Shown here: piece by piece, positions 1 through 48,265 of the stretch
How the letters are laid out: the number at the start of each line of letters is the position of its first letter
Numbering within the stretch: the stretch's first letter is position 1
From: Janthinobacterium sp. GW458P
GTDB taxonomy: Bacteria > Pseudomonadota > Gammaproteobacteria > Burkholderiales > Burkholderiaceae_D
Reading direction: 5' to 3'
Length of the DNA stretch: 48,265 nucleotides
NCBI RefSeq assembly: GCF_002127585.1
Contig: NZ_NEGZ01000027.1
Location: forward strand, 1-48,265
Notes under the pieces: generated by a model
Told to the model about the DNA's origin: nothing
The model's database searches: none
Seen by the model: only the letters and a program-made list of their open reading frames with translations
Made by a program: the position numbers and the translations under genes

Positions 1-782
1 AAACCGTGACGCTGGGCGCATTGAGCGGCGCATTCAGTGACAAGAATGCCGGCAACGGCAAGACCGTGGCCGTGAGCGGCGGCCAGCTGGGCGACGGCAC
101 AGGCCTGGCGGCGAACTACAGCGTGAATGCGCCCGCCAGCGTGACGGCGGCCATCACGCCGAAGCCTGTTAGCGTGAGCGGTCTCGCCGTTGCCGATAAA
201 ACGGCTGATGGCACGACGGCGGCGACGATTTCAACGCCAGGAACGCTTGCAGGGCTCGTCGCCAACGATATCATTAACCTCGATGCCACGTCGGCCACGG
301 CGAAATTCGCACAGTCAGCCCCCGGTATTGCCATTCCGGTCAGCGTCACTGGTCTCACGTTGATCGGTGCCGATGCCGGCAACTACGTCATGCCTGCGTC
401 AAGCTCAAGCACAGGCAGCATATTGACGGCACCGGCCCGGGAAAACTCATCTGCTACTGCCGCAGCGGCGACGATCACGCCGCAGGCGGTAGGTATTGCG
501 TCGTCGTTTGTCGCGCCCGCGGTAGGCGGGCTGGCTTATGTCGCCGTGGCTGAAAGCGTGACCGCGCCGCAGTCAGGCACAGCGCAGACTGCTATGGGCG
601 GGGAGGCCGGTGCCAATGCAGCACCGGCCAGCACCCCGCAGCGTCGCCAATCGTCGAGCCAAGGTGCAGGTGCCAACCGTGATGTCAAGTATCTCGATGT
701 GATGGTCGTATCTGGCGGCATCCGCATGCCTGCCAGCGCAAGCAGCGATACCGACAACTCCCCGGCGCCGAACAGTCTTTGA
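1..782 (+). CDS. YDG-domain filamentous-haemagglutinin-like exoprotein, C-terminal part
   Basis: The reading frame is open from the window edge, so this is the 3' end of a larger gene. The visible ~260 residues begin inside one Gly/Ala/Ser/Thr-rich repeat and continue through a second that starts KPVSVSGLAVADKTADGTTA and ends GADAGNYVMP. This is the YDG-type repeat of large secreted adhesins and haem-utilisation exoproteins. The last ~110 residues are low-complexity (Ala, Ser, Gln, Gly), apart from a short hydrophobic patch near DVKYLDVMVVSGGIRMP. Proteins of this type are secreted by a dedicated outer-membrane TpsB transporter, and such a gene follows only 23 bp downstream. The family call is good. 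Adhesion or another specific role is inferred from the family, and the N-terminal TPS secretion domain lies outside the window. Confidence 0.75.
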   Translation, partial: TVTLGALSGAFSDKNAGNGKTVAVSGGQLGDGTGLAANYSVNAPASVTAAITPKPVSVSGLAVADKTADGTTAATISTPGTLAGLVANDIINLDATSATAKFAQSAPGIAIPVSVTGLTLIGADAGNYVMPASSSSTGSILTAPARENSSATAAAATITPQAVGIASSFVAPAVGGLAYVAVAESVTAPQSGTAQTAMGGEAGANAAPASTPQRRQSSSQGAGANRDVKYLDVMVVSGGIRMPASASSDTDNSPAPNSL

Positions 783-805
783 CACACCCTGATCATGAGT
801 ACGCC

Positions 806-2461
806 ATGAAGCATTCATCCACTCTTTTGCCGATGACGCTGTTCGTCACGACCTGCATGCCCGCGCTTGCCCAGCAAGTGCCTGACGCGGGCACACTGCT
901 GCAGGAAAATGCGCGTACGCTGCCGCAGCCGACCAGCCGCGCGGCACCCACGCTGCGCGTGCTGCCTGCGCCTCAACCGGCGCAACAGGTTTCCGGTGGC
1001 ATGCAAATAACGCTGCAGCGCGTGACGATAAACGGCAACACACAGATCCCGAGTACGGAGCTGCTCGCCGGCCTTGGCCCTGTCACTGGCAAGACATATG
1101 ACTTCGCCGGCCTGTCCGCGCTCGCCACCCACATTACCTCCCGTTACCAGCAGGCCGGCTATCCATTCGCGCGAGCTTACCTGCCACAACAGGACCTGTC
1201 CGCTGGCGAACTGCGCATCGAGATCCTCGAAGGTCGCTATGGTCTTGTGCAGGCGACAGGTGATGGAGCATTGACGTCAGGGGCGCAAGGCTTCCTGTCG
1301 GCACTGCCGAAGGGCACCTTGATCGAGGCGCATATGCTGGAGCGCACGACCCTGCTATTGAACGATCAGCCAGGCATTGTCACGGCGCCGCTGATGCGCC
1401 CTGGAAAGGAGGTCGGCACCGGCGACTTGATCGTCGATGTGCAAAGGGACCATCGCTATAAGGGGGAAGCGGGGCTAGACAATTTTGGTACGCGGGCGAC
1501 TGGCCGCATGCGTCTCCACGCGAGCCTGGATGCCGACAGTCCGTTCATGCTCGGTGATCAGCTTTCCCTGCAGGCGCTATATACGGATGCCCAAATGTGG
1601 TTCGGATCGGTGGCGTATGCGGCACCGCTCGGCTACAGCGGCTTGCGCGGACGCGCCAGTTACACGCATTCGTACTACGAACTTGCCGGCAGCTTCGCGG
1701 CCCTCGGTGCCCGCGGCACGGCGGACGTGGCGAGCGTCGGGATGAGCTATCCCATCATCCGCTCGCAGTCGCGCAATCTGATTGTCTCGGCAAGCGTCGA
1801 CCGCAAGTCGCTGCAGGACCGCCAAGGGGCGACGTCGTCGTCCAGTGACAAGCGAAGTACAGTCGTGCCGGTCAGTGTCTCGTTTGACGTGCGCGACCAA
1901 TTCATTTACGCCGGCATCACCTACGGCGTCGTCTCGTGGGTGCATGGGCGCCTCGGACTGGATAAGGCAAGCGAGGCCATGGACAGTGCAAGCGCCCGCA
2001 CGGCCGGCGGTTTCTCCAAGCTGAACATCGATCTGGCGCGTCTTCAGTCCCTCAATAGCAAGATTGACCTCTATGGTCGCCTCTCGGTGCAGCGCGCGGG
2101 GAACAACCTCGACCCGTCTGAGAAGCTGGGCATTGGTGGCGTGAACGGTGTGCGCGCGTATCCGAACGGTGAAGCGTACGGTGACAGCGGCTGGCTGGCA
2201 CAGGCCGAGGTACGCTACACAAGCGGGGCGGCGGTGCCGTTCGTCTTCTACGATATGGGGCGAATTGACATCAGCAAGGACGCCTGGGCGAGCACGAGCA
2301 ACCGGCGCACGCTGGCCGGCACTGGCGTCGGCGTTCGGTACGCAGGCGCCGCATGGACTGGAGGCGTGACGCTGGCCTGGCGTACCCGCGGAGGGGCGTC
2401 GCAGACAGAATCGTCGACCCATACTCCGACCTTGCTGGCGAGCCTGGCGTACCGTTTTTGA
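806..2461 (+). CDS. ShlB/FhaC/HecB-family two-partner secretion transporter (TpsB)
   Basis: An outer-membrane pore that exports its partner exoprotein, presumably the YDG protein just upstream. The 551-residue product has a signal peptide (about residues 1-24, ending ALAQQ), a Pro/Gln linker, a POTRA domain (about 70-150, starting VTINGN) and a C-terminal 16-strand-type barrel ending in phenylalanine (SLAYRF). The conserved loop-6 motif is seen as GVNGVRAYPNGEAYGDSG around residue 448, so VRAY replaces the VRGY of FhaC. A TTG at 779 is in frame, but the ATG at 806 is preferred because it puts the signal peptide at the N-terminus. No strong Shine-Dalgarno is visible, so translation may depend on the preceding gene, 23 bp upstream. 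Confidence 0.9.
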   Translation: MKHSSTLLPMTLFVTTCMPALAQQVPDAGTLLQENARTLPQPTSRAAPTLRVLPAPQPAQQVSGGMQITLQRVTINGNTQIPSTELLAGLGPVTGKTYDFAGLSALATHITSRYQQAGYPFARAYLPQQDLSAGELRIEILEGRYGLVQATGDGALTSGAQGFLSALPKGTLIEAHMLERTTLLLNDQPGIVTAPLMRPGKEVGTGDLIVDVQRDHRYKGEAGLDNFGTRATGRMRLHASLDADSPFMLGDQLSLQALYTDAQMWFGSVAYAAPLGYSGLRGRASYTHSYYELAGSFAALGARGTADVASVGMSYPIIRSQSRNLIVSASVDRKSLQDRQGATSSSSDKRSTVVPVSVSFDVRDQFIYAGITYGVVSWVHGRLGLDKASEAMDSASARTAGGFSKLNIDLARLQSLNSKIDLYGRLSVQRAGNNLDPSEKLGIGGVNGVRAYPNGEAYGDSGWLAQAEVRYTSGAAVPFVFYDMGRIDISKDAWASTSNRRTLAGTGVGVRYAGAAWTGGVTLAWRTRGGASQTESSTHTPTLLASLAYRF

Positions 2462-2852
2462 GGCCGGCGAACACTTGACGCTACTTCGCCATGTTCGAGA
2501 AACGGCTCGTTGCGCGGCCGGCGAAGCGGCAGCAATGCGATTGGATTCGCGCCATGTCCGGGCAGCGGACCGGCTTGCCCCCATCTGCGCCAGGCCCCCA
2601 AATACGTGCGCGACGCGGGTGCCGGCCATGGCAACACGGTGCTTGCGACACTTACGGGCTGCGGAGATATCCCGGGCAGCGCAAGCTGCATGGCATGAGG
2701 CTGGAATGCCACAAGCGCCGGAGATTTGTAAATTGAAGTAAATAACAATGGTTCGCATTTGCTTTGCTCCTTGCAATCGTGGCATGCTTGGCATGTGCTC
2801 TCACGCTGCGGCGTAGTGCCTCATCCGTAGCGTCTCGATTATCTTTAGCCAA
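2462..2852. other. 391-bp intergenic stretch without a supported gene
   Basis: Short open frames here (for example 2475-2741) lack a ribosome-binding site and family resemblance, so I do not call them. No strong GC hairpin followed by a T run is visible after the transporter gene. The last ~110 bp are more AT-rich and probably hold the promoter of the TonB receptor gene, including a candidate Fur-like site. Confidence 0.5.
2741..2760. promoter_or_regulatory. Possible Fur box upstream of TonB receptor gene
   Basis: Read on the minus strand the site is AAATGCGAACCATTGTTATT. It matches the core AATGATAATCATTATC of the Fur consensus at about 11 of 16 positions by eye. It lies about 92 bp before the TonB-receptor start, a plausible operator position. 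The match is imperfect and was not scored with a matrix. Confidence 0.3.
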
Positions 2853-5123
2853 ATGCATAAACTTTTTTTCCATTGCCTGGCGGGCGGCAGCCTGCTCGTC
2901 TCCGGCGCCGCTGTCCAGGCGCAAACCATTACCGGTGATACCGTCGTCAAGCCGCCTGCCAAGGCGCCCGCCGTGGACGCGCCGCCGTCCGTCAGCGTGA
3001 CGGCCGAACGTCCCACGGGCCGCATCGACCGGCAAGTCTACGACGTCAAGTCCGATGTCGGCAGCAGCAACGGCACGGCAGCCGACGCCTTGAACAATGT
3101 GCCATCCGTTGCCGTCGATCCAGACGGTTCCGTGTCCCTGCGCGGCAGCAGCAATGTGCAGATATTGATCGATGGCAAGCCCTCGGCCATGCTGCAGGGC
3201 GATGCGCGCGGCGCCACCCTGAACGCCATGGCGGCCGACGATATCGAATCGGTGGAAGTGATCAACAATCCCGGCGCCCAGTTCGGCAACGAGGCGGGCG
3301 GCGGGCCTATCCTGAACCTGGTGATGCGGCGCAACCGCAAGCCGGGCGGCTTTGCCACCGTGAATGCGAATGCGGGCATTGCCGGGCGCTACAACAGCTC
3401 CGTCTCCGGCTCGTACAATGAAGGGCCGTGGGGCTACCAGGGCGGCATCAATGTGCGCCACGACGGGCGCAATTCCGTGGGCGAGGTCAGCCGTGAGCGC
3501 CTGGAACGCGGCACCGGTGCTTTCGCCCCCAGCAGCCAGCATTCCACCAGCAACGGCTTGAACGACTCGCTGGGTTTGCACGGCACCGTCAATTACAACC
3601 TGAACGCCAATGACACCCTGGCCGCCAGCGTCTCGTATAACGGGCGCAGCAACGACCAGCGCTCGCTCGACCGCTATATCAACGGTGACAGCACGGGCAG
3701 CACCATAGCCGACTATGTGCGCAGCACCGTGCGCAATGGCGACAGCCGCAACTACAGCTGGGGCGCGCGCTACGACCACAAGGGAGAATTGCCGGGCGAA
3801 ACCCTCAAGATCGACCTGCGCGTGTCGTCCTCGACCAACGAGAGCGACAGCGATTACGCCAATACCTACGCGGTCGCGCCCGTGAACGCCTACGACAGCC
3901 GCGCGCGCCAGCACAGCGAGACGGGCAACCGCATCGTCGACTTCAGCGGCGACTACGAGCGCCCGCTGGCGGGCGGCACGGCCAAGCTCGGCTACAAGGT
4001 GGCCGACAACCAGAGCAGTTTCGACACCCTGTACGCGGACATCAAGCCGGGCGGCCTGCTTGAAACCGTCAACCGCATGCGCAGCAACCGTTTCGAGATG
4101 GATGAGCGCACCGTGGCCCTGTACGGCTCCTACCAGATGCGCCTGAGCGAGCGCTGGGGCGCGCTGGCCGGCGTGCGCGCCGAATACACGGACTTGACCG
4201 TGCGCCAGATCACCAGCGGCGTCGAGGCCGGCAACAATTACGTCAACTACATTCCCAGCCTGTTCGCCACGTACAAGGTCAGCGACGAGAGCAATCTGCG
4301 CTTCAGCTATGCGCACCGCATCCGCCGCCCGAACGCGGGCGATTTGAACCCGTATGTGGTTTACCGCGACGAATTTAATGTGTCGGCCGGCAATCCGAAG
4401 CTGAAACCCACGCAGACGGATTCGTTCGAGGTCGGCTATGAAACGAAGATCGCCGGCCTGGAAAGCAGCTTGCGCGCCTACCACCGCCGCGACACGGACG
4501 CTATCGTCGATTACCGCTACTTTATCAGCGATAACGTGCTGCTGACGACGCGCGAAAACGGCGAGGGCAGCCATTCGAGCGGCCTGGAGTTCAGCGTCAG
4601 CGGCAAGCTCACGCCTTCGCTGACCCTGAACACGAGCGGCAACCTGGCGCGCAGCCAGCAGACCAGTTCCGACGACCTGGGCAACCGCAGCACGCGCACG
4701 GCCAACGCCCTGAGCGGCCGCGCGCGCCTCAATTACCAGATCGATCCGGCCAACCAGCTGCAACTGGCCTTGCAAATGCAAGGCAAGATGCTGTCGGGAC
4801 AGGGCTACCGTTCGCCGAACAATACCCTGAACCTCAGTCTACGCCACACGGTGACGCCGCAATTGAGCCTGGTCATGAATGTGACCGATGTGTTCAGCAG
4901 CAACAAGATGGAAACCGTCATCAACAGCGCTTCCCTGCGCGAGACGAGCACGCGGCGCTTCGATGGACGCATGATTTATGTGGGGCTGTCGTACCGCCTG
5001 GGCGGCGCCGCGTCGGCGGCGAAAGAGGGCGAGCGCGAACCGCGCTTCGGTCCGCCGGGCGGGCGGGGGCCAGGCGGCACGGGCGGTCCCGGCCCGGGAG
5101 GACCGGCAGGCGACGCGGGCTAG
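2853..5123 (+). CDS. TonB-dependent outer-membrane receptor with Gly/Pro-rich tail
   Basis: A ligand-gated outer-membrane transporter driven by TonB. The 756-residue product has a signal peptide (MHKLFFHCLAGG... ending VQAQ), a plug domain (about residues 50-165, including VSLRGSSNVQILIDGKPS and DIESVEVINNPGAQF) and a long beta-barrel of the OMP_b-brl_3 type. The ligand is not evident; siderophore, metal or carbohydrate uptake are all possible, and the candidate Fur site upstream would favour iron. The barrel seems to end at YVGLSYRLGG near residue 718, after which comes a ~37-residue tail rich in Gly, Pro and Arg. That is odd, since barrels normally end on an aromatic residue. The stop codon overlaps the stop of the convergent gene by 4 bp (CTAG, 5120-5123). 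Confidence 0.9.
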   Translation: MHKLFFHCLAGGSLLVSGAAVQAQTITGDTVVKPPAKAPAVDAPPSVSVTAERPTGRIDRQVYDVKSDVGSSNGTAADALNNVPSVAVDPDGSVSLRGSSNVQILIDGKPSAMLQGDARGATLNAMAADDIESVEVINNPGAQFGNEAGGGPILNLVMRRNRKPGGFATVNANAGIAGRYNSSVSGSYNEGPWGYQGGINVRHDGRNSVGEVSRERLERGTGAFAPSSQHSTSNGLNDSLGLHGTVNYNLNANDTLAASVSYNGRSNDQRSLDRYINGDSTGSTIADYVRSTVRNGDSRNYSWGARYDHKGELPGETLKIDLRVSSSTNESDSDYANTYAVAPVNAYDSRARQHSETGNRIVDFSGDYERPLAGGTAKLGYKVADNQSSFDTLYADIKPGGLLETVNRMRSNRFEMDERTVALYGSYQMRLSERWGALAGVRAEYTDLTVRQITSGVEAGNNYVNYIPSLFATYKVSDESNLRFSYAHRIRRPNAGDLNPYVVYRDEFNVSAGNPKLKPTQTDSFEVGYETKIAGLESSLRAYHRRDTDAIVDYRYFISDNVLLTTRENGEGSHSSGLEFSVSGKLTPSLTLNTSGNLARSQQTSSDDLGNRSTRTANALSGRARLNYQIDPANQLQLALQMQGKMLSGQGYRSPNNTLNLSLRHTVTPQLSLVMNVTDVFSSNKMETVINSASLRETSTRRFDGRMIYVGLSYRLGGAASAAKEGEREPRFGPPGGRGPGGTGGPGPGGPAGDAG

Positions 5124-6163
5124 GCCGCCAGCGCGATCTCGTGCAGGAAGCCGATGAAATCGTCCGTATGGAGCTCGAAGCGCCATCCGCCCGTGCCATG
5201 TTCGGCGCGGTACACGGGCAAGTCGCCGTCGATGCTTCTTTCTTCCAGGTGCACGCAGTACGGATCGCCGCCCGCATCGGCAATGACCACCAGCTTCGGC
5301 GGCCAGGCCGCGATTGTGCGCAGGCTCACGGCATGGACGGAGTAGCCGTGCTGGGCCTTCACCAGCTCGGCCGCGCCGTACAGGTGCAGGCCCCGGGGGA
5401 AGCGTTTGCCGTCGACATGTACGCGCAGCGGCGAATACCATTCCAGGAAGCGGCGGTAGATCTCCGGCAAGACCCATTGCGCGTCGATCCCGGCCATGTC
5501 CTTGGCGCTGGCGACCGTCAGCCAGTTCGACGGTTGCGCCAGGTCCTGTTCGCGCTGGCGCCGCAGCGCCAGGTTGCGCTCCAGGAAGGCGGCTGCTATT
5601 TCCAGGCGCGACAGCGGCTGGGTCAGCGTCTCATGCGTGGCGGGCGCCTTGTAGCCTGCACCGTCAGGATAGCCGTCCGCTTGCCAGGCCAGCACGGCGC
5701 TTAGTCGCAGCTGTTCCGCCTTCCAGTGGCCGGGATCGGACGGCAAGCCCTGGTCAAACGGCTGGCGGCTGAACACGGCCAGGCTCTTGATCGCCCTGGC
5801 GCGCACGTCCAGGCGCGTGGCGCCGGACGCCGCCAGCGCCACCAGCGGCGCATACGCTTCCACGCCGATACTTTTCAGCAAGCCGTCGACGGCCCGGTAG
5901 GCCAGTTCCGGCTGCCCCAGTGCCCATGCAAAAAATGCCGCATGCTGGCTGCCTTCCACCAGATGCACGATATCGCTCATCAGGAAGGCGCGCCAGTGCA
6001 GCAGCTGGCCTTCCCTTGCGTAGGCGATCAGGATGTCGAGCACGGCTTGCCGCTCGTCGGCAGCATGCTTTTTCAGCAGCCGGTCTTTCAGTTTGGAAAA
6101 CTTGACGCCGTCCGTTTCGTCAAACAGCTTGCGGTGCAGCGCGGCCAGCGGCGAGACCGCCAT
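5120..6163 (-). CDS. SUKH (SMI1/KNR4)-like domain protein with helical N-terminus
   Basis: A 347-residue soluble protein with no signal peptide. The first ~200 residues are alpha-helical and Ala/Leu-rich, suggestive of HEAT-like repeats. The C-terminal ~100 residues resemble the SUKH fold: VVIADAGGDPYCVHLEE (about 289-305), then VYRAEHGTGGWRF and a final helix ...FIGFLHEI. SUKH proteins are frequently immunity proteins against polymorphic nuclease toxins, but many are uncharacterised, and no toxin gene is visible nearby. The ATG overlaps the thyA stop codon by one base (TGATG), so the two are probably translationally coupled. The domain call is by motif only. Confidence 0.6.
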   Translation of the reverse strand: MAVSPLAALHRKLFDETDGVKFSKLKDRLLKKHAADERQAVLDILIAYAREGQLLHWRAFLMSDIVHLVEGSQHAAFFAWALGQPELAYRAVDGLLKSIGVEAYAPLVALAASGATRLDVRARAIKSLAVFSRQPFDQGLPSDPGHWKAEQLRLSAVLAWQADGYPDGAGYKAPATHETLTQPLSRLEIAAAFLERNLALRRQREQDLAQPSNWLTVASAKDMAGIDAQWVLPEIYRRFLEWYSPLRVHVDGKRFPRGLHLYGAAELVKAQHGYSVHAVSLRTIAAWPPKLVVIADAGGDPYCVHLEERSIDGDLPVYRAEHGTGGWRFELHTDDFIGFLHEIALAA

Positions 6164-7137
6164 CAGACGGCCATCGCGGCCTTGATGGGCGCGTGGTGTT
6201 CATAGCCTTCCAGCGAGAAATCCGACGGTTCGATCTTTTCCAGCCATTCCGGCTCGTACTTGCCCGTCTTGGCGTAGTCGGGCACGCGTTCGGAAATGAC
6301 GAAACGCGGCGCCGGGAACGGCGTGCGCTTGAGTTGCTCTTCCACCATGTCGAGGTGGTTTTCATAGATGTGCGCGTCGCCGATGAAATACGTGAACCAG
6401 CGCGGCGTGTAGCCGGTCAGGCGCGCCACCAGATGCAGCAGGGCGGCGCCTTCGGCGATATTGAACGGCGTGCCCAGGCCGATATCGTTGCTGCGCACAT
6501 ATAAGCACAGTGAAATTTCGCGCGTGCTGGCGTTCGGGATGAACTGGTACAGCAAGTGACAGGCGGGCAGGGCGACGGCGTCCAGCACGGCCGGATTCCA
6601 GCCGTGGAACAGGATGCGCCGGCTGCCCGGGTTCGTCATGATGGTGTCCAGGCATTCTCGCAACTGGTCGACGGCCTTGTACAGCAAGACTTTTTGCACG
6701 CCGTCTTCGACGATGGGGGCGACCAGTGTGTAACCGTTGGCTTGTGCGTCGGCAATTTGCGCCGGCTTGGCCGCGTCCAGCAATTTATATGCGGGCCATA
6801 GTCGCCACTGCACGCCGTACACGGGACCGAGGTCGTCCTCGCCCTCGCGGTAGGGGTTGGCCAGCCATTGCGCATTTTCATTGGCGTTCTGATCCCACAC
6901 CTTGCAGCCCAGCGCGCGGAATTCGGCCGCATTGCGCGAGGCGCGCAGGAAGGCGCACAATTCGCCGATCACGGATTTGAAAGCCAGTTTCTTGGTCGTC
7001 ACGGCAGGGAAATTGCCGTTAGCCAAGTCGAAACGCATCATGGCGCCCGGCACGCTCAGGGTGCGGATGCCCGTGCGGTTGTCCTGCCAGCTGCCCGTTT
7101 CGAGCACGGTCTTGATCAAATCTTGATATTGCTGCAT
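6163..7137 (-). CDS. thyA: Thymidylate synthase
   Basis: Converts dUMP to dTMP using methylene-tetrahydrofolate, in the cytoplasm. The 324-residue product shows the folate-type ThyA landmarks: [10 protein letters not shown] near the N-terminus, the nucleophile in [10 protein letters not shown] (Cys about residue 193), [14 protein letters not shown] for dUMP binding, and [11 protein letters not shown]. It is about 60 residues longer than the 264-residue E. coli enzyme. Extra sequence lies between LGPVYGVQW and the active-site cysteine ([20 protein letters not shown]...), as in the longer lactobacillus-type enzymes. The ATG at 7137 is preceded by GGAG at good spacing. The frame stays open far upstream, but that is a shadow of the divergent GGDEF gene. 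Downstream is a SUKH-like gene rather than folA. Confidence 0.95.
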
Positions 7138-7293
7138 GTATTTCTCCAACGGTAAGGATGGTGATTGTAACGCAGGCGCGACAGGCGGGATGCGGGATAC
7201 GCACATAATTACACGCTCATATCCCCTGTAAACATGACTCTGTGGTAATTTGTGTGTCCCTAAAGAAATATAGAAACGGCAGATGCTGGCACC

Positions 7294-10083
7294 ATGTTTT
7301 TGCGACAATTTGTAAATAATAATAACGCCGCCGTGGTGGAAATGAGCAGGGCCGACTTTCTCAAGGCTAACTTGCGCCTGATCCTCGCCTGGCCCATGCT
7401 GTGCCTGGCCCTGTGCGCCGTGCTGTGGACGGCCACCCTGCTGCAGCTGGAGGCGGAAAAAAAGGTGGCGCAGCAGCAGGCGCTCGACAGCGTGGCCTCG
7501 CAGTCGAAAGCCTACAGCCAGTATCTGCTGCGCACCCTGGAGCAGATGGACCAGCTGACCCTGCAGCTCAAGTATGAATGGGAAAACTCGCGCGGCCACC
7601 TGCGCCTGGATCAACTGAAGACGCAGGGCATGTATGCCTTGCCGCAATTTGCCATCGTTGCCATCCTCGACCGCAAGGGCCACCCCGTGACGGCTACGGC
7701 GCCTCTGACGCGGCTGCGCACGAACGAGCGCAGCGATTTCCTCTTGCGCCACTGGCGCAGCAATTCCAGCGCCTTGCGCATCGCCCTGGGACGGGCGAAC
7801 GCGCTCCCGTCCGCCGCCGGCCCCGCCGACACCCTCGTGCACTTCACGCGCCGGCTGGAAGACGAGGATGGCAATTTTGACGGCGTGCTGCTCATTTCCA
7901 TCCATTCCAGCTATTTCTCCGAGTTCTATGACAGCGTCAATTTCGGCAAGCTGGGCATGTCCGCCATGGTGGGCGAAGAGGGCGAGCTGTTCAGCATGCG
8001 CCTGGGCTCGCGCGTGCTGCCCGTGCATGGGGCGCATGGCGGCGCGCCCTTCCTCGATACGAGCTTCCTGGAAACGGACGGCGGCGCCATGGAGTCGGGC
8101 GGCCGCTTCGCTTTTTCCGACAAGCAAAACCGCTACGTGGGCTGGCAGGCGCTGAAAGCCTATCCATTCACGGCCGTCGTGGGCCTGGCCGACAGCGAAA
8201 TGCTGCACCCCTACGAGGAAACGCGCACCATCTACACGGGCATCGCCCTGGCCGTGACCCTGCTGCTGCTGGCCTTTACCGTCGTCGCCACCGTGCTGTC
8301 GCTGCGCCTGGCCTGGCGCCACCACCAGTCCGAAGGCGTGCGCAACGCCTACCGCATGGCTACCGAGGGCACGAGCGACGGCTTTTACATCATTGCCGCC
8401 CTGCGCGACGGCGACGGCGCCATTGCCGACTTCGAGATCGTCGACTGCAACGAGCCGGGCGCCGGCTATTTCGGCGTGCGCCGCGAGCAGCTGCTGGGCA
8501 TGCGCCTGCAGTCGCGCGCGCACGAACCGTATTTCCGCGACCTGATGCACAATTACCGGGCCGCCATGCAGTCGGGCTTTTCCGAGGAAGAGATTGAATT
8601 GCCGGATGGCAACCCATTCAAGCTGCGCTGGATACGCCGCCGGCTCGTGCGCAGCGGCGACCGCCTGGCCGTCACCCTGCAGGATATCAGCACGGCCAAG
8701 GAGCACGAGCGCGACCTGCGCCGCCTGGCCAACGAAGACGGCTTGACGGGCTTGCCCAACCGCTACTGGCTGCAGCAATTCCTGCCCGGGGCGCTGGCGC
8801 GCGCCGCCATCACGGGCCACATGCTGGCGCTGCTGTTCATCGACCTCGACGGCTTCAAGGATATCAACGACACGCAGGGGCACGCCGAGGGCGACAAGGT
8901 GCTGCGCGCCGCCTCCTTGCGCCTGAAGGCCGTGCTGCGGCCGGGCGACCACGTGGTGCGCCTGGGCGGCGACGAATTCGTCGTCGTGCTCGACCCGGTG
9001 GAGGACGACAGCCGCGCCGAGCAGGTGGCCCAGCGCATCGCCATCGCCTTCGACGAGCCGTTCTACCTGGGCAGCGAACGCCACAAGATGGGCGCCTCCA
9101 TCGGCATCAGCCTGTATCCGCGCGACGGTGCCGAGACGGACGTGCTGCTGAAGAACGCCGATATCGCCATGTATGCCGTGAAAGTGGCGGGCAAGGGCCA
9201 CCATCGCTTCTTCCAGCCCGAATTGTTCGAAACCATACGCAACCGCCGCGAACTGGAGCAAAGCCTGGTGGCGGCGCTGGAGCAGGACCAGTTCCTCGTC
9301 GTCTACCAGCCGAGGGTCGACGCCCTGAGCGGGCAGTTGTGCAGCATGGAGGCGCTGGTGCGCTGGCGCCATCCGCTGCACGGCATGGTGCCGCCGCTGG
9401 AATTCATTCCCGTGGCCGAGAGCAGCGGCCTCATTTCGCAGCTGGGCGAGGTGGTCATCGAAAAAGTGTGCCTGCAGATGGCGCACTGGCAGGCGGCAGG
9501 ACAGGAGCTGGTGCCCGTGTCCATCAACGTCTCGGCGCGCCAGTTCGGCCGCGGCGACGTGCACCAGGTGCTGGCGTCCGCGCTGGCGCGCCACCGCATC
9601 GACGCGCGCATGATCGAGGTGGAGATCACGGAATCGGCCATGATGGATGAGCAGAACCGCGCCGTGGAGCAGCTGTCGGCCATCCGCGCGCTGGGCGTGC
9701 GCCTGCTGGTCGACGATTTCGGCACCGGCTATTCCTCGCTGTCGCAGCTGCAGAAGTTTGCCATGGACGGCCTGAAGATCGACCGCGCCTTCACCATGGA
9801 ACTGGGCCGCTCGGAGCAGGGCGAGGTCTTCGTGCGCGCCATCCTGTCGATGGCGCATGCGCTGGGCATGAGCGTGGTGGCCGAAGGGGTGGAAACGCGC
9901 GAACAGCTCGATATCCTGCGCGGCCTGCAGTGCAATGAAGTGCAGGGCTATTTCATCTCGCGCCCCGTGCCGGCCGAGCAGATGCTGGCGCTGATGCGCA
10001 AGCGGTTTTTGATCCCGCTGCCGGCGCCGGTATTGCCGCCGTACAGCGTCGTGCAAGGTGAGGAAAACAACACTGTTTCGTAA
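7294..10083 (+). CDS. Membrane-bound sensor with PAS, GGDEF and EAL domains
   Basis: A likely cyclic-di-GMP synthase and/or phosphodiesterase of 929 residues. Order: transmembrane helix (about 28-48), extracytoplasmic Cache-like sensor (about 50-305), second helix (about 312-338), PAS-like domain (about 345-470), GGDEF domain and EAL domain. The diguanylate cyclase motif RLGGDEF is intact (about residue 557). So are the phosphodiesterase landmarks: MEALVRW (about 685), [21 protein letters not shown] and AEGVET. Both activities are therefore possible, and the signal is unknown. The ATG at 7294 has a weak ribosome-binding site; an in-frame ATG at 7342 preceded by GGTGG is a plausible alternative start. 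A hairpin terminator follows immediately. Confidence 0.92.
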
Positions 10084-10108
10084 AAAGAGCGATCGTTCGC
10101 TTTTTTTT
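10082..10108 (+). terminator. Rho-independent terminator after GGDEF-EAL gene
   Basis: AGCGA-TCGT-TCGCT forms a 5-bp stem with a 4-base loop, preceded by an A run and followed by eight T residues. It begins just after the stop codon at 10083. The A and T runs could also pair and extend the stem. Confidence 0.75.
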
Positions 10109-10242
10109 CGAAAATATTATATGCTTCGCACATGCCGTCAGTGGATTGGAGTTCACGGCGGCAAGAACAGTGCAGGACGGGTGAGGTTGAGCCGCCCGGG
10201 ACAATGTGACGAAGACCATCCATATAATAAAGAGAGACTAAC

Positions 10243-11694
10243 TTGAAACATAAATATCTGCCCCTCCTCATCGCCGTCGCATGCGCCGGCATCGCTTCCA
10301 CCGCCCAGGCATCGGGCTACCGTTTCGGCTCGCAAAGCGTGTCCGCCCAGGGCACGGCTGACGCCAGCGGCGCCGAAGCGGCCGACGCTTCCACCATTTT
10401 CTACAACCCGGCCGGCCTGTCGCGCCTGGAAGGCACGCAGTTCGTCGGCGGCGGCACCCTGGTGGTGCCGCATTCGACCTATACGGATTCGGGTTCGAAG
10501 TCCTTCTTCGCCCCCGTCCCTGACAATCACAAGCCGTTCAGCGCCACCAAGGACTATGCGCCGGACGCCGTATTCGCGCCTGCCCTGTACGCCAGCAAGA
10601 AAATCAACGATCAATGGACGGTCGGCGCGGGCCTGTTCGTGCCGTATGGCGCCAAGCTCGACTACGGCAATGACTGGTATGGCCGCTATGCGATCACCAA
10701 TATCAAGCTCGAAGCCATCGCCCTGAATCCTTCCGTGTCGTTCAAGCTGGACCAGCATCACTCGTTCGGTTTCGGCGTGACGGCTGAATACATGAAGGCG
10801 GAACTGGGCCAGGGCGTGGACGTGCCTGGTTCGGTCGCTTTCCTGGGCAAATTTGCGCCGACCGCATCGCAGGCCTTCCTGGCCAATATCGCCAAGACCC
10901 AGGGCCTGGCAGCCGCACAAGCTGCCGGTGCCGCGCTGCAGGGCCCGATCAATGATGGTCACGCATCGATGGATGGCCATGACTGGGGCTTCGGCTTCAA
11001 TTTGGGCTACCTGTACCAGCTGAACGAAGGCACGCGTTTCGGCATCGCCTACCGTTCGTCGATCTCGCACAAGCTCAAGGGCAGCACCATCTGGGATTTC
11101 TCGCAAGTGACGAGCAACCCGGCCGTGAACGCCTTCATCGCCAAGGCATCGAACAAGGTCAATTCCGAGGCGCTGGTGGAACTGCGCACGCCGGAAACCC
11201 TGTCGGTCAACGCCTTCCACCAGATGGATGACAAGTGGGCCCTGATGGGCGACGTCACCTGGACCCGTACTTCGCGCCTGCAGAACCTGGACATCCAGTT
11301 CCCGCCGACGGCCGAAGGCGCCGAGCGCATCCGCCAGAACTGGAAAGACACCTATCGCGTCTCGCTGGGCACCAACTACAAGTACAGCGACAGCCTGATG
11401 CTGCGCGCCGGTATCGCCCACGACCAGGCGCCAGTGCGCAGCGCGGAACTGCGCCACCCGGCCTTGCCGGACAGCGACCGCATGCAGTATTCGATCGGCG
11501 CGAACTGGAAGCTGAACGCCAATTCCTCGATCGACCTGGCCTACAGCTATATCGACTTCAAGGATGCTGACGTCAACTACACAAACGACTGCTCGCCTGT
11601 CAAGACTGGCTGCACCGGCAACGGTGAAACCACCAAGGGCCTGTTCAAGACCCGCATGCAGTTGATCGGTCTCGCTTATAACTACAAGTTCTAA
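10243..11694 (+). CDS. OmpP1/FadL-family outer-membrane transport protein
   Basis: An outer-membrane barrel of the FadL type, which carries hydrophobic compounds such as long-chain fatty acids. The 483-residue product has a signal peptide (about 1-23, ending AQASG). The mature N-terminus then gives the hatch region with SGAEAADASTIFYNPAGLSRL, where NPAG is the family hallmark near residue 55. The C-terminus is aromatic (AYNYKF), as expected for a barrel. The start appears to be TTG at 10243 with GAGAG a few bases upstream; no ATG placed before the signal peptide is available. The substrate is not determined. Terminators on both sides make this a single-gene transcript. Confidence 0.9.
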   Translation: MKHKYLPLLIAVACAGIASTAQASGYRFGSQSVSAQGTADASGAEAADASTIFYNPAGLSRLEGTQFVGGGTLVVPHSTYTDSGSKSFFAPVPDNHKPFSATKDYAPDAVFAPALYASKKINDQWTVGAGLFVPYGAKLDYGNDWYGRYAITNIKLEAIALNPSVSFKLDQHHSFGFGVTAEYMKAELGQGVDVPGSVAFLGKFAPTASQAFLANIAKTQGLAAAQAAGAALQGPINDGHASMDGHDWGFGFNLGYLYQLNEGTRFGIAYRSSISHKLKGSTIWDFSQVTSNPAVNAFIAKASNKVNSEALVELRTPETLSVNAFHQMDDKWALMGDVTWTRTSRLQNLDIQFPPTAEGAERIRQNWKDTYRVSLGTNYKYSDSLMLRAGIAHDQAPVRSAELRHPALPDSDRMQYSIGANWKLNANSSIDLAYSYIDFKDADVNYTNDCSPVKTGCTGNGETTKGLFKTRMQLIGLAYNYKF

Positions 11695-11728
11695 GCAGGT
11701 AGTGGCGGCCGACCCGGCGGCCATGAAT

Positions 11729-11757
11729 GAAAAAAGCGCCTCCGGGCGCTTTTTTTT
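11729..11757. terminator. Rho-independent terminator after FadL-type gene
   Basis: A perfect stem AGCGCC-TCCG-GGCGCT (11735-11750) is flanked by an A run on the left and a run of eight T on the right. It ends the rightward porin gene. The A run could also let it act on the leftward aldolase transcript, whose stop is at 11824. Confidence 0.85.
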
Positions 11758-11823
11758 GGTCACGATGGTGGCGGTGTCGGCTTGCGCGCCGTGCGCCAAC
11801 CCGACCTGCGCGGGCCTGCGCGA

Positions 11824-12924
11824 TTATGCGCTGGCGCGCATGGCCTGGTCCAGCAGGCGCAAGGCATGCCGCACGCTGTCGTCCGGCAGTTCCAGCAGGT
11901 TGTCTCCCACATACCATTCCACCACGCTGTGCCCGGGGAGTGCCGCGTGGCTGGCGCGGCCGAACAGCCAGATGCCGTGGTCTTCGGCCGCCTGGTTGCG
12001 GATGGCGATGGCCCGCTCGCGCGGCACGGGCAGGTGCAGGTGCAGCATGTTGGCCTGCGGCTGGGCGGGATTGACGGCGATGGCCGGAAAGTCGCGCAGC
12101 AGCGCGTACAGCCATTGCGTGCGCGCGAAATAGCGGGGCATGGCGGCCAGGCGCGCATCGAACTGCATGGCGGCGGCCACCACGTAGGGCGTGCGGTGGA
12201 CGATGTTGCCGCCCTGGCGGCGGAACCATTCGCGCGCCCGCTCGACAAACGGGCGGCTGCCGGCCAGCATGGCGCCGCCGAGGCCGCCGATGCCTTTGTA
12301 CAGCGACACGTAGACGGAGTCAAAGCCGTCGCAGATGGCGGACAGGGGCTGCTTGAAACCGGCCTGCGCTTCCCACAGGCGCGCGCCATCCATATGCAGA
12401 TGGATATTGCGCTCGCGGCAGTGCCGCTTGATGTCGCTCAACTCCTCCCACGACGGACACTGGCCGCCGATTTCACGCATCGGCAGCTCGACCTGCGCGG
12501 CGCCCAGCGCATCGGGCACGGCGCGCAGGTCGTCTACCGTCCACGGACGGTGCGGGTCGCCCAGCATCAGGCCCTTGAAGTGGTCGAGCAATTCATGGTT
12601 GCCCCGCTCGTGGCGCAGGATGTGCGACGTCGGGTGCAGCGCCACCAGGGAAGACCCCCGGTCCTGGCAGGCCAGGCGCAGGGCCGTCACCTGCGCCATG
12701 GTGCCCGTGATGCAGAACACGGCCGCCTCGAAGCCGAGCAGGCCGGCGATCTTGTCCTCGAACTGTTCGATCAGCGCGCCTTCGCCGTAGGTGTCGTGCG
12801 CGATGCCGTTCGTCTCGCACCAGGCGGCCATGGCGGCGAAGGTGGCGCTTGGGGCGGGCTGGCGGTGGCCCGGCAGGACGGTGTGGCAACGCTGTCGCAG
12901 TTCAATCTCGGTCAAGGCGGTCAC
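11824..12924 (-). CDS. Low-specificity threonine aldolase / beta-eliminating lyase family
   Basis: A PLP enzyme that probably cleaves L-threonine or L-allo-threonine to glycine and acetaldehyde, in the cytoplasm. The 366-residue sequence has the fold-type I layout: FCITGTMAQVTAL near the cofactor phosphate site, the HMDGARLWEA motif with the PLP-binding aspartate, and the Schiff-base lysine in SLYKGIGGLGGAML (about residue 210). The start is GTG at 12924 with GGAG about 8 bases upstream; the nearby ATG is out of frame. It is the last gene of the long leftward run, 18 bp after leuE. Other aldolase activities in the family cannot be excluded. Confidence 0.85.
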   Translation of the reverse strand: MTALTEIELRQRCHTVLPGHRQPAPSATFAAMAAWCETNGIAHDTYGEGALIEQFEDKIAGLLGFEAAVFCITGTMAQVTALRLACQDRGSSLVALHPTSHILRHERGNHELLDHFKGLMLGDPHRPWTVDDLRAVPDALGAAQVELPMREIGGQCPSWEELSDIKRHCRERNIHLHMDGARLWEAQAGFKQPLSAICDGFDSVYVSLYKGIGGLGGAMLAGSRPFVERAREWFRRQGGNIVHRTPYVVAAAMQFDARLAAMPRYFARTQWLYALLRDFPAIAVNPAQPQANMLHLHLPVPRERAIAIRNQAAEDHGIWLFGRASHAALPGHSVVEWYVGDNLLELPDDSVRHALRLLDQAMRASA

Positions 12925-12942
12925 GGCGCATCTCCGGTACAG

Positions 12943-13617
12943 TTACAGTGTGGCCGTGGCCAGTTTCGCGCCAAAGCCGATGAACATGGCGCCCACGCCG
13001 CCGCCCATGCCTGCCGACAGGCGGCGACGGCGGCGGAAGGTCTCGGCCAGGCGGGCGCCGACAAAGATGATGGCCGTCAGATAGGTAAAACTGATCACCT
13101 GGCAGATCAGGCCCAGCCCGATGAAGGACAGCACGGGGTTCGGGAAGGCCGGATCGACGAACTGGATGAAAAACGAGATGAAGAACAGGATGGCCTTCGG
13201 ATTCATCAGGCTGATGATCAGGGCCTTGCGGAACGGCTCGCTTTCCTTGACGGGGGCAGCCGCGGCCGCCGCCTCGCCTTCGGCGGGAGCGGGCGCGCGC
13301 AGCTTGCGCCAGCAGCCTATCAGCATCTGCAGGCCGATCCAGCCCAGGTAGGCCGCGCCGATGTATTTCACGACATAGAACAGGGCCGGGCTGGCTTTCA
13401 GCAGCGAGGCCACGCCGCAGGCCGACAGCACCATCAGTATCAGGTCGCCGGCGAAGATGCCGAAGGCGCCCTGGTAGGCGGGCCGCACGCCGCGCTGGGC
13501 GGCGACCGACAGCACGTACATGGAATTGGGGCCGGGCAGGATGACGATGAAGATGGTCCCCAGTAAAAAGGTCCAGAAATCGGTGATGCCCAGGTTGGCG
13601 TGGAAAAGTGCGTTCAT
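12943..13617 (-). CDS. leuE: LysE-family amino-acid exporter, LeuE-like
   Basis: An inner-membrane exporter of 224 residues with about six transmembrane segments. The N-terminal DFWTFLLGTIFIVILPGPNS and the central LMNPKAILFFISFFIQFVDP closely resemble E. coli LeuE (YeaS), which exports leucine and related amino acids. A central cytoplasmic loop carries an Ala/Glu-rich insert (APAEGEAAAAAAPVKE). The start lies 2 bp after the stop of the upstream ABC exporter gene, so the two are likely co-translated. The exact substrate in this organism is inferred. Confidence 0.85.
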   Translation of the reverse strand: MNALFHANLGITDFWTFLLGTIFIVILPGPNSMYVLSVAAQRGVRPAYQGAFGIFAGDLILMVLSACGVASLLKASPALFYVVKYIGAAYLGWIGLQMLIGCWRKLRAPAPAEGEAAAAAAPVKESEPFRKALIISLMNPKAILFFISFFIQFVDPAFPNPVLSFIGLGLICQVISFTYLTAIIFVGARLAETFRRRRRLSAGMGGGVGAMFIGFGAKLATATL

Positions 13618-13619
13618 GA

Positions 13620-15488
<1,869 letters not shown>

Positions 15489-15538
15489 TGGTTTTCGCTT
15501 GGTAGGTACTGTATCCGGTCTTACATGTTCACAATTGC

Positions 15539-16615
15539 TTATAACTTCATCGGCTGCACGTAGCCCGTCATTTCCAGGTAGGCGCGCCCCACGGGCTGGC
15601 CGTCGCGCGCCACCGTCACGGCGCCCTCCCAGTAGACGGCGCCCGTCGAGCGGCGCGAATCGAGTTCCTGGTCTGCCTGCAAGGGCTTGATCTGCCAGCG
15701 CATGGCGCCGGTGCGGATCTCGGTGGCGACCGGGTATTCGGCCTGCGTGCGCGGCGAGCGCCACAGCTGCGTGGGCGTGAAATCGACATCGCCGGGCGCG
15801 TACTGCGTCATCTTGCCGGACGCATCGCGCCATGTCGCGTGCGCCCATAGTTTAGCACCTGTCTTGCTGCGGATCTGGAAGGCCATCAGGGCGCCGCCGT
15901 CGTCGAGGTTGGCGCCTATCCAGTTCCAGCCGCTGGCATCCGCATCAAGCACCTGGCTCGACCACTCGTGATCGAGCCAGGTGGCGCCCGTCACGGCTTC
16001 TGCCTTGCCGCCCGCGCGGGCGATCGTGCCCGTGGTACGCAGCTGCGGCTCGCTGTAGTAGTAGCTCGATTGCGCGGGCCGGGCGCCCTTGCGCGAGTAG
16101 CCGCCAACGCCTTGCAGCAGCACGGCCTGCGTGGGCGCGAGGGTCAGCTGCAGTGAAAAATCGCGCGCGGCCAGGCTGACCCGGTAGCTGCCGTCCTTTT
16201 GCCGCTGCATGCGCCAGCCGTCGAGTTTCACGTCCGTGTCGCCCACCCTGGCGTAGGCCAGGCCGAAACCTTCGCGCGCGCTTTTCTCGTCGTGCAGCAG
16301 CTTGCCCACTTTCGGGTCGGACAGGGCGGCATGGCCGATGATCAGCTGTTTCGGCGCGAAGGCGCTGGGATTCATCGCATCGGCAGCGGTGGCGCTGCGA
16401 AAGAAGGTCACCTGGTAGCCCAGCTGCTCGCCGCCGGCGGTCTTGACCCAGCCCGTGGCGTACCACCACTCCGTCTTGTAGGCAGGGTGGGCGCCGAAAT
16501 CGTGCGGCATGCGCAGGGTCTGGCCGGCCGCCAGCGGCGTGACGGGGGCGAAGGCGGGCGGCGCGGCGACGGCGGCGGCGCTGCAGAACAACAATAAACA
16601 AGTCAAACGGCGCAT
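15539..16615 (-). CDS. CrtC/AttH-type lipocalin-like protein (carotenoid 1,2-hydratase family)
   Basis: A 358-residue exported protein with a signal peptide (MRRLTCLLLFCSAAAVAAPP). The body shows the family landmarks: HPAYKTEWWYATGWV near residue 40, YYYSEPQL, and TGATWLDHEWSS, followed by a second lipocalin-like domain (GWNWIGANLDDG...). In other bacteria such proteins accompany an FtsX-type permease and an ATPase (AttEFGH-type systems). Here the start codon overlaps the permease stop by one base (TAATG), supporting a joint role. Carotenoid hydratase activity itself is doubtful, as no carotenoid genes are present in the window. Confidence 0.85.
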   Translation of the reverse strand: MRRLTCLLLFCSAAAVAAPPAFAPVTPLAAGQTLRMPHDFGAHPAYKTEWWYATGWVKTAGGEQLGYQVTFFRSATAADAMNPSAFAPKQLIIGHAALSDPKVGKLLHDEKSAREGFGLAYARVGDTDVKLDGWRMQRQKDGSYRVSLAARDFSLQLTLAPTQAVLLQGVGGYSRKGARPAQSSYYYSEPQLRTTGTIARAGGKAEAVTGATWLDHEWSSQVLDADASGWNWIGANLDDGGALMAFQIRSKTGAKLWAHATWRDASGKMTQYAPGDVDFTPTQLWRSPRTQAEYPVATEIRTGAMRWQIKPLQADQELDSRRSTGAVYWEGAVTVARDGQPVGRAYLEMTGYVQPMKL

Positions 16616-19209
16616 TACCAGTCCTCCCTGACGGCGCGGATGGGGCCAGCGGACAGCGCCTGGCGCCCCGCGATGAGGGCAGTGAGGGCGGCGGCCGCCA
16701 GCAGGGCCGCGGCCACGGTGGCGATCAACGGCCAGGGCAGGTGCAGCTGCATGGTCCAGTGGAACGATTGCGGATTGACGATGAACACCAGCACAAAGCT
16801 GATCAACAGGCCCAGGACAAAACCGGTGGCGATGCCCAGCGCCGTCAGCGCGCCCCCTTCCAGCGCCAGGATGGCTAAAATCTGCCCGCGCGTCACGCCC
16901 ACATGGCGCAGCATGCCGAATTCTCGGGCGCGCGCCAGCGTTTGCGCCGAGAACGTGGCGGCCACGCCGAACAGACCGATGACGATGGCGATGGCTTCAA
17001 GCAGATAGGTGACGGCGAAGCTTCGGTCGAAGATCTGCAGGCTCAGGGCGCGGATGGCCGACGGGTTCGACACTTCCAGGCTGGCGCCGAAGGGCAGCGC
17101 TTTCAGGCGCTGCTGCAGCTGCTCGCCCGTGGCATCCTTGGCCAGCCACAGGGCCGCGTCGCTCACGTCCATGTCGCCCGTCAGCGCGCGGTAGTCGTCC
17201 AGCGGCATCTGGATGGCGCCGGAGGAGCGCGCATAGTCGCGCCAGACGCCGGCGATGAAGAACGTGTGCAGGCCGCCCGCCAGCGGCAATGCGATGCGCT
17301 CGCCCGGCCGGTGGCGGTACAGGTCGGCCGCCGCTTCGGACAGCCACACGGGCCTCTGGCCAGCCGGCACGGGCAGGGTGTCGCCCACCAGCACCATGCT
17401 CTTGCCCGGGTCCCGCAGATTGATGGGGCGTGCCAGCAGGATCACGTTCGGGCGCTCGGCGGCCAGGGACAGGCTGCGCACGCGCTGGAAATCCACCCTG
17501 GCCAGGCCGGGCAGGGCGCGGATGGCATCCTGTTCGCGCGGATTCAGGGCCGCCGTGCTGCTGGCCGAGGTGCGCGCATACACGTCGGCCGGCAAAATCT
17601 GCAGCAGCCAGTCGTCGACGGAGACGCGGAAACTCGACACCATGATGGCCATGGCCACCATCAGGCTAAAGCTTGACAGCACGCCGCCCAGCGCGATGCC
17701 GGCCTGGCCCGAGGCGTTCGCCAGGCGCGCCAGGGTCAGGCTGCGCACGGGCGCGTGCTGGCTCGCTTGCGTGCGCAGCCAGGCGGCTTGCAGGGCGCGG
17801 AAGACGACGGCCGCCAGCTGCGGCATCAGGGCGATGGCCCCGATCAGCAGCAGCGCGATGGACAGGTAGCCGAACAGGGGCAGCTCGAACACGGGCGGCA
17901 GCAGGGTCAATGCGCCGGCCAGCAGCAGGCAAGCCAGTGCGGGCCAGGTTTTCGCCAGGCGCGTCGTCACCACTTCCTCGCTGCCTGATTTCAGGGCGAT
18001 GGCGGGGGCGGCGCGGGCCGCTTCCAGCGCGGGCGCAGCGCAGCCCAGCAAGGCCACGCCCAGGCCCAGGGCAAAGTAGACGAAGGCGGCGACGGGCGTG
18101 AACTGCACCTGCGGCTGCACGCCCGCGAAATAGCCGGCGCCCAGGTCGCCGCCGAAAAAGCGCAGGGCCACGGCGGCCATGGCATAGCCTGCCGCGATGC
18201 CCAGGCCAGCGCCGACGACGCCCAGGCTGGCGCCCTCGAGCAGCACCTGGCCTAGCAAGGTTCCCCGCTCCATGCCCAGCACGCGCAGCAGCGCGAACTG
18301 GCTGCGGCGACGGATGACGGACAGCGCCTGCGTGGAAAAGACCAGAAAGGCGCCCGTAAACAGGGCGACGAGGGCCAGCACCGTCAGGTTGACCCGGTAG
18401 GCGCGGCTGAGGTTATTGTTGCGGCTATTCTGCTTGTCGTCGTTGGGCTGGCCCACCTGGAAGCGTCCCGGGTACCGCGCTTCCAGTTCCTTCGCCAATG
18501 CGGCCTGGAAGGCGTCGCGGTTGACGCCCTGGCGCAGTTTCAAGTCGATGCGCGACAGCTTGCCCAGCTTGTTGAAGCGCCACTGCGCCGCGCCGATATC
18601 CATCACGGCGATGCGCTGGCCGGCGCGCGCGCGCTGCAGCGAACCGGCCACGCGCAGGGAGACGCTGCCCGCCCCCGCTTGCAGGGACAGATTGTCGCCC
18701 TGCGCCAGATTGAGCCAGCGCAAGGCGGCCGGCGACAGGAAGATGGCGTCGTCGGACAGGGTGTCGAAGGGCTGGCCCTCGGCCGGCGCGCCGATCAGGT
18801 CGGGCGAGATGAAGCCGGCGCGGAAGACGTCGAGCGCCAGGATGTGCAGCGGGGCGCCATCGTTGCTGCTTTTGCCGGTCACGCCCGCCTGCAGTTCCAG
18901 CACGGGCGAGGCCACGGCCACGCCGTCGCGCTGCGCCAGCCACGGATAGACGGCTTCGTCGAACAGCGCTTCGCGCCCTGCCACCTGCACGTCGGCCTGG
19001 CCGGACAGGCTTTTCACGGCCGTGGAAAATTCATTGAAGGCGGCCGCGTTGATCAAATGGATGGCAAAGCCCAGCGACACGCCGACGGCGATGGCCAGGA
19101 TGGCGACGACGGCGCGCACGGGATGCGCGCGCCATTCGCCCAGCAGCAGCCAGCGCGACAGCAGGCCTTGCGACGTCCGCTTTGCCTCTGGCACGCTCAA
19201 TTCAGGCAT
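16615..19209 (-). CDS. FtsX/MacB-like ABC transporter permease
   Basis: An inner-membrane permease of 864 residues. The N-terminus has a first helix (RAVVAILAIAVGVSLGFAIH) followed by a MacB-type periplasmic domain. Three helices, a second region with a similar arrangement, and a final FtsX block (AIVIGLFGVAATFSAQTLARAREFGMLRHVGVTRGQIL) follow. This matches the AttFG/LolCE-like large permeases that need a separate ATPase. No ATPase gene of that kind lies beside it or elsewhere in the window. The ATG at 19209 overlaps the DUF4124 stop by 13 bp. It probably works with the AttH-like protein encoded next, in export of lipids or lipoproteins (inference). Confidence 0.85.
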   Translation of the reverse strand: MPELSVPEAKRTSQGLLSRWLLLGEWRAHPVRAVVAILAIAVGVSLGFAIHLINAAAFNEFSTAVKSLSGQADVQVAGREALFDEAVYPWLAQRDGVAVASPVLELQAGVTGKSSNDGAPLHILALDVFRAGFISPDLIGAPAEGQPFDTLSDDAIFLSPAALRWLNLAQGDNLSLQAGAGSVSLRVAGSLQRARAGQRIAVMDIGAAQWRFNKLGKLSRIDLKLRQGVNRDAFQAALAKELEARYPGRFQVGQPNDDKQNSRNNNLSRAYRVNLTVLALVALFTGAFLVFSTQALSVIRRRSQFALLRVLGMERGTLLGQVLLEGASLGVVGAGLGIAAGYAMAAVALRFFGGDLGAGYFAGVQPQVQFTPVAAFVYFALGLGVALLGCAAPALEAARAAPAIALKSGSEEVVTTRLAKTWPALACLLLAGALTLLPPVFELPLFGYLSIALLLIGAIALMPQLAAVVFRALQAAWLRTQASQHAPVRSLTLARLANASGQAGIALGGVLSSFSLMVAMAIMVSSFRVSVDDWLLQILPADVYARTSASSTAALNPREQDAIRALPGLARVDFQRVRSLSLAAERPNVILLARPINLRDPGKSMVLVGDTLPVPAGQRPVWLSEAAADLYRHRPGERIALPLAGGLHTFFIAGVWRDYARSSGAIQMPLDDYRALTGDMDVSDAALWLAKDATGEQLQQRLKALPFGASLEVSNPSAIRALSLQIFDRSFAVTYLLEAIAIVIGLFGVAATFSAQTLARAREFGMLRHVGVTRGQILAILALEGGALTALGIATGFVLGLLISFVLVFIVNPQSFHWTMQLHLPWPLIATVAAALLAAAALTALIAGRQALSAGPIRAVREDW

Positions 19210-19625
19210 TCGACGGCCAGGCGCTCGCCGGCGCGCCGCGCCTTCAGCTGCGCCGCATTGCGGGTTTTATCACCGGCGCCGACGGCGTCCTGCGCCGCCC
19301 ATTTCTGCTCAAGGCGCAGCTGGGCGCAGTGCTTGTCATATATTTCCTTCTGCCTGGCGGCCCGCTCGCGCGCCTGGTCTTCCAGCTGCTCGCGCTGCCT
19401 GCGCGCCGATTCCAGCTGGCTGGCCACCCGCTCCTGGCGCGTGGCCGCGCCCTTGTCGACGGCGGCCGGTGGCGGCGGCACTTCGATGATCTGCAGCTGC
19501 CCGTCCGTGCACGGCGTTTCGCTGTAGCTGGTCTGGCCGTCCTTCACGCATTTGTAGACGCCCTGCGCGCTGGCGGAGCCGGCCAGCAAGGCCATGGCGC
19601 AGAGCAGGATGGACGGCGCTTTCAC
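19197..19625 (-). CDS. DUF4124-type secreted small protein
   Basis: A 142-residue protein with a clear signal peptide (MKAPSILLCAMALLAGSASAQ). A short DUF4124 module follows (GVYKCVKDGQTSYSETPC, with two cysteines). Next comes a Pro stretch and a highly charged, probably coiled-coil region (VASQLESARRQREQLEDQARERAARQKEIYDKH). A final cysteine sits next to the C-terminus (ECLN). It presumably acts in the periplasm; its function is unknown. The start is GTG, overlapping the preceding dehydrogenase stop by 4 bp (GTGA), which implies translational coupling. Confidence 0.8.
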   Translation of the reverse strand: MKAPSILLCAMALLAGSASAQGVYKCVKDGQTSYSETPCTDGQLQIIEVPPPPAAVDKGAATRQERVASQLESARRQREQLEDQARERAARQKEIYDKHCAQLRLEQKWAAQDAVGAGDKTRNAAQLKARRAGERLAVECLN

Positions 19626-21048
19626 AGGATTTTCCCCGGATTCATGATGTTTTGCGGGTCCAGCGCCTGCTTCACGGCGCGCATCAGCCGCAGTTCCAGC
19701 GGCGACTTGTAGTGGGCGAGATCGGCCTTTTTCAGGGCGCCGATGCCGTGTTCTGCCGAAATCGAGCCGCCAAAGCTGTCCACCCGGTCATGCACGATGC
19801 GGTTGATGGCGTCCTGGTTGGACAGGAATACCGTGTCCGTCATGCCGGCTGGCGGCGCCACGTTGTAATGCAGGTTGCCGTCGCCCAGGTGGCCGAAGCA
19901 CACGAGCTGGCAGCCGGGGAAGGCTGACTCAAGGGCCGCATCCGCGACGGCGATGAAGTCGGCGATGCGGGAAATCGGCAGCGAGATATCGTGCTTGATG
20001 TTCTTGCCCGCCTGCGCCTGCGCCAGCGGAATATGTTCGCGCAGCTGCCACAGGCCTTCGGACTGCGCCACGGAGCTGGCGACGACGGCGTCGGCGATCA
20101 ACTCTTCTTCCAGGGCCGCGCCGATGCTCGCTTCCAGCAGTTCCACGGCGTGCGCCTCGGACTGGCTGCTGGACAGCTCGAGCAGCACATACTGGCCGTG
20201 CTGCTGCGCGAAAGGGCGCGGCAGCTGGGGGAACTGCTCGGCTACCAGTTGCAAACAATACTGCGACATCAGTTCAAATCCCGTCAGGCTGGCGCCGCAA
20301 TGGTCTTGCATCAGGCTTAACAAGCGCAGGGCGTGGGCGGGCGAGTCCATGGCGGCCAGCGCCGTGATGCAGGCCTTCGGCTGCGGATACAGTTTCATGA
20401 CCGCGCCGGTAATGACCCCCAGGGTGCCTTCAGCGCCGATGTAGAGGTCGCGCAAGTCGTAGCCGGTATTGTCCTTGCGCAAACCGCGCAAGCCGCTCCA
20501 GATCTCGCCCTGCGGCGTGACCACTTCCAGGCCCAGGCACAGCTCGCGCGTATTGCCGTAGCGCAAGACGGCCGTGCCGCCCGCGTTGGTGGCCAGGTTG
20601 CCCCCGATGGTGCAGCTGCCTTCGGCCGCCAGCGACAAGGGGAACAAACAGCCGGCGGCGGCCGCCGCTTCCTGGATGGTTTGCAGGATGCAGCCGGCGT
20701 CGACCGTGATGGTGCGGTTGACGGGGTCGAGCGCGCGGATGGCGTTCAGGCGCGCCAGCGACAGCACGACGGCCGTGCCGGCCGCGTCGGGAATGCTGCC
20801 CAGCACCAGGCCCGTATTGCCGCCCTGCGGCACGACGGGAATCTTCCATTGCGCGCAGGCGCGCAGCACGCCGGCCACTTCGTCCACGCTGGCGGGACGC
20901 AGCACGGCCAGCGCCTTGCCCGTAAACCGGTCGCGCCAGTCGGTGAGGAAGGGTGCCATGTCGGCATGCTCGGTGAGGACGTAGCTGCCGCCCAGCAGGG
21001 CGCGGCAGGCGGCGAGGAAGTCGGCTTGGTCATGCATGGGCTGTAGAC

Positions 21049-21052
<4 letters not shown>
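19622..21052 (-). CDS. FAD-linked oxidoreductase, GlcD/D-2-hydroxyacid dehydrogenase family
   Basis: A VAO-type flavoprotein of 476 residues, probably oxidising a D-2-hydroxyacid such as D-lactate, glycolate or D-2-hydroxyglutarate. The FAD-binding half carries VVPQGGNTGLV (about residue 74), SCTIGGNLATNAGG and IGAEGTLGVITGA. The C-terminal cap domain has GHLGDGNLHYNV with the metal- or substrate-binding histidines, and ends with the family motif SISAEHGIGALKK...LMRAVKQALDPQNIMNPGK. The start at 21052 overlaps the DUF2069 stop (ATGA); an alternative Met lies five codons in. The exact substrate is not resolved from sequence. Confidence 0.88.
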
Positions 21053-22109
<1,057 letters not shown>

Positions 22110-22134
22110 TCATGGCGCCGTTCTGATTTTGCAC

Positions 22135-23511
22135 ATGTTTTCAAAATATATATTCCCCATCTTTCAATACCTGTGGCGCGCCCTGAGCATGGGACTGGCC
22201 GCCGTGCGCGGCCTGACCTGGTCCGAAACGCGCGACCTGCTGCAGTTCGCGCGCCGCCGCGTGCGCGAGGAGAGCCTGCCGCAGGTGGCCGGCAGCCTGA
22301 CGTTCGCCACCGTGTTCGCGCTGGTGCCCCTGCTCACGCTGGCGCTGGCCATTTTCACCACCTTCCCCCTGTTTAATACCTTCCGCCACGCGCTGGAAGA
22401 CTATTTCGTGCAAAGCGTGATGCCCAAGGGCATCTCGAACACCATCCTCGGTTATTTGACGACATTTGCCTCGAAGGCCACGCGCTTGTCGGCCATCGGC
22501 GCGGGCGCCCTGATCGTCACGTCGGTAGGCATGATGGGCTTGATCGAGCGCGTCTTCAACCGCATCTGGCGCGTGCGCCAGGAACGCCGCTGGACCAAGC
22601 GTTTGCTTGTCTACTGGGCCATCGTCACCCTGGGCCCGCTGCTGGTGGGCGTGTCGCTGACGGTGACGTCGCGCGTCTTCATGGCCACCAGCGGCGTGGT
22701 GGGCGCCGTGCCTTTCCTCGGCGCCGTGTTTTATACGCTGGTGTCGGTCGGCCTGACCATGCTGGCCTTCACCTTGCTGTACATCGCCGTGCCGAACCGC
22801 GACGTGGACTGGCGCGACGCGGCCTGGGGCGGCTTGCTGGCAGCGCTGGCCTTTGAGGTGGCGAAACGCGGCTTCGGCGAGTTCATCCAGGAATTTCCCA
22901 CGTATTCGCGCATCTACGGCGCACTGGCCGCCTTGCCGCTTTTCCTCGTGTGGATATACCTGAGCTGGATGATCACGCTGGTGGGCGCCTTGCTGGTGGC
23001 GGCGCTGCCCGTCGTGAAATACGAGCGCTGGTGGTACGAGGCGGCGCCCGGCAGCGAATTCGTCGACGCCGTCGCCATCCTGAAAGTGCTGCACCGCGCC
23101 TGCCACTGCGCCGACTCGGCCCTGGTGGGCGCGGCCGAGATCCGCCGCAGCACGCGCCTGGGCTTCGAGGAAATGGAAACCCTGCTCGACAAGATGGTGC
23201 AGCAGGGCTGGGTGGGACGAGTCAACGTGGATGGCGCCGTGCGCGTGCAGTGGGGCAAGCGCGTGGCCGACAGTTCCGACCACTGGGTCTTGCTGGGCAA
23301 CGTCAACCGCATTACGCTGGCCGACGTCTACCGCCTGTTCGTCTTCGGCGGCATGCGCGTGAACTCCGGCTATCCGGCCGGCTCCACCAACGAGCGCGAC
23401 ATCAAGGCGGCGGAAGAGGCTGCCGCGCTGGCCGCGCAGGTGGAAAACGCCGTGGAGCAGGGACTGGGCCTGAGCCTGGCGCAGCATTTCGGGGAAGTGC
23501 GCTGCAATTGA
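22135..23511 (+). CDS. YihY-family inner-membrane protein
   Basis: A 458-residue membrane protein. The first ~290 residues match the YihY family (once mislabelled RNase BN), with LPQVAGSLTFATVFALVPLLTLALAIF and about six transmembrane segments, ending at YLSWMITLVGALLVAAL. The remaining ~160 residues are cytoplasmic, include a winged-helix-like segment (about 305-375: AILKVLHRACHCADSALVGAAEIRRS) and end with an Ala-rich tail. The molecular function of the family is unsettled. An ATG at 22135 is used; a TTG two codons earlier and an ATG at 22189 are alternatives, and none has a strong ribosome-binding site. It is divergent from wrbA. Confidence 0.85.
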   Translation: MFSKYIFPIFQYLWRALSMGLAAVRGLTWSETRDLLQFARRRVREESLPQVAGSLTFATVFALVPLLTLALAIFTTFPLFNTFRHALEDYFVQSVMPKGISNTILGYLTTFASKATRLSAIGAGALIVTSVGMMGLIERVFNRIWRVRQERRWTKRLLVYWAIVTLGPLLVGVSLTVTSRVFMATSGVVGAVPFLGAVFYTLVSVGLTMLAFTLLYIAVPNRDVDWRDAAWGGLLAALAFEVAKRGFGEFIQEFPTYSRIYGALAALPLFLVWIYLSWMITLVGALLVAALPVVKYERWWYEAAPGSEFVDAVAILKVLHRACHCADSALVGAAEIRRSTRLGFEEMETLLDKMVQQGWVGRVNVDGAVRVQWGKRVADSSDHWVLLGNVNRITLADVYRLFVFGGMRVNSGYPAGSTNERDIKAAEEAAALAAQVENAVEQGLGLSLAQHFGEVRCN

Positions 23512-23631
23512 CGGGCCCGGGCGGTGCGCGCGCTGCCTGCATCTGCCCCGCGCGATAGCGACGCATGTCATAGACTGGTCACCGAAGGCCGGTAAGCTTT
23601 CCTCTCCATTCATCTTGTAGAGGAAGCAAAT

Positions 23632-25029
23632 ATGCGTTGTCATTTGAGCGGTTTGAATTGGTGCCGCGGCTTGGCCATCGTGATGGTCAGCGGCATGCTG
23701 GCTGCCTGCGGCGGCAGTTCCTCTGCAGCTCCCGACGCGGTGCCCAAGGAGGGGGAGGGACTGCCGCACCAGCTTGTCGGCTGGGCAGCGTTGCCTGACA
23801 CGGCGCGCTGGCCGGGGCCGATTTCCGGACAGTTCACGGCCGCGGCGCTTGGCGTCAGCCCGCCGTTTGCCAATGGCGTGCCGATTCCTGGCTTTTCCGC
23901 TCTGCTGAGGAATGACGACGGCAACTGGACTGCCATGGCCGACAATGGCTACGGCGCCAAGGGCAATTCGGCCGATTTCGTGCTCGGCCTGTATAACGTC
24001 AGCATCAACTTCCGCACGGATGCAGACGCCAGCAAGACGCCGGGCAGCATCAAGATCAACAGCTTCCTGGCCTTCAACGACGCCAGGGGTTTCTTAAACG
24101 ACGGCAAGGGCGTCGATCTGAAAATCACGGCCGACTATGTCAACTACCCGAGCAACACCTCCGGCGGGCTGGTCTTTTCCGACAGCGGTATCGCCGTCGA
24201 TGCGCGCATTCGCGCGGGCCGCCTGCTGACCGGTTTTGACTTCGACATTGAATCGCTCGCGCGCGCCGCCGATGGCACTTACTTCGTGGGCGAGGAGTTC
24301 GGTCCGTATATCTTGCACTTCGACAAAAACGGCACGCTCATGGGCGATCCTGTTCCCCATCCCTTCCTGCGCAGCCCGGCCAATCCGGAAGTGCTGGCCA
24401 AGGGCACCAGCATCACCCTGTCAGGCAGCCGCGGCTTCGAAAGCCTGGCCTATAACGCCGACCGCAGCCTGCTCTACGCGGTGCCGGAAGCGGCGCCAAG
24501 CGACCCATCGCTGCGGCCCGTTGCCGCGGACGAGCGCTACCTGAACATCTTCGAGTTCGACCCCGCCGCCATGCGCTACACGGGCAAGAACCTCGTGTAC
24601 CGCAAGGATGGCGCGGCCAAGGATAATGGCGTCGTGATCGGCGACATGAGCAATGTCGGCGGCAGCAAGTTCGTGCTGATCGAGCGCGACGGCTTCTGGG
24701 GCACCAAGGCCGTGATCAAGCGCCTGTACCTGGTCGACCTGAAGGAGAAAGAGGCTGATGGCGCCCTCAGGAAAACGCTGCTGGTGGACTTGCTGAACAT
24801 CGCCGACCCCAAAGGCATCGGCGGGCAGGCGAGCAATATGCCCGTGGGTAAGTTCAGCATGCCTTTCGACTCGGTGGAGAGCGTTGAAGTCCTCGATGCC
24901 CACACGCTGGTCGTGGCAATTGACACGAACTACCCCGGTGAAGACGGCCGCAAGCCAGGCAAGCCGGACGATACCGAAGTCATTACCCTGCGTTTTGACA
25001 AGGCGCTGTTCGATCGCTCCGTCAAGTAA
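23632..25029 (+). CDS. Esterase-like-activity-of-phytase domain lipoprotein
   Basis: A 465-residue lipoprotein: the signal ends in the lipobox MLAACGGSS, with lipidated Cys near residue 26. The body matches the phytase-like domain, a probable beta-propeller (PF13449 type). Recognisable parts are FSALLRNDDGNWTAMADNGYG, DIESLARAADGTYFVGEEFGPYILHFDKNG, SRGFESLAYNADRSLLYAVPE, and DSVESVEVLDAHTLVVAIDTNYP. These proteins are thought to hydrolyse phosphate or other esters at the cell surface, but the substrate is not known. A perfect Shine-Dalgarno (AGAGGAAG) precedes the ATG by about 6 bases. No partner gene is obvious; it is flanked by an unrelated membrane gene and a convergent operon. Confidence 0.85.
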   Translation: MRCHLSGLNWCRGLAIVMVSGMLAACGGSSSAAPDAVPKEGEGLPHQLVGWAALPDTARWPGPISGQFTAAALGVSPPFANGVPIPGFSALLRNDDGNWTAMADNGYGAKGNSADFVLGLYNVSINFRTDADASKTPGSIKINSFLAFNDARGFLNDGKGVDLKITADYVNYPSNTSGGLVFSDSGIAVDARIRAGRLLTGFDFDIESLARAADGTYFVGEEFGPYILHFDKNGTLMGDPVPHPFLRSPANPEVLAKGTSITLSGSRGFESLAYNADRSLLYAVPEAAPSDPSLRPVAADERYLNIFEFDPAAMRYTGKNLVYRKDGAAKDNGVVIGDMSNVGGSKFVLIERDGFWGTKAVIKRLYLVDLKEKEADGALRKTLLVDLLNIADPKGIGGQASNMPVGKFSMPFDSVESVEVLDAHTLVVAIDTNYPGEDGRKPGKPDDTEVITLRFDKALFDRSVK

Positions 25030-25102
25030 GGACGCCCCTGGCCGGCAACGGCGCGCCATGTTGCCGGCCGGGTGCAATATCAGCAGACGGGCTGGCAAGC
25101 CG

Positions 25103-27115
25103 TCACAGCAGCACCGGCCGCAGGGTCGCCTGCAAGGCCGCCTTGCTGAACGCGGCTGCGTCCTGCGCCCGCACCACGCCCAGATAATACGTGTCTTCGC
25201 CACCGTGCATGTTGACCAGGCGCAGATGATGGGGCGCCAGGTGGGCGGCGATGGCGGCCAGGCCGTCGGCCATCGCGTCGCCATCCTTGCGCTCCGTCCA
25301 GGCAAAATCGCGCAGTGCTGGCAGGCCGATATGCTGGGCGATGCGCGGCACTTCATCGACGGCTTTCCAGTCCAGGGTGGTGCCGTGGCCCAGCGCATCG
25401 GCGGCCGTGGACCAGAGCAGGAAGAAACAGGCCGCCTCGGGCGTATCGCCTTCGTATTCCTCTTCCGGGTCGTCTTCCGCCAGCTCTTCCAGGGTGATGT
25501 CCACGCAGCGCGCGGCCAGTGCCGCATCGCCCAGCAAGAGCATCGCGGCCAGGGCGCGCAGCTGCTCGCGGTCGGCCTGTGCCAGGATCTGCGCCGGCGT
25601 AAAGCTGCGGCGCTTGGCGGCCTGTTTCTCGGGCTTTTGCTTGCCCAGCCCCATGGCCTCGCTCAACTGGGCCGCGATGGCCGCCTTGAAGTTTTCCACC
25701 GTGTCGAACTGTTCCAGCAACTGGCCCGCGAAATCCATGCTCCAGGCCATGCCATCGTTGACCACGTATAAAAAGTCGCTTTGCACGGCCACGCCGCGCA
25801 GATGGTGGGCGGGCGGATACAAGGGCGTAAACGCCGGTTTTCCGTCCAGGGCCAGCATGCACGCGAGGCCCTGCGCATCGATGGCGAAGATCAGGTTCTT
25901 GCGCAATTTGGGCGGCGACGAGGTGGTGGCGCAGTCGATGGCTTCGTACTGGCAGGGCGCCAGCAGCTCGCCCTGGCTATTGATCAGCCCAAACAGGAAG
26001 CGCCCGGCCACGCGCTGGCTGACGATGGCGATTTTTTTCTTCGTGCCGAAATCCTGCACGGAGCAGTAAGCGGGCGGCACGATAACCTTGCCCATCTTGT
26101 CGATCACGCCATGCACATTGCGCCTGTCGTCATCGTTTGTCTCGCCTGTCTGGCGCTCGATGTCGATCAAGCCGTCGTCGCGCTGGCACATGTTATCCAC
26201 CCTGTCGATGAGCGGCGCGCCGTCGGGCAGGCGCAGCAAGCGGCTGGCGCCGTCCAGGGCGATTTGCTGTACCAGATGGGGGCTGATGACGTACAGGGCG
26301 CCGGGGGACGGCGGCAGCACCACCGTGCCGTTGAGGTCCAGCACGCCGTGTGCATCGGGGGCGTCCGCCGTGGCAAAGGTGATCCATCCATCGTCCGCGT
26401 AGTAAACGCCCAGCTCCACATAGCGCTGCGACAGCGGCACGATCCAGCGGCCATAGGGCGTGACCAGGCCGGTGACGTCCGGTTCAGCGGCGGCGCTGAC
26501 TGCATAGCACAGCGCGTCCTCCTCCCATCCCATCACTTCCAGGCCTTGCAGGAAAGGCAGTGCGTCCGCGCCGAGTTCCTCGACATCGGCCAGCTGCGCC
26601 TCGACCGTGGCCGACCAGTAGCCGGTGGCGGGCGAGGCGGCGCCGGCGGCCAGCAGGGGCGCCAGCGCTGCCTTGTCGCCGCGCAGCAGGGCGGCATGCA
26701 GGGCGTGCGCTTCGGCGCGCAGGGCGTCGAGTCCGGCCGCGTATTCCGGCGTGCCGATATCGTGGGGGATCAGCTGCACGCAATCGAGGATCAGCCACGG
26801 CTGGCCGCCCGCCAGCAGGCTGCTGATGGCGCCGCGCGCGACGATGGCGGCCGCGTCGCGCGGCCGGTCCATGAGCGTGGATAATGCTTGCCAGCTCGCC
26901 TGCGCCTGCGCCATCGGCGCGGCCAGCACGCAGGGGCAGTCTTCGCCATCGCCGTAGATGGGCCAGGCGACGGCTTGCGTGCCGGCGCCGATGAGCAGCT
27001 TGAACAGCACGGGCACGTCCAGCCGCCATTCAGCCAAGCCCGTGATCGTCTCGGTGTCGAAGCCGTCCTGGCCGGGTAAGAATGCGGTACTGAACAGGGC
27101 TGCGGTATTGATCAT
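25103..27115 (-). CDS. Large WG-repeat-like protein of unknown function
   Basis: A 670-residue soluble protein without signal peptide or membrane segment. The middle holds short beta repeats of the WG type: GLVTPYGRWIVPLSQRY (about 215), GVLDLNGTVVLPPSPG (about 255), GVIDKMGKVIVPPAY (about 335) and FGLINSQGELLAPCQY (about 375). The N-terminal ~200 residues are Ala-rich and helical. The C-terminal ~170 residues form a distinct block with a very acidic stretch (LEELAEDDPEEEYEGD) and RLVNMHGGEDTYYLGVV at the end. It is the last gene of the metY run, 29 bp after the PoNi-like gene. I do not recognise a specific family beyond the WG repeats. It may be a toxin-immunity or surface-recognition accessory (inference). 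Confidence 0.65.
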   Translation of the reverse strand: MINTAALFSTAFLPGQDGFDTETITGLAEWRLDVPVLFKLLIGAGTQAVAWPIYGDGEDCPCVLAAPMAQAQASWQALSTLMDRPRDAAAIVARGAISSLLAGGQPWLILDCVQLIPHDIGTPEYAAGLDALRAEAHALHAALLRGDKAALAPLLAAGAASPATGYWSATVEAQLADVEELGADALPFLQGLEVMGWEEDALCYAVSAAAEPDVTGLVTPYGRWIVPLSQRYVELGVYYADDGWITFATADAPDAHGVLDLNGTVVLPPSPGALYVISPHLVQQIALDGASRLLRLPDGAPLIDRVDNMCQRDDGLIDIERQTGETNDDDRRNVHGVIDKMGKVIVPPAYCSVQDFGTKKKIAIVSQRVAGRFLFGLINSQGELLAPCQYEAIDCATTSSPPKLRKNLIFAIDAQGLACMLALDGKPAFTPLYPPAHHLRGVAVQSDFLYVVNDGMAWSMDFAGQLLEQFDTVENFKAAIAAQLSEAMGLGKQKPEKQAAKRRSFTPAQILAQADREQLRALAAMLLLGDAALAARCVDITLEELAEDDPEEEYEGDTPEAACFFLLWSTAADALGHGTTLDWKAVDEVPRIAQHIGLPALRDFAWTERKDGDAMADGLAAIAAHLAPHHLRLVNMHGGEDTYYLGVVRAQDAAAFSKAALQATLRPVLL

Positions 27116-27144
27116 TGATATTTATCTAAAAGTAAACGGGGCAT

Positions 27145-28554
27145 TCAGGGCGTGGGCGGCATCACCCAGTGGGCCAGCGCGCTGCGCTCTAGGCCAAGGT
27201 GCTTGGCCACGGCGGCTGCCTCGAAGGCCCACAGGCCGTAATAGCCGCCCAGGCCTTGCGCGCGCAAATGGCCGTTGAACCAGTCTTCGTGCACCAGCGC
27301 GCCATGCCAGCGGGCCAGGTAGTGCCGCAGGTGTTCGAGTCGCTGCGCTGGGTCGTCCGCGTCCAGGCACTCGAACAGGGCGGAATAGGGTTCGGCGAAA
27401 TACCATTCGTCGACGGCGGGACGCTGCGCATCGATGGTCGACAGCAGCGCCTCAACCACGCCGTCTTCGCCATCGAAGGCCGTCTGCAGGGCGGCCAGGC
27501 GCTTGGCCAGGTCGTGGCGGCCGAACAGCAGGGCCGCGCCCAGCAACTGCAGGTTGCGCGCGTAATCCGTCAATTGTTCGAAATCAAAGGCGGGCAAGGC
27601 ATCGTCATCGTAGGCGGCGGCCAGGGCCGCGCGCGCCGTTTCGCAGGCGGCGACGGCCGCTTCCAGCGCCGTCTCCACGTCAGGCAAGGGCAGGCCGGCC
27701 GTGTAGCGCAGCGAGAATATCTGGTAAGCCACGCTGGCGGCGGCGCACGCCCAGTAGGCGTCATCGCCGCCATCGATTTCCGCCTGTGCCTGCGCGCGTC
27801 CGTAGGCGGCCAGCAGGACGTCAAGATAGGCCAGGTTGCGGGCAAAATCGAAGGGGGTAGCGAAAGGCGCGGGCGGCGTCTGGCGCGGCGCGTGGGGCCA
27901 CGGTTCCTGCGCTGGCAGACAGACATCGGCGCATTCGCGCTGGATGGCCCAGTCGGCGAAGATTTGCTGCAAATATGCCGCCGTCTCGTCGTCGTGGGCG
28001 ATGGCGCCGGCGCCCACCAGGGTCGTGCCCAGCAGGGTGTAGCCTGGAAAGCGGCTGCTTTCGTAGGCGATGGTGGTCACGCTCTGGATGGCCTTGCCGT
28101 CGCTCAGGTCGCGCACGCGGAAGTACACATCGTCCCAGCCCGCCAGCGGCGGCGCTGGCGCTTCGTTCGGCAGGGTGCTCCAGCTGCCGTCCGCCTGCTC
28201 TTCATAGGCGTCGAGCAGTTCGTCCAGGCCTCCGGGGCGGTCGATGCGGTTGTTGGCATCGTATTGCAGGCCCAGTTCGGCCGCAAACGCGGCCGCGTGG
28301 CGGCCCGCGAAGACCAGGTACTGGGCGTTCAGGGTGCCGACCAGCAGGTCGCTCGCCTGGCCCGCCACTGTCAGCGCCTGCGGCAGCCGGAACCAGTGGT
28401 GGCCGGGGATGCCGGCCATGGGGCCGTTTTCGTCCGCCTGCGGGTTATTGAAACGCAGCTGTTGCAGCCAGTTGTAGCGTTCATGCCGCTCCGCCTCCGT
28501 GCCGCTGCCGCGGCCGGTCAATTCATCGAACAGGGTATTCAACAACATGTGCAT
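27145..28554 (-). CDS. PoNi (DUF1911)-like protein, possible immunity protein
   Basis: A 469-residue soluble protein. The final third is helical and ends with HEDWFNGHLRAQGLGGYYG followed by LWAFEAAAVAKHLGLERSAL (about 438-460). That pattern of GYY-x-W-x-FEAAAxxKxxGL is the hallmark of the DUF1911 domain of PoNi proteins, which neutralise PoNe DNase toxins of type VI or VII secretion. The N-terminal ~230 residues are unlike that family and contain a mixed alpha/beta region with an Asp-rich loop. It has a good ribosome-binding site (AGGA) before the ATG and lies 18 bp after the hydrolase stop. No PoNe toxin is next to it, so an orphan immunity gene or a repurposed domain are both possible. Confidence 0.55.
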   Translation of the reverse strand: MHMLLNTLFDELTGRGSGTEAERHERYNWLQQLRFNNPQADENGPMAGIPGHHWFRLPQALTVAGQASDLLVGTLNAQYLVFAGRHAAAFAAELGLQYDANNRIDRPGGLDELLDAYEEQADGSWSTLPNEAPAPPLAGWDDVYFRVRDLSDGKAIQSVTTIAYESSRFPGYTLLGTTLVGAGAIAHDDETAAYLQQIFADWAIQRECADVCLPAQEPWPHAPRQTPPAPFATPFDFARNLAYLDVLLAAYGRAQAQAEIDGGDDAYWACAAASVAYQIFSLRYTAGLPLPDVETALEAAVAACETARAALAAAYDDDALPAFDFEQLTDYARNLQLLGAALLFGRHDLAKRLAALQTAFDGEDGVVEALLSTIDAQRPAVDEWYFAEPYSALFECLDADDPAQRLEHLRHYLARWHGALVHEDWFNGHLRAQGLGGYYGLWAFEAAAVAKHLGLERSALAHWVMPPTP

Positions 28555-28572
28555 CTATCCTAAAAAAAGCGT

Positions 28573-29385
28573 TCATGCCGCTGCCGTTTGCGCAAACGCA
28601 AACAGCGCGTCGAGCACGGCGTCCGGCTGCTCGGCCATCAATTCATGTCCGCTGTCGACCTGCACCACCGTGCCATGCGCGATGGCCGCTGTCAGCAGCC
28701 GGGTCGACTTGGGCGGCGTCATCATGTCGCGCGCGCCGAAAATGAATAAAGTCGGGCAGTGTACCGAAGCGGCGGCGATTTCGCCGTTCGCGTAGGCATT
28801 GCAGGCAAAAAAATCCGTATGAAACACGTGATCGGGGTTGAGGGCGGCGATGCGCTGCTTCAGGCGCCGCGCGCCGCCCATGGCGTAAAAGCCGGGGCCG
28901 GGAAACGACGGCTTTTGCGCGATCGACGAGTGCGACCAGATATTGACCATGTCGATGGCCGCCTGTTCATCGTTGAGCGACGTTTCCAGCAGGGCCGGCG
29001 AGACTTTCATCGGATAGGTGGCGCCCAGCATGGCCAGGTGGCTGACGCGATCCGGCGCCAGGTGCGCCGCTTCCAGCGCGATCAGTGAGCCCATGCTGTG
29101 GCCGATGAGCATGGCCCTGGCCGCGCCGGCGGTGTCCAGCACGGCCAGGACCCAGCGCGCCAGTTCTGCGACAGTATCCTTTGCCGCGCCGCCGCTGCGG
29201 CCGTGGCCCGGCAAGTCGACGGCCAGCACATTCCAGCCGTGGTGGGCGAAATAGCGCGTCTGCAGGGCCCATACGCTATGGTCATTCTGCGCGCCGTGGA
29301 TGAAGACGGCCGTGGGTTGATTGGGATCAAACGCTTTGCCGCCCGTGTAGCAGTAGGCCGCGGTGTTGTCGATGGTGAGCAGCAT
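28573..29385 (-). CDS. Alpha/beta-fold hydrolase
   Basis: A 270-residue serine hydrolase of the alpha/beta fold. The oxyanion region is AVFIHGAQNDHSVW, and the nucleophile elbow is GHSMGS (Ser about 96). The probable acid is in FGARDMMTP and the base in DSGHELMAEQPD. There is no signal peptide, so it should be cytoplasmic. Substrate is unknown; related proteins include homoserine-acetyltransferase-like enzymes and carboxylic-ester or haloperoxidase-type hydrolases. It starts one base after the metY stop codon, so co-translation with metY is likely and a link to sulphur amino-acid metabolism is plausible. Confidence 0.85.
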   Translation of the reverse strand: MLLTIDNTAAYCYTGGKAFDPNQPTAVFIHGAQNDHSVWALQTRYFAHHGWNVLAVDLPGHGRSGGAAKDTVAELARWVLAVLDTAGAARAMLIGHSMGSLIALEAAHLAPDRVSHLAMLGATYPMKVSPALLETSLNDEQAAIDMVNIWSHSSIAQKPSFPGPGFYAMGGARRLKQRIAALNPDHVFHTDFFACNAYANGEIAAASVHCPTLFIFGARDMMTPPKSTRLLTAAIAHGTVVQVDSGHELMAEQPDAVLDALFAFAQTAAA

Positions 29386-29386
29386 G

Positions 29387-30697
29387 TCAGGCGCCTTTCT
29401 GCGACAGTTTCAGGCCACGGGCCAGGTCTTCGATCAAATCGTCGGCGTCTTCCAGGCCCACCGACAGGCGCATGGTGCCCTGCGTGATGCCGGCCTGTTC
29501 CAGCTGTTCGTCGGGCACGCGGAAATGCGTGGTGGAGGCGGGGTGGATGACGAGCGACTTGGCGTCGCCCACGTTGGCCAGGTGCGAGAATACTTTCAGG
29601 CTGTCGACGAAGCGCTGGCCCGCCGCGCGGTCGCCGCGCAGATTGAAGGTGAAGACGGCGCCCGCGCCTTTCGGCAGCAGGGTTTTGGCCAGTTCATAGT
29701 CGGGATGCGACGGCAGTTCCGGGTAGGACACCGATGCCACGGCCGGATTGGCCAGCAGGAAGTCGACCACCTTGCGCGTGTTGGCCACGTGGCGGTCCAT
29801 GCGCAGGCCCAGGGTTTCGATGCCTTGCAGGATGGCGAAGGCGTTGTGCGGGCTCATGACGGCGCCGAAATCGCGCAAGCCTTCGCGCCGCGCGCGCAGG
29901 GCGAACGGCGCCACCGTCGATTCCTCGGCGAAGACCATGCCGTGGAAGCCCTCATACGGTTCGCACAGTTCGGCAAAGCGGCCCGTCTTGTCGTAGGCCG
30001 CCTGCCAATCAAAAATGCCGCCGTCGACCAGCAGGCCGCCGATGGCCGTGCCGTGCCCGCACAGGAACTTGGTGGCCGAGTGGAACACCAGGTCGGCGCC
30101 ATGCTCGAAGGGGCGCAGCAAATAGGGAGTGGTAAACGTCGAGTCGACCATCAACGGCAGCTGGTGCTCGTGCGCCAGGGCGGCAATCTGGGGGATGTTC
30201 AGCACGTCGAGGCCGGGATTGCCCAGGGTTTCGCCGAACAGCACTTTCGTGTTCGGGCGGATGGCGCTGCGCCAGGCGTCCACGTCGCGCGGGTCGACGA
30301 AGGTGGTGTCGATGCCGAAGCGTTTTAATGTATATGCCAGCAGATTGTGCGAGCCGCCGTACAGGGCGCGCGAGGCAACGATGTGCGAGCCGGCGCCGGC
30401 GATGGTGGACAGGCCCAGGTGCATGGCGGCCTGGCCGCTGGCCGTGGCGATGCCGGCCACGCCGCCTTCGAGGGCGGCGATGCGCTCTTCGAGCACGGCG
30501 TTGGTGGGATTCGAGATGCGCGAGTACACATGGCCGGCCCGCTCCATATTAAATAGCGAGGCCGCGTGCTCCGAACTCTTGAAGGCGAACGAGGATGTGA
30601 AATGGATGGGCGTGGCGCGCGCGCCCGTGGCCGGGTCGGGCGCGGCGCCCGCATGCAGGGACAAGGTGTCAAAACCGGGGTATTTCGGGCCGCTCAT
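29387..30697 (-). CDS. metY: O-acetylhomoserine (thiol)-lyase / sulfhydrylase
   Basis: A PLP enzyme forming homocysteine from O-acetylhomoserine and sulphide, a direct-sulfhydrylation route to methionine. The 436-residue product is of the length usual for MetY. Landmarks are the Tyr-Ser-Arg motif in HVYSRISNPTNAVLEERIAALEG, the PLP-binding stretch DSTFTTPYLLRPFEHGADL, and the Schiff-base lysine in HSATKFLCGHG (about residue 209). The ATG at 30697 has GGAG 5-6 bases upstream; a longer open frame to 30754 lacks this. It is the first gene of a four-gene run with a hydrolase, a PoNi-like and a WG-repeat protein. MetZ (O-succinylhomoserine) specificity is the main alternative. Confidence 0.88.
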   Translation of the reverse strand: MSGPKYPGFDTLSLHAGAAPDPATGARATPIHFTSSFAFKSSEHAASLFNMERAGHVYSRISNPTNAVLEERIAALEGGVAGIATASGQAAMHLGLSTIAGAGSHIVASRALYGGSHNLLAYTLKRFGIDTTFVDPRDVDAWRSAIRPNTKVLFGETLGNPGLDVLNIPQIAALAHEHQLPLMVDSTFTTPYLLRPFEHGADLVFHSATKFLCGHGTAIGGLLVDGGIFDWQAAYDKTGRFAELCEPYEGFHGMVFAEESTVAPFALRARREGLRDFGAVMSPHNAFAILQGIETLGLRMDRHVANTRKVVDFLLANPAVASVSYPELPSHPDYELAKTLLPKGAGAVFTFNLRGDRAAGQRFVDSLKVFSHLANVGDAKSLVIHPASTTHFRVPDEQLEQAGITQGTMRLSVGLEDADDLIEDLARGLKLSQKGA

Positions 30698-30976
30698 GGT
30701 GTCTCCGCCAAGTTTTATAGTGGCAAGATCGTAACCTTTTTCAGGAAGGAACAAAAGGGCGGGCGTGCAGGGCGCATGGCGCCGTGGCGGCGCGCGCCCA
30801 GGGTAACCTGAAGTCGAAAAAAAGTGACTGGCGCGGCGCGGCGGTGGTAGGATATCGGGTCAGCGATTTTCGCGCTGCACCGGCCCTCGCGCGTGCGCCG
30901 CGAGGCGGGCAGCGGCACGTCAGCGAAATCCTGGACTTCAGGCGCACTCTCATTGCATGTCCACCAGGAAAATCGT

Positions 30977-31597
30977 ATGCCCGCATTACCGTTCGACGGC
31001 GACCTTGCCGTACCCGGACCTTCCATAGTCGACGGCCTCTGCCACGCAGGCTGGGTCATGCAGGAGCATTTCATTCCCCCCGAACTGAGCCGCCAGCTGG
31101 CCGCCGAGTGCGTGCAATCCATGCTCAGCGGCAAGATGAAGGGCGCCGGCGTGGGCAGCGGCCATGCACCCCTGCTGCAGCCGGATATCCGCGGCGACCA
31201 TATCGCATGGCTGGAAACGGGCAGGTCCGGCGCCTGCGACAGCTATCTGCAGCACATGGAAGCGCTGCGCCAGACCCTGAACCGGGAATTGTTCCTGGGG
31301 CTGGACGAGTACGAAAGCCATTTCGCCCTGTACGCACCGGGCGCCTTTTACCGGGCTCATCTGGACCGTTTCCGCGACGACGACAAGCGCACGGTGTCCG
31401 TCGTGCTCTACCTGAACGAGGACTGGCTGCCCGAGCACGGCGGCGCGCTGCGCTTGCACCCCGATGGCGGTCAGGTGGATATCTTGCCGCAAGCGGGGCG
31501 CATGGCCATGTTCCTGTCGGGCGAGATGCTGCACGAAGTGCTGCCGACGGCGCGCCAGCGTCTTTCCATTGCCGGTTGGTTCCGCCGCAGAGGCTGA
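30977..31597 (+). CDS. 2-oxoglutarate/Fe(II)-dependent dioxygenase family protein
   Basis: A 206-residue protein of the prolyl-hydroxylase-like 2OG-Fe(II) family. The iron ligands are seen as FYRAHLDRF (His and Asp, about 128 and 130) and LHEVLP (His about 185), with a 2-oxoglutarate-binding Arg in ARQRLSIAGWFRRRG. The N-terminal ~60 residues (MPALPFDGDLAV...HFIPPELSRQLAAECVQ) are helical. Substrate is unknown; protein hydroxylation is the usual theme. The ATG at 30977 has AGGA 8 bases upstream. The open frame extends to 30893 but with non-family sequence. It is divergent from metY across 279 bp. Confidence 0.85.
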   Translation: MPALPFDGDLAVPGPSIVDGLCHAGWVMQEHFIPPELSRQLAAECVQSMLSGKMKGAGVGSGHAPLLQPDIRGDHIAWLETGRSGACDSYLQHMEALRQTLNRELFLGLDEYESHFALYAPGAFYRAHLDRFRDDDKRTVSVVLYLNEDWLPEHGGALRLHPDGGQVDILPQAGRMAMFLSGEMLHEVLPTARQRLSIAGWFRRRG

Positions 31598-31807
31598 CGA
31601 CGTCCAAGCAAAACCACTGCGCATCCCGGCCACGCCGCGCATCGGCTCGCTACGTTTTTGCCAGACGTCTTGATAGTGCATCTTGTTGCTTGCAATCCCC
31701 CTCGATTTGATTACGCGCAAGGCTGGATTTTTCCGCAGGCATAGGCTACAGTCGCAGTAAGGGCTTAGAATAACTAAAATACCAATCACGCGGACAGGAC
31801 GGCCAAT

Positions 31808-32254
31808 ATGAAAGTATCTGAAATTCTCCAAGTCAAGGGCAACATCCTCTACACGGTCACGCCTGACCAGCCCCTGCTTGACGCGGCCAATACCATGGCT
31901 GAAAAAGACATCGGTTCGCTGGTGGTCATGGAATTTGGCGACCTGGTCGGCATGCTGACCTTCCGCGAGGTGCTCAACGCCTTGCATGAAAACGCGGGCC
32001 AGATCGGCGGCGGCACCGTGCGCAAGCACATGGACGATCACCCGATCACCGTCACGCCCGATACGGAAGTAAACGAAGTGCGCCGCATCATGCTGGAAAA
32101 GCATGCGCGCTACCTGCCTGTCATGAATGCCAAGACCTTGCTGGGCGTCATTTCCTTCTACGACGTGGCGCGCGCCGTGCTCGAAGCGCAGAGCTTTGAA
32201 AACCAGATGCTCAAGGCCTACATCCGCGACTGGCCGGCCGAAACAACAGACTGA
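31808..32254 (+). CDS. Tandem CBS-domain protein
   Basis: A 148-residue protein consisting almost wholly of two CBS domains (about 1-62 and 72-138). The first has VTPDQPLLDAANTMAEKDIGSLVVM and the second ITVTPDTEVNEVRRIMLEKHARYLPVM. CBS pairs bind adenine nucleotides and act as energy or redox sensors, usually regulating a partner enzyme or channel. No fused effector exists here and the partner is unknown. A ribosome-binding site (AGGACGG) precedes the ATG. A clear terminator follows before the convergent EAL gene, so it is a single-gene transcript. Confidence 0.88.
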   Translation: MKVSEILQVKGNILYTVTPDQPLLDAANTMAEKDIGSLVVMEFGDLVGMLTFREVLNALHENAGQIGGGTVRKHMDDHPITVTPDTEVNEVRRIMLEKHARYLPVMNAKTLLGVISFYDVARAVLEAQSFENQMLKAYIRDWPAETTD

Positions 32255-32276
32255 AATGCAATAATGCAGTAAAAAC

Positions 32277-32300
32277 AACGCCGGCAACCGCCGGCGTTTT
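32277..32300. terminator. Rho-independent terminator between CBS and EAL genes
   Basis: A perfect 9-bp stem AACGCCGGC / GCCGGCGTT encloses a 4-base loop AACC and ends in TTTT. It lies 22 bp after the CBS stop and 25 bp before the convergent EAL gene's stop. The A-rich left flank (32271-32275) suggests it could work in both directions. Confidence 0.85.
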
Positions 32301-32325
32301 GTATTGCAAAGGAGCAAGGCGGCGC

Positions 32326-34587
32326 CTACGCCGCCCCTTGCAGCGCCTCGTTGTTCAGCCAGGTGCCCAGCGCCGTGGCCGTCATGGGGCGGGCGAACAG
32401 GAAACCTTGCGCCATGGGGCAGCCCAGCGCCTGCAAAATCTGCGCCTGGCGCTCGTCTTCCACGCCTTCGGCGATGACGGCCAGGCCCAGGTTGCGGCCC
32501 AGCTGGATGACCATTTCGGCAATGCTGCTGCCGCGCGCGGAGCCGGTGATCTCGGTGACGAAGGCGCGGTCGATTTTCAGGCGGTCAACCTGCAGGCGCT
32601 GCAGGTAGGACAGTGACGAAAAGCCCGTGCCGAAGTCGTCGATGGCGATGCTCACGCCCGTCTGCTTGATCTGCCACAACATCTTGATCAATAAATCGGG
32701 CTCTTCCATGGCCATCGATTCCGTGATTTCCAGCTCGATGAACTCGGGCGGCGCCTGCGTCTCTTCCAGCGCCGCGCGCAGCATTTCCAAAAATAGCGGG
32801 TGGCGGAACTGCACTTGCGACACGTTGACGGACATGACGAAGTTGCGGTGGCCCTGTTCGCGCAGCAGCACCAGTTCACGGCAAGCCGTGCGCAGCACCC
32901 ATTCGCCCAGGTCGATGATGATGCCCGAGTACTCGGCAATCGGGATGAAGCGGTCGGGCGAGATGAATTTGCCGTCCGGCGTCTGCCAGCGCAGCAGCGC
33001 TTCGGCGCCCACGGGGCGGCGCGTGGTCAGGTCGATCTGCGGCTGATAGACGACAAACAGCTGGTCCTGGCTGAAGGCCGTGCGCAGCGCGTGCATCATG
33101 CGCACGCGCTCGCGGATCTCGATGCCCATGCTGCGCGAGAAATAGAAGTGGCCGGCCCGCTGCTGGCTTTTCGCCCGTTTCAGGGCGATGTCGGCGTCTT
33201 TCAGCGCGTCGGCGCCCGTGCCCGTGTGTTCGCCCAGGCGCACCAGGCCCAGGGTGGCGGACAATTGCACGTCCTGCCCGTCGATGCTGAACGGGGTCTG
33301 GAACAGGGCCAGGATATTGGCCGGATTGACTTGCGAGGAGTCGCCCAGCACGCAGAAGATGTCGCCGCCCAGGCGCGCCACCGTCAGCTGCGGCCCGAGC
33401 TGGGTTTGCAGGCGGCCCGCCACGGCGACGAGCAGCATGTCGCCGAACTGGTGGCCCAGCGCGTCGTTGGTTTCGGCAAAGTGGTCGAGGTCGACCAGCG
33501 ACAGGGTGGCGTCGTCGCGCGCCGGACCGGCCAGGGTGGCGTCGAGGATTTCCACCAGGCGCGTGCGGTTGGGCAGCTTCGACAATTGATCGTAGAAGGC
33601 CGCATTATGCAGGTGCGACACCAGCTCGACGTTGTCGAGACCCACGGCGACGTTGCTGCAGAACACTTCCAGCAGGCTTTCATCGATGGCCGAGAGGGGG
33701 CGCGGCAGCAGCAGGTAGGCGGCCGCGTCGCGGCTGGCCTTGCCGGCGAAATACAGCGTGGCATAGTCGTGCGCATACACATTGCGCCGCTGCGCCAGCG
33801 TATGCTCGATGGCGGCCATCACGCGGGGGTTCTGCACGCCGCACAGGGCGCTGTGCGGCAGGCCGGAAAAGCTGCCGGTGCAGGCCGCGACGAGCAGCTC
33901 CTTGCCGCCGCTGTCCTGCAAGTCCTGCACGCACAGCACGCCGTCGGCGCGGATGCCCAGCAGGTCGGCGATCTGCGCCAGCACGCCGGCCGAGAAATTC
34001 TGCACGCCGTGCAGCGCCATCAGCTGGGTGCTGGCGTGGACGATCTGGTCCAGGCCGCGCCGGCTGCTGCTGATCGAGCGTATCTGTTCGTAGGAGCGGA
34101 TGGCCGCCGTCACCGTGGTAAACAGCTTTATGCGCGTCAACTCGGACTTGGTCTTGTAGTCGTTGATGTCGAAATCGCGGATGGCGTCGATTTCCGGCGC
34201 ATAACCGGGCTGGCCCGTGCGCAGGATGATGCGCACATCCGTCATTTTCAGGGTTTCGCGGATGTAGCGCACCAGGTGCAGGCCCGCGTCGTCCTGCTCC
34301 ATCACCACGTCGAGCAGGATGACGGCGATGTCGCTTTCATGCTTGAGCAGTTCGCGCGCCTGGCCGGCCGAATACGCATGCACGAATTCCAGCGGGCGGT
34401 GCTGCATTTCCAGGTTGCCCAGGGCGAAAGTGGTGGTGGAGTGGACGTCTTCATCGTCGTCGATGATCATCACCCGCCAGACGCTGCGCGCCGCGGCCGT
34501 CGTCGGCGCCGCTGGTTGTTCATCGAGGAATACCAGGTCGTCGTGATCGTCCTTGTTGGCGTCAAGGGGGATGATCGGTGCGGGCAT
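32326..34587 (-). CDS. Response regulator REC-DUF3369-GGDIF-EAL (c-di-GMP phosphodiesterase)
   Basis: A cytoplasmic two-component output protein of 753 residues. The receiver domain starts at VWRVMIIDDDEDVH (about residue 37), has the phospho-acceptor Asp in VILLDVVM (about 94) and the conserved Lys in INDYKTKSEL. A DUF3369-type sensory domain follows (about 180-320). The next domain is a cyclase-like fold with RLGGDIF instead of GGDEF (about 406), so probably inactive or a GTP-binding regulator. The EAL domain looks complete: GAEALLRW (about 527), ITES, IDDFGTGFSS, LKIDRAF and AEGVED. It is therefore predicted to degrade cyclic-di-GMP under phosphorylation control. No cognate histidine kinase is adjacent. 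Confidence 0.9.
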   Translation of the reverse strand: MPAPIIPLDANKDDHDDLVFLDEQPAAPTTAAARSVWRVMIIDDDEDVHSTTTFALGNLEMQHRPLEFVHAYSAGQARELLKHESDIAVILLDVVMEQDDAGLHLVRYIRETLKMTDVRIILRTGQPGYAPEIDAIRDFDINDYKTKSELTRIKLFTTVTAAIRSYEQIRSISSSRRGLDQIVHASTQLMALHGVQNFSAGVLAQIADLLGIRADGVLCVQDLQDSGGKELLVAACTGSFSGLPHSALCGVQNPRVMAAIEHTLAQRRNVYAHDYATLYFAGKASRDAAAYLLLPRPLSAIDESLLEVFCSNVAVGLDNVELVSHLHNAAFYDQLSKLPNRTRLVEILDATLAGPARDDATLSLVDLDHFAETNDALGHQFGDMLLVAVAGRLQTQLGPQLTVARLGGDIFCVLGDSSQVNPANILALFQTPFSIDGQDVQLSATLGLVRLGEHTGTGADALKDADIALKRAKSQQRAGHFYFSRSMGIEIRERVRMMHALRTAFSQDQLFVVYQPQIDLTTRRPVGAEALLRWQTPDGKFISPDRFIPIAEYSGIIIDLGEWVLRTACRELVLLREQGHRNFVMSVNVSQVQFRHPLFLEMLRAALEETQAPPEFIELEITESMAMEEPDLLIKMLWQIKQTGVSIAIDDFGTGFSSLSYLQRLQVDRLKIDRAFVTEITGSARGSSIAEMVIQLGRNLGLAVIAEGVEDERQAQILQALGCPMAQGFLFARPMTATALGTWLNNEALQGAA

Positions 34588-35021
34588 GTATAGCTTCTCC
34601 AGGATGACTCAGTACGGGATGTGAGCACATCAGAAATGTCCATGGCGTTGTTGCACCGCCTCGCCGTACTTGCGTACTGTCTTCGGCGGTGCGCCTAGCC
34701 CTGGCCATTTCTGATGCACTCAGGTCGCATCGAAAATGTAGCACTCAGGTGCTGCCGAGGCTCGCACATTTTCTGATGGTCCATCGTCCAAGTATATAGC
34801 TATTTAATAAGCAAAATGTTTTTTTAAGCCTATTCCGTAGGGCAATATTTCTTGAATTGCATGATTGCAACTCATATTTGGTGTTTTTTATATGAAAAAA
34901 AACACGGTATTTGAAAATGGCGATTTTAGCGGGGCAATATCGGCCTTGCTGCGGCATTAGCGGCATGGCATGCCCCGCAGGCTGGTAGAATTGAGTTTTC
35001 CAGTCCTCACCACTTCCTACT
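34588..35021. other. 434-bp structured intergenic region upstream of the EAL regulator and aroC
   Basis: A divergent spacer with two parts. The left part (34621-34780) is an array of inverted and direct repeats, described separately. The right part (about 34790-34930) is conspicuously AT-rich and includes an A/T hairpin at 34881-34905 (GTGTTTTTT pairs with AAAAAACAC). It probably contains the aroC promoter. I see no gene with family resemblance. Confidence 0.6.
34621..34780. repeat. Nested inverted repeats (hairpin array)
   Basis: Outer arms ATCAGAAATG (34629-34638) and CATTTCTGAT (34706-34715) enclose inner arms GCACCGCC (34653-34660) and GGCGGTGC (34685-34692), with a tip GTAC-TTGC-GTAC (34666-34677). 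To the right is a second structure: AAAATGT (34734-34740) with ACATTTT (34766-34772), around AGCAC-TCAG-GTGCT (34740-34753). The 10-mer GCACTCAGGT occurs twice (34716 and 34741). It lies in the leader of the leftward EAL regulator gene. Confidence 0.7.
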
Positions 35022-36116
35022 ATGTCCGGCAATTCTTTTGGCAAGCTGTTTACTGTTACCACTTTCGGCGAATCGCACGGTCCGGCCATCGGCTGCGTGA
35101 TCGACGGCTGTCCGCCGGGATTGACCCTGTCCGAAGCCGACATCCAGCCCGAGCTGGACCGCCGCAAGCCGGGCACCTCGCGCCACGTGACGCAGCGCCA
35201 GGAATCGGATACGGTGGAAATCCTCTCCGGCGTGTACCAGGGCGTGACGACGGGCACGCCCATCGCGTTACTGATCCGCAATGAAGACCAGCGCAGCAAG
35301 GATTACGGCAATATCGCGGAAAGCTTCCGCCCCGGCCACGCCGACTACACCTACTGGCACAAATACGGCGTGCGCGACCCGCGCGGCGGCGGGCGCTCCT
35401 CGGCGCGCCTGACGGCGCCCGTGGTGGGCGCGGCGGCGATTGCCAAGAAATGGCTGCTGCAGCAGTACGGCACCACGTTCAAGGGCTGCATGAGCCAGCT
35501 GGGCGACATTGCCGTGCCGTTCCAGTCCTGGGACCACGTGCATGCGAACCCCTTCTTTGCCGCCAGCGCTGACGCCGATCTGATCGCGCGCATGGAAGCG
35601 GCCATGGATCAATTGCGCCGCGACGGCGACTCCATCGGCGCGCGCATCGACGTGATCGCGCAAAACGTGCCTGTCGGCCTGGGCCAGCCCATCTACGACA
35701 AGCTCGACGCCGACATCGCCTACGCCATGATGGGCATCAATGCCGTCAAGGGCGTGGAAATCGGCGCCGGCTTCGATTCGGTGGCGCAAAAGGGTTCCGA
35801 GCACGGCGACGAACTGACGCCGGAAGGCTTTATCGGCAATAACGCGGGCGGCGTACTGGGCGGCATCTCGACGGGGCAGGATGTCAGCGTCTCGATCGCC
35901 ATCAAGCCGACGTCGTCGATCCGCACGCCGCGCCGCTCGATTGACAAGGAGGGCAATCCCGTGATGGTGGAAACGTTCGGCCGCCACGACCCCTGCGTGG
36001 GCATCCGCGCCACGCCGATCGCCGAAGCCATGCTGGCGCTGGTGCTGATCGACCACGCCCTGATGCACCGCGCGCAATGCGGCGATGTGTCGGTATCGAC
36101 GCCTAAGTTGAAATAA
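35022..36116 (+). CDS. aroC: Chorismate synthase
   Basis: Catalyses the last shikimate step, converting EPSP to chorismate with reduced FMN. The 364-residue product shows all the signatures: [22 protein letters not shown] at the N-terminus (family motif 1), [30 protein letters not shown] (about 104-133), and the C-terminal region [22 protein letters not shown]. Length is normal for the family. The ATG at 35022 fits the conserved N-terminus, though no strong Shine-Dalgarno is seen. It is transcribed alone, convergent with the HDOD gene, with a hairpin element downstream. Confidence 0.97.
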
Positions 36117-36203
36117 GCTGAATGTTGTCGGATCACGGGCCTGCGGCCCTGATCCGACCTGCGACCTGGATGGTCGTTTTCTCGTTTAACAACGACACTT
36201 GCG

Positions 36204-36321
36204 ACACCTGACAAAACCATAGCGAGCGGAAGGGAGAGGTGGCTAAGAAGCGCAACCGTACGATAGTACGGTGAGCATCGCAGGCCGCCTATCCCGACGC
36301 GCAGCAGGTTTGGTCAGGTGT
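36204..36321. repeat. 118-bp hairpin element, copy A
   Basis: A 118-bp unit bounded by perfect 9-bp inverted repeats, ACACCTGAC (36204-36212) and GTCAGGTGT (36313-36321). Inside is a perfect hairpin tip ACCGTAC-GATA-GTACGGT, with further pairing such as AGGTGG with CCGCCT. A closely similar unit (about 80-90% identical by eye) lies at 46421-46539. It sits between the 3' ends of aroC and the HDOD gene and ends 2 bp before the HDOD stop triplet. No coding capacity is visible. It may act as a bidirectional terminator, an RNA structure or a miniature mobile element. Confidence 0.85.
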
Positions 36322-36323
36322 TC

Positions 36324-37820
36324 TCACGCCACCTTATTTGCCACCAGCTCGAGCTGATGGCGCATCTCCACCGACTGCACCAATAACGCCCGGATATCGT
36401 TGATCAGGTTGAATTCCGTCTGGTTCAATTGAATCGGCGGGAAGCTGTCGTCCCAGTCGCCGTACAAGAATCCCGTGGGGTGGCCGTTGGCCGACAGCGG
36501 CAGCACGACGAAGCTGCGCGCTTCCGACAGCGTCGCTTTCCACCATTGCGGCAGCTTGGCGGCAAATTTCGGGTCGCGCGCATTGTCGATGAAGATCACG
36601 CGGTCGCTGTTGAGGGCCGCGTGGAACACGTTCGGCTCATACGCGTCGCCAAACACCATCAGGTCCTGCAGGTCGGACATGCCTTCGCCCATGCTGACGC
36701 GGGCCGAATACAGGTGATCCTTGTGATTGCGCACGAACGCCACCGAGCGCGAAAAATCGAAGCCCTGGTGCAGCGTTTCGAGCGCCATCGACACCATTTG
36801 CCCGGGGCTGGCGCTGCCGATGGCGCCGCGCAGGTCGGCCAGGCCGCCGATCAGCACGCGGTTGCCCTCGGCGCGCATGCGCGTCGACGCCAGCTGGCGC
36901 GCGCGCCGTTCCGCCGGTTTCGACAGGGGCGCGATCGACAGATCGGCCGCCGCCATGGCCTTGGCCTTGTCCACCGCCACCACCAGGTCCGTCGCCGCGA
37001 TGCCCAGGGTGCCCGCATAATCGTCGATCAGCGCGTGCACCTGCGCCGCGCCGGCCGCGTCGTCGTGCCACAGCGAGTCGGCGCAGCGCGCCGCCATGGT
37101 CGACAGGCCCGCCATCCAGTCGGCGCCGCTGACGGGCGCGTTGTCCGGCGACGGGTCCATCGGGCGCATGCCGTTGATCAGGTGCTGCGGCAAGCCCCAG
37201 TGGGCGGCCGTGGCATAGCCCACTTCCGGCAGCGACAGGCCGAGGATTTCGCGCGCGGCGGCCGCCTCGTTGCCGGGCCCCGCGTGCGCCTGCATGCGGG
37301 CCCAGAAGTCCGTCATGTAGAACGTCACCATCATGCGTCCCAGGGTGTGCAGCATCGAGCAGACGACGGCCTGCTCGGCCTGCAGGCTGCCGGCGCTGGT
37401 GGCCACCTGCTGCGCCACCATCCCGGCCAGCACGGCCTTTTCCATTTCCACGTGGGCGCTGACGGAGTCGGGCGACGCCTGCGACAGCTCCTCGATCAGC
37501 TTCAGTCCCAGCGCCAGGTGGCCGATGGCGTCGATGCCCAGCACCAGCACGGCTTTCGATACCGTGTTGACGCGCTGGCCGAAGGCCGAGTACATGCCGC
37601 TGTTGGCCAGCCTGAGCACCTTGTGCGTGAGGACAGGGTCGGACAGCACCGTTTGCGTGATGTCGAATTCGTGGTCATCCTCGCCGCGCATGGCGCCCAG
37701 GATGGCGCTGATGGCTTTGGCGAAGCCGGGCATGTCGCCCTGCTGGCGCGTGCGCGCCCACAGCAGGTCAAGGGTGTTTTTGCCGAGCTGGGTCGGCGCC
37801 GTGAAATGACCGGGATTCAT
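36324..37820 (-). CDS. HDOD-domain signalling protein with GAF-like C-terminus
   Basis: A 498-residue cytoplasmic protein. The N-terminal ~270 residues form an HDOD domain (related to HD-GYP but lacking its catalytic motif): SDPVLTHKVLRLANSGMYSAFGQRVNTVSKAVLVLGIDAI is characteristic. The C-terminal ~170 residues resemble a GAF domain (SVAFVRNHKDHLYSARVSMGEG... and SFVVLPLSANGHPTGFLYGDW). HDOD proteins act in signalling, motility and biofilm control. The start overlaps the stop of the upstream GGDEF-EAL gene by 4 bp (ATGA), implying coupled translation and a shared c-di-GMP-linked pathway. Its TGA stop lies directly beside the hairpin element. Confidence 0.88.
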   Translation of the reverse strand: MNPGHFTAPTQLGKNTLDLLWARTRQQGDMPGFAKAISAILGAMRGEDDHEFDITQTVLSDPVLTHKVLRLANSGMYSAFGQRVNTVSKAVLVLGIDAIGHLALGLKLIEELSQASPDSVSAHVEMEKAVLAGMVAQQVATSAGSLQAEQAVVCSMLHTLGRMMVTFYMTDFWARMQAHAGPGNEAAAAREILGLSLPEVGYATAAHWGLPQHLINGMRPMDPSPDNAPVSGADWMAGLSTMAARCADSLWHDDAAGAAQVHALIDDYAGTLGIAATDLVVAVDKAKAMAAADLSIAPLSKPAERRARQLASTRMRAEGNRVLIGGLADLRGAIGSASPGQMVSMALETLHQGFDFSRSVAFVRNHKDHLYSARVSMGEGMSDLQDLMVFGDAYEPNVFHAALNSDRVIFIDNARDPKFAAKLPQWWKATLSEARSFVVLPLSANGHPTGFLYGDWDDSFPPIQLNQTEFNLINDIRALLVQSVEMRHQLELVANKVA

Positions 37821-39556
37821 TGCACACCTCCGCGCGGTTCATTGGCAGGCGGCGTGGGCACCAGCGCCGCATAGGTTTTTTCGCTCAAGGCCGACAGCGC
37901 GGCGTGGGCCGGCATCGGCTTGCCCGTCAGGTAGCCTTGCACGTACTGGCAGCCGCGCGACTCCATGAAGTGCATCTGCTCCTCCGTTTCCACGCCTTCG
38001 GCCACCACCGACAGGTTCAAGTGCTTGGCCAGGTCGAGAATGGTGTTGCAGATGGCCGCGTCCTTGCTCGATTCGGGCAAGTCCTTGATGAAGGTGCGGT
38101 CGATCTTCAGCACGGAAATGGGGAAGCGCTTCAGGTAGGCCAGCGAGGAATAGCCGGTGCCGAAATCGTCGATGGCGATGCGCGCGCGGCGCTCCGTCAT
38201 CTTGCACAGGATGGTTTCCGCATGCACGGGATCGATCATCAGCGTGCCTTCCGTGATCTCCAGCACCAGGTGTTCGCCCGAAAGCCCCGAAAAGGCGATG
38301 GCGTCGTCGAGCACGTCGAGGAATTTATCGTTGCGGAACTGGCGCGGGCTGATGTTGACGGAAATGTACAGCGCCCGCCTGGCCACTTCCTGGAACTGCT
38401 TGAGCTGCACGCAGGCCGCCTTCAGGGCCCAGGCGCCCAGCAGGTTGATCAGGCCGTTCGCCTCGGCGATCGGGATGAAGCGCACGGGCGGCACCAGGCC
38501 CAGGGTAGGGTGCTTCCAGCGCATCAGGGTTTCAAAGCCCTGGATCTGGCGCGTGTGCGCGTCGACGATGGGCTGGTAGAAGAGCAGGAATTCGCCTTCG
38601 CGCACGGCGTGGAACATGGCCGCTTCCAGAGAAATGTCGTGTTCCGACGGGCCATTCAGGCGCGGGCTGTAGACGAGGCAGCGGGCCTTGCCCGTCTCCT
38701 TGGCGCGCGACATGGCCGCATCGGCCAGCGCCACCAGGCGCACTTCGTCTTCCGCATGCAGCGGATAAATCGATACGCCGACGGACGCCCCCACGTAGAT
38801 CGTATGTCCCTCGACTTCGAACGGCGCCTGCAGGGTGGCCAGCAGGCGCCCCGTCACCAGCTTGATCTGCGCGTCGGTGGCGCTGCCGGGCAGCACGGCG
38901 ACAAATTCATCGCCGCCCACGCGGGCCAGGGTGTCGCTGTCGCGCAGGGTCTTGCGCAGGCGCGCCGCGGCCAGGCGCAGCACGGCGTCGCCGACCGGGT
39001 GCCCCAGGCCGTCGTTGACCTTTTTGAAGCCATCGAGGCCGATGGTGGCCACGGAAAAGCCCTGGCCCGAGCGGGCGGCCTGGGCGATCACCATGCGGAT
39101 GCGGTCCGACAGCAGCAGCCGGTTCGGCAAGCCGGTCAGCGCATCGTGCGTGGCCATGTGGCGCAGGCGTTCTTCCGTATTGTGCTGGGCCGAGGTGTCG
39201 CGCCCGACCACCAGCAATTCGGCCACGCCGGCCGCGTTCATATAGGAAGACAGGCGCAGCTCGAACCAGATCTCCTGGTCCGGCGTCTGCAGCCGCACTT
39301 CCAGCCGCCCCGGTTCTTCCAGCGCGTCTTCCAGCGCCGCCTGCAGCGCCGCGCGCGACGCTTCGGCCGCCAATGGCAGCAGCAAATGGCCGGACAGGCC
39401 CAGTGGCGCGCCGAACAGGGTGGCCGCGCGTCTGCTGGCGAACAGGATCAGGCCGTCCGCATCGAGCCGGAACACGACGTCGCCAGCCTCTTCCATGAGG
39501 TTGTCCAACTCGTGGCGGGCCTCGCGGTGGGCGGCGGATGGGGTACTGGAAAACAT
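37817..39556 (-). CDS. PAS-GGDEF-EAL protein with EAL motif changed to ETL
   Basis: A 579-residue cytoplasmic signalling protein. An N-terminal PAS-like domain (about 15-125, DVVFRLDADGLILFASRRAATLFG) is followed by a GGDEF domain (about 135-300) with intact VGGDEF and by an EAL domain (about 315-560). The EAL motif reads FETLMRW, so Ala is replaced by Thr while the metal-binding Glu is kept. The other catalytic stretches are present: ITEG (in place of ITES), [17 protein letters not shown] and AEGVET. Cyclase activity is expected; phosphodiesterase activity is possible but uncertain. The ATG at 39556 is chosen over upstream in-frame codons because the family-like sequence begins there. It is coupled to the HDOD gene. 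Confidence 0.88.
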   Translation of the reverse strand: MFSSTPSAAHREARHELDNLMEEAGDVVFRLDADGLILFASRRAATLFGAPLGLSGHLLLPLAAEASRAALQAALEDALEEPGRLEVRLQTPDQEIWFELRLSSYMNAAGVAELLVVGRDTSAQHNTEERLRHMATHDALTGLPNRLLLSDRIRMVIAQAARSGQGFSVATIGLDGFKKVNDGLGHPVGDAVLRLAAARLRKTLRDSDTLARVGGDEFVAVLPGSATDAQIKLVTGRLLATLQAPFEVEGHTIYVGASVGVSIYPLHAEDEVRLVALADAAMSRAKETGKARCLVYSPRLNGPSEHDISLEAAMFHAVREGEFLLFYQPIVDAHTRQIQGFETLMRWKHPTLGLVPPVRFIPIAEANGLINLLGAWALKAACVQLKQFQEVARRALYISVNISPRQFRNDKFLDVLDDAIAFSGLSGEHLVLEITEGTLMIDPVHAETILCKMTERRARIAIDDFGTGYSSLAYLKRFPISVLKIDRTFIKDLPESSKDAAICNTILDLAKHLNLSVVAEGVETEEQMHFMESRGCQYVQGYLTGKPMPAHAALSALSEKTYAALVPTPPANEPRGGVQ

Positions 39557-39914
39557 CGTGCTGGATTTAACCTTTATCAGTGCCGGCGCCCGCGTATTGC
39601 ATGGCGCCAACGGAAATAATGCATATTGCAGTGCGCCCGGGTATCGGGCAAGAGTGACTACGGGAACGCGATCCACACGAAATGTATCATTGAAAAGCAC
39701 AGCAATACATGAAATAGAGCAACATTGCTTCAGGTTTTGTAAATATTCCTGTCTTTCATGAAAAAAATCAGCATGCTTTTAATCCGTCCGCAAACACCCG
39801 GCGGTGGCGCGCTTGCCCCGCTGGCGCGTTTGCGCTAGTCTGGCTGGCAGACGATGAGGACGGTGCGCCTGCCGCGGCAAGGCGCCATGATAACAAATCG
39901 CGATGGAGATACCC
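39557..39914. other. Divergent intergenic region between GGDEF-EAL gene and aidB
   Basis: About 350 bp without a supported gene. It must contain the promoters of both flanking genes. The segment 39661-39780 is relatively AT-rich and contains a short palindrome AGCAA-CA-TTGCT (39718-39729). No convincing -35/-10 pair was identified. Confidence 0.4.
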
Positions 39915-41597
39915 ATGAATGCCTTTGACACGCATGAAGTTTTCAACCAGGCGACGCCGTTCGAAAACGTCAATCTGTTCGCCAGCGATCCGGCCCTGAT
40001 CGAGGCCCTGCTGCGCGAGGGCGGCGGCGCGGCGCTGCAGGAACTCGATGCGCTGGGCGAGAAGCTGGGCCGCGCCGGGACGTATGCGCTGGCGCGCGAG
40101 GCGAACCGGCACGGTCCGGAATTGCAGCAGTTCGACCGCGCCGGCCGGCGCATCGACGAGGTGCTGTTCCACCCGGCCTGGCATGAACTGATGGCCATCC
40201 TCGTGGGCGCCGGCGCGCACGCTTCGCCGTGGGCCGCGCCCGGCCCCGGCGCCCAGGTGGCGCGCGCGGCCGCCTATCTATTAGTGGGGCAGGTGGAAAA
40301 CGGCGCGCAATGTCCCGTGACGATGACGTATGCCTCGGTGCCGGCCCTGCGCCAGGCCCTTGATCTGCCGCAAATCGCCGCGCGCTGGCTGCCGAAGATC
40401 CTGTCGCGCGACTACGACCCCCGTTCGCTGCCCGTGGAGCAAAAGCGGGGCGCCCTGGTCGGCATGGGCATGACGGAAAAGCAGGGCGGCTCCGACGTGC
40501 GCAGCAATACCACGCGGGCCACGCCCGTGCCGCCGGCCGAGGCGCAAGCCCTGTTCGGCGAGCAGGCCGGCGGCGCCTGGCGCATCGTCGGCCACAAATG
40601 GTTCTTTTCGGCGCCGCAGTGCGACGCCCACCTGATCCTGGCGCAGGCGGACGAGGGCGGCTTGTCGTGCTTTTTCCTGCCCCGCTACCTGCCCGACGGC
40701 AGCCGCAACGCCATCCGCGTGCAGCGCCTGAAGGATAAGCTGGGCAACCGCTCGAATGCCTCGTCGGAAGTGGAGTTCGCCAACGCCTACGGCTGGCTGG
40801 TGGGCCCGCCGGGGCGGGGCATTCCCACCATCCTGGAAATGGCCAGCCACACGCGCCTCGATTGCGTGCTGGGCAGCGCCGGCATCATGCGCGCCGCCCT
40901 GACGCAGGCGCTGCACCATGCGCGCCAGCGGGCCGTCTTCGGCAAGCCGCTCGTCGCGCAGCCGCTGATGCAGAACGTGCTGGCCGACCTGGCGCTCGAA
41001 TCGGAGGCCGCCACGGCGTTTGCGCTGCGCCTGGCCCGCTGTTTCGACGAAAAGGACGATGCGCAGCAGGCGATGCTGGCGCGCGTGCTCACGCCGGCCG
41101 GCAAATACTGGATCTGCAAGCGCGGCCCCGGCTTCGGCGCCGAGGCCATGGAAGTGCTGGGCGGCACCGGCTACGTGGAAGACGCGCCGCTGGCGCGCCT
41201 GTACCGGGAACTGCCCGTCAATTCCATCTGGGAAGGCTCGGGCAACGTCATGTGCCTCGATGTCCTGCGCGCCTTCGGCAAGTCGCCGGCCGCGCGCGAC
41301 GCCCTGGCGGCCGAACTGGCGCTGGCCGGCGACGCGGATGCCGCCTTTGCCGGCTACCGCACGCGCCTGCTGGCTGACCTGGACGGCCCGCAAACGGACG
41401 AATTTGGCGCGAGGCAACTTTCCGAGCGCATCGTGCTGGCCGTGCAGGCCGGCCTGCTGCTGCGCCATGCGCCGCCGTTTGTCGCACAGGCCTTCATGGA
41501 GTCGCGGCTGGTGCAGGCGCCGGGCGGCGCATATGGGCGCTTGCCGGCCGGCACCGATTGCGCGGCCATCCTGGCGCGCGCCCTGCGCGAGTATTGA
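39915..41597 (+). CDS. aidB: AidB-like acyl-CoA dehydrogenase family protein
   Basis: A flavoprotein related to E. coli AidB of the adaptive response to alkylation damage. The 560-residue product matches AidB closely: [22 protein letters not shown] at the N-terminus, [35 protein letters not shown] (FAD region), [33 protein letters not shown], and [20 protein letters not shown]. AidB homologues bind DNA and FAD and may have weak isovaleryl-CoA dehydrogenase activity. An ATG four codons upstream (39903) exists, but 39915 has GGAG at proper spacing. No ada or alkA gene is nearby, so regulation by Ada is not shown here. Confidence 0.93.
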
Positions 41598-41740
41598 CGG
41601 GCGCCGTCCGCAATTATTTCAAAATTCCGGCCACAGGCGGGCCGCGGGCTGGGATAATGCTGCAATCCATCATTTTATCGATACACAGCGCGCTTGCGGC
41701 CATGCTTGCCGCCGCGCCAGAGCAGAGAAAGAAAAACAAT

Positions 41741-42391
41741 ATGAAACAAGATCCGCGCTTCCCGAATTTGTTCATTACCGATCACCCTTTGATCCAGCAC
41801 AAACTGAGCCACATGCGCGAGCACGACACGTCCACGCGCACCTTCCGTGAATTGCTCAAGGAAATCACCTTGCTGATGGGCTATGAAATCACGCGCGACC
41901 TGCCGCTGACCACGCGCGAAATCAGGACGCCGCTGGTGACCATCGATGCGCCCGTTATCGCCGGCAAGAAACTGGCCATCGTGCCGATTTTGCGCGCCGG
42001 CATCGGCATGAGCGACGGCCTGCTGAACCTGGTGCCATCGGCCCGGGTCGGCCATATCGGCGTGTACCGCGACCCGGCTACCCACATGCCCGTGGAATAC
42101 CTGGTGCGCCTGCCGGACCTGAACGAGCGCACCTTCATTCTGTGCGACCCGATGGTGGCGACCGGCAATTCGGCCGTGTACGCCGTCGACGTGCTGAAGA
42201 AGCGCGGCGTGACGGACGAGCAGATCATCTTCCTGGCCCTGGTGGCCGCTCCGGAAGGCGTGACCGTGTTCCAGAACGCGCACCCAAACGTCAAGATGTT
42301 CTGCGCCTCGCTCGATTCGCACCTCGACGAGCACGCCTACATCGTGCCGGGTCTGGGCGACGCCGGCGACCGCATCTTCGGCACCAAGTAA
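41741..42391 (+). CDS. upp: Uracil phosphoribosyltransferase
   Basis: Salvages uracil to UMP using PRPP, in the cytoplasm. The 216-residue product starts [28 protein letters not shown], typical of Upp, and contains [15 protein letters not shown], the PRPP loop [23 protein letters not shown] (about residue 134), and the C-terminal [13 protein letters not shown]. The open frame extends upstream to 41558 but with unrelated residues; the ATG at 41741 follows a purine-rich AGAGAAAGA. It lies 143 bp after aidB and 23 bp before the Hpt gene. Confidence 0.96.
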
Positions 42392-42414
42392 GCGCATAGA
42401 CGGCGAGTATCGCG

Positions 42415-42777
42415 ATGGCAACCTTGATCGACCCGGATTTTCGCGCCCGTTTGCGCGCCCTGAACGATAAATATGCGGCTGGCGTGCCGGCCCTGATGCA
42501 GGCGATCGCGCAGGCGCAAGCGCGCTGCGACAGCGAAGGGCCGCGCCTGGAACCGCTGACGCAGCTGCACCGCGCCCTGCATGCGGTAGCCGGCTCGGCC
42601 GCCACCTTCGGTTTTGCCGCGCTGGGGCAGGAATGCCGGCGCATCGAGCAGCTGGTGCGCCTGCAGCTCAACGCGCCCGGACAGGTGCTGGCCGAGTGGC
42701 CGGCGCTGAGCGGGCAGGTGGGGGCGCTGCTGCGCTGGGCGGAGCGCGATGCGGCCGCCACCCATTTCAGCACTTGA
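42415..42777 (+). CDS. Orphan Hpt (histidine phosphotransfer) domain protein
   Basis: A 120-residue helical protein made up of one Hpt domain. The phospho-accepting histidine is in LHRALHAVAGSAATFGFAALG (about residue 56, HAVAGSA in place of HxLKGSA). Hpt proteins relay phosphate between hybrid histidine kinases and response regulators. No kinase is adjacent, so its partners lie elsewhere. It may be co-transcribed with upp (23 bp spacing), although their roles seem unrelated. Its start has only a weak GGCGAG sequence upstream. Confidence 0.8.
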   Translation: MATLIDPDFRARLRALNDKYAAGVPALMQAIAQAQARCDSEGPRLEPLTQLHRALHAVAGSAATFGFAALGQECRRIEQLVRLQLNAPGQVLAEWPALSGQVGALLRWAERDAAATHFST

Positions 42778-43075
42778 GTGACCATTTTTCGATCTTGTGG
42801 TTGCAATGATTCATTTGATGCAACGCAAAGCATCCACGTCGCAGATTAGGATATAGTGTGTCCATGCCGCTGGTACAGGGCGCCGCAAGACGGGGATTTG
42901 GCTATTAAAGCAGTGTTCGCAAGTTTATTTTGCGAAAGAATGGTTTTTCTCAGTTTTGTTGGTATAATTGGGCATCGTTGGATTCGAGGTAGTAGTGCAG
43001 TTTGTCTGTCATTTCTTTCTTGCTTCAAACGATATAACGGGCGCAAGCCCAACTTAACTGAAATAGGAAATTGTA
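42778..43075 (+). promoter_or_regulatory. Promoter and long leader of cspA-type gene
   Basis: An extended -10 element TGGTATAAT lies at 42960-42968. A matching -35 is weak (TGGTTT near 42941). Transcription from it would give a leader of roughly 100 bases before the cspA ATG at 43076. Long structured leaders are typical of cold-shock genes. The upstream part of the region shows nothing else I can name. Confidence 0.5.
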
Positions 43076-43279
43076 ATGGCAACTGGCATCGTAAAATGGT
43101 TCAATGATTCGAAGGGTTTCGGCTTTATTACCCCTGACGAAGGCGGCGAAGATCTGTTCGCTCACTTCTCGGCTATCCAGTCGAACGGCTTCAAGTCCCT
43201 GCAAGAGAACCAACGCGTTTCTTTTGAAGTGACCGCTGGCCCTAAAGGCAAGCAAGCTTCGAACATTCAGCCAATCTAA
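43076..43279 (+). CDS. Cold-shock protein, CspA family
   Basis: A 67-residue single-stranded nucleic-acid-binding protein acting as an RNA chaperone. RNP-1 is KGFGFI (about 13-18) and RNP-2 is DLFAHF (about 27-32), within the usual five-stranded OB fold; the N-terminus is [11 protein letters not shown]. Length is normal. It is transcribed alone with its own promoter and leader and a strong terminator. Bacteria of this group usually carry several paralogues, so constitutive versus cold-induced expression cannot be judged from sequence. Confidence 0.95.
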
Positions 43280-43303
43280 TACGCTGGATCAAACGAAATA
43301 AAG

Positions 43304-43331
43304 AAATCCTCGGTCTCCGGGGATTTTTTTT
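43304..43331 (+). terminator. Rho-independent terminator after csp gene
   Basis: A 10-bp stem AAATCCTCGG / CCGGGGATTT (one T-G wobble) with loop TCT is followed by a run of eight T. A second small hairpin, GCCTGAA / TTCAGGC, follows at 43333-43351. Confidence 0.9.
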
Positions 43332-43426
43332 CGCCTGAATTTCCTTCAGGCAGGGGTTTTGTGGGCTTTTGCGGATGTTTGGCGCGTGCATTGTCGCTTG
43401 GCTTCGCTTCCGCGGCTGTCTGGTAG

Positions 43427-43521
43427 GTCGGCTTAGCGCTTGCGCGTAAGCCGACATGTATGCTCGCATTCTCTGTCGCTACCGTGCTGGCAGTTGTTGG
43501 CTTACGCTGCGCTAAGCCGAC
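43427..43521. repeat. Pair of inverted REP-like palindromes
   Basis: The first unit is a hairpin GTCGGCTTA ... TAAGCCGAC (43427-43455). The second is GGCTTA ... TAAGCC (43499-43518, extendable to 43496-43521). The second is in inverted orientation relative to the first, since both share GTCGGCTTAGCGC when read on opposite strands. This resembles the REP/BIME-type palindromes common in proteobacterial intergenic regions. The rest of 43280-43616 has no gene. Confidence 0.7.
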
Positions 43522-43616
43522 CAACGCCGGCCTACGCACCCACGTCTAGGCCGCGAGCGTCACGGCGCCCAATCGCCCCGTGACAAGCGCCGCGCGGCAG
43601 GTTTGGTCCCGCGTCT

Positions 43617-44528
43617 TCAAATAGCGCGTTCGCGCCAGTAGTCCGGCTGCGAATAACTGTGCCGTAAAAAATCCACGAACGCCCGTATGCGCAGCGGTAA
43701 ATGGCGGCGCTGGGCGAACACGGCATAAATGTCGTTGCCCGGCGCGGCAAACTGGTCGAGCACCGTCACCAGCTGCCCCGATTCGATCTCCGCGCCGACT
43801 TCCCACATCGAACGCCATGCCAGCCCCTTGCCGGCCAGCGCCCAGTCGTGCAGCACTTCGCCGTCGTTGCAGACCATGTTGCCCGCCACCTTCAAAATCA
43901 CGTTCTTGCCATTTTCGCGGAAAGTCCAGCCCCGCTGGCTGCCTTCGCTGCTGATGGCCAGGCAATTATGTTTCGCCAGGTCGGCCGGGGTGCGCGGCGT
44001 TCCCGCCCGTTTCAGATAGGCGGGCGAGCCGACCAGCACGCGCTGGTTGTCGGCCAGCTTGGTGCTCACCAGGGACGAGTCGGACAGGCTGGCGATGCGG
44101 ATGGCCACGTCGATGCCTTCGCCGATCAGGTCGACGAGGCGGTCGTTCAGGTTCAGCGACACGGTCACGTCGCGGTGTTCGGCGACGAACGAGGGGATCA
44201 AGGGCGCCACATGCTGGCGTCCGAAGCCGGCCGGCGCGGAAATGAGCAAATGGCCGCTGGCCTTCACGCTGCGCTCGGCCACGGCCGCTTCCGCCTCTTC
44301 CAGTTCGCCCAGGATGCGCTGGCAGTCTTCGAGGAAGGCGGCGCCTTCATTCGTCAGCGCCAGCTTGCGCGTCGTGCGCTGCAGCAATTTCACGCCCAGG
44401 CGCTGTTCCAGCGCGTCGAGGCGTCGGCCTATCATGGCCGGGGCGATCCCTTCCGCGCGGGCGGCCGCCGACAGGCTGCCCCTGGCGACCACTTCCACGA
44501 AGGTTGATATTTGTCTGAACTGGCCCAT
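43617..44528 (-). CDS. LysR-family transcriptional regulator
   Basis: A 303-residue DNA-binding protein. The N-terminal winged helix-turn-helix is MGQFRQISTFVEVVARGSLSAAARAEGIAPAMIGRRLDALEQRLGVKLLQRTTRKL. The C-terminal ~200 residues form the effector-binding fold (LLISAPAGFGRQHVAPLIPSF...). It is of the CrgA/AaeR-like subgroup. It is divergent from aceB with 216 bp between, which holds a palindrome suited to LysR binding. It may control aceB or itself; this is inference only. The effector is unknown. Confidence 0.9.
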   Translation of the reverse strand: MGQFRQISTFVEVVARGSLSAAARAEGIAPAMIGRRLDALEQRLGVKLLQRTTRKLALTNEGAAFLEDCQRILGELEEAEAAVAERSVKASGHLLISAPAGFGRQHVAPLIPSFVAEHRDVTVSLNLNDRLVDLIGEGIDVAIRIASLSDSSLVSTKLADNQRVLVGSPAYLKRAGTPRTPADLAKHNCLAISSEGSQRGWTFRENGKNVILKVAGNMVCNDGEVLHDWALAGKGLAWRSMWEVGAEIESGQLVTVLDQFAAPGNDIYAVFAQRRHLPLRIRAFVDFLRHSYSQPDYWRERAI

Positions 44529-44603
44529 GTGATGCTCCCGCTATGTCGTCACTTGTGATAAAAACGCATAGATGAAGTGATTTTTAATCTCGTTTCCATG
44601 CCT

Positions 44604-44620
44604 TATAGTGCAATACTATA
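44604..44620. promoter_or_regulatory. Perfect palindrome, candidate LysR operator
   Basis: TATAGTGCAATACTATA is a 6-5-6 perfect palindrome containing the T-N11-A pattern of LysR-type sites (T at 44606, A at 44618). It lies between the LysR gene and aceB, 76 bp from the regulator start and 124 bp before aceB. Confidence 0.55.
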
Positions 44621-44744
44621 GAACAAACGCGCGGCCCGGCAGAGTGTTTTTGCGCCTCTGCCCAGCTTGCCTGCGCAGTCGTTCCGCTTATACTTGGATC
44701 ACCAGATTATTTTTGCTTATATTTATTAAAAACCGGAGAACTTC

Positions 44745-46343
44745 ATGACGCAGAACACGATCGCACTTCCCGAAGGCATGCAAATCACGGGTGAAATCGC
44801 CCCCGGCTACGAACAGATCTTGACGCCCGCGGCGCTGGCGCTGGTGGCCAAGCTGACGCGTGAATTCGAGCCGCGCCGCCAGCAATTGCTGGCCGTGCGC
44901 GTGGAACGGGCCAAGCGCCTTGACGCGGGCGAGCGTCCTGATTTCCTGCCAGAAACCGCGCATATCCGCGACGGCGACTGGAAGATCGCGCCGATCCCGA
45001 AGGCGCTGGAATGCCGCCGCGTGGAAATCACCGGTCCCGTCGAGCGCAAGATGGTCATCAACGCCTTCAACTCGGGCGCGGACAGCTACATGACGGACTT
45101 CGAGGATTCGAACACGCCGAACTGGGATAACCAGATCACGGGCCAGATCAATATGTACGACGCCGTGCGCAAGACGATTTCGCTGGAGCAAAATGGCAAG
45201 TCGTACAAGCTGAACGACAAGATCGCCACCCTCGTCGTGCGTCCGCGCGGCTGGCACCTTGATGAAAAGCACGTGCTGGTCGACGGCAAACGCATCTCCG
45301 GCGGCATTTTCGATTTCGCCCTGTTCATGTTTCATAACGCCAAGGAACAGCTGGCGCGCGGCGCCGGCCCGTATTTCTACCTGCCGAAGATGGAATCGCA
45401 CCTGGAAGCGCGCCTGTGGAACGATATCTTCGTCATGACGCAGAACGAGTTGGGCTTGCCACAAGGCACGATCAAGGCGACCGTGCTGATCGAAACCATC
45501 CTGGCCGCGTTTGAAATGGATGAAATCCTGTACGAACTGAAGGAGCACAGCTCGGGCCTGAACGCGGGCCGCTGGGATTACATCTTCTCGTGCATCAAGA
45601 AATTCAAGCTGGACAAGGATTTCTGCCTGGCCGACCGCGCCAAGGTCACGATGACGGCGCCGTTCATGCGCGCCTACGCCTTGCTGCTGCTGAAAACCTG
45701 CCATAAGCGGGGCGCGCCGGCCATCGGCGGCATGGCGGCTTTGATCCCGATCAAGAACGATCCGGAAAAGAACGACATCGCCATGGGCGGCGTGCGCAAC
45801 GACAAGGCGCGCGACGCCACCGACGGCTACGACGGCGGCTGGGTCGCCCACCCGGGCCTGGTCGAGCTGGCCATGGGCGAGTTCACCAAAGTGCTCGGCG
45901 ACAAGCCGAACCAGATCGACAAGCAGCGTCCCGACATCGATGTGAAGGCGTCGGATCTGCTGAATTTCCAGCCGGAAGCGCCGATCACGGAAGCGGGCTT
46001 GCGTTACAACATCAACGTGGGCATCCATTACCTGGGCAGCTGGCTGGCCGGCAACGGTTGCGTGCCCATCCACAACCTGATGGAAGACGCGGCCACGGCC
46101 GAGATCAGCCGCTCGCAAGTGTGGCAGTGGATTCGTTCCAGCAAGGGCGTGCTGGAAGACGGCCGCAAGGTGACGGCCGAGATGGTGCGCGCCATGATTC
46201 CGGAAGAGCTGGCCAAGGTGCAGCGCGATGCGCCGGGCGGCAACGGCCCTACCTATGTGCGCGCCGGCCAGATCTTCGAGGAAATGTCGACGTCGGAATC
46301 GTTCGCCGAATTCTTGACCTTGCCGCTGTACGAAGAAATCTGA
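44745..46343 (+). CDS. aceB: Malate synthase A
   Basis: Condenses glyoxylate and acetyl-CoA to malate, the second step of the glyoxylate bypass. The 532-residue length matches form A. The signature [17 protein letters not shown] (about residue 266) is exact, and other landmarks are [32 protein letters not shown], and [39 protein letters not shown] near the C-terminus. GGAG precedes the ATG at 44745. A LysR gene is divergent upstream and a strong terminator follows. The isocitrate lyase partner (aceA) is not in the window. Confidence 0.97.
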
Positions 46344-46365
46344 TCCTGATCAAATAACCGCATAA

Positions 46366-46405
46366 AAAAATCCCGGCAATGCTTTTTGGCACTGCCGGGA
46401 TTTTT
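46366..46405. terminator. Rho-independent terminator after aceB
   Basis: A long stem AAATCCCGGCA / TGCCGGGATTT, extended by TGC / GCA across a single A-C mismatch, closes over the loop TTTTTG. It is flanked by A and T runs, so it could terminate both aceB and the convergent gloB. Confidence 0.9.
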
Positions 46406-46420
46406 GTATTGAAGTCTGCA

Positions 46421-46539
46421 ACGCCTGACAAAACCGTAGCGAGCGGAAGGAATAGGTGGTCGAGAAGCGCAACCGTACTTCTAGTGCGGCGAGCATCGCA
46501 GGCCGCCTATGTCGACGCGCAGCAGGCTTGCTCAGGTGT
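46421..46539. repeat. 119-bp hairpin element, copy B
   Basis: Aligns end to end with 36204-36321 with about 20 differences and one indel in the tip loop. The tip stem is kept as CCGTAC-TTCTA-GTGCGG, where a T-G wobble replaces a T-A pair. Terminal arms ACGCCTGAC and CTCAGGTGT are less perfect than in copy A. It lies between the 3' ends of aceB and gloB and ends 2 bp before the gloB stop triplet, the same arrangement as copy A. Confidence 0.85.
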
Positions 46540-46541
46540 CC

Positions 46542-47351
46542 TCAGAAGTTGTTCTTCCACATCCGCAAGGCCGCGAATGCTTCCACGGGAGAGGCGTCGG
46601 CGGCCAGCTTGCCCTCGACCTTCAGGCTGTTCAGGATGGCCGGTTCGCGGTAGCGCAGGAAGGGGTTCGTGGCTTTCTCAATGGCAATGGTCGACGGTAC
46701 GGTCGCTAAACCTTGCTGGCGTTTTTCCGTGTCGATGGCGATGCGTTCCTGCAAGGCCGCATTGCCCGGCTCGACGGCGTTGGCGAAGCGCAGATTGGAC
46801 AAGGTGTACTCATGCGCGCAAAATACCTCGGTATCGTCGGGCAGGGCGGCCAGCTTGCCCAGCGAATCGGCCATCTGGCCCGGCGTGCCTTCGAACAGGC
46901 GGCCGCAGCCGCCGGCAAACAGGGTGTCGCCGGAAAACAGCCACGGCGCGCCGCTGCGCTCGTCGCGCTGGCGCACGTAGGCGATATGGCCTTTGGTATG
47001 GCCGGGCACGTCGATGACGGTCATCTGCAAGCCAAGTTCGGGCACGCAGGCGACATCGCCTTCGGCAAGCGCTTGCGTGATGGCTGTGATAGCCTCATTG
47101 CGTGGGCCGAATACGGGCACGGCGAAATGCTGCAACAATTCAGGTACGCCACCCGTGTGGTCGGCGTGGTGGTGCGTGAGTAAAATGGCGGACAAGGTCA
47201 GCTGATGGGCTTTGAGCGCGTCGAGGATGGCCATCGCGTCGCCGGGGTCGACCACGGCGGCGTGGCGGCCGTCATGGATCAGCCACAGGTAATTGTCGGC
47301 AAAGGCGGGCACGGCAAGTACCGATAAAGCGTGTTCAGGGGAGTGTGTCAT
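46542..47351 (-). CDS. gloB: Hydroxyacylglutathione hydrolase (glyoxalase II)
   Basis: Hydrolyses S-lactoylglutathione to D-lactate and glutathione, completing methylglyoxal detoxification. The 269-residue metallo-beta-lactamase-fold protein has [10 protein letters not shown] (about 57-66), [25 protein letters not shown] and CAHEYTLSN, all ligands of the binuclear centre or substrate site. It ends RMWKNNF, as in the family. The start at 47351 is chosen because [25 protein letters not shown] fits the GloB N-terminus. It is divergent from the methyltransferase gene by only 19 bp. Its stop lies beside the hairpin element. Confidence 0.93.
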
Positions 47352-47370
47352 GTATAAAAGAGAAAACTGA

Positions 47371-48147
47371 ATGGACAGTGCGGCATCCGAAAAATCCATT
47401 ATAGCGCTTGACGGCTGGCTGCAGACGCCGGCCGGTCTGTACGTGCGCGCCTGGGAGCAGCAATGCCTCGACAGCCTGACCGTCGACATCTTCGGTTTTA
47501 ATGCCGTGCAGATCGGCTTGCCCCAGCTCGACGCGCTGGCCGCCAGCCGCATGCCGAACAAATGGCTGCTCGATGCGCGCCTGCCGTCGCGTCCGCCGCA
47601 GGAAAGCCGTTTGACCCTGGTGTCGGCCTTCGACGAGCTGCCGTTCGACTCGCAAAGCCTGGATCTCGTGGTCTTGCCGCATGTGCTTGAATTTGCCGCC
47701 GAGCCGCACCAGGTCTTGCGCGAAGTCGAGCGCGTGCTGATCCCGGAAGGGCGCGTGATCGTCTGCGGCTTCAATCCGGCCAGCCTGTGGGGCATGCGCC
47801 AGGGCGTGGGGCGGGTCACGGGACGCCATTACCTGCCGCGGGCTGGCGAACTGATCTCTATGCCGCGCATGAAAGACTGGTTAAAATTGCTCAACATGGG
47901 CGTCAGTCAAAGCCATTTTGGCTGCTACGCGCCCGCTTGTCGGACGGAAAAATGGCTGCGCCGCAACGCCTTCATGGACAAGGCCGGTGCGCGCTGGTGG
48001 CCATATCTGGGCGCAGTGTATATAGTGCAGGCGATCAAGCGCGTCAAAGGGATGCGTTTGATCGGTCCGGCGTGGACCAAAAAACCGGCGACGGCGCCCG
48101 CAGGCGCACCGGTCACGAATAAAAGGCGGGAACAGCAAGATGGATAA
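47371..48147 (+). CDS. SAM-dependent methyltransferase (YafS-like)
   Basis: A 258-residue class I methyltransferase-like protein. The fold elements are [25 protein letters not shown] at the N-terminus, the acidic and VLPHVLEF segment (about 108) and [24 protein letters not shown] (about 117-140). A motif I GxGxG glycine loop is not obvious ([16 protein letters not shown] instead), so the SAM site is divergent. The C-terminus is basic and Pro/Ala-rich. It lies between gloB and rnhA, the same order as yafS in E. coli, which supports orthology. The substrate is unknown. The stop overlaps the rnhA start by 8 bp. Confidence 0.85.
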
Positions 48148-48265
48148 GGTAGAAACGAAGGTTGAGATTTATGCCGACGGCGCATGCAAGGGCAATCCCG
48201 GCACAGGCGGCTGGGGCGCACTGATGGTGGCCGATGGCGCCAAGAAAGAAATTTACGGCGGGGAA
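48140..48265 (+). CDS. rnhA: Ribonuclease HI, N-terminal part (runs off window)
   Basis: The first 42 residues are seen, including [20 protein letters not shown], the RNase H1 signature with the first catalytic aspartate. The enzyme degrades RNA in RNA-DNA hybrids. The ATG at 48140 overlaps the 3' end of the methyltransferase gene (48140-48147), so translation is likely coupled. The gene continues beyond the window edge. Confidence 0.93.

Follow-up and report, generated by a model that had tools for sequence, protein, structure and literature searches.

In the attC sites of integrons, which lie just past the stop codon of the adjoining gene, the folded strand is antisense to that gene; their paired sequence is largely free, their unpaired features are kept, and conserved R and L boxes mark their ends. 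NEMIS/Correia, ERIC, bcr1 and similar repeats, 100-170 bp in length, are imperfect palindromes that show features of mobility. These repeats are also named in the study on the Beta-proteobacterial repeat element (BRE), which describes BRE as chromosomal, usually intergenic and not aligned with the replication fork, with copies of 75-91 bp in Bordetella that are often tandem in variable number and in some cases lie wholly within coding sequences (PMC3110155). In a study on REPs, those between convergent genes mostly lie less than 20 bp from both open reading frames, those between unidirectional genes lie close to the upstream 3' end, and the ends of GTAG REPs often supply a TAG stop codon (PMC3733652).

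Copies in the window and distribution of the family

The window analysed here is the 48,265-nucleotide stretch of contig NZ_NEGZ01000027.1 from Janthinobacterium sp. GW458P, for which an initial annotation had reported two hairpin copies. Both were recovered by a covariance model as full elements whose folding strand is the plus strand, copy A at 36204..36321 and copy B, with a weaker fold, at 46421..46539. The other reported details are likewise present, namely the inverted ends ACACCTGAC/GTCAGGTGT of copy A, the CCGTAC..GTACGG tip with its one-base difference in length, the change of a T-A pair to T-G, and the GTGT-T/C-CTCA sequence continuing into the stop codons of the neighbouring genes. 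These are an HDOD gene (PF08668; 36324-37820, minus strand) with a TGA at 36324..36326 and gloB (TIGR03413; 46542-47312, minus strand) with a TGA at 46542..46544, each stop codon lying on the minus strand and 2 nt past its copy by the bounds of the initial annotation. A third copy, absent from that annotation, lies on the minus strand with its core at 31599..31669 (model match 31590-31678; 27.3 bits, E 1.9e-5 with covariance model R2); it has lost its middle, keeps the basal stem and begins 1 nt past the TGA stop codon (31595..31597, plus strand) of a 2OG-Fe(II) oxygenase-like open reading frame. When folded as RNA, copy A is far better than shuffled sequences on both strands (z -7.4 plus, -5.2 minus) and copy B less so (-3.0 plus, -0.4 minus), and under DNA parameters the fold of copy B does not surpass that of shuffles (0.02 plus, 1.54 minus).

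Hairpins A and B are members of a large family of structured elements of about 118 bases, which occurs in their own genome and in many related bacteria. At E <= 0.01, the covariance model yielded 150 rows for the own genome. Of these, 9 are palindromes already counted that reappear on the reverse strand, and 6 are short and weak (one of the 6 is the third window copy); without them there remain at least 135 places, copies A and B included, instead of the two copies only that the initial annotation had considered as a possible outcome. Among relatives, where that annotation had advised a search, 32 of the 44 genera sampled in the host's family and 21 of 272 genera of the class have matches; plasmids and phages gave no matches at the limits used. 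The length ranges from 118-119 nt in the window copies to about 158 nt in distant relatives, with a conserved inner part of roughly 90 nt. Deep conservation at pstB is rejected, as 3 of 30 loci fetched from 84 genomes with a match carry the element there, all in one genus; in a pattern scan, two Massilia loci have it beside a PstB-like protein. In line with the initial view that this is not a named family, none of the 4227 models of Rfam 15 matched the window at gathering score, and none matched positions 36150-36400 down to E 5. A strongly constrained structured element present in this many genera of the family and the class has no Rfam match in the tests made.

Placement at stop codons and exchange between genomes

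Most elements sit only a few bases from a stop codon, and most share one orientation. For antisense copies in the own genome, a stop codon is found -3 to +4 nt from the 3' end of the element in 95 of 115 cases, with a mode at +1; if elements were placed at random in the gap, 17 of 114 would be expected in this range, compared with 94 of 114 seen, and on the 5' side stop codons occur within the same range in 2 of 64 cases against 13 expected. The preference for gene 3' ends is therefore strong, and it agrees with the site choice at 3' ends proposed initially. The same placement recurs elsewhere: 79 loci of named genomes include 50 antisense cases, of which 41 show it, and it is shared by 8 of 24 loci that come mostly from other families. 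The stop codons at the elements (43 TAA, 31 TGA, 22 TAG) are near the genome's use (221, 177, 70), and a few copies have the stop codon inside the element (5 at -9; 4 at -13 to -8); since all three codons are used, the element does not in general supply the stop codon. The proximity to stop codons together with the shared orientation indicates that something either places the elements there or keeps them there. Because all three stop codons are used, a DNA target sequence alone is a poor explanation, and the placement calls for a mechanism or a selection involving the ends of coding sequences. Single-stranded DNA of the lagging strand is rejected as an explanation, given the absence of a replication-strand bias among the copies listed in three closed genomes (68 of 92, 50 of 70 and 32 of 41).

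Species differ through gain, loss and shortening of copies. Sites A and B are represented by full, shortened and absent alleles among relatives, the shortened forms being frequent and keeping the basal stem. Six Herbaspirillum-like genomes reveal a site where the element has been swapped in its entirety and the flanking genes have not: 31-37 of 115-118 element positions differ between types and 0-3 within types, and the flanking fourfold sites are about equally diverged. This exchange amounts to a natural experiment on precise replacement. Element change is very low relative to fourfold sites. At site B, no target duplication is visible by eye, and 22 of 23 empty alleles have a stop and last codon unlike those of the element-bearing alleles; simple insertion into the allele now seen elsewhere therefore does not describe the event. 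Gaps at site A hold other hairpins. Several distinct systems may underlie the hairpins that occur in bacterial gaps.

The folding strand and its possible readings

The unit is one long hairpin with stem sequences that vary widely while pairing is kept, and with nearly invariant internal loops (GTA/A, GA/GCA, A/A and GCA/GA); the sequence CGT[AC]GCGAGC occurs in 77 of 93 family members. Covariation, which the initial annotation had proposed to look for in the stems, is present family-wide: 35 of 40 stem pairs, and all nine basal pairs, have changed on both sides, 96.4% of cells pair compared with 29-41% when slid, and 922 cells are doubly changed compared with 274 in shuffles. The ratio of G-T to A-C pairs (223:20) shows that the folding strand is the plus strand, as given for the window, which runs antisense to the abutting gene, and this plus strand is also the more stable one in 120 of 132 copies. 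The initial suggestion of a selected RNA 3' structure agrees less well, because the conserved fold lies on the strand antisense to the abutting gene and not on its mRNA.

With a probability of roughly 0.42, these data reflect a family of mobile non-coding palindromic elements that is recognised by the shape of one folded strand. By analogy with integron integrase and attC, or RAYT and REP, a putative trans-acting enzyme would read the folded strand through its loop modules and would insert or swap the element, in a single orientation, at the 3' ends of genes. Its presence there would be of little cost to the host, which may retain it as a boundary at gene ends. The folded strand may be either DNA or RNA, as suggested by the strong z-scores with both parameter sets (RNA and DNA, -4.83 and -4.05 for own copies, -7.61 and -6.35 for the family). 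Against this reading, no mobilising enzyme was found for the element. The REP-type (RAYT) transposase suspected initially was sought as Y1_Tnp (PF01797, E <= 1e-6, a limit that divergent RAYTs could miss) and does not follow copy number: it occurs in 24 of 26 genomes, is not detected in one with 70 copies and appears four times in one with 0 copies found, which speaks against a RAYT-driven REP. The lack of a visible target duplication at site B and of plasmid or phage matches also counts against the reading, as do the sense genes present on the 3' side of the element at 25 of the 79 loci of named genomes and at 18 of the 134 copies in the own genome, and the position of REPs, which too sit near gene 3' ends (PMC3733652). 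Selection at the level of the host could explain the low element change equally well, and short-tract recombination could account for the block swap.

Rather unlikely, yet deserving weight, is a cis-acting structured RNA in read-through or antisense transcripts running towards the abutting gene, which would stop or block them at the border of the coding sequence as a one-way insulator, or serve as a leader in the sense copies. The fold indeed lies on the strand carried by such transcripts, one conserved pair is most often G-U (63 of 91), and the RNA z-score is lower than the DNA z-score in 102 of 134 own copies; in addition, 11 of 18 sense copies end 12-45 nt ahead of a start codon, and the core is unchanged across 16% fourfold divergence in single-copy genomes. 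Family-wide, the 4-base tips include 8 GNRA and 4 UNCG among 65, compared with a total of about 3 expected from random letters, but in the own genome such tips number 0 of 44 (48 of 134 copies fit the strict tip pattern). The stop codon of the 5' neighbour faces the element in only 64 of 133 copies, so plus-strand transcription is not systematic. A simple consensus scan of 132 upstream flanks gave no promoter signal, its best score barely exceeding that of shuffles (15.88 vs 15.71), which also speaks against a dedicated small-RNA gene. An intrinsic terminator, which needs a T run directly after the stem, is rejected, as no consistent run was found by eye across the 134 listed 3' flanks, and a terminator need not sit within a few bases of a stop codon.

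Two further readings are improbable. In the first, a mobile element would find stop codons as such, whatever their letters, through insertion guided by the end of translation; for example, an element copy might be joined to an end of nucleic acid that arises at sites of ribosome termination, in which case the folding plus strand would have been copied as DNA from the transcribed strand and inserted at the gene 3' end. We know of no mobile element that targets stop codons as such. In the second, the transcribed strand would act at the 3' end of the abutting gene's mRNA and, as REPs are able to do, protect the message or end it. Most copies begin right past the stop codon and the transcribed strand folds better than shuffles (median z -3.88), but it is mismatched at the positions where the other strand has G-T pairs, and in other genomes the plus strand is the more stable one for 50 of 51 abutting copies. 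The better preservation of the transcribed-strand fold in antisense than in sense copies (0 of 10,000 permutations) is confined to the own genome, as the independent family set runs the opposite way. Least probable is the absence of any function, with covariation as a by-product of arm-to-arm template switching and with gene-end positions as survivors after purging of damaging insertions: the variable tip (the four bases at 36262..36265, plus strand, in copy A; 33 of 60 at site A) and the frequent shortened forms resemble palindrome-driven mutation, but neither the asymmetric loops nor the conserved G-U pair, both still present, would survive template switching, and purging predicts a spread over the gap with an equal 5' side, not a mode at +1.

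Comparison with known systems

The preferred reading, mobile palindromes recognised through one folded strand, can be set beside several described systems. By their general description, NEMIS/Correia, ERIC and bcr1 are similar in being imperfect palindromes, 100-170 bp long and with features of mobility, but have ends of fixed sequence; the terminal inverted repeats of the present element are not of fixed sequence, and a MITE of the Correia/ERIC type is rejected on this ground. The attC sites share the antisense folded strand, the location after the stop codon, the free stems and the kept unpaired features. They are nevertheless rejected, since the ends are not conserved here: there are no invariant end boxes and all nine basal pairs vary. 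As a further difference, the genes beside the two window copies occur in relatives without the element. REPs resemble the family as dispersed intergenic palindromes near gene 3' ends (PMC3733652), and the CGT[AC]GCGAGC sequence of the family is a further likeness. They differ in their size of 20-40 bp compared with 118-119 nt (about 158 nt in distant relatives), and in their link to RAYTs, as copy number does not follow Y1_Tnp here. A GTAG tag marks the foot of the palindrome in REPs; in the present family GTAG lies inside the structure (GTAGCGAGC in 56 of 93, GCGCAGTAG in 60 of 93). Moreover, the basal stem varies freely and the element does not in general supply the stop codon, unlike the GTAG REPs of the same source (PMC3733652). 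A literature search by core strings and general terms gave no recognisable description of the element, BRE being the nearest. As portrayed in PMC3110155, BRE is similarly a chromosomal, usually intergenic repeat of Betaproteobacteria without replication-fork alignment, but forms tandem arrays of variable number, whereas clustering in the own genome amounts to one triple and one close pair among 135 places. Because an inner part of roughly 90 nt is conserved here, an overlap between BRE and the present family is conceivable, if doubtful, as judged from a comparison of descriptions.

Copies in the window and distribution of the element

The hairpin element of about 118 nt occurs in the window as two full copies on the plus strand, copy A (36204-36321) between the convergent aroC and HDOD genes and copy B (46421-46539) between the convergent genes for malate synthase A and gloB. 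A third copy with an internal deletion (core 31599-31669, minus strand) starts 1 nt past the stop codon (TGA) of an ORF resembling 2OG-Fe(II) oxygenases, and a very weak fourth match (34614-34730, minus strand; 17.9 bits, E 0.008) is doubtful, representing either a decayed relative or chance. Further palindromes lie nearby: a second, REP-like one (GTCGGATC..GATCCGAC) at 36127-36158 between aroC and copy A, where relatives have GTAGGTCGGATTA-type hairpins or inverted repeats of other kinds, and a hairpin that resembles a terminator and has a T run at about 46363-46405, 3' of malate synthase A and ahead of copy B, with similar hairpins present in relatives both with and without the element.

A BLAST search of the own genome with copy A gave 40 matches scored among 131 candidates. 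Of 30 own-genome copies fetched as loci, 29 went into the covariance model R1, the omitted one carrying a long insertion. This model returned at least 150 rows, and at least 135 places of the element are left once 9 echoes on the reverse strand and 6 short, weak rows are subtracted. A subset of these matches is 149-152 nt long (e.g., C71:81957-82106) and exceeds the model by about 13 nt; in distant relatives the excess is about 20 nt. Three successive copies with a common 5' flank (contig C139 of the own genome, G000:C139:12640-13228, locus L122) apparently represent a duplication of element plus flank.

Within the genus, 34 of 37 genomes (own genome counted) contain a match. Three closed genomes carry 70, 41, and 92 copies (E 1e-8). 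In the family, 167 of 294 genomes, representing 32 of 44 genera, contain matches (E 1e-6, with up to 11 candidates scored in each genome). In the class, a second covariance model, R2, has matches in 25 of 369 genomes, representing 21 of 272 genera (E 1e-5), and most of the distant ones are about 158 nt long with a longer tip. A pattern scan of named genomes detected at least 120 stretches, with hosts including Massilia, Telluria, Herbaspirillum, Janthinobacterium, Undibacterium, Ralstonia, Zoogloea, Thauera, Aromatoleum, Pseudogulbenkiania, and Variovorax, as well as Solimonas outside the Betaproteobacteria. One copy in Janthinobacterium sp. GW456P has the same flank as a copy in the own genome, which suggests a Janthinobacterium as the host of the window. 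No match to the element was obtained in Rfam (window at gathering score; 36150-36400 to E 5), in plasmids at E 1e-8, or in phages at E 1e-5.

Placement at stop codons

The abutment on stop codons, noted in the initial annotation for copies A and B, recurs throughout the own genome. Gene calls came from a purpose-built codon-usage caller, for which the fetched stretches served as training set, and 134 of the 135 copies were placed (one of <120 nt was omitted); the test used put none of them inside a called gene. On the 3' side, the neighbouring gene is antisense and has its stop towards the element in 115 copies, is sense in 18, and is absent in one. Relative to the 3' end of the element, the antisense stop falls at -3 to +4 in 95 of the 115 copies, at -13 to +9 in 106, and at exactly +1 in 39. 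On the 3' side, 94 of 114 stops were observed at -3 to +4 versus 17 expected from random placement in the same gap, and on the 5' side 2 of 64 versus 13 expected. Of the 18 sense copies, 11 end 12-45 nt upstream of the start codon.

From the named genomes, 80 of the 120 stretches were scanned, and all but L237, which lies at the end of a locus, were placed. These 79 comprise stretches with an antisense gene on the 3' side in 50 and a sense gene in 25; the stop lies at -13 to +6 in 41 of the 50. Among 24 of the 25 class-search loci, mostly from other families, a long antisense ORF ends 0 to +2 nt off in eight and at -9 and -13 in two more, the others being sense or unresolved. These counts indicate that the stop-codon rule reaches past the genus, although it is looser there. 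Of 35 genomes chosen for looking low-copy, which cover 15 genera in all, 33 contain exactly one match (E 1e-3). Judged from sequence, the genes abutted there probably include pstB, groEL, and genes for a fatty-acid oxidation protein, thiolases, and a transporter, as well as, in three genera, a citrate-synthase-like gene 384 codons long; some of these elements sit upstream of sense genes.

Conserved fold and folding strand

In 93 family-wide sequences, 96.4% of cells are paired, both-sided changes affect 35 of 40 stem pairs, doubly changed cells number 922 versus 274 in shuffles, and sliding one side by 1-3 columns lowers pairing to 29-41%, all in an alignment fitted to the structure, which favours the pairing figures. 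When 29 own copies are simply aligned with MAFFT, 20 of 40 pairs are already doubly changed. The >90% consensus around the internal loops includes GCG-AGC, gAGAAGCGCAG, GAGCATCGCA, and GCGCA. On the plus strand, G-T pairs far exceed A-C pairs (223:20 family-wide; 81:12 in another count, 95:11 without two reverse-strand rows), which identifies the plus strand as the one kept folding. Folded as RNA, this strand is also the more stable one in 120 of 132 own copies. GNRA or UNCG tips are absent from the 44 4-base tips of the own genome; 65 such tips of the family include 8 GNRA and 4 UNCG. The folding models did not separate DNA from RNA as the folded strand. Since the strand that folds runs antisense to the gene it abuts, the 5' neighbours are mixed (stop towards the element in 64 own copies, start in 69), and no promoter signal was found, a regular plus-strand RNA is unlikely; such an RNA may be made through read-through or antisense transcription.

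Turnover, exchange, and relation to known repeats

At the aroC/HDOD gap, where 37 genomes had a match and 30 loci were fetched, six loci contain the full element, one a truncated form (genome G032), and two short hairpins (G007, G005), with none seen in the other 21. The malate synthase A/gloB gap holds three full and four shortened elements in 30 loci and is empty in 23; the stop and last codon of gloB read TCA-GAA in six of the seven occupied alleles and TTA-GAA in one, compared with TTA-AAA in 22 of 23 empty ones. The codon difference between these alleles (46540-46547 in the window) keeps the amino acid.

Comparing six species with the aroC/HDOD element gave 15 differences in 1260 comparisons at paired positions and 18 in 450 at internal loops, with 97 in 1305 for the 5' flank and 479 in 2910 for fourfold sites of aroC. 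The tip (36262-36265) differs in 33 of 60, above the 16% of the fourfold sites; tip divergence at other sites ranges from 0 to 92%, on few bases. Five low-copy groups show core divergences of 0, 0, 0, 1.8, and 12.6% versus 16, 16, 18, 30, and 53% at fourfold sites, and a sixth differs by 19% in the core versus 25% in the flank.

The pstB-phoU gaps of six Herbaspirillum-like genomes contain two types of the element. Copies of one type show 0-3 differences and copies of different types 31-37 of 115-118, while the divergence at fourfold sites is alike within and between types (pstB 15-27 of 120, phoU 12-29 of 105). Gradual compensation hardly explains these two types; they are explained by replacement of the element as a whole, through re-insertion or short-tract recombination. 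A structure-reading enzyme acting in trans would account for invariant loops with free stems, and also for turnover and whole-element exchange. Y1 transposases, as detected with PF01797 at E <= 1e-6, do not track copy number.

The literature searches turned up no recognisable description of the element. It can be grouped with the dispersed palindromes, among which its precise placement at stop codons and its exchange as a whole are surprising. It may overlap with BRE (PMC3110155). The nearest precedent for its position is provided by the REPs, which, according to PMC3733652, differ from the element in being shorter and tagged and in often providing the stop codon.
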